A DNA stretch of 37,039 bases from Prochloron sp. SulCav_FS08_3_32_3330 (GTDB lineage Bacteria > Cyanobacteriota > Cyanobacteriia > Cyanobacteriales > DYNF01): NCBI GenBank assembly GCA_020721205.1, contig DYNF01000040.1:1-37039 (forward strand). The letters are read 5' to 3'. The notes below the pieces were generated by a model. The model was not told where the DNA came from and searched no databases. It saw nothing but the letters and a program-made list of their open reading frames with translations. The translations under genes and the position numbers were made by a program. How positions within the stretch are numbered: the stretch's first letter is position 1; every line of letters begins with the position of its first letter. This document shows, piece by piece, positions 1-37,039 of this stretch.

Positions 1-44
1 TTAGTTTGTATTTACCGATCGCCCTTTTGAAAAAACTTTTCCAT

Positions 45-296
45 CTACTGATAATAGGGATTATCAGTTAGTGCTCCCCGAAAATATATAGTTCCTACTG
101 GCTCACCCTGATAATACTCTCCACTATCTGCGGGAAGAGTATCACCGTCATATGTAGCAGTTGGATGAAAACAACCTAATATATTGCTTCCTTGAGAACT
201 AGCAACAGCAATATTTTGTTCTGTAACTAAGGTTAAACCTGCGATCGAAACAGCGACGACAAAAGATGAAATCGGTTTAAAGATATTTAATTTCAT
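45..296 (-). CDS. Small secreted hypothetical protein
   Basis: This encodes an 83-residue protein of unknown function. Residues 1-33 form a typical Sec signal peptide: a short basic N-terminus, a hydrophobic core, then an AVA-SS sequence that suits signal peptidase I. The mature part is only about 50 residues, acidic, rich in Tyr and Gly, with a single Cys. I chose the ATG at 296 over an in-frame TTG at 302 because a good ribosome binding site (AGGAG, about 7 nt upstream of the ATG) fits it. The gene stands alone; the next gene diverges from it across about 400 bp. No domain is recognised. It probably acts outside the cytoplasmic membrane. Confidence 0.6.
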   Translation of the reverse strand: MKLNIFKPISSFVVAVSIAGLTLVTEQNIAVASSQGSNILGCFHPTATYDGDTLPADSGEYYQGEPVGTIYFRGALTDNPYYQ

Positions 297-592
297 AATC
301 AAACTCCTTGATTATTTAATAATTAATTAAGTAAAACAATTAACTAGAAAAATAAATTTCCCTAGTTAACTATTGTTTACCCCGTAAAAAGTTATCTGAA
401 TTTATTTATAACATAAAATCTTATTTTCATTACGGTATAAATCTAATTTGTAATAATGTTTATTAATTCAATTCTTGCATCTTAAAAATTGAAAAATGCT
501 TCAAAGATGCAACAAGATGCAAGGTTGTGTAAGTATCTTTTATCAGGAAAAATTTAGATTATTTTTTCTTGTTTGTGTATAATAAATTAAAC

Positions 593-662
593 GTAAGGTG
601 GGCATTACCTAGAATAATTTGAGGGTAATACTTTTACTAATCTTTGGCAATGCCCACCCTAC
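593..662. repeat. Palindromic intergenic element (GGTGGGCATT family)
   Basis: The outer arms GTAAGGTGGGCATT (593-606) and AATGCCCACCCTAC (649-662) are inverted complements with one mismatch. The roughly 40 bp between them contain a smaller imperfect inverted repeat (ACCT.../...GGGTAAT). It lies just upstream of the HTH/AAA ATPase gene. Similar GGGTGGGCAATGCCCACC palindromes are common between genes in cyanobacteria. The rest of 303-592 is AT-rich with no feature I can support. Confidence 0.6.
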
Positions 663-695
663 ATAAATCAAAAATAATTAGGAATTTTGCTTAAT

Positions 696-2051
696 ATGAT
701 AGAATCTCAATTAACTCAATTAGAATTTAATCAAAAATATAATAAATTAATTTCCCAAAAAGATACCCTTTCACCACAACAATATGAAATAGTAATTAAA
801 GAACATTTACAAGGTAAAACTGATGAAGAAATAGTTACTTATTTAAAGGATAATCAAGCTTTAAAAGTTGATCAAGCAACTATTAGTCGTTTTATTGCCT
901 CTGTCTATGAAATTGGTTTTGATCAAAAAGTAGATAGAAGAAAAGATAAACTAACTTTAATTATTGATTTATGTAAGTTTTTTCTTCAATATAAACCGGA
1001 ATTGATCTCTACTAAAATTAAAGAAAAATATAATTTACAAGATGATTCTCCTTCTTTAAATTCCTATCCTTCTCAACCTGAACCAATTAATTCTATTTTT
1101 TATTTAGAACGGGGTTTTACTGACAAATGGTTTGAAGAAAATTTATTCAAAAATCGTTTAATTAAAATTAAATCTTCCCATAAAACTGGTAAAACTTCTT
1201 TATTAATGAGAATGATTGATTTTGTAAAAAATTATGGTTATTCTGTGGTTAATTTATCTTTATTAGATACAGATACTAATGTTTTAAATAATCGAGAATC
1301 TTTTTATCAATGGTTTTTTACCAGTATAACTGAACAATTAGATTTAGAAAATACTTTAAAAGATTATAGTCAAACTAATTGCGTTAAATTTGTTGAAAAA
1401 AACATTTTAAAACATCTTCATAATCCTTTATTTTTATTTATAGATGACTTAGATAAAATCTTTTTGTCACCTGATGTTACGGAAAATTTTGCTAGTTTAT
1501 TGCGTTCATTTTTTAATAAAGGTAGTCATAATCAAAGATGGAATCAATTACATTTAATTATTGCTTATTCCACTGATTGTTATGTAGAATTAGACTTAAA
1601 TAAATCTCCTTTTAATGTGGGTTTTCCGATTAAATTACCTAATTTAACTTTATCAGAAATTCAAAAATTAGCACAACTTTATCAATTAAATTGGCAAGAA
1701 AATGAGATTAATAATTTAATTAAAATGATTGCAGGGCATCCTTTTTTAATTCGTTTAACTATGTATTATTGTGTAAAAAATAAATTAACTTTATCAGAAA
1801 TTATTAAAGAAGTAACTAATAATTATTATCAGAATATCTATAGTGAATATTTACAAGAATTAGCCGCAACTTTAGAAAATAATCCCCAATTATGTGTTTT
1901 ATTTAAAAATATTTTAAAAGCAAATAATAAAGTAGAATTAACGAGAAAAGAAGCATATTTATTAGAAAGTTTAGGTTTAATTACGATGGCAAATAATCAA
2001 CCTAATCTTACTTGTAATTTATATCAACAATATTTTAGTCAATGTTTATAA
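696..2051 (+). CDS. HTH-AAA-like ATPase (AAA_35 type), possible signalling or conflict protein
   Basis: This is a 451-residue soluble protein. Residues 25-110 resemble the LuxR-like HTH module found at the N-terminus of many cyanobacterial AAA-like proteins: 'LSPQQYE', 'GKTDEEI', 'ATISRFI', then 'QYKPELIS'. Residues 130-380 are an AAA-like P-loop domain with Walker A SSHKTGKTS (160-168), Walker B LFLFIDDLDK (about 245-254), an SPFNVGF element and GHPFL near 350. These last elements recur in the CHASE2-fused ATPase 1.5 kb downstream, so the two are related. The start is ATG 696; an in-frame TTG nine bases earlier lies too close to the AGGA at 680-683. Genes of this class are thought to regulate effectors, but its role here is inference. 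It converges on a nuclease cassette across a shared terminator. Confidence 0.7.
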   Translation: MIESQLTQLEFNQKYNKLISQKDTLSPQQYEIVIKEHLQGKTDEEIVTYLKDNQALKVDQATISRFIASVYEIGFDQKVDRRKDKLTLIIDLCKFFLQYKPELISTKIKEKYNLQDDSPSLNSYPSQPEPINSIFYLERGFTDKWFEENLFKNRLIKIKSSHKTGKTSLLMRMIDFVKNYGYSVVNLSLLDTDTNVLNNRESFYQWFFTSITEQLDLENTLKDYSQTNCVKFVEKNILKHLHNPLFLFIDDLDKIFLSPDVTENFASLLRSFFNKGSHNQRWNQLHLIIAYSTDCYVELDLNKSPFNVGFPIKLPNLTLSEIQKLAQLYQLNWQENEINNLIKMIAGHPFLIRLTMYYCVKNKLTLSEIIKEVTNNYYQNIYSEYLQELAATLENNPQLCVLFKNILKANNKVELTRKEAYLLESLGLITMANNQPNLTCNLYQQYFSQCL

Positions 2052-2061
2052 TTAGAGTTTC

Positions 2062-2096
2062 AAAAGTCGGGGATTTTGAAACTCCCCGACTTTTTT
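2062..2096. terminator. Bidirectional terminator (AAAAGTCGGGGA palindrome)
   Basis: A 12-bp perfect inverted repeat, AAAAGTCGGGGA (2062-2073) and TCCCCGACTTTT (2083-2094), has A-rich and T-rich ends on both strands. It sits between two convergent stop codons (2051 and 2108), so it can end transcription in both directions. The same palindrome family recurs at 3494-3526, 30258-30291 and, degenerate, near 15930-15991. Confidence 0.75.
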
Positions 2097-2107
2097 GGAT
2101 TGATTAA

Positions 2108-2710
2108 TTATTGAATCCAATTAATTAATTTTTCAAAATCAGCAAAATAGTTTAAATTTACTTGCTGTAAAATACCTTGAATTTCTGATTTATTAAATTG
2201 TTTACTATTACGACTAAAAAAAGCTTTAGTTATGCCTTGATTTTCTTGACAATGATTAAGAATACAACGTAAAATAAAGTTATCTCTCAACTCTTTATTT
2301 TCATTGAGAAACTCACTATTTAAAGTTTCTTCAAGAGTATTTTTAGTCGGATGAATTAACTCAATTTTATCTTTTAATAATTGTAAGACATCAGCAAAAG
2401 TAAGATTAAATTCTTCAGCAAATTGTTCATAATCTATTAAAGATTTATCTAAACTATCACTAAGAATTTTAGCTTGTTGTGAAATTAGATTGCGTTTCGC
2501 TTCATTAATTTCAATGTCTATCGCTAAAATAAAATTATTGTACTTTTTTCTGTCATTTTCTAAAGCAACTAAAGCTTCAAAATAACAGACGCTAGGTAAG
2601 AAAATCTTAACATTTTCGGGGAGATTTTGTAAAAAAGAAATTACTAAAGGTTCTCTACCTTTTGCCATACCCATGATACAATTAGTTTCAATATATAAAA
2701 AAGTAGTCAT
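2108..2710 (-). CDS. PIN-like domain protein
   Basis: This 200-residue protein looks like a PIN-fold ribonuclease from a family I know from cyanobacteria. The N-terminus has YIETN (residues 6-10), where the usual first acidic residue of PIN domains is Glu8 instead of Asp. It is followed by FLPSVCYFEAL with the second acidic position, a central acidic helix region, then the C-terminal ELRDNFILRCILNH and FFSRNSKQF. The last normally reads SGNxKxF in relatives. It is the last gene of a minus-strand cassette: its ATG at 2710 starts 2 bp after the stop of the preceding PD-(D/E)XK-like gene, so the two are probably translationally coupled. Whether it is a toxin or a partner nuclease is not shown by sequence. 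Confidence 0.65.
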   Translation of the reverse strand: MTTFLYIETNCIMGMAKGREPLVISFLQNLPENVKIFLPSVCYFEALVALENDRKKYNNFILAIDIEINEAKRNLISQQAKILSDSLDKSLIDYEQFAEEFNLTFADVLQLLKDKIELIHPTKNTLEETLNSEFLNENKELRDNFILRCILNHCQENQGITKAFFSRNSKQFNKSEIQGILQQVNLNYFADFEKLINWIQ

Positions 2711-2712
2711 AA

Positions 2713-3150
2713 TTAATCTAATTCTCTAGTTGTTCCATTAGTTAAATAATTTAATAAACCTATTTTTTTAAATTCATCCTGATGAGGAGGAATTTCACTT
2801 TTCCAATGATAAGCTAAATCTCTTAACCATGCTTGAATTAATCTCATAATAAAAGATTTTGAAACACGATTTCTGGTGATTTCTGTAGCATAAAATGTTA
2901 AAGTTTCTTTGGTATTTAATCTTAAAATTTCTTCAAAACTTGGGGTTTTAAAAATTCTGATTACATTAGAATTAACAAACATTAAATAAGGAATATGTTG
3001 ATAATCTTCCATTTTTAAAATATTAATGTCTGTTAAAGCAAAAAAATCAGAACTTCTTACATCTATCATTAAAATAAGTTGATCATCTTTATCTAATGCG
3101 ACAATTGATGGATCAAAATCAAGCACTGTTGTGGGTTTTATTTCTAACAT
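2713..3150 (-). CDS. PD-(D/E)XK-like hypothetical protein
   Basis: This 145-residue protein has an N-terminal pattern reminiscent of restriction-endonuclease-like proteins: DPSIVALDKDDQLILMIDVR, where cyanobacterial relatives I recall read more like D...VLVVEVK. It continues with a PYLMFVNSNVIRIFK strand pair and a C-terminal helical part containing AWLRDLAYHWKS. The expected catalytic E-x-K is D-x-R here, so it may be a degenerate or inactive nuclease fold. The ATG at 3150 has an AAAGGA binding site upstream. It is tightly coupled to the downstream PIN-like gene. Assignment of the fold is inference; the operon arrangement is seen directly. Confidence 0.5.
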   Translation of the reverse strand: MLEIKPTTVLDFDPSIVALDKDDQLILMIDVRSSDFFALTDINILKMEDYQHIPYLMFVNSNVIRIFKTPSFEEILRLNTKETLTFYATEITRNRVSKSFIMRLIQAWLRDLAYHWKSEIPPHQDEFKKIGLLNYLTNGTTRELD

Positions 3151-3201
3151 AATTTTTTTCCTTTGTAATTATCTTTTTTTATTATATCATAATTTATTAT
3201 A

Positions 3202-3405
3202 TCATAATTTATTATTCGGAGAAATCAGATCAGATTTTTCTAAATCAAAAGGAGATAAATTAATCATAATTTCTTGATTTTGATTAATCGTAAAATTAGC
3301 GTAAGATTGTAATTTTTGAAGACGATTTGCTGAAAAATCAGACTGCCATTCGTCATTTTCAAAAGATTCAAGTAATGCTTTTTCTTCTTTGTCAAGTTTT
3401 GTCAT
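3202..3405 (-). pseudogene. Probable truncated CopG/BrnA-type antitoxin
   Basis: The 67-residue product opens with TKLDKEEKALLESFENDEWQS, which matches the start of a cyanobacterial ribbon-helix-helix antitoxin family (K-L-D-x-E-E-x-x-L-L-E-S-F-E). The following part still resembles it: a helix then 'MINLSPFDLEK', where full-length members read like INIRxSxRDLE and continue about 25 residues through the second RHH helix. Here it ends in a short unrelated tail. The reading frame has a good AGGAG site, so a peptide is likely made, but DNA binding is probably lost. No toxin gene lies directly upstream. It is first in the minus-strand cassette. Confidence 0.45.
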
Positions 3406-3493
3406 AATGAAGATTCTCCTAAGTTTATAAAAGCATAATTTTTCTTTCTTTTATAATTAGCTTTTTATTTTTAATATTATATCATATAATATT

Positions 3494-3526
3494 AAAAGTC
3501 GGGGATTTAATAAATCCTCGACTTTT
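3494..3526. terminator. Palindrome/terminator between divergent genes
   Basis: Arms AAAAGTCGGGGATT (3494-3507) and AATCCTCGACTTTT (3513-3526) pair fully in RNA with one G-U pair. This is the same family as 2062-2096. A TTG at 3525 inside the right arm could be read as a start for the next gene, but the ATG at 3549 is the more credible one. Confidence 0.6.
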
Positions 3527-3548
3527 GGAAACCACGAAAATTAAATCT

Positions 3549-5870
3549 ATGACAAATTATCAATATCAAATTGGTGGCACTCTTGAAATTAATCATTTTA
3601 GTTATGTTAAAAGAAAAGCTGATGAACAGTTATATAATTGTTTGAAAAAGGGTGATTTTTGTTATGTTTTTAATACTCGTCAAATGGGAAAATCAAGTTT
3701 ACAAGCACAAATTCAATGTCAATTAATTCAAGCTAATTTTACTTGTGTTTATCTTACTTTAGAGGATATTGGTAGTAATATTAATGAAGATCAATGGTAT
3801 TATAGTTTATTAGATTTATTAATATCTAGTTTAGATTTAGATGAGGATTTTGATTTAGAAATATGGTGGGAAAAACATCAAAATTTAACTGATAATACCC
3901 GTAAATTTAGTAAGTTTATTGAGGAAGTTTTATTACAATTAATTGAGGGGAAGTTAATTATTTTTATTGATGAAATTGATGCTATTTTAAGTTTAAATTT
4001 TCCGATTGATAAGTTTTTTTCTGTCATTCGTGCTTGTTATAATAAAAGGGCAAATTATCCAGATTATCAAAAGTTGATTTTTTGTTTAATTGGGGTAGTA
4101 ACTCCTGATGATTTAATTCAAAATTCTTGGCGATCGCCCTTTAATATTGGGGAAGCGATCGAGTTAACTTATTTTACATTTATAGAAGCTAAAAATTTAG
4201 CAAAAGGTTTAGAAAATAAAGTTAAAAATCCTGATCAACTATTAGAAATTATCTTAAAATATACGGGTGGGCAACCTTTTTTAACCCAAAGAATTTGTAA
4301 TTTAGTGTTAGAATCAAATGAAAATATTAATAAAGAAAAAAATAAAGAAAAATTTATTAAAAATTTGATTGATTTACAAGTTATTGCTAATTGGAAATAT
4401 GATGATCCTCAATCTCACTTTTTAACCATTGAGCAACGATTATTAAAGTCAAAAAATGCTAGGATTTTATTAAGATTATACTATCAAATTTTGCAAAATA
4501 AAAAAGTTAAATTTATTAAAAATAATTTACCTTTAAATGAATTATTATTAACAGGTTTAGTAAAAAAAGAAGATAATTTATTAAAAATAATTAACCCTAT
4601 TTATCAAAAAATCTTTAATTTGCAATGGGTAGAAAAAGAATTGATTAAAATTGAAGGTAAACCAAAATTAACTAAAATTATTACTATTAATTTAATCACA
4701 ACTATTTTCATCACTCTCATAATTTTAGGTTTAAGAAGTCTCGGTTTATTGCAAATTTGGGAATTACAAATTTATGATTTAATGATGAGTTTAAAAAGCG
4801 ATCGAGGGCAAGATAATCGTTTATTAATTATTGAAATAACTGAACAAGATTTAAAATATCAAGATCAAAAAGCCATGACAAGACAATATTCTTTAGCGGA
4901 TCAAGCCTTAAATCAATTATTAGATAAAATTCAATTTTTACAACCAAAAGTTATCGGTTTAAATGTGATTAGAGATTTTCCAATTAATCCGAAATATCCT
5001 CAACTAGCTCAAAAATTAGCTCAACAAAATAATTTATTTACTATCTGTGTGGGAGATGAACCAAATAATAATAAAATCGGGATTTCACCGCCTCCTGAAG
5101 TGCCAAAAGAAAGATTAGGATTTAGTGATTTAATTCCCGATCAAGGTAATATTATTCGTCGTTATCTTTATTATGCTAATTTTGGCGAAAAATCTCCCTG
5201 TCAAACTAATTTATCTTTCGCTTTACAAATAACTTTAGCTTATTTAAAAACGGAAAATATTGAGCCAGAAATAACAGAAGAAGGTTATCTAAAATTAGGT
5301 AAAGTTATTTTAAAAAGATTAAATAATCCTGCCGGAGGTTATCAAATATTTGATAATAGTGGTTATCAAATATTACTTAATTATTCTACTAAAAAAGATA
5401 TTGCTCAAAGAATTACTTTACAACAAATTTTAGAAGATAAATTTGATCATAATTTGATTAAAAATCGCATAATTTTAATTAGTATTACAGCCGAAAGTGT
5501 GAAGGATGATTTTTTTACGCCTTTTGGCACAAAACCTGATCAAAAAATGTTAGGAATAATGATCCATGCCCAGATGATCTCTCAACTTCTTGATGCCGTT
5601 TTAGATGCACAACCCTTATTATTTCCTGCCTCTAATAGCTTAGAAATGCTCTATATTTTCATTTGGAGCATCATTGCTAGTATAATAGTTTGGCGTTGGC
5701 AAAACTTAACATTAATTGTGATCAAAGGTGTTATAATTATAATTTTAATAGTTATTAATTGGCTATTTTTTCTTAATGGTTTATGGTTGCCTTTATTGCC
5801 TTCAATTTTAACTTTTGTTATGACAGGGGGAACTTTAATTGTTTATCAAATGTCATTTAATAATTATTAA
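3549..5870 (+). CDS. AAA-like ATPase fused to a CHASE2 sensor
   Basis: The 773-residue protein has two parts. Residues 1-290 are an AAA_35-type domain that begins with a conserved 'YQIGGTL' and has Walker A TRQMGKSS (43-50), Walker B LIIFIDEID (136-144), SPFNIGE (about 196-202) and TGGQPFLTQ (239-247). Residues 375-395 form a membrane segment, followed by a CHASE2 extracytoplasmic sensor (about 400-670; it opens with LQIWELQIYDLMMSLKS and RLLIIEI) and two or three hydrophobic helices at the C-terminus. The ATPase thus faces the cytoplasm and the sensor the periplasm. It has no kinase, cyclase or CHAT output, so the ATPase itself is the output. The next gene, a secreted DUF928 protein, is about 90 bp downstream on the same strand, a pairing I associate with CHASE2 proteins in cyanobacteria. 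Confidence 0.85.
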   Translation: MTNYQYQIGGTLEINHFSYVKRKADEQLYNCLKKGDFCYVFNTRQMGKSSLQAQIQCQLIQANFTCVYLTLEDIGSNINEDQWYYSLLDLLISSLDLDEDFDLEIWWEKHQNLTDNTRKFSKFIEEVLLQLIEGKLIIFIDEIDAILSLNFPIDKFFSVIRACYNKRANYPDYQKLIFCLIGVVTPDDLIQNSWRSPFNIGEAIELTYFTFIEAKNLAKGLENKVKNPDQLLEIILKYTGGQPFLTQRICNLVLESNENINKEKNKEKFIKNLIDLQVIANWKYDDPQSHFLTIEQRLLKSKNARILLRLYYQILQNKKVKFIKNNLPLNELLLTGLVKKEDNLLKIINPIYQKIFNLQWVEKELIKIEGKPKLTKIITINLITTIFITLIILGLRSLGLLQIWELQIYDLMMSLKSDRGQDNRLLIIEITEQDLKYQDQKAMTRQYSLADQALNQLLDKIQFLQPKVIGLNVIRDFPINPKYPQLAQKLAQQNNLFTICVGDEPNNNKIGISPPPEVPKERLGFSDLIPDQGNIIRRYLYYANFGEKSPCQTNLSFALQITLAYLKTENIEPEITEEGYLKLGKVILKRLNNPAGGYQIFDNSGYQILLNYSTKKDIAQRITLQQILEDKFDHNLIKNRIILISITAESVKDDFFTPFGTKPDQKMLGIMIHAQMISQLLDAVLDAQPLLFPASNSLEMLYIFIWSIIASIIVWRWQNLTLIVIKGVIIIILIVINWLFFLNGLWLPLLPSILTFVMTGGTLIVYQMSFNNY

Positions 5871-5882
5871 TTATCAATGCTT

Positions 5883-5934
5883 GTAGTTGGGCTTTAGCCC
5901 TAATTTACTTATTGTAGGGCTAAAGCCCAACTAC
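5883..5934. repeat. Palindrome, GTTGGGCTTTAGCCC family
   Basis: A perfect 20-bp inverted repeat has arms 5883-5902 (GTAGTTGGGCTTTAGCCCTA) and 5915-5934, separated by 12 bp. It fills the gap between the CHASE2 ATPase and the DUF928 gene. In RNA it forms a very strong hairpin, without a following T-run. Relatives occur at 13933-14119, 20622-20677 and 27573-27705. Confidence 0.8.
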
Positions 5935-5957
5935 GAACTTTTAACTAATATAAAATC

Positions 5958-6722
5958 ATGATAAAATTACTACTCAAACAATTACAATCTTTGCTTACTT
6001 TTTGCCTATTATTAATTAGTTTTCCTTTTAATAATATGGCTTTGGCTCAATCATTATCATCCGAATCTTTAGAATCATTATTTAATACTAATCTTGAGTT
6101 AAAATTACCCGATAAAGGCTCACCTGATAATAGACAACCTAGTTCAGATAGACCCGGATGTCCAGAAGTTTCTGATAACATTTACTTAACAGCTTTAATC
6201 CCTCAATCTAATTACGGTTTAACTACTTTAGATCGTCCTAATTTTTATTTTTATGTTCCCTATTCTAAAAATGACGGGGTTTCTGCTGAATTTTTATTAA
6301 GATATTATCCTACTTCAACTGATACAATTAATATTTATCAGCAAAAAATTGAGTTAGGAAATACTGCGGGAATTATTAAAGTTAATTTACCTGAAACAAT
6401 TGAACCTTTAATTGAAAATGGGATTTATGATTTCTCTTTAATTTTAACTTGTCAAGGCACAAATGAAGAAATTTGGGTAAGAAGTTATCTACAAAGAGTA
6501 ACTTTAAATTCGGAAATTCAACAACAATTAATTAATGCAAATTTAGGAGAAAAATTAGCAATTTACGCTCAACAAGGCTTATGGTTTGATCTGTTAAATT
6601 CTATTGCCCAATTATATATTTCTAATCCAGAAAATGAAGCAATTAAAACTATTTGGCAAGATATTTTACAACAAGTTGAACTTGAAAATATTGTAGATAA
6701 ACCGATTGGATATCTTCAATAA
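5958..6722 (+). CDS. DUF928 family secreted protein
   Basis: This 254-residue protein belongs to the cyanobacterial DUF928 family, judged from its layout: a signal peptide (1-30, ending ALAQ), a linker, a 'GCPE' Cys, 'LTALIPQSNYGLT', 'RPNFYFYVPY', a beta-rich middle, 'LTCQGT' with a second Cys, and a helical C-terminal part. The two Cys could form a disulfide in the periplasm. Function is unknown. Its position after a CHASE2-AAA sensor suggests it works outside the membrane with that sensor, perhaps as a ligand-binding or accessory protein; that is inference. The C-terminal region 'LQQGLWFDLL...LYISNPEN' style repeat-like helices are typical of the family. Confidence 0.8.
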   Translation: MIKLLLKQLQSLLTFCLLLISFPFNNMALAQSLSSESLESLFNTNLELKLPDKGSPDNRQPSSDRPGCPEVSDNIYLTALIPQSNYGLTTLDRPNFYFYVPYSKNDGVSAEFLLRYYPTSTDTINIYQQKIELGNTAGIIKVNLPETIEPLIENGIYDFSLILTCQGTNEEIWVRSYLQRVTLNSEIQQQLINANLGEKLAIYAQQGLWFDLLNSIAQLYISNPENEAIKTIWQDILQQVELENIVDKPIGYLQ

Positions 6723-6732
6723 ATTAACATTT

Positions 6733-6760
6733 GTCCTTTGTCATTTGTCCTTTGTCATTC
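6733..6760. repeat. Short heptamer array (GTCCTTT/GTCATTT)
   Basis: Four 7-bp units alternate GTCCTTT and GTCATTT, starting 10 bp after the DUF928 stop codon. It is a small member of the same heptamer class as 22944-23132 and 29805-29902. Confidence 0.7.
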
Positions 6761-6857
6761 ATAACAATAGTTTAACTTTTTTTAGAGAATAATTGATCTG
6801 TGATGACCTATTTAGGATTGCTATATTTATTTTTTATGTAATATTAATAAAGTTGAA

Positions 6858-7538
6858 TTAAGACCGAAATAAACGACTATATAAGGTTTCGTGTTGCATA
6901 CTTGCTAGACTTAATCCTATATTACAGCTAAATAATTGATCATCTTGTAAATTAATAATTTCCTCCGCAACAAATACAATTATTTCATTAATTTGAGTGA
7001 GGATTTTTTGCCCTTGAGTTTGACCTAAAGGGATTAATTTTATTCCTGCTGTAATTAAATTATTTGTCCATGTTTGTAAATAGGCTAAAATCGCATTTTC
7101 TAAGTCAATTTTCCACAATTGTGCCGTCATTCCAAAAGCAATACTATAATTACAAGGTAAAGAAATTTGATTAATTTTTGTTAATAAATTATCTTTTTCT
7201 ATGTTTAATAATAATTTAATTAAACTATTCCCCATTTGCCAACTTTGTTGTCTCAATTCTTTAGTTTCTCTATTAGCAGTTAGATAATTATTCCAATAAT
7301 TAAGTTTCTCAAAATTCTGATTAGCAAAATTTTGATAACTACGAATCATGATCGCAGTTTCTATCCTAATTGAACCAAATTTTAACTGTTGGGATAACCA
7401 ATTAAATAAAGTTTCTAAAGATGTAATTTTTTGCTGTTCAACTAAAGTTTCTAAACCTTCCGAATAGGCATAAGCCCCTAAAGGTAAATTAGAACTAGAA
7501 AGTTGTAATAATTTTAATAATTTTAGTTCTTTTGACAT
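6858..7538 (-). CDS. ureF: Urease accessory protein UreF
   Basis: The product is a 226-residue UreF, which with UreD/UreH and UreG forms the chaperone complex that gates nickel and CO2 delivery to apo-urease in the cytoplasm. Family marks are LLQLSSSNLPLGAYAYSEGLE near the N-terminus (residues 9-30), the helical middle, and the C-terminal LFSCNIGLSLASMQHETLYSRLFRS. Length is normal. It follows ureE with a 5-bp gap on the same strand, so they form an operon. No ureA/B/C/D/G is in the window, so the urease system must be scattered in this genome. Confidence 0.9.
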   Translation of the reverse strand: MSKELKLLKLLQLSSSNLPLGAYAYSEGLETLVEQQKITSLETLFNWLSQQLKFGSIRIETAIMIRSYQNFANQNFEKLNYWNNYLTANRETKELRQQSWQMGNSLIKLLLNIEKDNLLTKINQISLPCNYSIAFGMTAQLWKIDLENAILAYLQTWTNNLITAGIKLIPLGQTQGQKILTQINEIIVFVAEEIINLQDDQLFSCNIGLSLASMQHETLYSRLFRS

Positions 7539-7543
7539 TTTAA

Positions 7544-7984
7544 CTAATGATGATGATAAGCACCAATTTCAGGGGAAAAAGGTGCGGTTTCTTCTTTAAT
7601 TTCTAAACCTAATTTTAATAACATTGAAGTTAAAACAGGATCGGGTAATAATCTTAAATAATTAGGCTTTATTTCTAAAGGAATATGACGATTTCCTAAA
7701 TGATAAGCGGCTTTCATTAAACTTAATTGATCCTCCGAATTAACTGTTATAATTAATTCGGGTTTGGCAATTATTTCTATTATAAAATCTTGATCTTCAT
7801 TACTAATATAATCCCCTTGTTTTAACACAGTTCCCCTTGATAATTGTAAATTAATAATTAAATTTTCAGATTCAATTATTTGACGAGATTTTTGTCTTTC
7901 CTCTGCTGTTAATTCTAATTGAAAATTAACTTTTATACTTTTATTTTGGGGAATAATTTGATTAATAATTATAGTTCTATTCAT
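7544..7984 (-). CDS. ureE: Urease accessory protein UreE
   Basis: This 146-residue protein is UreE, the nickel metallochaperone. The N-terminal half carries the peptide-binding-like domain with RGTVLKQGDYI, and the C-terminal half the metal-binding domain with AAYHLGNRHIPLEI, where His of GNRHxPxE is the conserved Ni ligand, and 'LRLLPDPVLTSMLLKLGLEI'. It ends in a short His tail (HHH), less rich than that of enteric UreE. It is the first gene of the ureE-ureF pair; 8030-8083 upstream is a palindrome cluster. Confidence 0.9.
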   Translation of the reverse strand: MNRTIIINQIIPQNKSIKVNFQLELTAEERQKSRQIIESENLIINLQLSRGTVLKQGDYISNEDQDFIIEIIAKPELIITVNSEDQLSLMKAAYHLGNRHIPLEIKPNYLRLLPDPVLTSMLLKLGLEIKEETAPFSPEIGAYHHH

Positions 7985-8029
7985 ATTTTAAAATTTTAAA
8001 ATTCAAAAAAAAATTATCAAATATTGTAA

Positions 8030-8083
8030 TGTAGAGACGTAAAATTTTACGTCTCTACACTTAATAAATTTTACGTCTCTACA
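8030..8083. repeat. TGTAGAGACGT palindrome plus a half copy
   Basis: A 30-bp perfect palindrome (8030-8059) has arms TGTAGAGACGTAAAA and its complement. About 10 bp later a second right arm (ATTTTACGTCTCTACA, ending at 8083) lies in direct orientation. A related 30-bp palindrome with a different core is at 23866-23895. It separates the ureE start from the cyclase stop, both read on the minus strand, and could work as a terminator hairpin. Confidence 0.75.
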
Positions 8084-8103
8084 ATTAATAAATAACTAAT
8101 AAC

Positions 8104-9855
8104 TTAACAACTTAAACTCATTTTTTTAGCACGTTTTCGTCCTAATAACCAATAAGTTTTCATCTCACCTTTACCTTTAACTTTAATTGTACCACGTTGA
8201 TCCAATTCATATTTATCTTTTAAATGTAAATAGGTACTTTCTGTTACTTGAATCTGTCCGGGTTCTCCCGAAGATTCCATACGGGAAGCCACATTTACCG
8301 CATCTCCCCACAGATCATAAATGAATTTTTTTGTACCAATAACTCCCGCTATTACTACCCCCGTATTAATCCCAATTCTAATCTGTATATTTTCCCCTCT
8401 TTCCGCACGAAAACGCACTAAAGCTTCTTGCATTTCTAAAGCCATTTCTGCCATCGCTTCGGCGTGATCATCCCTCTCGATCGGCAATCCCCCCGCTACC
8501 ATATAAGCATCACCAATCGTTTTAATTTTTTCTAAACCTAATTTATCAGCTAAAGTGTCAAAAGCTGAGAAAATTTCATTTAAAAGATTGACTAATTGAA
8601 TCGGTTTTAAACGGGAAGAAAGAGGAGTAAAACCCACAATATCTGCGAATAAAATTGTGACTTCATCAAAATTTTCTGCAATGGAATCATGACTTTGTTT
8701 TAATTTATGAGCGATCGCTTCGGGTAAAATATTTAATAGTAATTTTTCAGCTTTTTCCTGTTCTTCTGCAATAATTTTTCTCCCTTCTTCAATAATATCT
8801 AACATTTCATTAATCGCATTTCCTAAATTAGTTAATTCATCTTGCCCATTAACATTAACTCGTAAAGATAAATCACTATTTGTTCCCACTTGTTTCACAT
8901 CACTACTGAGATTACTTAATCTTAATAAAACTAATCTTTCTAGTAACAATAAGGTACTAATACAAAAGATAATACTGACGACTAATAAAGAACCTAATAA
9001 ATAAATTAAACTAACCTGACCTTGTTGATAAATATCTCTTTTTAAAGTTATTTCTAATAATAAAGCAGGTTCTCCATTAATATCTTTAATCAGGGTATAA
9101 CCAGAGATTTTATCATTATTTAAAGGTTGAGTAATAATCGCAGGTTCTTGATTAGGAGTATGATTTTTAGTGAGATCTTCTAATTGTTTTTTAATCCTTT
9201 TCTTATTCTCATCTAAATTTTTATCTTCTAGCAAAAAAATGTCTAGATCCAGTTTAGTTCGTTTTGCTAATTGTTCTTTTTTTTCCTGATTAAGATAACG
9301 ACCCATAATTAAACTTCCCTGAATCGGACCTTTATTTTCACTGGTCACAATCGGTTGAGAAGCGATAATTAAAATGTTTTGATCTAATAACAAAATACCC
9401 CTAACATCATCACTAACATTTTGATGATTAATTAATAATTTTCCGGGTTTTAATTGTTGTTGCAGACTATTAGGAATAGGTAATTCTTCCTCTTTCTTCA
9501 GATCAAAACCTTTGCCATAAACTTGTTTTCCTTGATTATTAATAATCAGAAAAAAGTTAAGTTTTCTGCCAGTAAATGTACTTTCTACTAAATTTATTGA
9601 CTTAAATTGAGGATTTTTACCTTGAACATAATTATAAGTATCATCCCAATCTGCCCAGTCCGTCACCGCTTCATTTAAGTTATTTACTTCCTCATCCATC
9701 GCTTCTCGAACACGCTGAACATTTCTTTGGGTATCTTCTTCTTCTAAACGAGTAAAACTTCCTAATAAAATGAATGATAAACTAACACTTAATACCCCAA
9801 TTAATCCCACTAATAAAATGGTAATTAAAATTAATGTTTTTCTCCGTAAACTCAT
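8104..9855 (-). CDS. CHASE4-HAMP class III adenylate cyclase
   Basis: The 583-residue protein is a membrane sensor that makes cAMP. It has TM1 (about 8-32), a periplasmic CHASE4-type domain (about 36-275; signature NEAVTDWADWDDTY at 61-74), TM2 (281-305), HAMP (about 305-358), a coiled linker, and a class III cyclase domain (395-572). Metal-binding Asp405 (ADIVGFT) and Asp449 (KTIGDAY) are present, as are Asn521 and Arg525 (NVASRMES). Lys445 and Asp514 (YDLWGD) occupy the adenine-selecting positions, so ATP rather than GTP is the predicted substrate. It lies about 50 bp after an HD-GYP gene on the same strand and is probably co-transcribed with it. Effector would be a SYCRP1-like CRP protein elsewhere. 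Confidence 0.9.
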   Translation of the reverse strand: MSLRRKTLILITILLVGLIGVLSVSLSFILLGSFTRLEEEDTQRNVQRVREAMDEEVNNLNEAVTDWADWDDTYNYVQGKNPQFKSINLVESTFTGRKLNFFLIINNQGKQVYGKGFDLKKEEELPIPNSLQQQLKPGKLLINHQNVSDDVRGILLLDQNILIIASQPIVTSENKGPIQGSLIMGRYLNQEKKEQLAKRTKLDLDIFLLEDKNLDENKKRIKKQLEDLTKNHTPNQEPAIITQPLNNDKISGYTLIKDINGEPALLLEITLKRDIYQQGQVSLIYLLGSLLVVSIIFCISTLLLLERLVLLRLSNLSSDVKQVGTNSDLSLRVNVNGQDELTNLGNAINEMLDIIEEGRKIIAEEQEKAEKLLLNILPEAIAHKLKQSHDSIAENFDEVTILFADIVGFTPLSSRLKPIQLVNLLNEIFSAFDTLADKLGLEKIKTIGDAYMVAGGLPIERDDHAEAMAEMALEMQEALVRFRAERGENIQIRIGINTGVVIAGVIGTKKFIYDLWGDAVNVASRMESSGEPGQIQVTESTYLHLKDKYELDQRGTIKVKGKGEMKTYWLLGRKRAKKMSLSC

Positions 9856-9905
9856 GTAGAACTCCCTATATTTTTAATAATTTTTAGTGTCTAATTTAAT
9901 GATCA

Positions 9906-11582
9906 CTAATGAATATCTAAACCATGACCTAAAGCTGTAAAAACTTGACGTTGTTCAAATAATTCTACTAGATCTTGATTAATTTTATTTTTATCTCCCT
10001 CCTCTTTTAAAATTCTCATCACCACATCTAAACTCAACGGACGTTTATACGGGCGATCGGTAGCCGTTAAAGCATCATAAATATCAGCTACCGTCATCAT
10101 TTGCGTTTGAATCGGGATTTTTTCCTGAGTTAAACCTAAAGGATAACCCGTCCCGTCCAATTTTTCATGATGACCATAAGCAATAATCGGAATATCCTCT
10201 AAATGTTTCGTCCAAGGAATTTTTTTCAGAAACTCATAAGAATGACTCACATGAGACTCGATCGCCAGTCTTTCCGCCGCCGTTAAATTACCCCTCGGTA
10301 ACATTAACTGTTCCATTTCTTGAGGAGTCACAATATATTGTAATTTTCCATCTAAATCTCGATAAGTATACTGAGAAAGATTAGTAACTTTTAAGAAAAT
10401 TTCCTCAGATAAAGCCTCAAATTTTTTCGTTTGGATCGCTTCAGGCTCATTAAATTCCTCTACAATTTGACGATATTCGTGTAATTGTTCAATAATTAAT
10501 TTTAAATTATCCTCAAATGTAGCTAATTTTTGACAATGAGGACAACTATGTTCCCCCTCTTTGTGAGTATGGGACGGATGTTCTACTAAATAACGGTATT
10601 TATCTTGAGCGCATTCCATTTCGGCGGTACGTTGTGCCACAATAAAACGCTGACGAATGACCTCTAACTGTTCAGGGTAAAGCTTTTGCCGTTTATTTAA
10701 AATTGCTTCAGGCACACCAATTTTCCCAAAATCATGTAATAAAGAAGCATAACGAATTTCTTGAAGTTGACGTTCATTAAAACGCATTAATCTTAAAGGA
10801 CCTTTTTTCACACTATTCACTTCTTCTGCCAATCTTACCGTTAGATCCGCTACCCTTTCCGAATGTCCTGAAGTAGTAGGATCACGAGATTCAATCGCTT
10901 GGATAGAAGCAGTTACAAAACCTTCAAATAATTTCTCAATACTTTCTTGTAAATTATTTCTTTCAATCGAAATAGCCGCCTGTGAAGCGAGGGATTTAAC
11001 AATTCTTTCCTCCCAATCCGTAAAAGATTGAGTTATTTTTGTCACATTTTCAGGATTAATAATATCAGTAGGGGATAATTTACGATTAATTAATTGTAAT
11101 ACGCCAATAATTTCTCCCTCCTGATCTTGCATTGGTAAAACAAGCACTGAGCGAGTACGATAGGAAAAATCTCGATCAAAACTGCGGTCTAATTTATAAG
11201 GAAGATGGGGTAATAACTCATAAGCATCAGGAATATTTAAACTTGTTCCCGTTAAAGCTACATATCCGGCTAAACTTTTCGGAGTTAAAGGAACAGCAAA
11301 CTCTTTAAAAGAAATATTAGGAATCGAATCATTTTGAGCCGCTTTGAATAATAATTTAGACATAGGCTCTTTTTTATCAACTAAATAGACACTTCCCGCA
11401 TCACTACAGGTAATTTCCCGACTTTTCGATAAAATCAGATTAAGTAACTCACTCAAATCCCGACTACTAGATAAAGCAGTGCCAATAGATAATAATTTTT
11501 CTAACAACTCTGTGCGTTCATTTGCCGTTTTAATAAACTCAGGATTATCTATCGTTAAAGAATGGGAATGATAAAGCGTCAT
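9906..11582 (-). CDS. GAF-HD-GYP phosphodiesterase with Cys/His insertion
   Basis: The 558-residue soluble protein has a GAF domain (about 25-208) and an HD-GYP domain expected to hydrolyse cyclic di-GMP or a related dinucleotide. The HD pair is His283-Asp284 (LLHDFGKIGVPE) and the GYP motif is at 479-481 (HHEKLDGTGYP); 'VADIYDALTATDRPYK' follows. Canonical HD-GYP domains have roughly 65 residues between HD and GYP, but here there are about 195. The extra 120 or so (312-436) include a His-rich stretch ending in CPHC (Cys347, Cys350) that could bind metal, and a coiled-coil-like part. It is the first gene of a probable two-gene unit with the adenylate cyclase. Confidence 0.88.
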   Translation of the reverse strand: MTLYHSHSLTIDNPEFIKTANERTELLEKLLSIGTALSSSRDLSELLNLILSKSREITCSDAGSVYLVDKKEPMSKLLFKAAQNDSIPNISFKEFAVPLTPKSLAGYVALTGTSLNIPDAYELLPHLPYKLDRSFDRDFSYRTRSVLVLPMQDQEGEIIGVLQLINRKLSPTDIINPENVTKITQSFTDWEERIVKSLASQAAISIERNNLQESIEKLFEGFVTASIQAIESRDPTTSGHSERVADLTVRLAEEVNSVKKGPLRLMRFNERQLQEIRYASLLHDFGKIGVPEAILNKRQKLYPEQLEVIRQRFIVAQRTAEMECAQDKYRYLVEHPSHTHKEGEHSCPHCQKLATFEDNLKLIIEQLHEYRQIVEEFNEPEAIQTKKFEALSEEIFLKVTNLSQYTYRDLDGKLQYIVTPQEMEQLMLPRGNLTAAERLAIESHVSHSYEFLKKIPWTKHLEDIPIIAYGHHEKLDGTGYPLGLTQEKIPIQTQMMTVADIYDALTATDRPYKRPLSLDVVMRILKEEGDKNKINQDLVELFEQRQVFTALGHGLDIH

Positions 11583-11758
11583 GACTTACTCAACTCAAAT
11601 AAATAGGTGATAAAGGAATAATGGCTCAAAAAATTGCTGTATGTTATTGTTTTTATTGTAATCTATCTGTTAATAGATTTAATTCAATTCGACAAAAATT
11701 AATTTTTTTTAATCGGATTGATGGGAAGAAAAAAGAAAAAATTTAAAATTTAAAATTT

Positions 11759-12064
11759 ATGAAAGTCTCTGTCAAATCTCTGTATAACTTATATAGTAGT
11801 GCAATCCGCCATCCTCAATATCGTTGGTTTATAATTTTAGGCACATTAATTTATTTTATTAGTCCTTTTGATCTAGCGCCTGATATTTTCCCCATTGTAG
11901 GACAATTTGACGATGTTGTAATTTTAGGATTATTTTTTACAGAAATAATTAAAATAGCGATGGAATTTTTTCAACCTCCTGAAATACCTGTATCACAAGT
12001 TAAAGACGACGATCCTAATATTAAAACTGTAGATATAGATGCAGTTTCTTTAAAGGATGAATAA
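11759..12064 (+). CDS. DUF1232 (YkvA-like) membrane protein
   Basis: This 101-residue protein matches the DUF1232 family: 'RWFIILGTLIYFISPFDLAPDIFPIVGQFDDVVILGLFF', with the hallmark Y-x-x-S-P-x-D-x-x-P-D followed by G-x-x-D-D. It has two short hydrophobic segments (about 22-40 and 48-70) and an acidic C-terminal tail. Function is unknown. The ATG follows immediately on AAAATTT heptamers (11741-11758) with no clear Shine-Dalgarno site. It is divergent from the HD-GYP gene across about 175 bp of AT-rich DNA. Confidence 0.8.
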   Translation: MKVSVKSLYNLYSSAIRHPQYRWFIILGTLIYFISPFDLAPDIFPIVGQFDDVVILGLFFTEIIKIAMEFFQPPEIPVSQVKDDDPNIKTVDIDAVSLKDE

Positions 12065-12084
12065 GATTATCAATAAAATATAAA

Positions 12085-12101
12085 ACAGGCATCTTGCCTG
12101 T
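12085..12101. terminator. Small hairpin after the DUF1232 gene
   Basis: ACAGGCA and TGCCTGT (7-bp arms, 3-bp loop) lie 20 bp after the stop codon and are followed by an A/T-rich run. The same GGCAAGATGCCTGT string appears at 23133-23146 after a heptamer array, so it is also a dispersed repeat. Confidence 0.45.
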
Positions 12102-12250
12102 ATCAAAATTTTTAAAATTAATCAGATTGAGATTTTAATTATTGCCAAAATAACTTGTGCTTTTTATAATTAAAATATATTGTATTTGCCCCTAATATTT
12201 GTTAAAATAAAAACAATAACTTAAAATAATTAATATTTAAGGTAAAAAAA

Positions 12251-12511
12251 ATGACTATTAAAACAATTGCGAAAGTAACATCAGAAGGAAAACTCGAAAT
12301 TCCTTTAGAAATATTACAACAACTTCAACCTTTAACAGAATATGAAATTTCACTCACAGAAAAAGAGAGCCTTTTGCAAAAAAAACCTAAGCTTAATTTA
12401 GATCAATTTTTAGCAAAATTAGATCAATTAGAGCCTGATCCGGATCAACCTTCTTTAGAAGAAATTAGTGAAATTGTTAAAGAAGTTAGACAAGAATTAT
12501 GGGGCAAATAA
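12251..12511 (+). CDS. AbrB-like antitoxin of a PIN toxin pair
   Basis: This 86-residue protein starts with an AbrB/SpoVT-like strand pattern: 'IAKVTSEGKLEIPLEILQQL'. The C-terminal half is acidic and helical (LDQFLAKLDQLEPDPDQPSLEEISEIVKEVRQELW in outline), as expected for the part that wraps around a PIN toxin. Its TAA stop overlaps the ATG of the next gene by one base (TAATG at 12509-12513), so the pair is translationally coupled. A type II antitoxin role is inferred from this arrangement and the partner. Confidence 0.7.
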   Translation: MTIKTIAKVTSEGKLEIPLEILQQLQPLTEYEISLTEKESLLQKKPKLNLDQFLAKLDQLEPDPDQPSLEEISEIVKEVRQELWGK

Positions 12512-12942
12512 TGAGAATTGTACTTGATGTTAATGTCTGGATTTCTGCTTTATTATGGGGAGGTTTACCATCTCAATTTTTGCATCTTTCCAGACAACAT
12601 AAAATAATTATTTTTATTTCTGAATCCTTATTAGAAGAATTAGAAATAACTTTGCAACGTAATAAATTTAAAAATCAACTTAACAAGAGAAATCATACTG
12701 TAGAATATTTAATCGCTATTACTCAAGGATTTTCTCAAAAATGTCCTAATATTTATCTTAATGTACCAGAATTAAGAGATAGCAAAGATAATCATATTTT
12801 AGCTACGGCATTATCCGCTAATGCTGAAGTTTTAATCACAGGAGATCAAGATTTATTAGTATTAAATAATTTTCAAGATATAAAGATTATGAAACCGACT
12901 GATTTTCTTAATTTTTATTTTCCTGTTAATGATAAAAACTAA
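12511..12942 (+). CDS. PIN-domain toxin (COG1569-like)
   Basis: This 143-residue protein is a PIN-domain ribonuclease of the 'putative toxin-antitoxin system toxin component' family. Asp6 (IVLDVNVWISALLWGG), an acidic pair at 42-43 (LLEEL), Asp93 (RDSKDNHILATAL) and Asp112/Asp114 (TGDQDLL) give the usual acidic cluster for Mg-dependent RNA cleavage. I chose the ATG at 12511 over one at 12499 because 12511 overlaps the antitoxin stop, which is the common coupling in such pairs, and because PIN domains start right at the first strand. The pair looks intact. Confidence 0.82.
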   Translation: MRIVLDVNVWISALLWGGLPSQFLHLSRQHKIIIFISESLLEELEITLQRNKFKNQLNKRNHTVEYLIAITQGFSQKCPNIYLNVPELRDSKDNHILATALSANAEVLITGDQDLLVLNNFQDIKIMKPTDFLNFYFPVNDKN

Positions 12943-13029
12943 GTTTAAAATTTGATTATTAAATTTAAGACAAATATTGCTATTATTATTAATGTAAATT
13001 ATAATTAACTTTTTAGGTTTAAAATTCTT

Positions 13030-13899
13030 ATGACTTCTATTCCCTTACAAGAAATTGTTAAAATTGCTCGTCAAACTGGTTGGGGTGCGGGTAATATTCT
13101 TCGGGCTTATTATCAAGGTAATGTTAATGATAAACCCTTAGAAATTAATGATAAAAAAGATGGTCCTGTCACTTCCGCAGACCTCGCCGCTAATCATTAT
13201 ATTTTAGAACAGTTACAAACGGCTTTTAAGGATGAAGATTTTGGTTATTTAAGTGAAGAAACTTACAATATTAAAGAGGGAAAAGCCCTCCCTCAAGATT
13301 GGGTTTGGATTATTGATCCTTTAGATGGGACAAGGGATTTTATTGATCAAACGGGGGAATATGCTGTTCATATTGCTTTAACTTATCAAAAAGAGCCAGT
13401 TTTGGCGGTGGTAGTAGTTCCTGAAGCGGAAAAATTATATTTTGCTACTAAAGGAAATGGCACTTTTGTGGAAACAATTGACGGAAATATTAGCCCTATT
13501 TTTGTCTCAAATCGTCATAAAATTGAAGATTTACATTTAGTTGCTTCCCGTACTCATCGAGATTTAAGAATGCAACATTTATTAGATCAATTAGCTTTTA
13601 AAGAACGTCATTATGTGGGAAGTGTGGGCTGTAAAATTGCCACAATTCTTGAACAAAAAACTGATGTTTATATCTCTCTTTCGGGTAAATCTGCGGCTAA
13701 AGATTGGGATTTTGCCGCACCGGAATTGATCTTAACGGAAGCGGGAGGAAAGTTTACTTATTTTGAGGGAAATGCTTTAAAATATAATCAGGGAGATGTA
13801 CATAAATGGGGCGGAATTATTGCTAGTAATGGTCATTGTCATGAGGATTTATGTTGTCAATCTATTAATATTTTAAAAGAATATGATCAAAAACGGTAA
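13030..13899 (+). CDS. cysQ: 3'(2'),5'-bisphosphate nucleotidase / IMPase family protein
   Basis: The 289-residue enzyme is in the inositol monophosphatase superfamily. It has LSEE (Glu76, Glu77), the signature IIDPLDGTRDF (Asp96 and Asp99 as metal ligands), and the C-terminal KDWDFAAPELILTEAGG (Asp227). The length and the spacing of the motifs suit CysQ, which removes the 3'-phosphate from PAP/PAPS and so clears a byproduct of sulfate assimilation. Inositol or fructose-1,6-bisphosphate activity cannot be ruled out from sequence. It is a single gene followed by a repeat cluster. Confidence 0.8.
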   Translation: MTSIPLQEIVKIARQTGWGAGNILRAYYQGNVNDKPLEINDKKDGPVTSADLAANHYILEQLQTAFKDEDFGYLSEETYNIKEGKALPQDWVWIIDPLDGTRDFIDQTGEYAVHIALTYQKEPVLAVVVVPEAEKLYFATKGNGTFVETIDGNISPIFVSNRHKIEDLHLVASRTHRDLRMQHLLDQLAFKERHYVGSVGCKIATILEQKTDVYISLSGKSAAKDWDFAAPELILTEAGGKFTYFEGNALKYNQGDVHKWGGIIASNGHCHEDLCCQSINILKEYDQKR

Positions 13900-13932
13900 T
13901 TTGAGAAAATACCTTCTCCAAATACCATTATT

Positions 13933-14119
13933 TAGAATTGTTTGTTGTTGCGCTTTAGCGCTATAAATATAATTTTTAGAATTGTTTGTTGTTGTGCTTT
14001 AGCGCTATAAATATAATTTTTAGAATTGTTTGTTGTTGTGCTTTAGCGCTATAAATATAATTTTGTGGTGCTAAAGCACTATAACTATAATTTTGTGGTG
14101 CTAAAGCACAACAACGAAC
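13933..14119. repeat. Three 44-bp tandem repeats with inverted partners
   Basis: A unit beginning TAGAATTGTTTGTTGTTG and continuing CGCTTTAGCGCTATAAATAT occurs at 13933, 13977 and 14021 with a period of exactly 44 bp. Each unit holds a GCGCTTTAGCGC-like mini palindrome. From 14065 to 14119 the inverted form GGTGCTAAAGCAC occurs twice, 30 bp apart, ending in CAACAACGAACC, the complement of GGTTCGTTGTTG. Thus the cluster as a whole can fold back on itself. It belongs to the same family as 5883-5934, 20622-20677 and 27573-27705. Confidence 0.85.
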
Positions 14120-14138
14120 CTATTTTTTATTGTAAATT

Positions 14139-14867
14139 TTGAATTATCCTATCCATAATTTTGAGCAAATACCTTCTACAAATACCGCTATTTGGGAATT
14201 GATTGAAAAAGGAGAAAAACCTCCTTTTGTCGTAATAGCAAAGGAACAAACCGCAGGAAAAGGTCAATGGGGAAGGATTTGGCAATCTAACCCTAATGGC
14301 TTATATTTGTCATTAGCATTAAGTCCTAATATTCCTGTGGAAAATGGTATTCATTTAACTTTTTGTAGTGCTTATGGAATTACTTTTGAATTGAGAAAAT
14401 ATGGGATTCCTGTAGAGTTGAAATGGTTAAATGATTTAATCTTAAATAAACGAAAATTAGGCGGTATAAAAATTGAAACTAAAGTTAAAAATAACCTCAT
14501 TAAAACAGCAGTGATCGGGGTGGGAATTAATTGGCAAAATGAAGTTTTTAAACCCGGAATTAATTTACAATCATTTTTAAAAGACAATAATCTTAATTCA
14601 ATTAAAACTTTAGAAGAATTAACCAATATTACTTTATCTGGTCTATTTTTTGCTTATGAAACCTATTTAAAAAATGGAATTAAACCAATTTTATCTGGTT
14701 ATCTCGACTATCTTAATAGTATAGGAAAAACCATCGAAATTAATGGAAATATAGGTATTATTACCGGGGTGACAAGCAAAGGCGAATTAAAAGTTCGGTT
14801 ATCCTCTCAAAATGCTACTACTGAAATAGAACTTCCTCATGGTACAATTAGTATTGGTTATGATTAA
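14139..14867 (+). CDS. birA: Biotin--[acetyl-CoA-carboxylase] ligase (no HTH)
   Basis: This 242-residue enzyme activates biotin as biotinyl-AMP and attaches it to the biotin carboxyl carrier protein of acetyl-CoA carboxylase. Seen are STNT (13-16), the biotin loop TAGKGQWGRIW (38-48), KWLNDL (95-100, usually KWPNDL) and KLGGIKIE (106-113), plus a short C-terminal SH3-like part. There is no N-terminal HTH, so it is a monofunctional ligase, not a repressor. The start is TTG at 14139: the next upstream in-frame codons are ATT and a stop, and the conserved STNT region needs this start. It begins 20 bp after the repeat cluster. Confidence 0.88.
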   Translation: MNYPIHNFEQIPSTNTAIWELIEKGEKPPFVVIAKEQTAGKGQWGRIWQSNPNGLYLSLALSPNIPVENGIHLTFCSAYGITFELRKYGIPVELKWLNDLILNKRKLGGIKIETKVKNNLIKTAVIGVGINWQNEVFKPGINLQSFLKDNNLNSIKTLEELTNITLSGLFFAYETYLKNGIKPILSGYLDYLNSIGKTIEINGNIGIITGVTSKGELKVRLSSQNATTEIELPHGTISIGYD

Positions 14868-14984
14868 TCCTCTTAATATTTTAACTTTGTGTTTTTTCTC
14901 ATAAAAGTTAAAATTTGATCAAAAATATCATTTTATTATGTATAATTAAAATTATTTAAAACAAAAATTATTATAAAAAAAATT

Positions 14985-15908
14985 ATGAAAATTGCAATTA
15001 CTGGAGCAACGGGTTTTGTGGGTACTCGTTTAGTCGAAAAATTAGCTAAACAAGGACATCATTTAATTATTTTTACCCGCAATTCTGCTAAAGCTAATCA
15101 AAAATTTCCTGCTTCTGCTTTTCCTAATTTAGAAATTATTAAATATACTCCCACTGAGTCAGGAAAATGGCAAGAAAAGCTATCGGGATCTGATGCTGTA
15201 ATTAATTTAGCTGGAGAGCCGATCGCTGAAAAAAGATGGTCTCAAAGCCATAAACAAGTATTATTAAATAGTCGCAAAATTGGCACTCAAAAAATAGTAG
15301 AAGGCATTAAAAATGCGACTCAAAAACCTTTTGTTTTAATTAATTTTTCGGCGATCGGTTATTATGGTACAAGTGAAACTTTAACCTTTGATGAAAATAG
15401 TAATCCGGGTAATGATTTCTTAGCAGAAATTTGTCAAAATTGGGAAAATGAGGCACAAAAAGTTAAAGAATCTGGAGTAAGATTGGTTATTATTCGCTCA
15501 GGAATTGTCTTGGGAAATGGAGGAGCATTAGCAAAAATGTTACCCGCTTTTAAAATGTTTGCCGGAGGGGCGATCGGTACGGGAAAACAATGGTTTTCTT
15601 GGATCCATATTGAAGATATTGTTAATTTAATTATAGAAGGAATTAACAGATCAGAAATAGAAGGAGTTTTTAATGGAACTGCTCCTAATCCTGTCACAAT
15701 GAATCAACTTTGTACAACTTTAGGAGAGATTTTAGATCGTCCTTCTTGGTTGCCTGTACCCGAATTTGTGTTACAATTATTGTTAGGAGATGGGGCAAAA
15801 GTTGTTTTAGAAGGGCAAAAAGTTTTACCAAATAAAACTCAATCTATTGGTTTTAATTATCAATATTCTAATCTAAAAGAAGCTTTAATTAATATTATTA
15901 ATAATTAA
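14985..15908 (+). CDS. TIGR01777 family epimerase-like SDR protein
   Basis: The 307-residue protein is an extended short-chain dehydrogenase of the TIGR01777 group. Residues 1-25 hold the Rossmann motif ITGATGFVG; VINLAGEPIAEKRWS (about 73-87), INFSAIGYYG (active-site Tyr region), RSGIVLGNGGALAKMLPAFK and WIHIEDIV are all typical, and the C-terminus is the DUF1731-like part (RPSWLPVPEFVLQLLLGDGA). Substrate is unknown. In plants a related protein affects chloroplast division (GC1/SulA), which is only family background here. Length is normal. Confidence 0.88.
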   Translation: MKIAITGATGFVGTRLVEKLAKQGHHLIIFTRNSAKANQKFPASAFPNLEIIKYTPTESGKWQEKLSGSDAVINLAGEPIAEKRWSQSHKQVLLNSRKIGTQKIVEGIKNATQKPFVLINFSAIGYYGTSETLTFDENSNPGNDFLAEICQNWENEAQKVKESGVRLVIIRSGIVLGNGGALAKMLPAFKMFAGGAIGTGKQWFSWIHIEDIVNLIIEGINRSEIEGVFNGTAPNPVTMNQLCTTLGEILDRPSWLPVPEFVLQLLLGDGAKVVLEGQKVLPNKTQSIGFNYQYSNLKEALINIINN

Positions 15909-15931
15909 AGCTAAAAATAAGACTTAAAAAT

Positions 15932-15991
15932 TCGGGATTTTTATTAAGATAAAGTAAATAGAAATAGGACAAAAATAAATTCCCGACTTTT
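15932..15991. terminator. Degenerate AAGTCGGGGATT palindrome
   Basis: TTCGGGATTTTTATT (15931-15945) and AATAAATTCCCGACTTTT (15974-15991) are imperfect inverted complements, about 30 bp apart. It looks like an eroded copy of the palindrome at 2062-2096. It lies between the stop of the TIGR01777 gene and the Phd-like gene and could end transcription weakly. Confidence 0.45.
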
Positions 15992-16052
15992 GATTAATTT
16001 TACCTATCTTAATCATAGAAAATATTTTAAAAGTTAAAAAACAATAATTATT

Positions 16053-16322
16053 ATGAATAATATTAGTATTAATACCTTTACCAAAAATGTTAAAGATTGG
16101 GTTAAAAAAGTTATCACAAATCATGAACCTTTGCAAATAAATAATGATAATGGAGAGGACTTTATTATTATTAGTGTCGAAGATTGGCAAAGGGAACAAG
16201 AAACTTTATCTATTTTACAAAATAGTGATTTAATGAAACAAATTACCACCTCAATACAAACTCATATAAATCATCAGGGTTATCAACCAACAGTGGACAT
16301 TATGATTAATTCAATTAATTAG
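16053..16322 (+). CDS. Phd/YefM-family antitoxin (unpaired)
   Basis: The 89-residue product looks like a Phd/YefM antitoxin: 'ISINTFTKNVKDWVKKVITNHEPLQINNDNGEDFIIISVEDWQREQETLSIL' follows the family plan of an N-terminal DNA-binding fold with a conserved ISVEDW-like strand-turn. The C-terminal part (about 60-89) would bind the toxin. The next gene is a HicB-like antitoxin, not a YoeB, Txe or PIN toxin, and no toxin reading frame is seen between them or upstream. It is therefore an orphan, or a remnant of a pair. Confidence 0.75.
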   Translation: MNNISINTFTKNVKDWVKKVITNHEPLQINNDNGEDFIIISVEDWQREQETLSILQNSDLMKQITTSIQTHINHQGYQPTVDIMINSIN

Positions 16323-16356
16323 AAATTACTACATTTATTAAAGGAAAATTAAATTT

Positions 16357-16548
16357 ATGAGACAAGTCGTATTATATCCGGGAGAAGATGGTTATTGGAT
16401 AGCCGAATGTCCTAGTTTACCCCCTTGTATTAGTCAGGGAGAAACAAAGGACGAAGCTATTAATAATATTAAAGAAGCTATGGAACTTTATTTAGAATTA
16501 TTAATAGAAGAAGGTCGTCCTATTCCTAAAGAAAAAACACTGGTTTAA
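16357..16548 (+). CDS. HicB-family antitoxin (unpaired)
   Basis: This 63-residue protein has the partial RNase-H-like fold of HicB antitoxins: 'VVLYPGEDGYWIAECPSLPPCISQGETKDEAINNIKEAMELYLELL'. Conserved G-x-W/Y, C-P, C-x-S-Q-G-x-T and the EAIxNIKEA helix are present. There is no C-terminal DNA-binding domain. No HicA toxin gene (about 60-80 residues with a conserved His) is seen before or after it. It starts 34 bp after the Phd-like stop, so the two antitoxin genes may share a transcript. Many short HicB-like proteins exist without HicA. Confidence 0.8.
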   Translation: MRQVVLYPGEDGYWIAECPSLPPCISQGETKDEAINNIKEAMELYLELLIEEGRPIPKEKTLV

Positions 16549-16589
16549 CTGTGGATCAATTTATTGAATTACTCTAAACATTAATTATT

Positions 16590-17771
16590 ATGCAATATAG
16601 AAGATTTGGACGCACAGAATTACAAATGCCAGTATTTTCCTGTGGGGGAATGCGGTATCAATATCAATGGCAAGATTTACCTTTTCCAGATGTTCCTAAA
16701 AACAGTCAAATTAATGTGGAAAATATTATTAATCGCTCTCTGGAAGTGGGTATTAATCATATTGAAACAGCCCGTTTTTATGGTTCATCTGAAATGCAAT
16801 TAGGTCAAATTTTGCCCTCATTGCCAAGGGAAAAAATGATTGTTCAAACAAAAGTTCCTCCAAAGGAAAATCCTCAAGAATTTAGAGCAGATTTTGATCA
16901 ATCTTTGAGTTATTTAAACTTAGATTATGTAGATTTATTGGGGATTCATGGACTTAATGATCAAGAAACTTTTGACCAAACTTTTAAGCAAAATGGCTGT
17001 TTAAATGAAGCTAGAAAATTACAAAAGGAAGGGAAAGTTAGATTTATTGGTTTTTCTACTCATGGGTCAACAAATTTAATTATAAATGCGATTAAAACGG
17101 GGGAATTTGACTATGTAAATCTTCATTGGTATTGGATTAATCAAGATAATTGGTTAGCGATCAATGAGGCGACAAAACAGGATATGGGAGTCTTTATTAT
17201 TAGCCCTTCTGATAAGGGAGGACAACTCTATAATCCTCCCCAAAAATTAGTTAATTTATGTCAACCTTTAAGCCCCATTGTATTTAATGATTTATTCTGT
17301 TTATCCCATCCTCAAATTCATACTTTAAGTATTGGCGCAAATAAATCAACGGATTTTGATGAACATTTAAAAACTTTACCTTTCCTTGATCAAGCTAATC
17401 AAATTTTACCTCCTATTTTAACAAAATTAGAAGAAGAAGCAATTAAAATTTTAGGCAAAGATTATTATTATAATTGGAAAAAAGGTTTACCAACTTATGA
17501 ACATACTCCCGGAAATATTAATATTCCTATTATACTTTGGTTAAGAAATCTTGCTCTTTCTTATGATATGATTGATTATGGAAAAATGAGATATAATTTA
17601 TTAGGAAATGGAGGAAATTGGTTTCCGGGACAAAAAGCTAATTCTTTAGATCAATTTGATTTCACAGAATGTTTAAAAAATAGTGAATATCAATCAATTA
17701 TTCCTGATTTATTGAGAGAAACGGATCAATTATTAGGAGGAGAGGAAATTCAACGGTTATCGAAAAGTTAA
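16590..17771 (+). CDS. Aldo/keto reductase
   Basis: The 393-residue protein has an N-terminal aldo/keto reductase TIM barrel (about 1-270) and a helical C-terminal extension. The tetrad is Glu59, Tyr64 (IETARFYGSSE), Lys88 (VQTKVPP) and His120 (LLGIHGLND); the first position is usually Asp, so Glu59 is a conservative change. In many relatives the C-terminal extension binds a 4Fe-4S cluster through C-x2-C-x2-C, but no such Cys motif is seen here. NADPH would be the expected cofactor; the substrate is unknown. It starts 42 bp after the HicB gene but probably has its own promoter. Confidence 0.85.
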   Translation: MQYRRFGRTELQMPVFSCGGMRYQYQWQDLPFPDVPKNSQINVENIINRSLEVGINHIETARFYGSSEMQLGQILPSLPREKMIVQTKVPPKENPQEFRADFDQSLSYLNLDYVDLLGIHGLNDQETFDQTFKQNGCLNEARKLQKEGKVRFIGFSTHGSTNLIINAIKTGEFDYVNLHWYWINQDNWLAINEATKQDMGVFIISPSDKGGQLYNPPQKLVNLCQPLSPIVFNDLFCLSHPQIHTLSIGANKSTDFDEHLKTLPFLDQANQILPPILTKLEEEAIKILGKDYYYNWKKGLPTYEHTPGNINIPIILWLRNLALSYDMIDYGKMRYNLLGNGGNWFPGQKANSLDQFDFTECLKNSEYQSIIPDLLRETDQLLGGEEIQRLSKS

Positions 17772-17847
17772 ACAGAAAAGATTAGCCAAAAAATAAATTA
17801 TATTTGTTATAATTTATTTTTAATCTTAAATTGTGAATTTTTAAATT

Positions 17848-18282
17848 ATGAATAAAACCCCCATTTTTCATTTAGCAATTCCAATCAATAATGTGGAAAA
17901 AGCTAAACAATTCTATCAAGAAAGTTTAGGCTGTGAAGTAGGACGAGAAAACCGTAATGCTATCATTTTAAACTTTTATGGTCATCAAGTTGTTGCCCAT
18001 GTTACTCAAGAAAATTTAACTCCGGCTAAAAGTATTTATCCCCGACATTTTGGCTTAATTTTTACCGACGAATCTGACTGGAAAAATCTGTTAAATCGAG
18101 TTAAAAATCAAAAATTATCCTTTTATCAAGAACCTAAAATTCGTTTTGTTGGGGAATTAACAGAACATTCTACTTTTTTCTTAGAAGACCCTTTTTATAA
18201 CATTTTAGAGTTCAAATTTTATCGTCATTTTGAAGCAATTTTTGGCGGTAAAAATTTAACCCATATTGGCGATCGCACTTAA
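17848..18282 (+). CDS. VOC family protein (glyoxalase/dioxygenase fold)
   Basis: This 144-residue protein is a single-unit VOC (glyoxalase/bleomycin resistance) fold. The N-terminal beta-alpha-beta-beta-beta half has IFHLAIPINNVEKAKQFYQ with His8 as a metal-ligand candidate and 'SLGCEVGRE'; the second half has RHFGLIF (His at about 67) and FFLEDPFYNILEFKFYR with the typical 'DPxxNxxEF' ending and a Glu ligand. The substrate is not known. It ends in a HIP1 site (gcgatcgc), common in cyanobacterial genes. Confidence 0.85.
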   Translation: MNKTPIFHLAIPINNVEKAKQFYQESLGCEVGRENRNAIILNFYGHQVVAHVTQENLTPAKSIYPRHFGLIFTDESDWKNLLNRVKNQKLSFYQEPKIRFVGELTEHSTFFLEDPFYNILEFKFYRHFEAIFGGKNLTHIGDRT

Positions 18283-18294
18283 CAATAATCACTT

Positions 18295-18327
18295 TTTCAG
18301 TGAACAGGGAAAAACTGTTCACTGAAA
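18295..18327. terminator. 13-bp perfect hairpin after the VOC gene
   Basis: TTTCAGTGAACAG (18295-18307) and CTGTTCACTGAAA (18315-18327) form a perfect stem with a GGAAAAA loop, 13 bp after the stop codon. It is followed by only a short T/C-rich run, so Rho-independent termination is plausible but not certain. Confidence 0.6.
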
Positions 18328-18441
18328 TTCTCCTTGGCAAAATGAACAATTAGAGTTAAAATCAATCAACTTTAAAATATTTGTATCCTTTATTAATCTT
18401 ATTTTTGTGAATCCTCAATTAGCAATGAAATAATCCAAATA

Positions 18442-19905
18442 ATGTTTCCATCCTCTTATCCCATAGAATCTCGTTCTATTTTGTCTAGTGTTTCCTCACA
18501 AGATAATATCATATCCTCTGATGAAGATGATTCTGCCGTTAATATTTCCACTCTACAAACATTAGTAGATCGTCTTCATCGTGAACAAAATAAAATTCAA
18601 AATTTATTGAGTTCTTTAGGGTTTGCTTTACGCAGTTTTAATAACTTAAATCAATTCTTAGAATTAACTCCTTTAATGTCTGCAAGGGTAGCAGATGCCG
18701 ATGGTGGGGCTTTAATTTTATTTAAAAAAGATGGGGAAATTACCCTCGAACAATTACACTGTCAAGAAGGTCAATCTTGTCAGGATATTCGTCAAGCTTT
18801 AGAAGCTATTACTCGTCAATTAACTACTAATAACCGCAGTGATTTCTTCCTTTCTGAAACCTCTGAAAAGCTAAACTCCGTCCCTCAGTTTTCTTTGGCT
18901 TCTCTGGATGAACAAGTTAAAGACCATCTTGGCACACAAGTACAGTTATTTAGTACCCCCATTTTAATCAAAAATAGGGAACGGGGAAAACTCTATATTT
19001 TTAGTTATGACCCCAACTATGTTTGGACTTCTACCCGTCGTAAATTAGTTCAGTTAGTGGCGGATCAAACGGCTGTGGCGATCGCCAATAATGAGTTAAC
19101 CTTAGAATTACGCAAAAAAGAACGTCAAGATCGGGAATTAGAAATTGCCTCAGAAATTCAATTACACTTATTACCGAGTAAATGTCCGAAAATTAGAGGG
19201 TTAGAATTAGCCGCTAGATGTCTCACAGCGAACCGAGTAGGCGGAGATTATTATGACTTTATTCCAGCAAATTACGACAAAAATCCTGATTCTGAAGCAG
19301 AAGAACAATCAGATTTACATTGGAGTATTGTGATTGGAGATGTGATGGGAAAAGGAGTTCCAGCAGGTTTAATTATGACTATGGCAAGAGGAATGCTCAG
19401 AGCAGAAATTTTAAACCGTCATTCCCCTGCTCGTATTTTAGAACATTTAAACCGAGTTATGTATGCTGATTTAGATAATTCTAATCGGTTTTTAACCCTA
19501 TTTTATTCTGAATACAATCCAAAAACTAGAATATTATCCTATAGTAATGCCGCACACAATCCTCCTTTATTATGGAAAGCAGAAACTAAGGAAATTGAAC
19601 TCCTTGATGCTTGGGGAATGTTAGTAGGCTTAGATGCGGATTCTAACTATGAGGAAGCTCAGATTAAGCTCTCAATTGGTGATACAATTATGTATTATAC
19701 TGATGGTTTGACGGATGCCATGAGTCCTCAAGGCGATCGCTTTGATGAAAAAAATTTACATCGTTCTTTTGAATGGGCTTGTCAGCATTTTTCTCGCCCT
19801 AAAGATATTCGGGATTATTTATTTGATCAAGTTTTTCAGTTTGTGGGAATCGGAAAACCTCATGGTGATGATATGACTTTAATTATTTTAAAAGTAACGG
19901 AATAA
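18442..19905 (+). CDS. GAF-SpoIIE (RsbU-like) PP2C serine phosphatase
   Basis: The 487-residue soluble protein has a GAF domain (about 55-218), a linking helix, and a SpoIIE/RsbU phosphatase domain (about 240-485). The linker 'ELEIASEIQLHLLPSKCP' is the usual switch helix. Metal-binding Asp residues are seen at 269 (RVGGDYYDF), 300 (VIGDVMGKGVPA), 421 (YYTDGLTDA) and 476-477 (GDDMTL). It most likely dephosphorylates an anti-sigma-factor antagonist (STAS protein) in a partner-switch circuit, as in Slr2031/IcfG-type proteins of Synechocystis. No STAS or anti-sigma gene is nearby. The start at 18442 gives an N-terminal Ser-rich disordered segment of about 35 residues. Confidence 0.9.
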   Translation: MFPSSYPIESRSILSSVSSQDNIISSDEDDSAVNISTLQTLVDRLHREQNKIQNLLSSLGFALRSFNNLNQFLELTPLMSARVADADGGALILFKKDGEITLEQLHCQEGQSCQDIRQALEAITRQLTTNNRSDFFLSETSEKLNSVPQFSLASLDEQVKDHLGTQVQLFSTPILIKNRERGKLYIFSYDPNYVWTSTRRKLVQLVADQTAVAIANNELTLELRKKERQDRELEIASEIQLHLLPSKCPKIRGLELAARCLTANRVGGDYYDFIPANYDKNPDSEAEEQSDLHWSIVIGDVMGKGVPAGLIMTMARGMLRAEILNRHSPARILEHLNRVMYADLDNSNRFLTLFYSEYNPKTRILSYSNAAHNPPLLWKAETKEIELLDAWGMLVGLDADSNYEEAQIKLSIGDTIMYYTDGLTDAMSPQGDRFDEKNLHRSFEWACQHFSRPKDIRDYLFDQVFQFVGIGKPHGDDMTLIILKVTE

Positions 19906-19910
19906 TTAAA

Positions 19911-19951
19911 ATAATAGTAGGGACTTAATCTTATTAAGTCCCTACTATTAT
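19911..19951. terminator. 19-bp perfect hairpin terminator
   Basis: ATAATAGTAGGGACTTAAT (19911-19929) and its complement (19933-19951) leave a 3-base loop, and a T-rich run follows. It starts 6 bp after the phosphatase stop codon and lies ahead of the convergent ycf51 stop at 20003. It can act in both directions. Confidence 0.8.
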
Positions 19952-20002
19952 TTTCTATTTTACTACTTTTTAACGGTTTAAATTTAAACTATTTAAGTTG
20001 AT

Positions 20003-20509
20003 TTAACCTAATTTTTTTAAGTTATCAGTAAAAATTTTAACATCCATATTTTCATCTTGACGATTAGCTAAAGAGCGCTTAACTTCCCCAAGATAAAGAG
20101 GTTGAGAAATGCCATTTTCCAGATGAAAAACAGAGCGTATTCTAATAATCAGTTGATCACCCCCTAAACCTAATCTACCCGGAGAAAACAAATCATCCGC
20201 CGCTTGACGCAAAGTCGCATCTACTTCTTTTTCGGTAATAGGAGCGGGAACAGTAATCACAGCTTGGTTTGCCCCATTATCATACACTAAATGATAACTC
20301 AGCGCCCCCTCAATTTTTACCGGAGTAAATAAACCTAAACTAAGGGCAAAAATACTAGCTGTTACCACGCCCATAAAGCTAGTTACCCCTACCAGACGAA
20401 AGCGAAAACCCCATTTTAAAATAAAACTAAGAATTGTTAAAACAAAAAAACTAATCGTTGCGTAGGAACAATATTGGGTATATTGAGAAAAATCAAAAGA
20501 ATTTTCCAT
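20003..20509 (-). CDS. ycf51: Ycf51 family protein (DUF2518)
   Basis: The 168-residue protein belongs to Ycf51, a family found in cyanobacteria and in some algal plastids. Two membrane helices (about 16-34 and 39-61) are followed by a soluble part with 'EGALSYHLVYDNGANQAVITVPAPITEKEVDATLRQAADDLFSPGRLGLGGDQLIIRIRSV' in outline and 'PLYLGEVKRSL'. Function is unknown. It converges with the phosphatase gene; upstream lies a long gene-poor gap. Confidence 0.85.
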   Translation of the reverse strand: MENSFDFSQYTQYCSYATISFFVLTILSFILKWGFRFRLVGVTSFMGVVTASIFALSLGLFTPVKIEGALSYHLVYDNGANQAVITVPAPITEKEVDATLRQAADDLFSPGRLGLGGDQLIIRIRSVFHLENGISQPLYLGEVKRSLANRQDENMDVKIFTDNLKKLG

Positions 20510-21434
20510 TGTAATTATGATTATTTTGATGAAAAGTCAATTAATAGTTTACCTTAAAACCACCTCGAAATGGATAATCCTAACTAAGTAGATGGTCATA
20601 AATAAAGTAACAAAAAAAGATGGTTCGTTGTTGGGCTTTAGCACTACCGTATAGGGCTAAAGCCCAACAACGAACTTTTTTATATATGACTATATTTATG
20701 ACCACCTACTTACTATCATCAAAAATATTGATTAATTTTTTCGGCATTGCTGAATCGAGGTATGATTTGAAAATATTTCTTTGCGTTCTTTGCGCCTTTG
20801 CGAGATTTTATCATCCCTTAATTATTTTTAGACGCAAAACAAAAGCACTCAAGTCTTACTCTCTAGTTGATTTCCTCTATTCAGTCGAGATTATACAGAG
20901 TAGCCGTATTTTTATTCAAAATACTAACCTTAACTCCCTTTCTAACTACTTTAGGAAATATCTATTTTCAGAACGAGTGCTATTGTTTTGGAACGAGACA
21001 GATTGTAAATGAAACAGCTTTTTTACCTCTTTTTTAAGCTAACTTTTTTAAGCTAAATGAACTTACTCTTAATCGTAAACTAAACTAAACTCAAATTAAC
21101 TTTTAAAAATCTAATTTTATTAATTTTACTCAATAAAACTAACTTTGATTTAGTTAACTGATTTAGTCAACTTTGGCTGTTGTCTCTGCCAGGGAAGCTT
21201 TCTTTTAGCTTCAATTATCAATTTACCACCTTTCCCAAAAAGATCAAGCGTTTGTAATAAAACTTGACAAACAAAAGGAGTTAAACTTATTTTTTCTTTA
21301 ATTTATGTTAAGTTCCTACCATTTTTAAAGGTTTAAACCCACTACAAGTATAACATTAATATACTACAAAAAGATTAGAGAATAGAAAATTTTTTTGTGT
21401 AATAATTAAAACTAATCCACCATTTTAATGATCC
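20510..21434. other. 925-bp gap without a supported gene; palindrome at 20622-20677
   Basis: At 20622-20677 is a GTTGTTGGGCTTTAGC palindrome with two near-perfect arms (one mismatch), the same family as 5883-5934. Around 20778-20806 there is a TTTGCGTTCTTTGCGCCTTTGCG string, a phrase often seen between cyanobacterial genes. At 21016-21054 a short TTTTTTAAGCTA element occurs twice. GAAGCT and AGCTTC at 21195-21213 form a 6-bp hairpin. I see no coding signal I trust and no known RNA gene. A long leader or a small RNA for the downstream ferredoxin is possible. Confidence 0.55.
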
Positions 21435-21761
21435 ATGTCTAAATCAATTAATTATCACGATTATGCGAGTTTTTTTCAGAAAAGAACAGTCATGATCTGT
21501 CAGCATACCGCTTGTCGAAAAGCAGGATCAGCAAAAGTTTTTGAGGCTTTTGAAAAAGAAATTTTACCCGAAGATATAGACTTACAAAAAAGCGACTGTC
21601 AAGGTCAATGTAGTAGCAGTCCCACTGTGAGGATTATCCCCGAAGAAACATGGTATTGTCGAGTACAACCTAATGATGTGGCACAAATCGTACAAGAACA
21701 TTTAAAAGACGGGAATAGAGTTAAATCTAAATTAAATCCTCGCATTCATTTATATCAATAG
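21435..21761 (+). CDS. [2Fe-2S] thioredoxin-like ferredoxin
   Basis: This 108-residue protein has the thioredoxin-like [2Fe-2S] fold (as in NuoE and Azotobacter Fd). Four Cys are spaced as C22-x4-C27 (MICQHTACRKAGS) and C55-x3-C59 (SDCQGQCSSSPTVRI). It transfers electrons in the cytoplasm; the partner is unknown. The N-terminal 18 residues before MICQ are an extra segment; if translation began at Met20, the core would still be complete. It stands alone between a long gap and the convergent Hpt gene. Confidence 0.85.
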   Translation: MSKSINYHDYASFFQKRTVMICQHTACRKAGSAKVFEAFEKEILPEDIDLQKSDCQGQCSSSPTVRIIPEETWYCRVQPNDVAQIVQEHLKDGNRVKSKLNPRIHLYQ

Positions 21762-21833
21762 TTATTATTCGGTTTTTAAACTCTTAAATTAATTACATTA
21801 TCTTCATCTATTTTACAAAAACAAACAATAAAA

Positions 21834-22769
21834 TTAGGGTGAAACATTTACTTTTAGTAATTGAATAATTTGAGCCAACTGTTTTTTATTAAAAACTTGA
21901 GTTAAAGCATGAGCGGCTAACTGAGGTTCGATCGGCACAAGAATCTGGGGAGTTTTTGCCGTAGCTAAACGCTGTAAACTATCACTAGAAATAATTTGAT
22001 CCCCTTTTCCTAACTCAATATAATCACAACCTTGTTTTAATTCCTTAATAATAACTGGAGCCAGAGTAGCGTAGGAATGTTTCGGATTGGCGATCGCCTG
22101 ATGAGCATTTTTCAGTAATTTTTGCCAACCTCGCTCCTGATCAGCTAACTTGACCAAATTAATACAAAATTGTTGTAATTTTTTTCGTCCTTCCGGGGTA
22201 GCAGGTTGTTTAAACTCCTCTAACATCTGCTTAAGAATAACCTTAATTTTACCCGATAGAGTGCCACTATCATCTTTAACAGTACGCACAGGGGCAACAG
22301 AAGGTTTAACCACCACAGGAGGCGGAGTTTCTTCCTCAAGAGACTCACCACTGACCAATTTTTCCAAATAAGTTTGTAGCTGAACAAATTTTGGTTCGGC
22401 TGATTTGACAATCTGATCCCCTTCCTCGGGCTGTAGACCAAAAGGACCTTGTAACTTAGTTAACAACTCATTTAACACATCATAAGCATCAAAAAATAGA
22501 GACTCCAACCTTTTATCAACAGGAGGCTCATTTTCCTTAAAAATTTTAAAAGCATCCTCTAAACGGTGAGCCGTTTTTTGAATACTGGTATAGCCCAACA
22601 TCGCCGCCCCACCCTTAACGGAGTGAGCCGCCCGAAACAACTCATTGACTCGCTCACTATCATTAGCAACTTCAGCGAGTTCTAAAATACCTTTTTCTAG
22701 GGTTTCCAGATGTTCCTTTGCTTCTTCAATAAAATAGCCTAAAATCCTTTGTTGACTTTCTGCGTCCAA
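21834..22769 (-). CDS. Hpt phosphotransfer protein (CheA-like N-terminus)
   Basis: The 311-residue protein begins with an Hpt domain (about 1-110) whose phospho-accepting His is His49 in FRAAHSVKGGAAMLGY. A Pro/Val linker (about 135-165) leads to a C-terminal helical domain (about 170-311) that I do not recognise. There is no kinase, dimerisation or CheW part, so it is a stand-alone phosphotransfer protein, not a full CheA. In Synechocystis, motility and phototaxis systems use such split CheA-like parts. The start is TTG at 22769: an in-frame TAG lies a few codons upstream and the next ATG is inside the Hpt domain. A GGGGA sequence is about 8 nt upstream. Confidence 0.8.
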   Translation of the reverse strand: MDAESQQRILGYFIEEAKEHLETLEKGILELAEVANDSERVNELFRAAHSVKGGAAMLGYTSIQKTAHRLEDAFKIFKENEPPVDKRLESLFFDAYDVLNELLTKLQGPFGLQPEEGDQIVKSAEPKFVQLQTYLEKLVSGESLEEETPPPVVVKPSVAPVRTVKDDSGTLSGKIKVILKQMLEEFKQPATPEGRKKLQQFCINLVKLADQERGWQKLLKNAHQAIANPKHSYATLAPVIIKELKQGCDYIELGKGDQIISSDSLQRLATAKTPQILVPIEPQLAAHALTQVFNKKQLAQIIQLLKVNVSP

Positions 22770-22943
22770 CGTCTTGTCCCCCTATCCAAACAATGAAAAA
22801 TCATGAATTAGTTGACTAAAAATATAAATAAAATTTAAACCCTGATTAAACAACCAATATTTTTGGCTGATCTTAATATCAGATATTATCTTACCTTATT
22901 TATCTCTCACTTTAACAACTTGATTCAGGATTAATTTAAAATT

Positions 22944-23132
22944 GTCATTGGTCATTTGTCATTTGTCATTTGTCACTGGTCATTTGTCATTGGTCATTTG
23001 TCATTTGTCATTTGTCATTTGTCATTTGTCATTGGTCATTTGTCATTGGTCATTTGTCATTGGTCATTTGTCATTGGTCATTGGTCATTTGTCATTTGTC
23101 ATTTGTCATTTGTCATTGGTCACTGGTCACTG
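22944..23132. repeat. Heptamer tandem array, 27 units (GTCATTT / GTCATTG)
   Basis: Twenty-seven uninterrupted 7-bp units run from 22944 to 23132. Each is GTCATTT, GTCATTG or, three times, GTCACTG. The seventh base (T or G) varies along the array without a fixed order; the C variants cluster at the right end. It resembles the short tandem repetitive (STRR) elements described in filamentous cyanobacteria. All three plus-strand frames are open through it only because the unit has no stop codon in any frame. Confidence 0.95.
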
Positions 23133-23174
23133 GCAAGATGCCTGTACTACAGTTTTTTAATTTTAAATTTTAAA

Positions 23175-23831
23175 TTAAAACAGAGGATTTTTTCGTTCAA
23201 TTAAAATTGGTTTAATGCCCACAGCCTTAGCACCCTCATAATCTTCTTTCAAACTATCTCCAATATGCCAAGCTTTTTGAGGAACACAATTATGTTTTTC
23301 CAACGCCGCCAGAAAAATCCGAGGATCCGGTTTTGCTGAACCTGTATAAGAGGATATAGTAATACTCTGAAAATATTGACTTAAACCTAAAAGCTCTAAA
23401 ACCGCATATAAACGAGTATCAAAGTTAGAAATAACTCCTAATTCTACGCCTATTTTATGCCATTGTTTAAGAGATTTAACACTATCGGGATAAATTTCCC
23501 AAGGATCCGCCGTGGCAAAATGGGCATAGATCCGAGTAAATAATGCCGTAAAATCGGGAATTTTCTCAAAAACCCCCACTTCTCTAAAAGTTTTTTCAAC
23601 AATATCCTTCCACCATTTATATTCAGCTTCCGGTATTTGTTGAGAGTCCACACCGGAAAATACTGGACGAGGGGCAGTTTCCCAACTTTTTTTAAAGGCT
23701 TTATTGATCTGATCGGCTGATAGATCTAAGCCTATTTCCTTCGCAAAAGAGGCATAAACACCTCCTACCGTGCCTTTAATCCCAAATAAAGTGCCAACGG
23801 CATCAAAAAATATTACTTTTGGTTTTTCCAT
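23175..23831 (-). CDS. HAD-family hydrolase
   Basis: The 218-residue protein is a haloacid dehalogenase-like phosphatase of the HDHD3-like kind. Motif I is FFDAVGTLF (nucleophile Asp10; the usual second Asp is Val12), motif II VISNFD, motif III the Lys in SAKPDPRIF, and motif IV WHIGDSLKEDYEGAKAVG. The alpha-helical cap lies between about 20 and 90. Loss of the second Asp of DxDGT is common in this subgroup but changes the general acid, so whether it is an efficient phosphatase is uncertain. Substrate is unknown. Its stop lies 43 bp after the heptamer array. Confidence 0.85.
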   Translation of the reverse strand: MEKPKVIFFDAVGTLFGIKGTVGGVYASFAKEIGLDLSADQINKAFKKSWETAPRPVFSGVDSQQIPEAEYKWWKDIVEKTFREVGVFEKIPDFTALFTRIYAHFATADPWEIYPDSVKSLKQWHKIGVELGVISNFDTRLYAVLELLGLSQYFQSITISSYTGSAKPDPRIFLAALEKHNCVPQKAWHIGDSLKEDYEGAKAVGIKPILIERKNPLF

Positions 23832-23865
23832 AATTATTAATTATTGGTTATTAATTATTAATTAT

Positions 23866-23895
23866 TGTAGAGACGTTTCATGAAACGTCTCTACA
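23866..23895. repeat. TGTAGAGACGT palindrome, target of the MITE
   Basis: A 30-bp perfect palindrome has arms TGTAGAGACGTTTCA and its complement. It is the second copy of the family at 8030-8083, with another core. The MITE at 23900-24082 inserted at its right end: the 9-bp duplication CTACAATAG begins with its last five bases. Confidence 0.85.
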
Positions 23896-23899
23896 ATAG

Positions 23900-24082
23900 C
23901 AGGGCGTTTTCATTCTTTTTTTTCCAACAGATTAAAATCTGTTGCTACCTAAACAAAACCCGTCTTCACGGGTTTTATGATTAAATATTAACTAATATTA
24001 AAAAATTCAACCTGCGTATGCCTGTTTTGCTTATGTAGCAACGGGTTTAAACCCGTTGCCTCCCGAGAATGAAAACGCCCTG
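23900..24082. mobile_element. MITE copy 1 (183 bp) with 9-bp target duplication
   Basis: The ends are 17-bp perfect inverted repeats, CAGGGCGTTTTCATTCT at 23900 and its complement ending at 24082. They are flanked by CTACAATAG on both sides (23891-23899 and 24083-24091), a clean 9-bp target duplication. The inside contains four smaller palindromes, including CAACAGATT/AATCTGTTG, AACCCGT/ACGGGTT and GCAACGGGTT/AACCCGTTGC. No coding sequence is present, so it must be moved by a transposase elsewhere. It ends 11 bp before the ndbB stop. Confidence 0.9.
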
Positions 24083-24093
24083 CTACAATAGAA

Positions 24094-25293
24094 TTATAAA
24101 TTTTGAATTTTTAAAGGTTTAATCAACCAATTTATTCCTACATTTAATTGATGTTGCCAAGTAGGAAAACGATATAAATAAATTAAACGTCTGGTTAAAT
24201 GAGCGAATAAACCATCTAATTGTATCCCTAAACCGCTTAAACTAGCATTATTAATTCCTAAAGTCATCATTTCTCCTAAATTATAATAACGAAAAGGAAG
24301 TAAAGGTTTCTGATTAATCGTTGCCCAAATATTCCATGCACAATAATCTGCTTGTTGTAAAGCAACTTGAGCGGTAGGAGGTATATTTTTAAGAGAATTA
24401 TCTTTAGTATCTTCTAAAAATGAGCTATCTCCAAGGGCAAAAATCTGCTCATTTTCTAATACTTGTAAATAATTATTAATTAATAACTGTCCTGAATGAT
24501 GATGAGATAAAGGTAAATCCTTAATTAAAGGTGATACTTGACTTCCCACAGTCCATAACAATAAATCTACAGGAATAGGATCTATTTTTCCTTTATAATC
24601 TAAATTAATTTGATCTTCTTGTCTACTTTCGATTTCCGTTTCTAAATCTAACCACACTCCTCTTTCTCTTAAGGCTTTTTCAGCAATTTTACGGTTATAA
24701 CTATCGGCATTTTTTAAAATTTTATCTCCTTTTTCAATAATTCTAATCCGTCCTTTTTTTCCTAGTTGTTCTGCTAATTTACAAGCTAATTCTACCCCGG
24801 TATAACCTCCGCCTATAATCGCAATTCTAATTTTTTCAGGGTTAGATTTTTCTAATAAACGTAATTTATTTTTTAACTTTTCTGCATCAGTTAAATTACG
24901 AAAATAAAGAGCATTTTCCTTAACTCCTTTAATTTGAAAATCAGAAGAAATCCCGCCTAAAGCAATCACTAATTTAGTATAATCTAAATTACCATTTTGC
25001 CTGAGTTTTATTTGATCATGATTAAGATCAATTTCAGTAATTTCATCTTGATAAAAATTAATATTAGTATCTTTTAATAATTCAGAGAAAGGGGGAGCGA
25101 TTTCCCAACTTTCCATTTCTCCCGTTACCATTTCATAGAGTAAAGGGGTAAAAACACAGCGATCGCCCTGATCAATGAGGATTATTTCCGGTTTTGTTTC
25201 CATTGCCCAAGGAAGTTGACTCAACCGCAAAGCGGTATATAAGCCACCAAAACCTCCACCTAAAATACAGATTTTTTCTTTTGAGTTTGTCAT
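24094..25293 (-). CDS. ndbB: Type II NAD(P)H dehydrogenase NdbB (demethylphylloquinone reductase)
   Basis: This 399-residue flavoprotein has GGGFGGLYTALRLSQLPW at 12-29 (FAD Rossmann), 'FTPLLYEMVTGEMESWEIAPPFSELL', a second nucleotide site IAIIGGGYTGVELA (NAD(P)H) and FALGDSSFLED near the C-terminus. It matches the cyanobacterial NdbB/plant NDC1 group, which reduces demethylphylloquinone so that it can be methylated to phylloquinone, the photosystem I quinone; this assignment is from memory of sequence pattern. There is no EF-hand. It stands alone; a MITE sits just past its 3' end and a repeat module lies upstream. Confidence 0.82.
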   Translation of the reverse strand: MTNSKEKICILGGGFGGLYTALRLSQLPWAMETKPEIILIDQGDRCVFTPLLYEMVTGEMESWEIAPPFSELLKDTNINFYQDEITEIDLNHDQIKLRQNGNLDYTKLVIALGGISSDFQIKGVKENALYFRNLTDAEKLKNKLRLLEKSNPEKIRIAIIGGGYTGVELACKLAEQLGKKGRIRIIEKGDKILKNADSYNRKIAEKALRERGVWLDLETEIESRQEDQINLDYKGKIDPIPVDLLLWTVGSQVSPLIKDLPLSHHHSGQLLINNYLQVLENEQIFALGDSSFLEDTKDNSLKNIPPTAQVALQQADYCAWNIWATINQKPLLPFRYYNLGEMMTLGINNASLSGLGIQLDGLFAHLTRRLIYLYRFPTWQHQLNVGINWLIKPLKIQNL

Positions 25294-25362
25294 TTTATTC
25301 CTAAGTTAAGACGCAGAAGTGGAGGACGCAAGAAATATACTATTACGCATCCTGTTAAACTA

Positions 25363-25435
25363 TTATAGCAACAGGTTTTAAGCAACGGGTTGAAACCCGT
25401 TGCTACATAAACAAAACCTGCCTACGCAGGTTGAA
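25363..25435. repeat. Solo interior module of the MITE, inverted, upstream of petB
   Basis: The complement of this stretch reads TTCAACCTGCGTAGGCAGG, then TTTTGTTTATGTAG, then the GCAACGGGTT/AACCCGTTGC palindrome, in the same order and spacing as the right half of both MITEs (compare 24006-24059 and 27034-27085). The CAGGGCG ends are missing. It is in the leader of petB, 90-165 bp before the start codon. Confidence 0.8.
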
Positions 25436-25527
25436 TTAACTGGTAACTGCTAACTGAAATGATCAAAGATATGATACAGTTTTTTTAAATCAAGACATTT
25501 ATTTTTTAAGCAAAATAGCAACTTCTA

Positions 25528-26196
25528 ATGTTCACTAAAGAAGTAACGGACTCTAAAGTATATCAATGGTTTCAGGATCGTCTCGAAATTGGGGCAATCT
25601 CTGATGACATTTCTAGCAAATATGTACCGCCCCATGTCAATATTTTCTATTGCTTAGGTGGAATTACCTTAACTTGCTTTTTAATTCAGTTTGCTACCGG
25701 GTTTGCTATGACTTTCTACTACAAACCCACTGTAGCTGAAGCTTTTTCCTCTGTACAGTACATCATGAATGATGTTAACTTCGGTTGGCTCATTCGTTCT
25801 GTTCATCGCTGGTCTGCCAGTATGATGGTGTTAATGATGATTCTCCACGTTTTCCGAGTTTATTTAACTGGCGGTTTCAAAAAGCCTAGAGAATTAACTT
25901 GGGTAGTGGGTGTAACTATGGCGGTGATTACCGTTTCCTTTGGTGTAACTGGCTATTCTTTACCTTGGGATCAAGTAGGATATTGGGCGGTGAAAATCGT
26001 TTCTGGTGTTCCTGCGGCTATTCCCGTAGTAGGAGATCAACTTGTAGAATTGATGCGCGGAAGTGCCAGTGTAGGACAAGCGACTTTAACCCGTTTCTAC
26101 AGCATTCATACCTTCGTTTTGCCTTGGTTAATGGCGGTATTTATGTTAATGCACTTTTTAATGATTCGTAAACAAGGTATTTCTGGTCCCTTGTAA
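25528..26196 (+). CDS. petB: Cytochrome b6
   Basis: The 222-residue cytochrome b6 is the haem-bearing core of the cytochrome b6f complex in the thylakoid membrane. It has four membrane helices; the bis-His haem ligands are in [21 protein letters not shown] and in [19 protein letters not shown]. Cys42 in FYCLGGIT corresponds to the Cys that binds haem cn covalently. Length equals that of other PetB. It is followed by petD after 96 bp, the usual petBD operon. Confidence 0.98.
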
Positions 26197-26292
26197 ATTA
26201 AATTTAAAATATGACGATAGGCACTTTACTTATCGTCTTATTTTCGCTTAATTCCCTTGACTTAAATTTTTATCAATTAAAAGGATTTCTCC

Positions 26293-26772
26293 ATGTCAAT
26301 TAAAAAACCGGATCTTAGCGATCCAGAATTACGCGCTAAAATAGCGAAAGGCATGGGTCATAATTACTACGGTGAACCTGCTTGGCCCAATGATCTTTTA
26401 TATATGTTTCCAGTGTGTATTATTGGTACACTGGGTTTAGTAGTATGTTTAGGGGTTTTAGATCCTGCCCTTTTGGGTGAACCTGCTGATCCTTTCGCTA
26501 CTCCTCTGGAAATTTTACCTGAATGGTATCTTTACCCTGTATTCCAAATTTTACGGGTGTTACCGAGTAAATTATTAGGTATTGCTTGTCAAGGTGCGAT
26601 TCCTTTAGGATTAATGCTTGTACCTTTTATTGAAAGTATTAATAAGTATCAAAATCCTTTCCGTCGCCCGATCGCCACTACTGTATTTTTATTTGGTACG
26701 GCAGTTGCTTTATGGTTGGGTGCGGGAGCGATTTTTCCCATTGACAAATCTTTAACTCTTGGCTTATTCTAA
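26293..26772 (+). CDS. petD: Cytochrome b6f subunit IV
   Basis: The 159-residue subunit IV has three membrane helices and completes the quinol-oxidising site with cytochrome b6. The PEWY motif ([14 protein letters not shown], about 77-90) is intact. The N-terminus '[32 protein letters not shown]' and C-terminal '[15 protein letters not shown]' are typical. An AAAGGAT site precedes the ATG. A terminator lies 50 bp past the stop. Confidence 0.97.
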
Positions 26773-26821
26773 GAGTTAAAATTAAGAAAAGATACAAGCT
26801 TTTGCTTCCTTTTTAGGAATA

Positions 26822-26855
26822 AAAAAACTCCTCCAAAATTGAGGGGTTTTTTTAT
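26822..26855 (+). terminator. petBD terminator
   Basis: AAAAAACTCCTC (26822-26833) pairs with GAGGGGTTTTTT (26841-26852) through one G-U pair, with a 7-base loop and a T-run. It lies 50 bp after petD. Confidence 0.85.
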
Positions 26856-26926
26856 TTATTAGAGATACAGCATTTTGCACAACCATGAGGTACAACCCTC
26901 ACCCCCCAACCCCCTCTCCCACAGGC

Positions 26927-27110
26927 GAGGGCGTTTTCATTCTTTTTTTTTCAACAGGTTAAAACCTGTTGCTACCCAAACAAAACCCGTCTTTACGGGT
27001 TATATGATTAAATATTAACTAATATTAAAAAATTAAACCTGCGTAGGCAGGTTTTGTTTATGTAGCAACGGGTTTCAACCCGTTGCTTTTTGGAGAATGA
27101 AAACGCCCTG
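26927..27110. mobile_element. MITE copy 2 (184 bp)
   Basis: The right end AGAATGAAAACGCCCTG (ending at 27110) is identical to copy 1; the left end reads GAGGGCGTTTTCATTCT from 26927, with the first base changed. The interior is highly similar to 23900-24082. A 16-bp direct repeat, CTCCCACAGGCGAGGG, occurs at 26916-26931 and at 27111-27126, so it overlaps the left end: an imperfect or enlarged duplication compared with the 9 bp of copy 1. It inserted in a CCCCTCTCCCACAGGCGAGGGGG-type repeat (26892-26931), common in cyanobacteria. It is downstream of petD. Confidence 0.85.
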
Positions 27111-27223
27111 CTCCCACAGGCGAGGGGGAGGAAAAATTGTACCTAACCGTTACGCAAAGGGCTGTATACACGAAAGTCTAACTAATAATTAATTATAATC
27201 GTGTTTTCGTCAATTCTCCTCCT

Positions 27224-27251
27224 CATTACTCATTACTCATTACTCATTACT
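27224..27251. repeat. Heptamer array CATTACT x4
   Basis: Four perfect units of CATTACT. The stop codon of the minus-strand gene (27247-27249 read as TAA) falls inside the last unit. Confidence 0.9.
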
Positions 27252-27528
27252 TGCTGTTTCCGTGAGTGGGGCAGGGTAAAGGATCAACAGTGCGATCTAA
27301 CCAGCCCACCGCTTGACTTAAATGGGCGATCGCCTCGGTTTTTTCTTGTTTTAAAAGAAAAACTAAACCAGAGGAAACCTGTTGTGCCGCCTGTGCTTGA
27401 CGATTATTTTTTAATTTATGCCAGTCATTCGGGGCGATCGCCAAACGCTCGGCTAAAATTTGAGCTAATTCAAGATTACTAAGATTTTCAATAGATTGAT
27501 TTTGAGAAAGGGGAGAAATTAAAGACAT
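27247..27528 (-). CDS. Small conserved cyanobacterial protein (DUF6439-like)
   Basis: The 93-residue soluble protein has a helical core: 'NLSNLELAQILAERLAIAPNDWHKLKNNRQAQAAQQVSSGLVFLLKQ', then 'KTEAIAHLSQAVGWLDRTVDPLPCPTHG'. I believe this matches DUF6439, a small conserved cyanobacterial family, but that name is from memory. Function is unknown. The C-terminal stop lies in a CATTACT heptamer array, so the last residues may be family-atypical. It stands alone on the minus strand. Confidence 0.65.
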   Translation of the reverse strand: MSLISPLSQNQSIENLSNLELAQILAERLAIAPNDWHKLKNNRQAQAAQQVSSGLVFLLKQEKTEAIAHLSQAVGWLDRTVDPLPCPTHGNSK

Positions 27529-27572
27529 AAAATAAAATCTAAATTAAGTGAATTTGACATTTTATTTGATCA

Positions 27573-27705
27573 GGTTCGTTGTTGCGCTTTAGCGCTATAA
27601 ATTTATTGTACTTCTTCGGTTCGTTGTTGCACTTCAGCGCGATAAATTTATTGTACTTCTTCGGTTCGTTGTTGCGCTTCAGCGCTATAAATTTATTGTA
27701 CTTCA
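27573..27705. repeat. Three 45-bp tandem repeats (GGTTCGTTGTTGCGC family)
   Basis: Units start at 27573, 27618 and 27663, a period of 45 bp. Each begins GGTTCGTTGTTGC, continues with GCTTTAGCGC or a CTTCAGCGC variant, and ends ATAAATTTATTGTACTTC. An inverted partner, GGTGCTAAATGCACAAACAAACC, follows near 27720. This parallels the three 44-bp units at 13933-14064. It lies between rdgB and the DUF6439-like gene. Confidence 0.85.
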
Positions 27706-27751
27706 GAGCTAAAATAAGTGGTGCTAAATGCACAAACAAACCTAAGATAAG

Positions 27752-28330
27752 CTATATTTTAAGATTTTTTAATTGAGGAATTAAAGCTTGAAAAGCTTTA
27801 CCACGATGACTAATTTTTTGTTTTTCAGCTAAAGACATTTGGGCAAAAGTTTGACTTTTTTCGGGTAGATAAAAAATCGGATCATAACCAAAACCTCCCT
27901 CCCCTTTAATCTCGGTTAAAATTTCCCCTTCACAAGTGCCTTCTGTGGTTAACATAATATCACCTTGAGGATTAGAAATAGCAATTACACACATAAATTT
28001 AGCTTTACGATTGGGGTTATTTTCTAACTCTTTTAATACCCGATTAATCCGCTCCTCATTTGTCTTTCCATAACGGGCAGAATAGACTCCCGGAGAACCA
28101 TTGAGGGCTTCTATTGCTAATCCAGAATCGTCAGCGATCGCCCATAAATTTAAAGCCTTTGCCACTGCCGAAGCTTTTAAACAAGCATTTTCGAGAAAAG
28201 TTGTCCCCGTTTCTTCAATTTCTAACTCTTTTGGTTGTAATTCAAGTTGCCAGTCTAAATCTTGTAAATAGTCTTGCATTTCCTTAAGTTTACCCGAATT
28301 ACTGGTAGCAACAATTAATTTTTTAGTCAT
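27752..28330 (-). CDS. rdgB: Non-canonical purine NTP pyrophosphatase (RdgB/HAM1)
   Basis: The 192-residue enzyme hydrolyses ITP, dITP and XTP to the monophosphate and so keeps deaminated purines out of nucleic acid. Family motifs are VATSNSGKLKE (7-17), the catalytic ADDSGL (about 66-71), PGVYSARY and, near the end, GGFGYDPIF and EKQKISHRGKA. Length is standard. It is the downstream gene of the phosphoglucomutase-rdgB series on the minus strand, separated from it by a five-unit heptamer array. Confidence 0.95.
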   Translation of the reverse strand: MTKKLIVATSNSGKLKEMQDYLQDLDWQLELQPKELEIEETGTTFLENACLKASAVAKALNLWAIADDSGLAIEALNGSPGVYSARYGKTNEERINRVLKELENNPNRKAKFMCVIAISNPQGDIMLTTEGTCEGEILTEIKGEGGFGYDPIFYLPEKSQTFAQMSLAEKQKISHRGKAFQALIPQLKNLKI

Positions 28331-28342
28331 AATTATAATTTA

Positions 28343-28377
28343 GTTATTTGTTATTTGTTATTTGTTATTTGTTATTG
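28343..28377. repeat. Heptamer array GTTATTT x5 at the pgm stop
   Basis: Four GTTATTT units and one GTTATTG run from 28343 to 28377. The stop codon of the phosphoglucomutase gene (TAA on the minus strand, 28372-28374) lies inside the last unit. The array fills the space to the rdgB start codon. Confidence 0.9.
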
Positions 28378-29799
28378 ATCCGCCCAATTTTTAGCCCAAT
28401 TAAGAATAGTTTGAACTGTATTAATAGAATTAGCTTCACAATATAATCTTAACACAGGTTCAGTACCACTAAAGCGAATTAATAACCAACTTTCATCCTC
28501 TAATCTGAATTTATAACCGTCTTGTGTGGTACATTTGATCACATTTTGATCAGCTATTTTTGTTAAAGGATTATTTTGTAAAGAATTTTCTAACATCGTG
28601 CGACTTTCCAGATCTTTTAAATGTAAATCAATCCGATCATAGACAGAATTAAAATTAGTTTTTAACTTTAATTCTTCATAAAGTTGACTTAAATCTTTAC
28701 CCGTTTTTACCATTGCTTCTAATACATAAAGAGCGGATAAAAGGGCATCTCTTTCAGGAATATGATGCCCAAAACCGATCCCCCCTGACTCCTCTCCTCC
28801 TAATAAAACAGTATGATCTAACATTCTTTGCGCTATATATTTATAGCCGATCGCTGTTTCAAAAATAGGTAAATTAGATAATTGAGCTACTTTTTCAAAT
28901 AAATCAGAGCCACTTACGGTTTTAATTACTTCTCCTGTTAATTTTTTTCTTTCTGCTAAATGGTCAATTAAGATCGGGATTAATATTTGTGAACTCAAAA
29001 AATTACCCTGACTATCTACCGCCGCAATCCGATCACTATCACCATCAAAGATAAATCCTACTTTTAAATTATCATTATTTTTTCTATTTTCAGTGCGTAT
29101 TAATCGGAAAAATTTAGATAAATATTTCGGTAAAGGCTCAGGCGCTCCCCCATCAAATAAAGGATTGCGATCGCTATTAATTTCCGTAATAGATACCCCT
29201 AAAAGACGCTCTAAACCACCACTAGCCGCCCCGTGCATCACATCAGCATAAATAGAGATTTTTCCTGCTTTGATATAAGCCAAAATCTCATCTAAATCCA
29301 CCTGTTTCTTTAATTGACTACAATAACTTTCCCAAGGATCAAATGTATCAATCAAACCACAAGGACGGGAAAAAGTTAGATTTTTAGCTAATAAATCCTC
29401 TATTTTTGCCGTCACATCCGTATCTACAGAGCCTCCAAAAGCTCCTTTTACTTTTAAGCCTAAATAATTAGCCGGATTATGACTAGCTGTCAAAACTAAA
29501 GCTCCCAAATAATTATGAGCTTTTACTCCCCAACTTAAAGCAGGAGTAGGGGCATAAGTTTGTGCTAAAGACACATCAAAACCCATTTCTTGCACCGCCA
29601 CAGCCGTAATTTGAGCGAATTTTTCCGCTAAAAAACGGCGATCGTAACCAATTAAAATACGACGAGAAACTGTTAGATTGCTATAAGTTTCTGCTAATAT
29701 TTCAGCAGAAGCTTGAGCAACTTTAAACACATTTTCAAAGGTAAAATCTTTAGCAATAATACCTCGCCAACCATCCGTACCAAATTTAATTTTATTCAT
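28372..29799 (-). CDS. Phosphoglucomutase/phosphomannomutase family protein
   Basis: The 475-residue enzyme is in the alpha-D-phosphohexomutase family. The phosphoserine loop is TASHNP with Ser106; the Mg site is DGDSDR (252-257); the sugar-binding loop is GGEESGG (334-340); the phosphate-binding loop RFSGTEP is near 446-452. It should interconvert glucose-1-P and glucose-6-P, or mannose equivalents; the choice cannot be made from sequence. It resembles the shorter cyanobacterial type (Slr1334-like), not the long Pgm. Both its stop codon and its start codon touch heptamer arrays. Confidence 0.9.
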   Translation of the reverse strand: MNKIKFGTDGWRGIIAKDFTFENVFKVAQASAEILAETYSNLTVSRRILIGYDRRFLAEKFAQITAVAVQEMGFDVSLAQTYAPTPALSWGVKAHNYLGALVLTASHNPANYLGLKVKGAFGGSVDTDVTAKIEDLLAKNLTFSRPCGLIDTFDPWESYCSQLKKQVDLDEILAYIKAGKISIYADVMHGAASGGLERLLGVSITEINSDRNPLFDGGAPEPLPKYLSKFFRLIRTENRKNNDNLKVGFIFDGDSDRIAAVDSQGNFLSSQILIPILIDHLAERKKLTGEVIKTVSGSDLFEKVAQLSNLPIFETAIGYKYIAQRMLDHTVLLGGEESGGIGFGHHIPERDALLSALYVLEAMVKTGKDLSQLYEELKLKTNFNSVYDRIDLHLKDLESRTMLENSLQNNPLTKIADQNVIKCTTQDGYKFRLEDESWLLIRFSGTEPVLRLYCEANSINTVQTILNWAKNWADQ

Positions 29800-29804
29800 T
29801 ATTT

Positions 29805-29902
29805 GTTATTGGTTATTTGTTATTTGTTATTTGTTATTTGTTATTTGTCATTTGTCATTTGTCATTGGTCATTGGTCATTGGTCATTGGTCATTGGTCAT
29901 TT
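29805..29902. repeat. Heptamer array, 14 units in two blocks, at the pgm start
   Basis: From left to right there is one GTTATTG, then five GTTATTT, two GTCATTT, five GTCATTG and a final GTCATTT. The change from GTT to GTC is sharp at 29847. It begins 6 bp outside the pgm start codon (29797-29799 read as CAT), so it forms the whole near 5' leader of pgm. It is followed by CACTATCAACTAT direct repeats up to the grx stop. Confidence 0.92.
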
Positions 29903-29919
29903 GTATTAACTGTCCACTA

Positions 29920-30186
29920 TCAACTATCCACTATCAACTGATCTAATTTACCTTGGGATTCTAAAGCATAAATATCATCACAGCCCCCAATATGCTCATC
30001 ATTAATAAAAATTTGCGGTAGGCTAGTGCGTCCACTGGCACGTTGAGCCATTTTTGTCCTAGCTTTATTATCTCCATCAATACAATATTCCGCAAATTTT
30101 ACCCCTTTTTTCTTTAAAAGAGCTTTAGCACGGATACAAAAAGGACAATAAGTCCATGTATAAATCTCAACTTTTGTGGATTTCAT
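29920..30186 (-). CDS. grxC: Glutaredoxin (GrxC type)
   Basis: The 88-residue dithiol glutaredoxin has the active site CPFC (Cys14, Cys17), then RTSLPQIFINDEHIGGCDD with the cis-Pro and the GG glutathione-binding pair. It reduces protein and small-molecule disulfides with glutathione in the cytoplasm. The CPFC variant is seen in one of the two glutaredoxins of Synechocystis. Length is normal. Confidence 0.93.
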   Translation of the reverse strand: MKSTKVEIYTWTYCPFCIRAKALLKKKGVKFAEYCIDGDNKARTKMAQRASGRTSLPQIFINDEHIGGCDDIYALESQGKLDQLIVDS

Positions 30187-30257
30187 ATTCCTCAGTTTAA
30201 ATAATGTTGCAATATATTAAGAAATGTATCTTGATTGTAACCTAAATTTATTCTCTC

Positions 30258-30291
30258 AAATCCCCGACTTTTCTAAAAAAGTCGGGGATTT
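30258..30291. terminator. AAATCCCCGACTTTT palindrome upstream of petC
   Basis: Perfect arms AAATCCCCGACTTTT (30258-30272) and AAAAGTCGGGGATTT (30277-30291) enclose a 4-base loop. It is the third clear copy of the family at 2062-2096. It lies between the divergent grxC and petC genes, so it would not end either; its role there may be structural. Confidence 0.7.
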
Positions 30292-30375
30292 TAAAGTCTT
30301 GTGGTTATTTTTTAATTTTTTTGTTATATTACTTAATAGTTATGCAATTATAAAATTTACAAAAATTTACAACTC

Positions 30376-30909
30376 ATGGACAATAGTATATCAATGGAAG
30401 CGCCTTCAATGTCGCGCCGACAACTGCTAAATTTCTTAACTGGAGCGGTTTTAGCCACTACAGCTACCGGAGCTTTATATCCTGTGGTTAAATTTTTCAC
30501 TCCCCCAACGGAAGCCAGTAAAGGAGGAGCAATTCTGGCTAAAGATAAAATGGGGAATGTGATCCCGGCTTCTCAGATTTTAGCTGAAGCACCCGGAAGT
30601 CGGGCTTTAATCGCCGGATTAGCGGGAGAGCCTACCTATTTAATTGTTAAGGAAGGTGGCACTTTAGATACAATGGGTATTGTCAACAATTGTACTCATT
30701 TAGGCTGTACTTTTCCTTGGAATCCTAACGATAATCAGTTTCAATGTCCTTGTCACGGCTCTCAATATGCCCCGGATGGCACTGTGGAAAGAGGTCCGGC
30801 AAATCGTCCGTTAAAATTGGTTAATGTGCGTTTAGAAGGAGAAGCGATTTGGATTTCTCCTTGGATCGCACTGGATCCCCGCACAGGCGAAAAACCTTGG
30901 TGGGTTTAA
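30376..30909 (+). CDS. petC: Rieske iron-sulfur protein, PetC2-like isoform
   Basis: The 177-residue protein is the 2Fe-2S subunit of the cytochrome b6f complex. A Tat-type N-terminus (SRRQLLNFLTGAVL, Arg14-Arg15) serves as membrane anchor. Cluster ligands are Cys106 and His108 (CTHLGC) and Cys124 and His127 (CPCHGS); Cys111-Cys126 would be the disulfide. The major cyanobacterial PetC has GRRQFMNLLTFGT and CTHLGCVVPWN and is followed by petA. Here the text is CTHLGCTFPWN with IPASQILAEAPGSRAL, closer to what I recall of minor PetC2 proteins, and no petA follows. A stress- or light-specific isoform is inferred. Confidence 0.85.
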   Translation: MDNSISMEAPSMSRRQLLNFLTGAVLATTATGALYPVVKFFTPPTEASKGGAILAKDKMGNVIPASQILAEAPGSRALIAGLAGEPTYLIVKEGGTLDTMGIVNNCTHLGCTFPWNPNDNQFQCPCHGSQYAPDGTVERGPANRPLKLVNVRLEGEAIWISPWIALDPRTGEKPWWV

Positions 30910-30930
30910 TAGATTTCTTACAGAAGTCGA

Positions 30931-31052
30931 GTAATAAGTAATAAGTAATAAGAATAAGAATTGATAATTTCTTTATGAAAATTGATGTTACTTGTTACTT
31001 TTCCAAGAAGTTTCATTATTAGTTTATATAGCAACGGGTTGAAACCCGTTGC
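30931..31052. repeat. GTAATAA heptamers and a GCAACGGGTT palindrome
   Basis: Three GTAATAA units (30931-30951) are followed at 31031-31052 by the GCAACGGGTT/AACCCGTTGC palindrome. The palindrome also forms part of both MITEs and of 25382-25403 and 33441-33462. It is in the leader of the next gene. Confidence 0.8.
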
Positions 31053-31080
31053 CTTCCCTTAATTAATCGAGGTTAAAACA

Positions 31081-32058
31081 ATGGAAATTAAAAAAAAAGA
31101 TTTAGATCAATATAGCAATAAAATTTATGATGCTATTATTATTGGAGGAGGTGCTGGTGGTTTATCGGCGGGTATTTATTTACAAAGATTTTGTCTTTCT
31201 AGTTTAATTATTGATAAGGGTAAAGCTCGGTCTTTTTGGATGCAGGAATTACATAATTATTTAGGGCTTCCTTCTGATACTCCGGGACGAAATTTATTAA
31301 AACAAGGGAAACAACAATATGAGGAAGTAAATGGTCATTTACTTAATGGTTATGTGGAAGAAATTACGGAGGAAGATGAACATTTTTTAGTTAAAGTTAA
31401 AGTAGGTCGTCAAAATACGATTGAGACTACTTTTAAAGCTAAATATATTGTTGCCGCTAGTGGTATTATAGACCATCTTCCCCCTTTAGAAGATATGAAA
31501 AATGTGTTTGATTATGCTGGTTATAATCTTCATGTTTGTATGGTGTGTGATGGTTATGAAATGGTGGGTAAAAAATGCGGTTTTATTGCGGGAAGTGAAG
31601 CTAGTATTCGAGAAATGATTTGGAATTTAAGTTGGTTTACTCCTCATATTACAATCTTTACTCATGGGCTTTTTGAAATGAGTCCAGAGTTAAAAGAAAT
31701 TTTAGCAGAAAATAATTTTTCTGTGGTAGAAACTCCGATTAAACAGTTTTTAGGTCATGATCATCAAATGAGTGGAATTGAGTTGATAGATGGCACTATT
31801 ATTAAAGTAGAAACTGGTTTAATTTCTATGGGATCAAAATATCATAATACTTATCTTGAAAATTTTGATTTGGAAAGAAAAGGTGGTAATTTAATTACTG
31901 ATAAAATGTGTCGCACTTCTCATCCCCGAATTTTTGCGATCGGGGATTTAAAAGTCGGTTTAAATCAAGTAGTTATTGCCGCCGGAGATGGGGCTTTATC
32001 CGCTACTCAAATCTGGCGGGATCTCTGTCGTAAATCTCATCATAAACAACCACTTTAA
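31081..32058 (+). CDS. Thioredoxin-reductase-like flavoprotein (DDOR candidate)
   Basis: The 325-residue protein has the fold of low-molecular-weight thioredoxin reductase. IIIGGGAGGLSAG (19-31) binds FAD, CMVCDGYE carries the redox pair Cys153/Cys156, and IFAIGDLKVG is the second FAD motif. The middle domain normally has GGGDSA and HRRxxxR for NADPH; here it reads IAGSEAS and no Arg cluster is seen, so NADPH use is doubtful. This fits the cyanobacterial diflavin-linked disulfide oxidoreductases (DDOR, such as Slr0600) that lack NADPH activity. The electron donor is not known. A GAGGT site precedes the ATG. Its last three codons and stop are repeated downstream. Confidence 0.8.
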   Translation: MEIKKKDLDQYSNKIYDAIIIGGGAGGLSAGIYLQRFCLSSLIIDKGKARSFWMQELHNYLGLPSDTPGRNLLKQGKQQYEEVNGHLLNGYVEEITEEDEHFLVKVKVGRQNTIETTFKAKYIVAASGIIDHLPPLEDMKNVFDYAGYNLHVCMVCDGYEMVGKKCGFIAGSEASIREMIWNLSWFTPHITIFTHGLFEMSPELKEILAENNFSVVETPIKQFLGHDHQMSGIELIDGTIIKVETGLISMGSKYHNTYLENFDLERKGGNLITDKMCRTSHPRIFAIGDLKVGLNQVVIAAGDGALSATQIWRDLCRKSHHKQPL

Positions 32059-32318
32059 AATTCAAAATTCAAAATTCAAAATTCAAAATTCAAAAATAAG
32101 GATCAGCAACCACTTTAAAATTCAAAATTCAAAATTCAAAATTCAAAATTCAAAAATAAGGATCAGCAACCACTTTAAAATTCAAAATTCAAAATTCAAA
32201 ATTCAAAAATAAAGAACAGCAACCACTTTAAAATTCAAAATTCAAAATTCAAAATTCAAAAATAAGGATCAGCAACCACTTTAAAATTCAAAATTCAAAA
32301 TTCAAAAATAAAGAACAG
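32047..32318. repeat. Five-unit ladder repeat containing AAAATTC heptamers
   Basis: Each unit is CAACCACTTT, then AAAATTC repeated, then AAAAATAAGGATCAG or AAAAATAAAGAACAG. Units start at 32047, 32107, 32167, 32220 and 32273, with 5, 5, 4, 4 and 3 heptamers. The first unit begins inside the preceding gene: CAACCACTTTAA encodes its final Gln-Pro-Leu and stop. It ends at CAACAAAATTGTTG (32319-32332), just before the rpmI promoter region. Confidence 0.93.
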
Positions 32319-32326
32319 CAACAAAA

Positions 32327-32356
32327 TTGTTGCATTGACAAAAAATATGATACAAT
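32327..32356 (+). promoter_or_regulatory. Possible rpmI promoter
   Basis: A -35-like TTGTTG (32327-32332) and a -10-like TACAAT (32351-32356) have 18-bp spacing, 30 bp before the rpmI ATG. A TTGACA at 32335-32340 lies between them but has no -10 at the right distance. Confidence 0.4.
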
Positions 32357-32385
32357 GGTGAATTGTGTCGAATTGACGTTTAATT

Positions 32386-32589
32386 ATGCCTAAACTAAAA
32401 ACTCGCAAAGCCGCAGCAAAAAGATTTAGAGTGACAGGAAGTGGGAAAAAAATCCTTCGCCGTAAAGCATTCAAAAATCACTTGTTGCAGAAAAAATCAT
32501 CTGAGCGCCTTCGTCGTCGCTTATCTGCTCTTACTTTAGTAGATGAAGCCGATGAGAAAAATGTTCGTAAAATGCTTCCCTATCTTTAA
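32386..32589 (+). CDS. rpmI: 50S ribosomal protein L35
   Basis: The 67-residue basic protein is L35 of the large ribosomal subunit: [20 protein letters not shown] at the N-terminus, [21 protein letters not shown] in the middle and RKMLPYL at the end, all typical. It is the first gene of rpmI-rplT; infC, which often comes before them in bacteria, is absent here. Confidence 0.97.
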
Positions 32590-32605
32590 AGTTAAATTAA
32601 TTTTA

Positions 32606-32686
32606 ACTGATTTGAGTTTAAAAATCAGTATTTTTTGCTGATTTTGCTCAAACACTCTTGACAAAAATATAACTTTATGCTATAGG
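32606..32686 (+). promoter_or_regulatory. rpmI-rplT leader: alternative hairpins and an internal promoter
   Basis: Three short segments can pair in two exclusive ways: ACTGATTT (32606-32613) with AAAATCAGT (32621-32629), or AAAATCAG with CTGATTTT (32638-32645), the latter extended by TTTGAG/CTCAAA. Downstream, TTGACA (32658-32663), a 17-bp spacer and TGCTATAGG with a -10-like TATAGG (32681-32686) look like a promoter for rplT, about 45 bp before its ATG. Confidence 0.55.
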
Positions 32687-32730
32687 GAATCGTCTTTTTA
32701 AAATAAAATTAGAAATATTCAAGAAATAGT

Positions 32731-33084
32731 ATGACTAGAGTAAAACGGGGTAATGTTGCCCGAAAACGCCGTAAGAAAATCTTAAAATTAGCGAAAGGCT
32801 TTAGAGGGTCTCATTCTAAGCTTTTCCGCACAGCTAATCAACAAGTGATGAAAGCGTTGCGTAATGCTTATCGTGATCGGAAAAAACGTAAGAGAGATTT
32901 CCGTCGTTTATGGATCACTCGTATTAATGCTGGTGCCAGACTTCACGGCTTAAGTTACAGTAAATTTGCTGGTAATTTAAAAAAAGCTGATATTCAATTA
33001 AATCGTAAAATGTTAGCACAATTAGCAATGATTGATCCTGATGTTTTTACAAAAGTAATTGAAGTTGCTTCTAATGTTAGTTAA
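32731..33084 (+). CDS. rplT: 50S ribosomal protein L20
   Basis: The 117-residue protein is L20: [32 protein letters not shown] at the N-terminal tail in outline, then [31 protein letters not shown] and the C-terminal globular part. L20 binds 23S rRNA early in assembly and in several bacteria represses its own operon. A strong terminator follows. Confidence 0.97.
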
Positions 33085-33121
33085 ATTTTTCAAGTTAAAT
33101 TTTTAACAAACAAAAATGATC

Positions 33122-33171
33122 AAAATTATTGCCATCTTCAGTCATACTGGGGGTGGCAATAATTTTTTTTT
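33122..33171 (+). terminator. rplT terminator
   Basis: AAAATTATTGCCA (33122-33134) and TGGCAATAATTTT (33154-33166) form a 13-bp perfect stem with a 19-base loop, followed by T's to 33171. This is a standard intrinsic terminator for rpmI-rplT. Confidence 0.9.
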
Positions 33172-33413
33172 AGTCGCTTTAGCAGACTTTTGCTGTTAGC
33201 AATAAAATTTATTTCATTGCGATATTAAAACTGAAAGCTTTTAACCCGCATCGCAATAAATTTTAGATCAAAATTTTAAAATTTAAGTCGCTTTAGCAGA
33301 CTTTTGCTGTTAGCAATGAAATTTATTTCATTGCGATATTAAAACTGAAAGCTTTTAACCCGCATCGCAATAAATTGACGATGCTAATAGCAAAAATCTG
33401 CTAAAGCGATTAA
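33172..33413. repeat. Duplicated 91-bp fold-back element
   Basis: Two 91-bp direct copies, 33172-33262 and 33286-33376, differ at one base. Each opens with AGTCGCTTTAGCAGAC and contains an inner ATTGCGAT/ATCGCAAT inverted repeat. At 33380-33413 the start of the unit is repeated in inverted form (GCTAATAGCAAAAATCTGCT...), so copy 2 with this tail forms a fold-back of about 130 bp. No coding sequence is seen. Confidence 0.85.
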
Positions 33414-33458
33414 TTCCTGTTAGAAACTCAAGAGTTTTTAGCAACGGGTTGAAACCCG

Positions 33459-34088
33459 TTACCTTTCAATTTTTTCTTTAAATTCTAACACCGCATCAAA
33501 AGGCTCTTCATAACTAATATAATGGGTAAATAAATCTAAATCTAAATCAGGTAATAAAACACTTTGATTAACTTTAATATAGGTATCATTTTCTAATACA
33601 TATAAACTTAATTTTTCCCTTTGCCAAAACCAAACTTCTTTAACACCTAAACCTTGATAAATGTTTAAAGAATCAATACCACCGCTTGTTACAATTACTT
33701 CAATTGCTAAATCAGGAAGATCTTTTTCTGTCTCAAAACAATAACATTCATCAGGCTCGATTCCTCTTTTAAGAATTTTATTTTTAAAAGTAGTTGATCC
33801 TAAAGGATAAAATCTTATTTTCTTAGTAAAAAAATAACTTTCTAAAAGCATTCCAATTATTTTTTTATCAAACTCATGACGGCGACTAGGTGACATAATA
33901 GCTAAATTTTCCTCCCAATATTTAAACTTAATTCCGGCTGAATCTCCCCAAAATTGTAATAAACTTTCATACTGATTCCAGCTAATATTATTAACAAGAA
34001 AAATTTGCTCTGATTCAGCATCTTTAGACTTGGCAAAATTAACCATTGTCTTCAGATTTTCTAATTTATGATCTATTGCTAAAACCAT
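33459..34088 (-). CDS. Uma2 family endonuclease, copy A
   Basis: The 209-residue protein is in the Uma2 (DUF820) family, a PD-(D/E)XK nuclease-like fold much expanded in cyanobacteria and with no settled function. Seen are IMSPSRRHE (64-72), RGIEPDECY (Glu111, Asp113) and LPDLAIEVIVTSGG (Asp126, Glu130), then GVKEVWFW. It is a tandem copy of the next gene (34184-34816): the first 75 residues are identical, the middle differs. Its 3' end has been overwritten by a GCAACGGGTT palindrome (33441-33462), which supplies the last codon and stop (IER instead of IEAV). Confidence 0.85.
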   Translation of the reverse strand: MVLAIDHKLENLKTMVNFAKSKDAESEQIFLVNNISWNQYESLLQFWGDSAGIKFKYWEENLAIMSPSRRHEFDKKIIGMLLESYFFTKKIRFYPLGSTTFKNKILKRGIEPDECYCFETEKDLPDLAIEVIVTSGGIDSLNIYQGLGVKEVWFWQREKLSLYVLENDTYIKVNQSVLLPDLDLDLFTHYISYEEPFDAVLEFKEKIER

Positions 34089-34183
34089 TTTTAATTAACT
34101 CCTCTTTTTTCTCTAATAAAAAAAATTTAGGTTTTCAAATTTCCGCAAAATATTATTAATAAAATTAACAATTTATTTAGTAT

Positions 34184-34816
34184 TTAAACAGCCTCAATTT
34201 TTTCTTTAAATTCTAACACCGCATCAAAAGGCTCTTCATAACTAATATAATGGGTAAATAAATCTAAATCTAAATCAGGTAATAAAACACTTTGATTAAC
34301 TTTAATATAGGTATCATTTTCTAACACATATAAACTTAATTTTTCCCTTTCCCAAAACCAAACTTCTTTAACACCTAAACTTTGATAAATATTTAAAGAA
34401 TCAATACCACCACTGGTTACAATTACTTCAATTGCTAAATCAGGAATTTTTTTATTACTATTGAGACAATAACATTTATCTGGCTCAATTCCTCTTTTAA
34501 GAATTTTATTTTTAAAAGTAGTTGATCCTAAAGAATAAAATCTTATTTTTTTTGCTAAAAAATAAGTTTCTAAAAGCATTCCAATTTTTTCTTTATCAAA
34601 CTCATGACGGCGACTAGGTGACATAATAGCTAAATTTTCCTCCCAATATTTAAACTTAATTCCGGCTGAATCTCCCCAAAATTGTAATAAACTTTCATAC
34701 TGATTCCAGCTAATATTATTAACAAGAAAAATTTGCTCTGATTCAGCATCTTTAGACTTGGCAAAATTAACCATTGTCTTCAGATTTTCTAATTTATGAT
34801 CTATTGCTAAAACCAT
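34184..34816 (-). CDS. Uma2 family endonuclease, copy B
   Basis: The 210-residue protein has the same motifs as copy A, with EPDKCYCLNSNKKIPDLAIEV in place of EPDECYCFETEKDLPDLAIEV. The two genes share an identical 5' leader (TTTTTAATTAACTCCT) and start. Copy B ends KIEAV, probably the original C-terminus. The 95 bp between the genes are AT-rich and hold nothing I recognise. Possible recent duplication followed by divergence only in the centre. Confidence 0.85.
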   Translation of the reverse strand: MVLAIDHKLENLKTMVNFAKSKDAESEQIFLVNNISWNQYESLLQFWGDSAGIKFKYWEENLAIMSPSRRHEFDKEKIGMLLETYFLAKKIRFYSLGSTTFKNKILKRGIEPDKCYCLNSNKKIPDLAIEVIVTSGGIDSLNIYQSLGVKEVWFWEREKLSLYVLENDTYIKVNQSVLLPDLDLDLFTHYISYEEPFDAVLEFKEKIEAV

Positions 34817-34882
34817 TTTTAATTAACTCCTAATCTGAAAAGCCTCGTAATTATCGTAATTATCGCTTAATTATCGTTTGTT

Positions 34883-36307
34883 TTAGGGAATAGGCACAAA
34901 ATCAAAACCAAAACCAGAGCGATTTCCCTCTACAATTTTTACTAATTGTACTGCCTGATTGCGATCGCCCGAGGGTAAAAAGGTAATTTCATTCCCCGCA
35001 CCGATCGCCGTAAAATTAGAATTAGCTAAAGCTTGTTGCACCGTTTCTCTGGTAGGATTAGGACTAAAATTAAGTGCAGAAATTAAAGCCTCTGTAGCAT
35101 CATAAGCCATCGCACTACGCCAACTCACATCCCCCTGCCATAATTTTCTCGATTCTTGAGTAAAAGAGTCTTGAGGATGGGCTAAAATATGCCAAGGAAT
35201 AGCCACTACCATGTCTAAAGTCCCTCTACCGCCAATTTGAAGAATTTTAGGCGCATAAGCATCATCTCCCGCTAAAAGGGCTAATTTTCCATCATTGACC
35301 TGTATTACCTGTAAAGCTTGGTCTAAAGTAGCGGTATTAGTAGCTAACATTACCACTTGCGCACCTTTATTGGTAGCCTCTTTAAAAGCATTTGCCGCAT
35401 TGAAATTATTGTCCATAAAATCAAATTCAGCTACTACCGCCCCCCCATCTCCATATAAAGCGGTGGTAAATTCATCCTTAAGAGATTTACTATAATTACT
35501 TTGGGAATTATAAAAAACCGCCGTTTTTTGTTTTTTTAATTGTTGCACTTGATAACGAGATAAAGCACTTCCGGCAAAGCGATCGCTTGGCACAGTGCGA
35601 AAAATATAATCCCCAAAACCTGATAATTGAACAGATGTACTAATGGGAGAAATTGCGACTAATTTTTCCTTTTCATAAATTTCCCCTGTGGCTAAGGTCA
35701 CATCACTAGCCCAATGTCCTACCACTCCTAAGACTTCAGGCACATCTACTAAAGCTTGTGCCACTTCTTTCCCCACTTGAGGATCATTATCATCATTAGC
35801 AATCAAAACTTTAAGTTTAATCCCCTTAATCCCATTAGTTTGATTAATCTTATTTTGTGCTTGTGCCACGCCCCTTAAAATTTCTTGAGTGCCGTCCACA
35901 TCGGTGTTAGTAGGCACAGCCACAGCGATCACATAAGATTGATTTTCCCCAATTTTCGCATTATTCAGATAAATTAAAGCCTCTGGATCATTAGGTGTTT
36001 TTTTAAGAGAAATCTCTAAATTAGCGATCGCCTCTGGATAATTGTTTTGAGCTAAAGCTGTTATTGCCCTCTGTTTTTCCGGTGTGCTGTTACTAAGAAT
36101 AAGTAATTTATCACCGTTGCTTAGACGATCATTTAGAGGAATAGATGAGGAATTAGGATTAGTTTCTGTATCATTTCTCCCCGAAGGAATAACGCTTGGA
36201 AGTAATTGAGGATAAAATCCTCTAATTAAGACAAATCCTCCCCCGAGAATAATGAGAGTTATTACCAACGTAATAATTAAAACCACAGGGTTATCTTTTT
36301 TAGCCAT
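34883..36307 (-). CDS. Membrane-anchored ABC-type substrate-binding protein (Peripla_BP_6)
   Basis: The 474-residue protein has an N-terminal membrane helix (about 8-28), a disordered Asn/Ser-rich linker, a helical segment with tetratricopeptide character (about 78-118; ALAQNNYPEAIANLEISLKKTPNDPEALIYLNNAK in outline), and a branched-chain amino-acid-type binding fold (about 120-470; 'VVGHWASDVTLATGEIYEKEKLVAISPISTS'). There is no lipobox Cys, so it is held by its signal anchor. No transporter permease or ATPase is adjacent; it may be a receptor, not a transport partner. Ligand is unknown. Confidence 0.85.
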   Translation of the reverse strand: MAKKDNPVVLIITLVITLIILGGGFVLIRGFYPQLLPSVIPSGRNDTETNPNSSSIPLNDRLSNGDKLLILSNSTPEKQRAITALAQNNYPEAIANLEISLKKTPNDPEALIYLNNAKIGENQSYVIAVAVPTNTDVDGTQEILRGVAQAQNKINQTNGIKGIKLKVLIANDDNDPQVGKEVAQALVDVPEVLGVVGHWASDVTLATGEIYEKEKLVAISPISTSVQLSGFGDYIFRTVPSDRFAGSALSRYQVQQLKKQKTAVFYNSQSNYSKSLKDEFTTALYGDGGAVVAEFDFMDNNFNAANAFKEATNKGAQVVMLATNTATLDQALQVIQVNDGKLALLAGDDAYAPKILQIGGRGTLDMVVAIPWHILAHPQDSFTQESRKLWQGDVSWRSAMAYDATEALISALNFSPNPTRETVQQALANSNFTAIGAGNEITFLPSGDRNQAVQLVKIVEGNRSGFGFDFVPIP

Positions 36308-36349
36308 AATTTTTAATTGATCCTCATGCTTATTTTATTTTAATCTTAA

Positions 36350-36952
36350 TTACTTAAGAAAACTACTACTAATACCAAATAGAAGAAAAGTTAAAATTCC
36401 GATTAATTGATTAGGATTATCAACGAAAATAAAATTAGCTAATCCAGCCCCTAAAATCGTCCCCAAAATTAAACAAATAATACTAATTAAAAAAGCCTTA
36501 CCAAATTTTTTTTCCTTCCGATTAATCAGATAAATATGAGCAAAAATTCCCGCCGTTAAAAGTAAAGAAAGAAAAGATAAAGTTTGAGCAAAAATTACAA
36601 TTACAGCTAAAGTGCCAAAAATACCAAGAGATAATAAAATATCCTTTTGTGAAGGTTGATCAATTAAATTTTGAATCCATGAAGGGGCTTGATTAAAATT
36701 AGTTATTTTCGGAAGGGAAGAAGGTGTTACTTGTTTTTCAGGAAAACGGATCGTTTCAGGGACTTTAATTTTCCCTTCTTGACGTAATCTTAAACGATCC
36801 ATTAGAATCGCATCATAAGCCGCATCCACTTGAGCATTAGCCTGTGGATTACCTTGATAGCGTTGATTTAAGCGTTGTTTAGCCGCTTGGATTTCCTCAA
36901 AAGAGGTATTTTCCGTTACCCCCAAAGTTTGATAAGGGCTTTGATCACTCAT
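36350..36952 (-). CDS. CPP1-like (DUF3353) J-like membrane protein
   Basis: The 200-residue protein has a J-like N-terminus (SDQSPYQTLGVTENTSFEEIQAAKQRLNQRY, about 1-60, without the HPD motif) and four hydrophobic helices from about 103 to 200. This is the CPP1/CDF1 type, DUF3353. In plants CPP1 protects the protochlorophyllide oxidoreductase POR in the plastid; a similar role in cyanobacteria is inference. It precedes the substrate-binding protein gene by 42 bp and may share its transcript. Confidence 0.85.
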   Translation of the reverse strand: MSDQSPYQTLGVTENTSFEEIQAAKQRLNQRYQGNPQANAQVDAAYDAILMDRLRLRQEGKIKVPETIRFPEKQVTPSSLPKITNFNQAPSWIQNLIDQPSQKDILLSLGIFGTLAVIVIFAQTLSFLSLLLTAGIFAHIYLINRKEKKFGKAFLISIICLILGTILGAGLANFIFVDNPNQLIGILTFLLFGISSSFLK

Positions 36953-37039
36953 TTTTACTCTCCTTATTGATCATTCAAAAGTTATTATTATAGTAGGAAT
37001 GGTAGTCACCTATCAGACCTCTCTACAGAACGGAACGTG

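Follow-up and report, generated by a model that had tools for sequence, protein, structure and literature searches.

Several kinds of short non-coding repeats have been described in cyanobacteria. In Microcystis aeruginosa PCC 7806, a 187-bp type I MITE has been attributed to transposases of the ISL3 family (PMC11448079), Nezha is cited as a further cyanobacterial MITE (Zhou et al. 2008, as cited in PMC10969869 and PMC3733652), and the genome of Anabaena sp. 90 carries 147 MITEs without an assigned IS, plus one IS of the ISAs1 family (PMC3542288). Small palindromic interspersed repeats have also been reported, as GTAG-tagged REPs (PMC3733652) and by Elhai et al. 2008, as cited in that work. 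A literature search that missed most subscription journals returned no cyanobacterial MITE linked to ISAs1, and a search for the terminal inverted repeat (TIR) studied here returned no description, its matches being irrelevant.

The element analyzed below lies in a window of 37,039 nt (the whole stretch of DNA under study), which is contig C98 of a draft genome (4.73 Mb in 209 contigs). It resembles the 187-bp MITE of M. aeruginosa in size, hairpin fold, high copy number and in having a TIR and duplication that match an IS family, but the TIR and the IS family themselves differ, and the duplication there is 8 bp. With Nezha, known here by citation, it shares the status of a cyanobacterial MITE. 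Small palindromic repeats are of the same general kind as the palindromes inside and beside the element, which occur alone, but the element differs from them in being bounded by TIRs and in duplicating its target. The nearest counterpart is the cyanobacterial CAGGGCNGTTTCATTCT-end subgroup of the ISAs1 family (PF13808 + PF01609 / NF033564), whose TIRs fall within one or two mismatches of that of the MITE and whose duplications (9–10 bp) and CT...AG-like targets are similar; these ISs are about 1.4 kb long and encode a transposase, whereas the MITE is 183 bp long and does not. We consider it highly probable that the element is a non-autonomous MITE moved by an ISAs1-family DDE transposase, and that the reuse of its targets gives rise to arrays.

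Structure and insertion site of the element

The initial annotation had described a 183-bp non-coding element with 17-bp inverted ends and a 9-bp duplication, nested at the edge of another palindrome, and closer inspection bears out this description. The span 23891–24091 consists of the element and its two 9-bp duplications, the TIR is perfect, and the flanking 9-mer occurs just twice within the window, at the two element flanks, with the left copy overlapping the last 5 bp of the host palindrome (Table 1). The element contains no ORF that reaches 80 aa; its size below 500 bp, lack of coding capacity, TIRs, constant-length duplication and dispersed copies are those of a MITE. On one side it is bordered by the stop codon of an oxidoreductase gene, on the other by the start of a gene for a HAD-family hydrolase. 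It is strongly self-complementary; folded as single-stranded RNA, its minus strand reaches −75.2 kcal/mol (z = −11.5). An Rfam search gave no match near a gathering score, and a terminator scan revealed no terminator-like site.

Table 1. Coordinates of the MITE, its parts and its surroundings in the window.
Feature	Position	Strand	Remark
HAD-family hydrolase gene	23175-23831	minus	
Host palindrome TGTAGAGACGTTTCATGAAACGTCTCTACA, 30 bp	23866..23895	.	entered at its edge by the element
Left target-site duplication CTACAATAG	23891..23899	+	
MITE, 183 bp, non-coding	23900..24082	+	best other copies 98% identical
Left TIR, 17 bp, CAGGGCGTTTTCATTCT	23900..23916	+	followed by a T tract ('PT' end)
Subterminal palindrome CAACAGATT-AAAATCTGTTG	23925..23945	.	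arms covary across copies
Central palindrome AAAACCCGT-CTTC-ACGGGTTTT	23955..23976	.	
Subterminal palindrome GCAACGGGTTTAAACCCGTTGC	24038..24059	.	arms covary; also found alone in the genome
Right TIR, 17 bp, exact reverse complement of the left TIR	24066..24082	-	preceded by CTCCCG ('CGG' end)
Right target-site duplication CTACAATAG	24083..24091	+	
Pyridine-nucleotide-disulphide oxidoreductase gene	24094-25293	minus	
Second MITE copy	26927..27110	+	91% identical; duplication CTCCCACAGG(C), 10-11 bp

Palindromes of the host type were found in 8 distinct copies, 4 of them with an element at the edge, in a sample of the genome that is biased to element loci. Joining the flanks in the window across the element gives a sequence that aligns at 86%, over 85 columns partly of low complexity, with another copy of the host palindrome. 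At a second insertion (L010), the joined flanks align gap-free and at 94% with a copy of the same repeat that is uninterrupted. Both are weaker tests of an empty site, as they compare paralogous repeats. A sister strain was sought through a neighboring gene, whose relatives from named organisms were only 51–59% identical and thus too distant.

Copies and target duplications across the genome

The TIR has 454 matches in the genome at up to two mismatches, compared with 2 for a reversed control pattern, which suggests roughly 200 elements, and probably more than 200, a figure estimated from the TIR matches. This search for the 17-bp ends had been called for in the initial annotation, and the many copies that it returned dispose of the objection that the element has no others. 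From 61 loci in sampled DNA of the same genome we extracted 75 TIR-bounded elements, 71 of which measure 181–190 bp (most of them 181–187 bp) and the others 131, 167, 320 and 796 bp; dozens of MITE copies are near full length. Most loci carry target duplications that resemble CTNNNNNAG and usually measure 9 or 10 bp (8 or 11 bp in occasional cases); the perfect ones have C followed by T at one edge and A followed by G at the opposite edge.

The draft assembly is interrupted at these repeats, as might be expected if the repeat were a product of chance or of assembly and not a mobile element, but this explanation is refuted by the unique flanks at each locus, by perfect duplications of at least 8 bp, which occur at 54% of the 61 loci but at 1% once flanks have been exchanged at random between loci, and by hairpins whose arms covary, and we regard it as practically negligible. 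The subterminal palindromes maintain their pairing across copies, with 83 compensated cells compared with a shuffle mean of 28, and 31 broken cells compared with 95, a pattern compatible both with selection on the hairpins and with conversion between their arms.

The interior had further been described as composite, in agreement with our observation that the inner palindromes occur alone in the genome and the inner modules recur as short repeats elsewhere. The inner palindrome CAACGGGTTTAAACCCGTTG is present at 25 places; among the 15 inspected, 3 are inside intact elements, some adjoin degraded ends and the majority are not close to any such end. Of 391 genomes of the order, 80 contain repeats that match short stretches of the interior, and the full-length 183-bp body was found in none of these genomes other than the host's own, with two candidates scored per genome.

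Other repeats accompany the MITE. The second copy in the window lies downstream of petB/petD-like genes. Elements with the same TIR and another interior (L209:1001-1320 on G000:C22 and L167:357-398 on G000:C118; one complete copy is 320 bp long) apparently form a second MITE family, and such elements are sometimes found one spacer from a 183-bp MITE. A palindrome-rich repeat (TGAAATAAATTTCA...GTCTGCTAAAGCGACTAA) is present several times at 33170–33415 of the window, and elsewhere this repeat serves as a MITE target and forms part of the 320-bp element. Palindromic repeats of the GGGCTTTAGCCC / GTTCGTTGTTG type, frequent MITE landing sites at other loci, are found in the window at 5881–5938, 14028–14085 and 20615–20704.

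ISAs1-family insertion sequences with similar ends

A guess in the initial annotation that the ends recall ISAs1-like elements gains support from nearly the same TIRs and 9–10-bp duplications on ISAs1-family ISs and from remnants of such ISs in the host. Cyanobacterial ISAs1-family ISs end in CAGGGYG/CAGGGCNG-TTTCATTCT and are flanked by duplications of 9–10 bp. The duplication of the element, also 9–10 bp, falls in the range of the family, which we take to be 8–10 bp, and its ends are common to ISAs1-family ISs. A full-length IS with the same ends and a transposase, proposed at the outset as one of the things to look for, exists in other genomes of the order with a nearly identical TIR, but no intact transposase of this kind is present in the host assembly. 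These complete ISs measure 1.39–1.43 kb, and the MITE TIR differs from theirs by one or two mismatches, none being a perfect match. In G055, ISs of 1388–1389 bp carry the TIR CAGGGCGGTTTCATTCTC and 9–10-bp duplications, and their protein matches NCBIfam NF033564 transpos_ISAs1 at 4e-72 as well as PF13808/PF01609; in G006, pieces of an ISAs1 transposase adjoin CAGGGTGTTTTCATTCTC; the 9-bp duplications CATGGAGAG and CTTTTCAAG flank ISs of roughly 1.42 kb in G318 and G074, and several more distant ISs have CAGGGCTGTTTCATT-type ends. The IS ends in other genomes lack the full 170-bp palindromic module.

In the host, the curated ISAs1 model has 0 matches, and the closer G006 protein as a query revealed only decayed remnants. 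One, on contig C4, is a 796-bp copy with the same TIRs at both ends (tblastn 7e-14, 8 stops) and without a target duplication, an end of which aligns at 73% across 173 columns (E 2e-27) to the greater part of the MITE; this copy may be a parent of the MITE or may have arisen when a decayed IS fused with a MITE next to it. On C138, a transposase fragment with a weak match (E 0.15) directly precedes the end CCAAAAAGC+TIR, and the terminal 26 bp of that end (CAGGGCGTTTTCATTCTCCAAAAAGC, read inward) are identical to a common MITE end subtype. At least 5 contigs stop about 50 bp inside elements with the C138-type IS-like end. Since several contigs break inside elements, an intact transposase may yet be present in the genome, and longer, near-identical copies were probably left unassembled at the contig breaks.

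The lack of an intact ISAs1 transposase in the assembly would also fit a different history, in which another IS family moves the MITE and the host ISAs1 remnants merely acquired these ends through recombination. In several genomes of the order, however, ISAs1 transposases come with near-identical TIRs and the same duplication length, and the sole host transposase that matches the DDE_Tnp_1 model is truncated, unrelated and without these TIRs, leading us to reject it as a candidate and to consider a mover from another family improbable.

Under the preferred reading, an ISAs1-family transposase, possibly still acting today, would bind the 17-bp TIRs, cut out or copy the element and insert it at a CTNNNNNAG-like target with a stagger of 9–11 bp, thereby duplicating the target. 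The direction of descent would be from IS to MITE: the element most likely derives from the ends of a local IS of ISAs1 type, and small palindromic repeats common in cyanobacteria may have been present in the non-coding part of that IS. A further element could then enter the duplicated target beside a resident copy, which would yield arrays of the form element-T-element-T.

Arrays of elements separated by one target duplication

In the draft assembly, from which the array structures are taken, elements are often adjacent with one spacer of 9–11 bp between them, and in most complete arrays this spacer is the flanking duplication. All 24 junctions between two 183-type MITEs are head-to-tail, a count that leaves out the mixed-family or partial cases L043, L045, L054, L167, L223, L227, L228 and L233. 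Array neighbors are more alike than random pairs (mean 0.94 vs 0.89; 0 of 20,000 random draws as high), and a few are 98–100% identical. The uniform orientation and this likeness are what would be expected if arrays arose purely by tandem duplication, through unequal recombination or slippage between the 9-bp duplications, with later mutation and gene conversion. Against such an origin, members of most arrays have their closest relative at another place in the genome, some neighbors carry different end subtypes, and in mixed arrays different element families lie one spacer apart; at the start of C202, the spacer CTTTATAAG separates an IS-like end, a MITE of 185 bp and an element of a third kind from one another. 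Because neighbors are rarely nearest relatives and three kinds of element share one target at C202, the arrays point to repeated insertion into one target rather than simple duplication, and we view a purely duplicative origin as possible but rather unlikely. Identical or near-identical neighbors in L032 and L098 suggest that tandem duplication happens as well.

Two arrays depart from the simple pattern. A MITE pair at L016:1334-1710 (G000:C7) has an intact outer duplication, CTACAGATG, but its two members are separated by a foreign sequence, TTAACAATAG, as would result from transposition or recombination of a dimer into this place. In a four-copy array at L032:1501-2260 (G000:C146), the spacers read CTTCAAAAG except for one in reverse-complement form (CTTTTGAAG), which suggests an inversion between facing TIRs.

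How orientation would be kept during repeated insertion is a separate matter. Asymmetry of the target sequence was considered as a cause and was not supported (p = 0.35). We tentatively speculate that an element already in place directs later insertions to the duplication at its own flank and sets their orientation, in which case transposition itself would produce head-to-tail arrays of different elements spaced by exactly one duplication.

Taken at the strength argued above, the link would assign a very abundant family of cyanobacterial repeats to one specific family of transposases, ISAs1, in a case that shows small palindromic repeats to be able to ride on a transposon. The repeats are also one visible cause of contig breaks in this draft genome, and their array pattern poses a concrete question about how ISAs1-type transposases choose their targets.

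What the first reader, a model, noticed from the sequence alone, without database searches (positions are those of the whole stretch)
32047..32318. Ladder repeat that copies the last codons and stop of the upstream gene
Five units begin with the same CAACCACTTTAA that ends the flavoprotein gene and carry 5, 5, 4, 4 and 3 AAAATTC heptamers. The stepwise loss and alternating GGATCAG/AGAACAG linkers show ordered amplification from the gene end outward, a nested repeat (heptamers inside 46-60 bp units) placed between this gene and rpmI.
Basis: seen in the sequence. Interest (0 to 1): 0.58.

Follow-up and report, generated by a model that had tools for sequence, protein, structure and literature searches.

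The report
Nested seven-base repeat copying gene end
Between two genes of a cyanobacterium lies a repeat-within-a-repeat that copied the last codons and stop of the gene before it; it is a striking case of a repeat type common in this genome and most likely grew by copying slips, without a special function.

Summary
In detail: 32047-32318 holds five units (60, 60, 53, 53, 46 bp), each CAACCACTTT + (AAAATTC)n + a 15-base linker, n = 5,5,4,4,3. Unit 1 is the gene's own end (CAA CCA CTT TAA); four copies follow. Linkers run G,G,A,G,A, not strictly alternating. The falling counts are weak evidence of directed amplification: 2 of 30 possible orders are monotone, and the four other nested arrays with four or more blocks are not.

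The genome is a heptamer-rich cyanobacterium: AAAATTCx3 matches 217 times, reversed control 0; in 437 kb there are 38 exact heptamer arrays against 0 simulated. Ten of 73 inspected arrays are nested; in five the repeated unit includes the gene's stop codon. The reason: arrays here start against a coding edge; 48 of 52 intergenic arrays with both neighbours known lie nearer the gene on their 5' side.

Best explanation: a slip between two CAAC words, the right one in a small hairpin, duplicated the heptamer tract with the gene tail; unequal exchange and heptamer slippage made the ladder. No function is indicated. The polarity of the arrays is unexplained.

The parts
31081..32058 (+). Flavoprotein gene (pyridine-nucleotide-disulphide oxidoreductase type, thioredoxin-reductase-like), 325 aa, ending CAA CCA CTT TAA
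   Evidence: ORF and translation; Pfam PF07992 E 9e-20, TIGR01292 109.6 bits against a cutoff of 343
32047..32106 (+). Unit 1: gene end CAACCACTTTAA, 5 heptamers, linker AAAAATAAGGATCAG
32107..32166 (+). Unit 2: identical to unit 1 (5 heptamers, G-type linker)
32167..32219 (+). Unit 3: 4 heptamers, A-type linker (AGAACAG)
32220..32272 (+). Unit 4: 4 heptamers, G-type linker
32273..32318 (+). Unit 5: 3 heptamers, A-type linker, next to the unique right flank
32319..32322 (+). CAAC, the 4-bp word shared with the start of every unit; proposed slip point
   Evidence: junction comparison: right homology 4, left homology 0
32318..32333 (.). Small inverted repeat GCAACA-AAAT-TGTTGC (6-bp stem) holding the right CAAC
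   Evidence: 40 of 200 (+) and 26 of 200 (-) shuffles of a 56-base stretch fold at least as well, so it is weak
32386..32589 (+). rpmI, ribosomal protein L35; start 67 bases after the array
   Evidence: TIGR00001 89.5 bits, cutoff 51.2
32731..33084 (+). rplT, ribosomal protein L20
   Evidence: TIGR01032 161.9 bits, cutoff 65.65

Best explanation
A short AAAATTC heptamer array, of the kind scattered through this cyanobacterial genome, began at the stop codon of the flavoprotein gene. A replication slip or illegitimate exchange between two CAAC words, one nine bases before the stop codon and one in a small hairpin just past the array, duplicated gene tail + heptamers + linker as one block (inferred). 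Later unequal exchange between the copies, at least once as a two-unit block with linker types G,A, raised the number to five, while slippage inside each block changed the heptamer counts (inferred). Every unit starts with the same three codons and stop, so gaining or losing whole units leaves the upstream protein unchanged and shifts only the distance to rpmI (follows from the sequence). That makes the array close to neutral and lets it persist. No regulatory function is indicated.
For: Unit start and unique right flank share CAAC, with no match to the left of the unit; by the usual formula for random junctions at this base composition, 4 or more shared bases has a chance of roughly 3% (my estimate, not a call). 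The right CAAC lies in a small inverted repeat. Long exact matches at 106 and 166 bp (78 bp each) against 49 bp at 53 bp fit copying of a two-unit block. The genome is rich in heptamer arrays and 10 of 73 inspected AAAATTC arrays are nested; in 5 of the 8 nested arrays at an ORF's 3' end the unit includes the stop codon, and L073 shows the same plan with TGA at the unit start and in the right flank. Arrays in this genome start at coding edges, so block duplication is bound to take gene ends along. Array RNA is less structured than shuffled sequence and the + strand has no terminator-like site.
Against: The 4-bp match is short and the hairpin weak. L072 and L087 have no shared extension left of the first heptamer block, so the same route is not shown for all nested arrays. 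The strong polarity of arrays toward coding edges is not explained by plain slippage.
Confidence: 0.72

Rival explanations
1. The array is a selected regulatory or insulating spacer: an unstructured stretch in the 3' UTR or leader between the flavoprotein gene and rpmI-rplT, tuned by unit number.
For: It fills 260 of the 327 bases between the two genes (coordinates); arrays abut coding edges genome-wide; STRR heptamers in the hoxW promoter region of Nostoc have been suggested to affect transcripts (passage of PMC2670836).
Against: RNA folds worse than shuffles (z +1.19, 88 of 100 fold at least as well); no terminator-like site on the + strand and no excess of promoter-like sites; the flavoprotein-rpmI neighbourhood was not found elsewhere (0 of 80 rplT loci, 0 of 14 flavoprotein loci within the flanks held); nine arrays lie inside ORFs.
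Confidence: 0.12
2. Assembly artefact: the number or order of units was made by the assembler from a simpler array.
For: Draft of 209 contigs; two other AAAATTC arrays (C35 and C65) run into contig ends, so such tracts do break this assembly.
Against: Longest exact repeat in the array is 102 bp, shorter than common reads; units differ in heptamer count and linker; nine other nested arrays with other linkers and flanks occur in the genome. The flanks and at least one full unit of each type cannot be assembler inventions.
Confidence: 0.1
3. The heptamer tracts are, or descend from, strand-specific insertions at coding edges (mobile or templated), and the nesting is secondary.
For: 48 of 52 arrays lie nearer the gene on their 5' side, 8 of 8 even between two convergent stops; median distance 3 bp left against 57 bp right. 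In G034 and G043 arrays sit between recurring flanking sequences, as if part of dispersed elements.
Against: No transposase, target duplication or defined end was searched for at this array; the linkers and gene tail were copied too, which plain insertion of heptamers does not explain; G110 shows no polarity (4 of 8).
Confidence: 0.06

Closest known systems
Cyanobacterial short tandemly repeated repetitive (STRR) heptanucleotide sequences (Mazel et al. 1990, seen only as a reference in PMC2670836; passages of PMC2670836 read)
   Same: Seven-base units in tandem, mostly between genes, many places in one cyanobacterial genome, function not known.
   Different: Here the heptamer tract is itself a part of a 46-60 bp unit repeated five times, and the unit includes the end of a gene. 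Whether nested STRRs are in print I could not establish.
TAACTGA direct repeats of Beggiatoaceae, Cyanobacteria and Bacteroidetes (PMC4679880; abstract and passages read)
   Same: A single heptamer in many short arrays, mostly intergenic, with orientation preferences toward gene edges; some overlap a stop codon.
   Different: Different heptamer; no nesting in the passages read; there the bias in one genome is toward start codons.
AATTCAAAATTCAAAATTCAAAATG in a predicted promoter stretch of the jamaicamide cluster of Lyngbya majuscula (PMC2799420; passages read)
   Same: The same heptamer in tandem in an unrelated cyanobacterium.
   Different: Listed only as part of a predicted promoter region; not described as a repeat in the passages shown.
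Minisatellites / VNTR loci with internal short repeats (recalled)
   Same: Tandem 46-60 bp units that vary by internal short-repeat number and linker bases.
   Different: Length variation between strains is not shown here.

Membership tests
Cyanobacterial heptanucleotide STRR | Exact or near-exact 7-bp units in tandem | tested here: met
   AAAATTC in runs of 5,5,4,4,3
Cyanobacterial heptanucleotide STRR | Many dispersed, mainly intergenic copies in a cyanobacterial genome | tested here: met
   217 matches of three copies, control 0; 63 of 72 arrays intergenic; PetC cytochrome b6-f protein in the window
Cyanobacterial heptanucleotide STRR | Simple arrays of one period | tested here: not met
   This array is two-level (7 bp inside 46-60 bp); so are 9 others of 72. 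It is a variant rather than a plain example.
TAACTGA repeat family | The heptamer TAACTGA | tested here: not met
   Unit is AAAATTC
VNTR / minisatellite | Tandem units of about 10-100 bp | tested here: met
   60, 60, 53, 53, 46 bp
VNTR / minisatellite | Unit number varies between strains | not testable with these tools
   No close relative is held
CRISPR-like array | Constant repeats separated by unique spacers | tested here: not met
   All parts of the unit repeat; linkers are two versions of one sequence

The most novel reading that the evidence does not exclude
In this genome AAAATTC arrays are polar: the 5' side of the AAAATTC strand lies against a coding edge, whether that is a stop codon or the start of a gene pointing away, and a like tendency shows in four of the five other cyanobacteria sampled. 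This would mean a directed, strand-specific seeding of heptamer arrays at coding edges, with gene tails then caught up in nested duplications, so that the arrays act as a steady source of duplicated and remodelled gene ends.
Probability: 0.2. Interest if true: 0.55.

Novelty: new variant of a known kind. Interest (0 to 1): 0.33.

Why it matters
It records several steps of repeat growth in one place (heptamer slippage, block duplication, capture of a gene end) and shows why capturing the stop codon makes the growth harmless to the upstream protein. The wider pattern, arrays starting within a few bases of coding edges with fixed polarity, is testable in any cyanobacterial genome and would bear on how heptamer repeats arise, which is not settled. 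As a single locus it is an elegant but probably neutral case.

Tried and rejected
Looked for a close relative carrying the un-amplified form. P0001 in genome contigs found none; the relatives searched are same-order only, with no rpmI in 14 fetched flavoprotein loci; 80 rplT loci had no P0001 homologue within their flanks and no AAAATTC pair in the 400 bp before rpmI. Rfam scan of the window: 0 families. tRNA scan: 0. RNA structure: less than shuffled. Directed ladder: not established. CRISPR-like array: rejected from the sequence.

Paper searches on heptanucleotide and STRR repeats in cyanobacteria, nested repeats and simple repeats in prokaryotes, and the heptamer string itself listed no report that I recognised as nested heptamer arrays copying gene ends; the library holds open-licence papers only, and I judged by listings and passages of three papers, so this is weak evidence of absence.

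Limits of the genome survey: the 72 arrays besides the window are the places listed for three or more copies up to contig C100 (that listing was cut) and the places with four or more copies, except C110:14565, which I did not fetch. ORFs were called mechanically (100 aa or more, ATG/GTG/TTG starts), so some gene starts are placed too far upstream, inside arrays (negative distances). Of 63 intergenic arrays, 4 had no left and 8 no right neighbour in the stretch and are left out of those counts. The G147, G097 and G110 samples are small (14, 6, 8). Results against polarity: G110 shows none (4 of 8) and G043 (14 of 19) is weaker. Other heptamer families in the 437-kb sample do not show a clear common rule (read by eye). 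A first ORF pass with a 70-aa limit was replaced. One search reported the repeat in 88-base register only and added nothing.

Full report
WHAT IS THERE. Five units start at 32047, 32107, 32167, 32220 and 32273; each is CAACCACTTT, then AAAATTC repeated 5, 5, 4, 4 or 3 times, then AAAAATAA plus GGATCAG or AGAACAG. Unit 1 is the true end of the 325-aa ORF 31081-32058 (CAA CCA CTT TAA); the stop codon shares two bases with the first heptamer. The ORF is a pyridine-nucleotide-disulphide oxidoreductase relative (Pfam PF07992) whose best NCBIfam model is thioredoxin reductase, far below that model's cutoff. rpmI (32386-32589) and rplT follow.

IS IT MORE THAN CHANCE. Yes for the repeat, not clearly for the staircase. 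In 437 kb of this genome (the window plus 20 sampled 20-kb pieces) there are 38 exact heptamer arrays of three or more copies, against 0 in eight order-3 Markov simulations, and against 1 to 3 observed for periods 5, 6, 8, 9 and 10. The 12-mer CAACCACTTTAA occurs only in the array. But of the 30 distinct orders of {5,5,4,4,3}, two are monotone, and the four other nested arrays with four or more blocks are not monotone: 4-3-3-7, 3-2-3-3-3-3-2, 4-3-4-4-3, 3-4-5-5-4.

THE GENOME CONTEXT. The host is a cyanobacterium by its PetC gene and by its rplT relatives; its genome is an unnamed draft of 4.73 Mb in 209 contigs. AAAATTCx3 matches 217 times, the reversed pattern 0 times. I examined 72 array places besides the window (selection in Tried and rejected). 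Nine lie inside ORFs, all nine in sense orientation; the sense strand reads as an open KIQNSKF cycle while the other strand carries TGA in every frame, as follows from the sequence. Of the 59 intergenic arrays with a known left neighbour, 49 start within 16 bp of that ORF's edge; of 55 with a known right neighbour, 2 end within 16 bp of it. With both known, 48 of 52 lie nearer the left gene (binomial p about 1e-10). The side preference is seen in each gene arrangement: 24 of 25 with both genes forward, 12 of 14 with both genes reverse, 8 of 8 convergent, 4 of 5 divergent (the last is too few to be significant).

NESTING IS COMMON HERE. Ten of 73 arrays (window included) have two or more heptamer blocks within 260 bp of each other. 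Eight of the ten are at an ORF's 3' end; in five of those the repeated unit includes the stop codon (window, L051, L053, L071, L073), and in three of these also two or more codons (window 3, L051 12, L053 2). In L071 the match reaches the stop by three bases only and may be incidental. So copying a gene's end is what tends to happen when an array that starts at a stop codon is duplicated as a block. It is not a singular event at this locus.

HOW IT PROBABLY AROSE. The unit start and the unique DNA after the last linker share CAAC; left of the unit there is no match. The right CAAC lies in the stem of a small inverted repeat, 32318-32333, weak by comparison with shuffles. A slip from the right CAAC back to the left CAAC would duplicate precisely this unit. 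L073 shows the same plan with TGA at the unit start and in the right flank; L072 and L087 do not show a shared extension on the left. The linker order G,G,A,G,A and the exact matches at 106 and 166 bp (78 bp each, against 49 bp at 53 bp) fit copying of a (G,A) pair followed by one more left copy, with heptamer counts drifting. These historical steps are inferred.

WHAT IT DOES. Probably nothing selected. The array RNA is less structured than shuffled sequence (z +1.19); there is no terminator-like site on the + strand and no excess of promoter-like sites. The flavoprotein-rpmI neighbourhood was not seen elsewhere: 0 of 80 rplT loci and 0 of 14 flavoprotein loci, within the flanks held. Because every unit starts with the same codons and stop, contraction or expansion by whole units leaves the protein unchanged; this follows from the sequence.

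OTHER GENOMES. AAAATTCx3 occurs in 32 of 148 same-order genomes (own genome included) and is abundant in only a few scattered ones. In the samples, arrays are nearer the left gene in G034 (16 of 18), G043 (14 of 19), G147 (6 of 8) and G097 (4 of 5), but not in G110 (4 of 8). In G034 and G043 the arrays are bordered by recurring flanks, suggesting that they ride within dispersed elements there. This polarity is the part I cannot explain, and it is the basis of the most novel reading.

COMPARED WITH WHAT IS KNOWN. It belongs with the cyanobacterial heptanucleotide repeats (STRR; passages of PMC2670836) and resembles the TAACTGA repeats in having orientation preferences at gene edges (abstract and passages of PMC4679880). 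According to the latter paper's introduction, Mrazek and colleagues found heptanucleotides the most abundant class in most repeat-rich genomes and proposed polymerase slippage (passage). The two-level structure that includes a gene end is what differs.

VERDICT. A genuine, attractive nested repeat; a variant of the cyanobacterial heptamer repeats; growth by slippage and unequal exchange is the best explanation. The directional-ladder reading is not established, and the exact unit number awaits long reads.

Noticed in passing
L051-L090 and L191-L222 (own genome), e.g. L064, L069, L075, L056: AAAATTC arrays start within a few bases of a coding edge on their 5' side, at stops and also at starts of genes pointing away; the 3' side is usually 20-150 bp from the next gene. 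Unexplained polarity.
   Followed up: partly
L251-L270 (G043): In another cyanobacterium the AAAATTC array is enclosed by recurring flanks (TATAGCGCTACGCGC before, GGCTATGACTAGGTTTCAGGCTTTATTAATG after; a second flank pair also recurs), like a small dispersed element with a heptamer core.
   Followed up: no
L231-L250 (G034): Arrays often preceded by GGGGACAAATC and followed by AAGAATNCTGGGGAAA-like sequence, another recurring frame around the same heptamer.
   Followed up: no
window 22942-23122 and 29801-29939: Two long arrays of other heptamers (TTGTCAT about 26 copies; ATTTGTC about 15 copies followed by TATCAAC), the second starting 2 bp after the start codon end of the reverse gene 28372-29799.
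   Followed up: no
window 33168-33376: A 114-bp tandem duplication (1.8 copies, 97% match) downstream of rplT, with GCAATAAAATTTATTTCATTGC inverted repeats inside.
   Followed up: no
window 13931-14109 and 27573-27704: Tandem repeats of 44-45 bp at two places, both containing a GCGCTATAAAT block, perhaps related.
   Followed up: no
window 31032-31053 and 33441-33462: AGCAACGGGTTGAAACCCGTT palindromes, also present near heptamer arrays in L052, L074 and L080: a dispersed hairpin element.
   Followed up: no
L054 (G000:C35 end) and L055 (G000:C65 end): Two contigs of the draft end inside AAAATTC arrays, so these tracts break the assembly.
   Followed up: no
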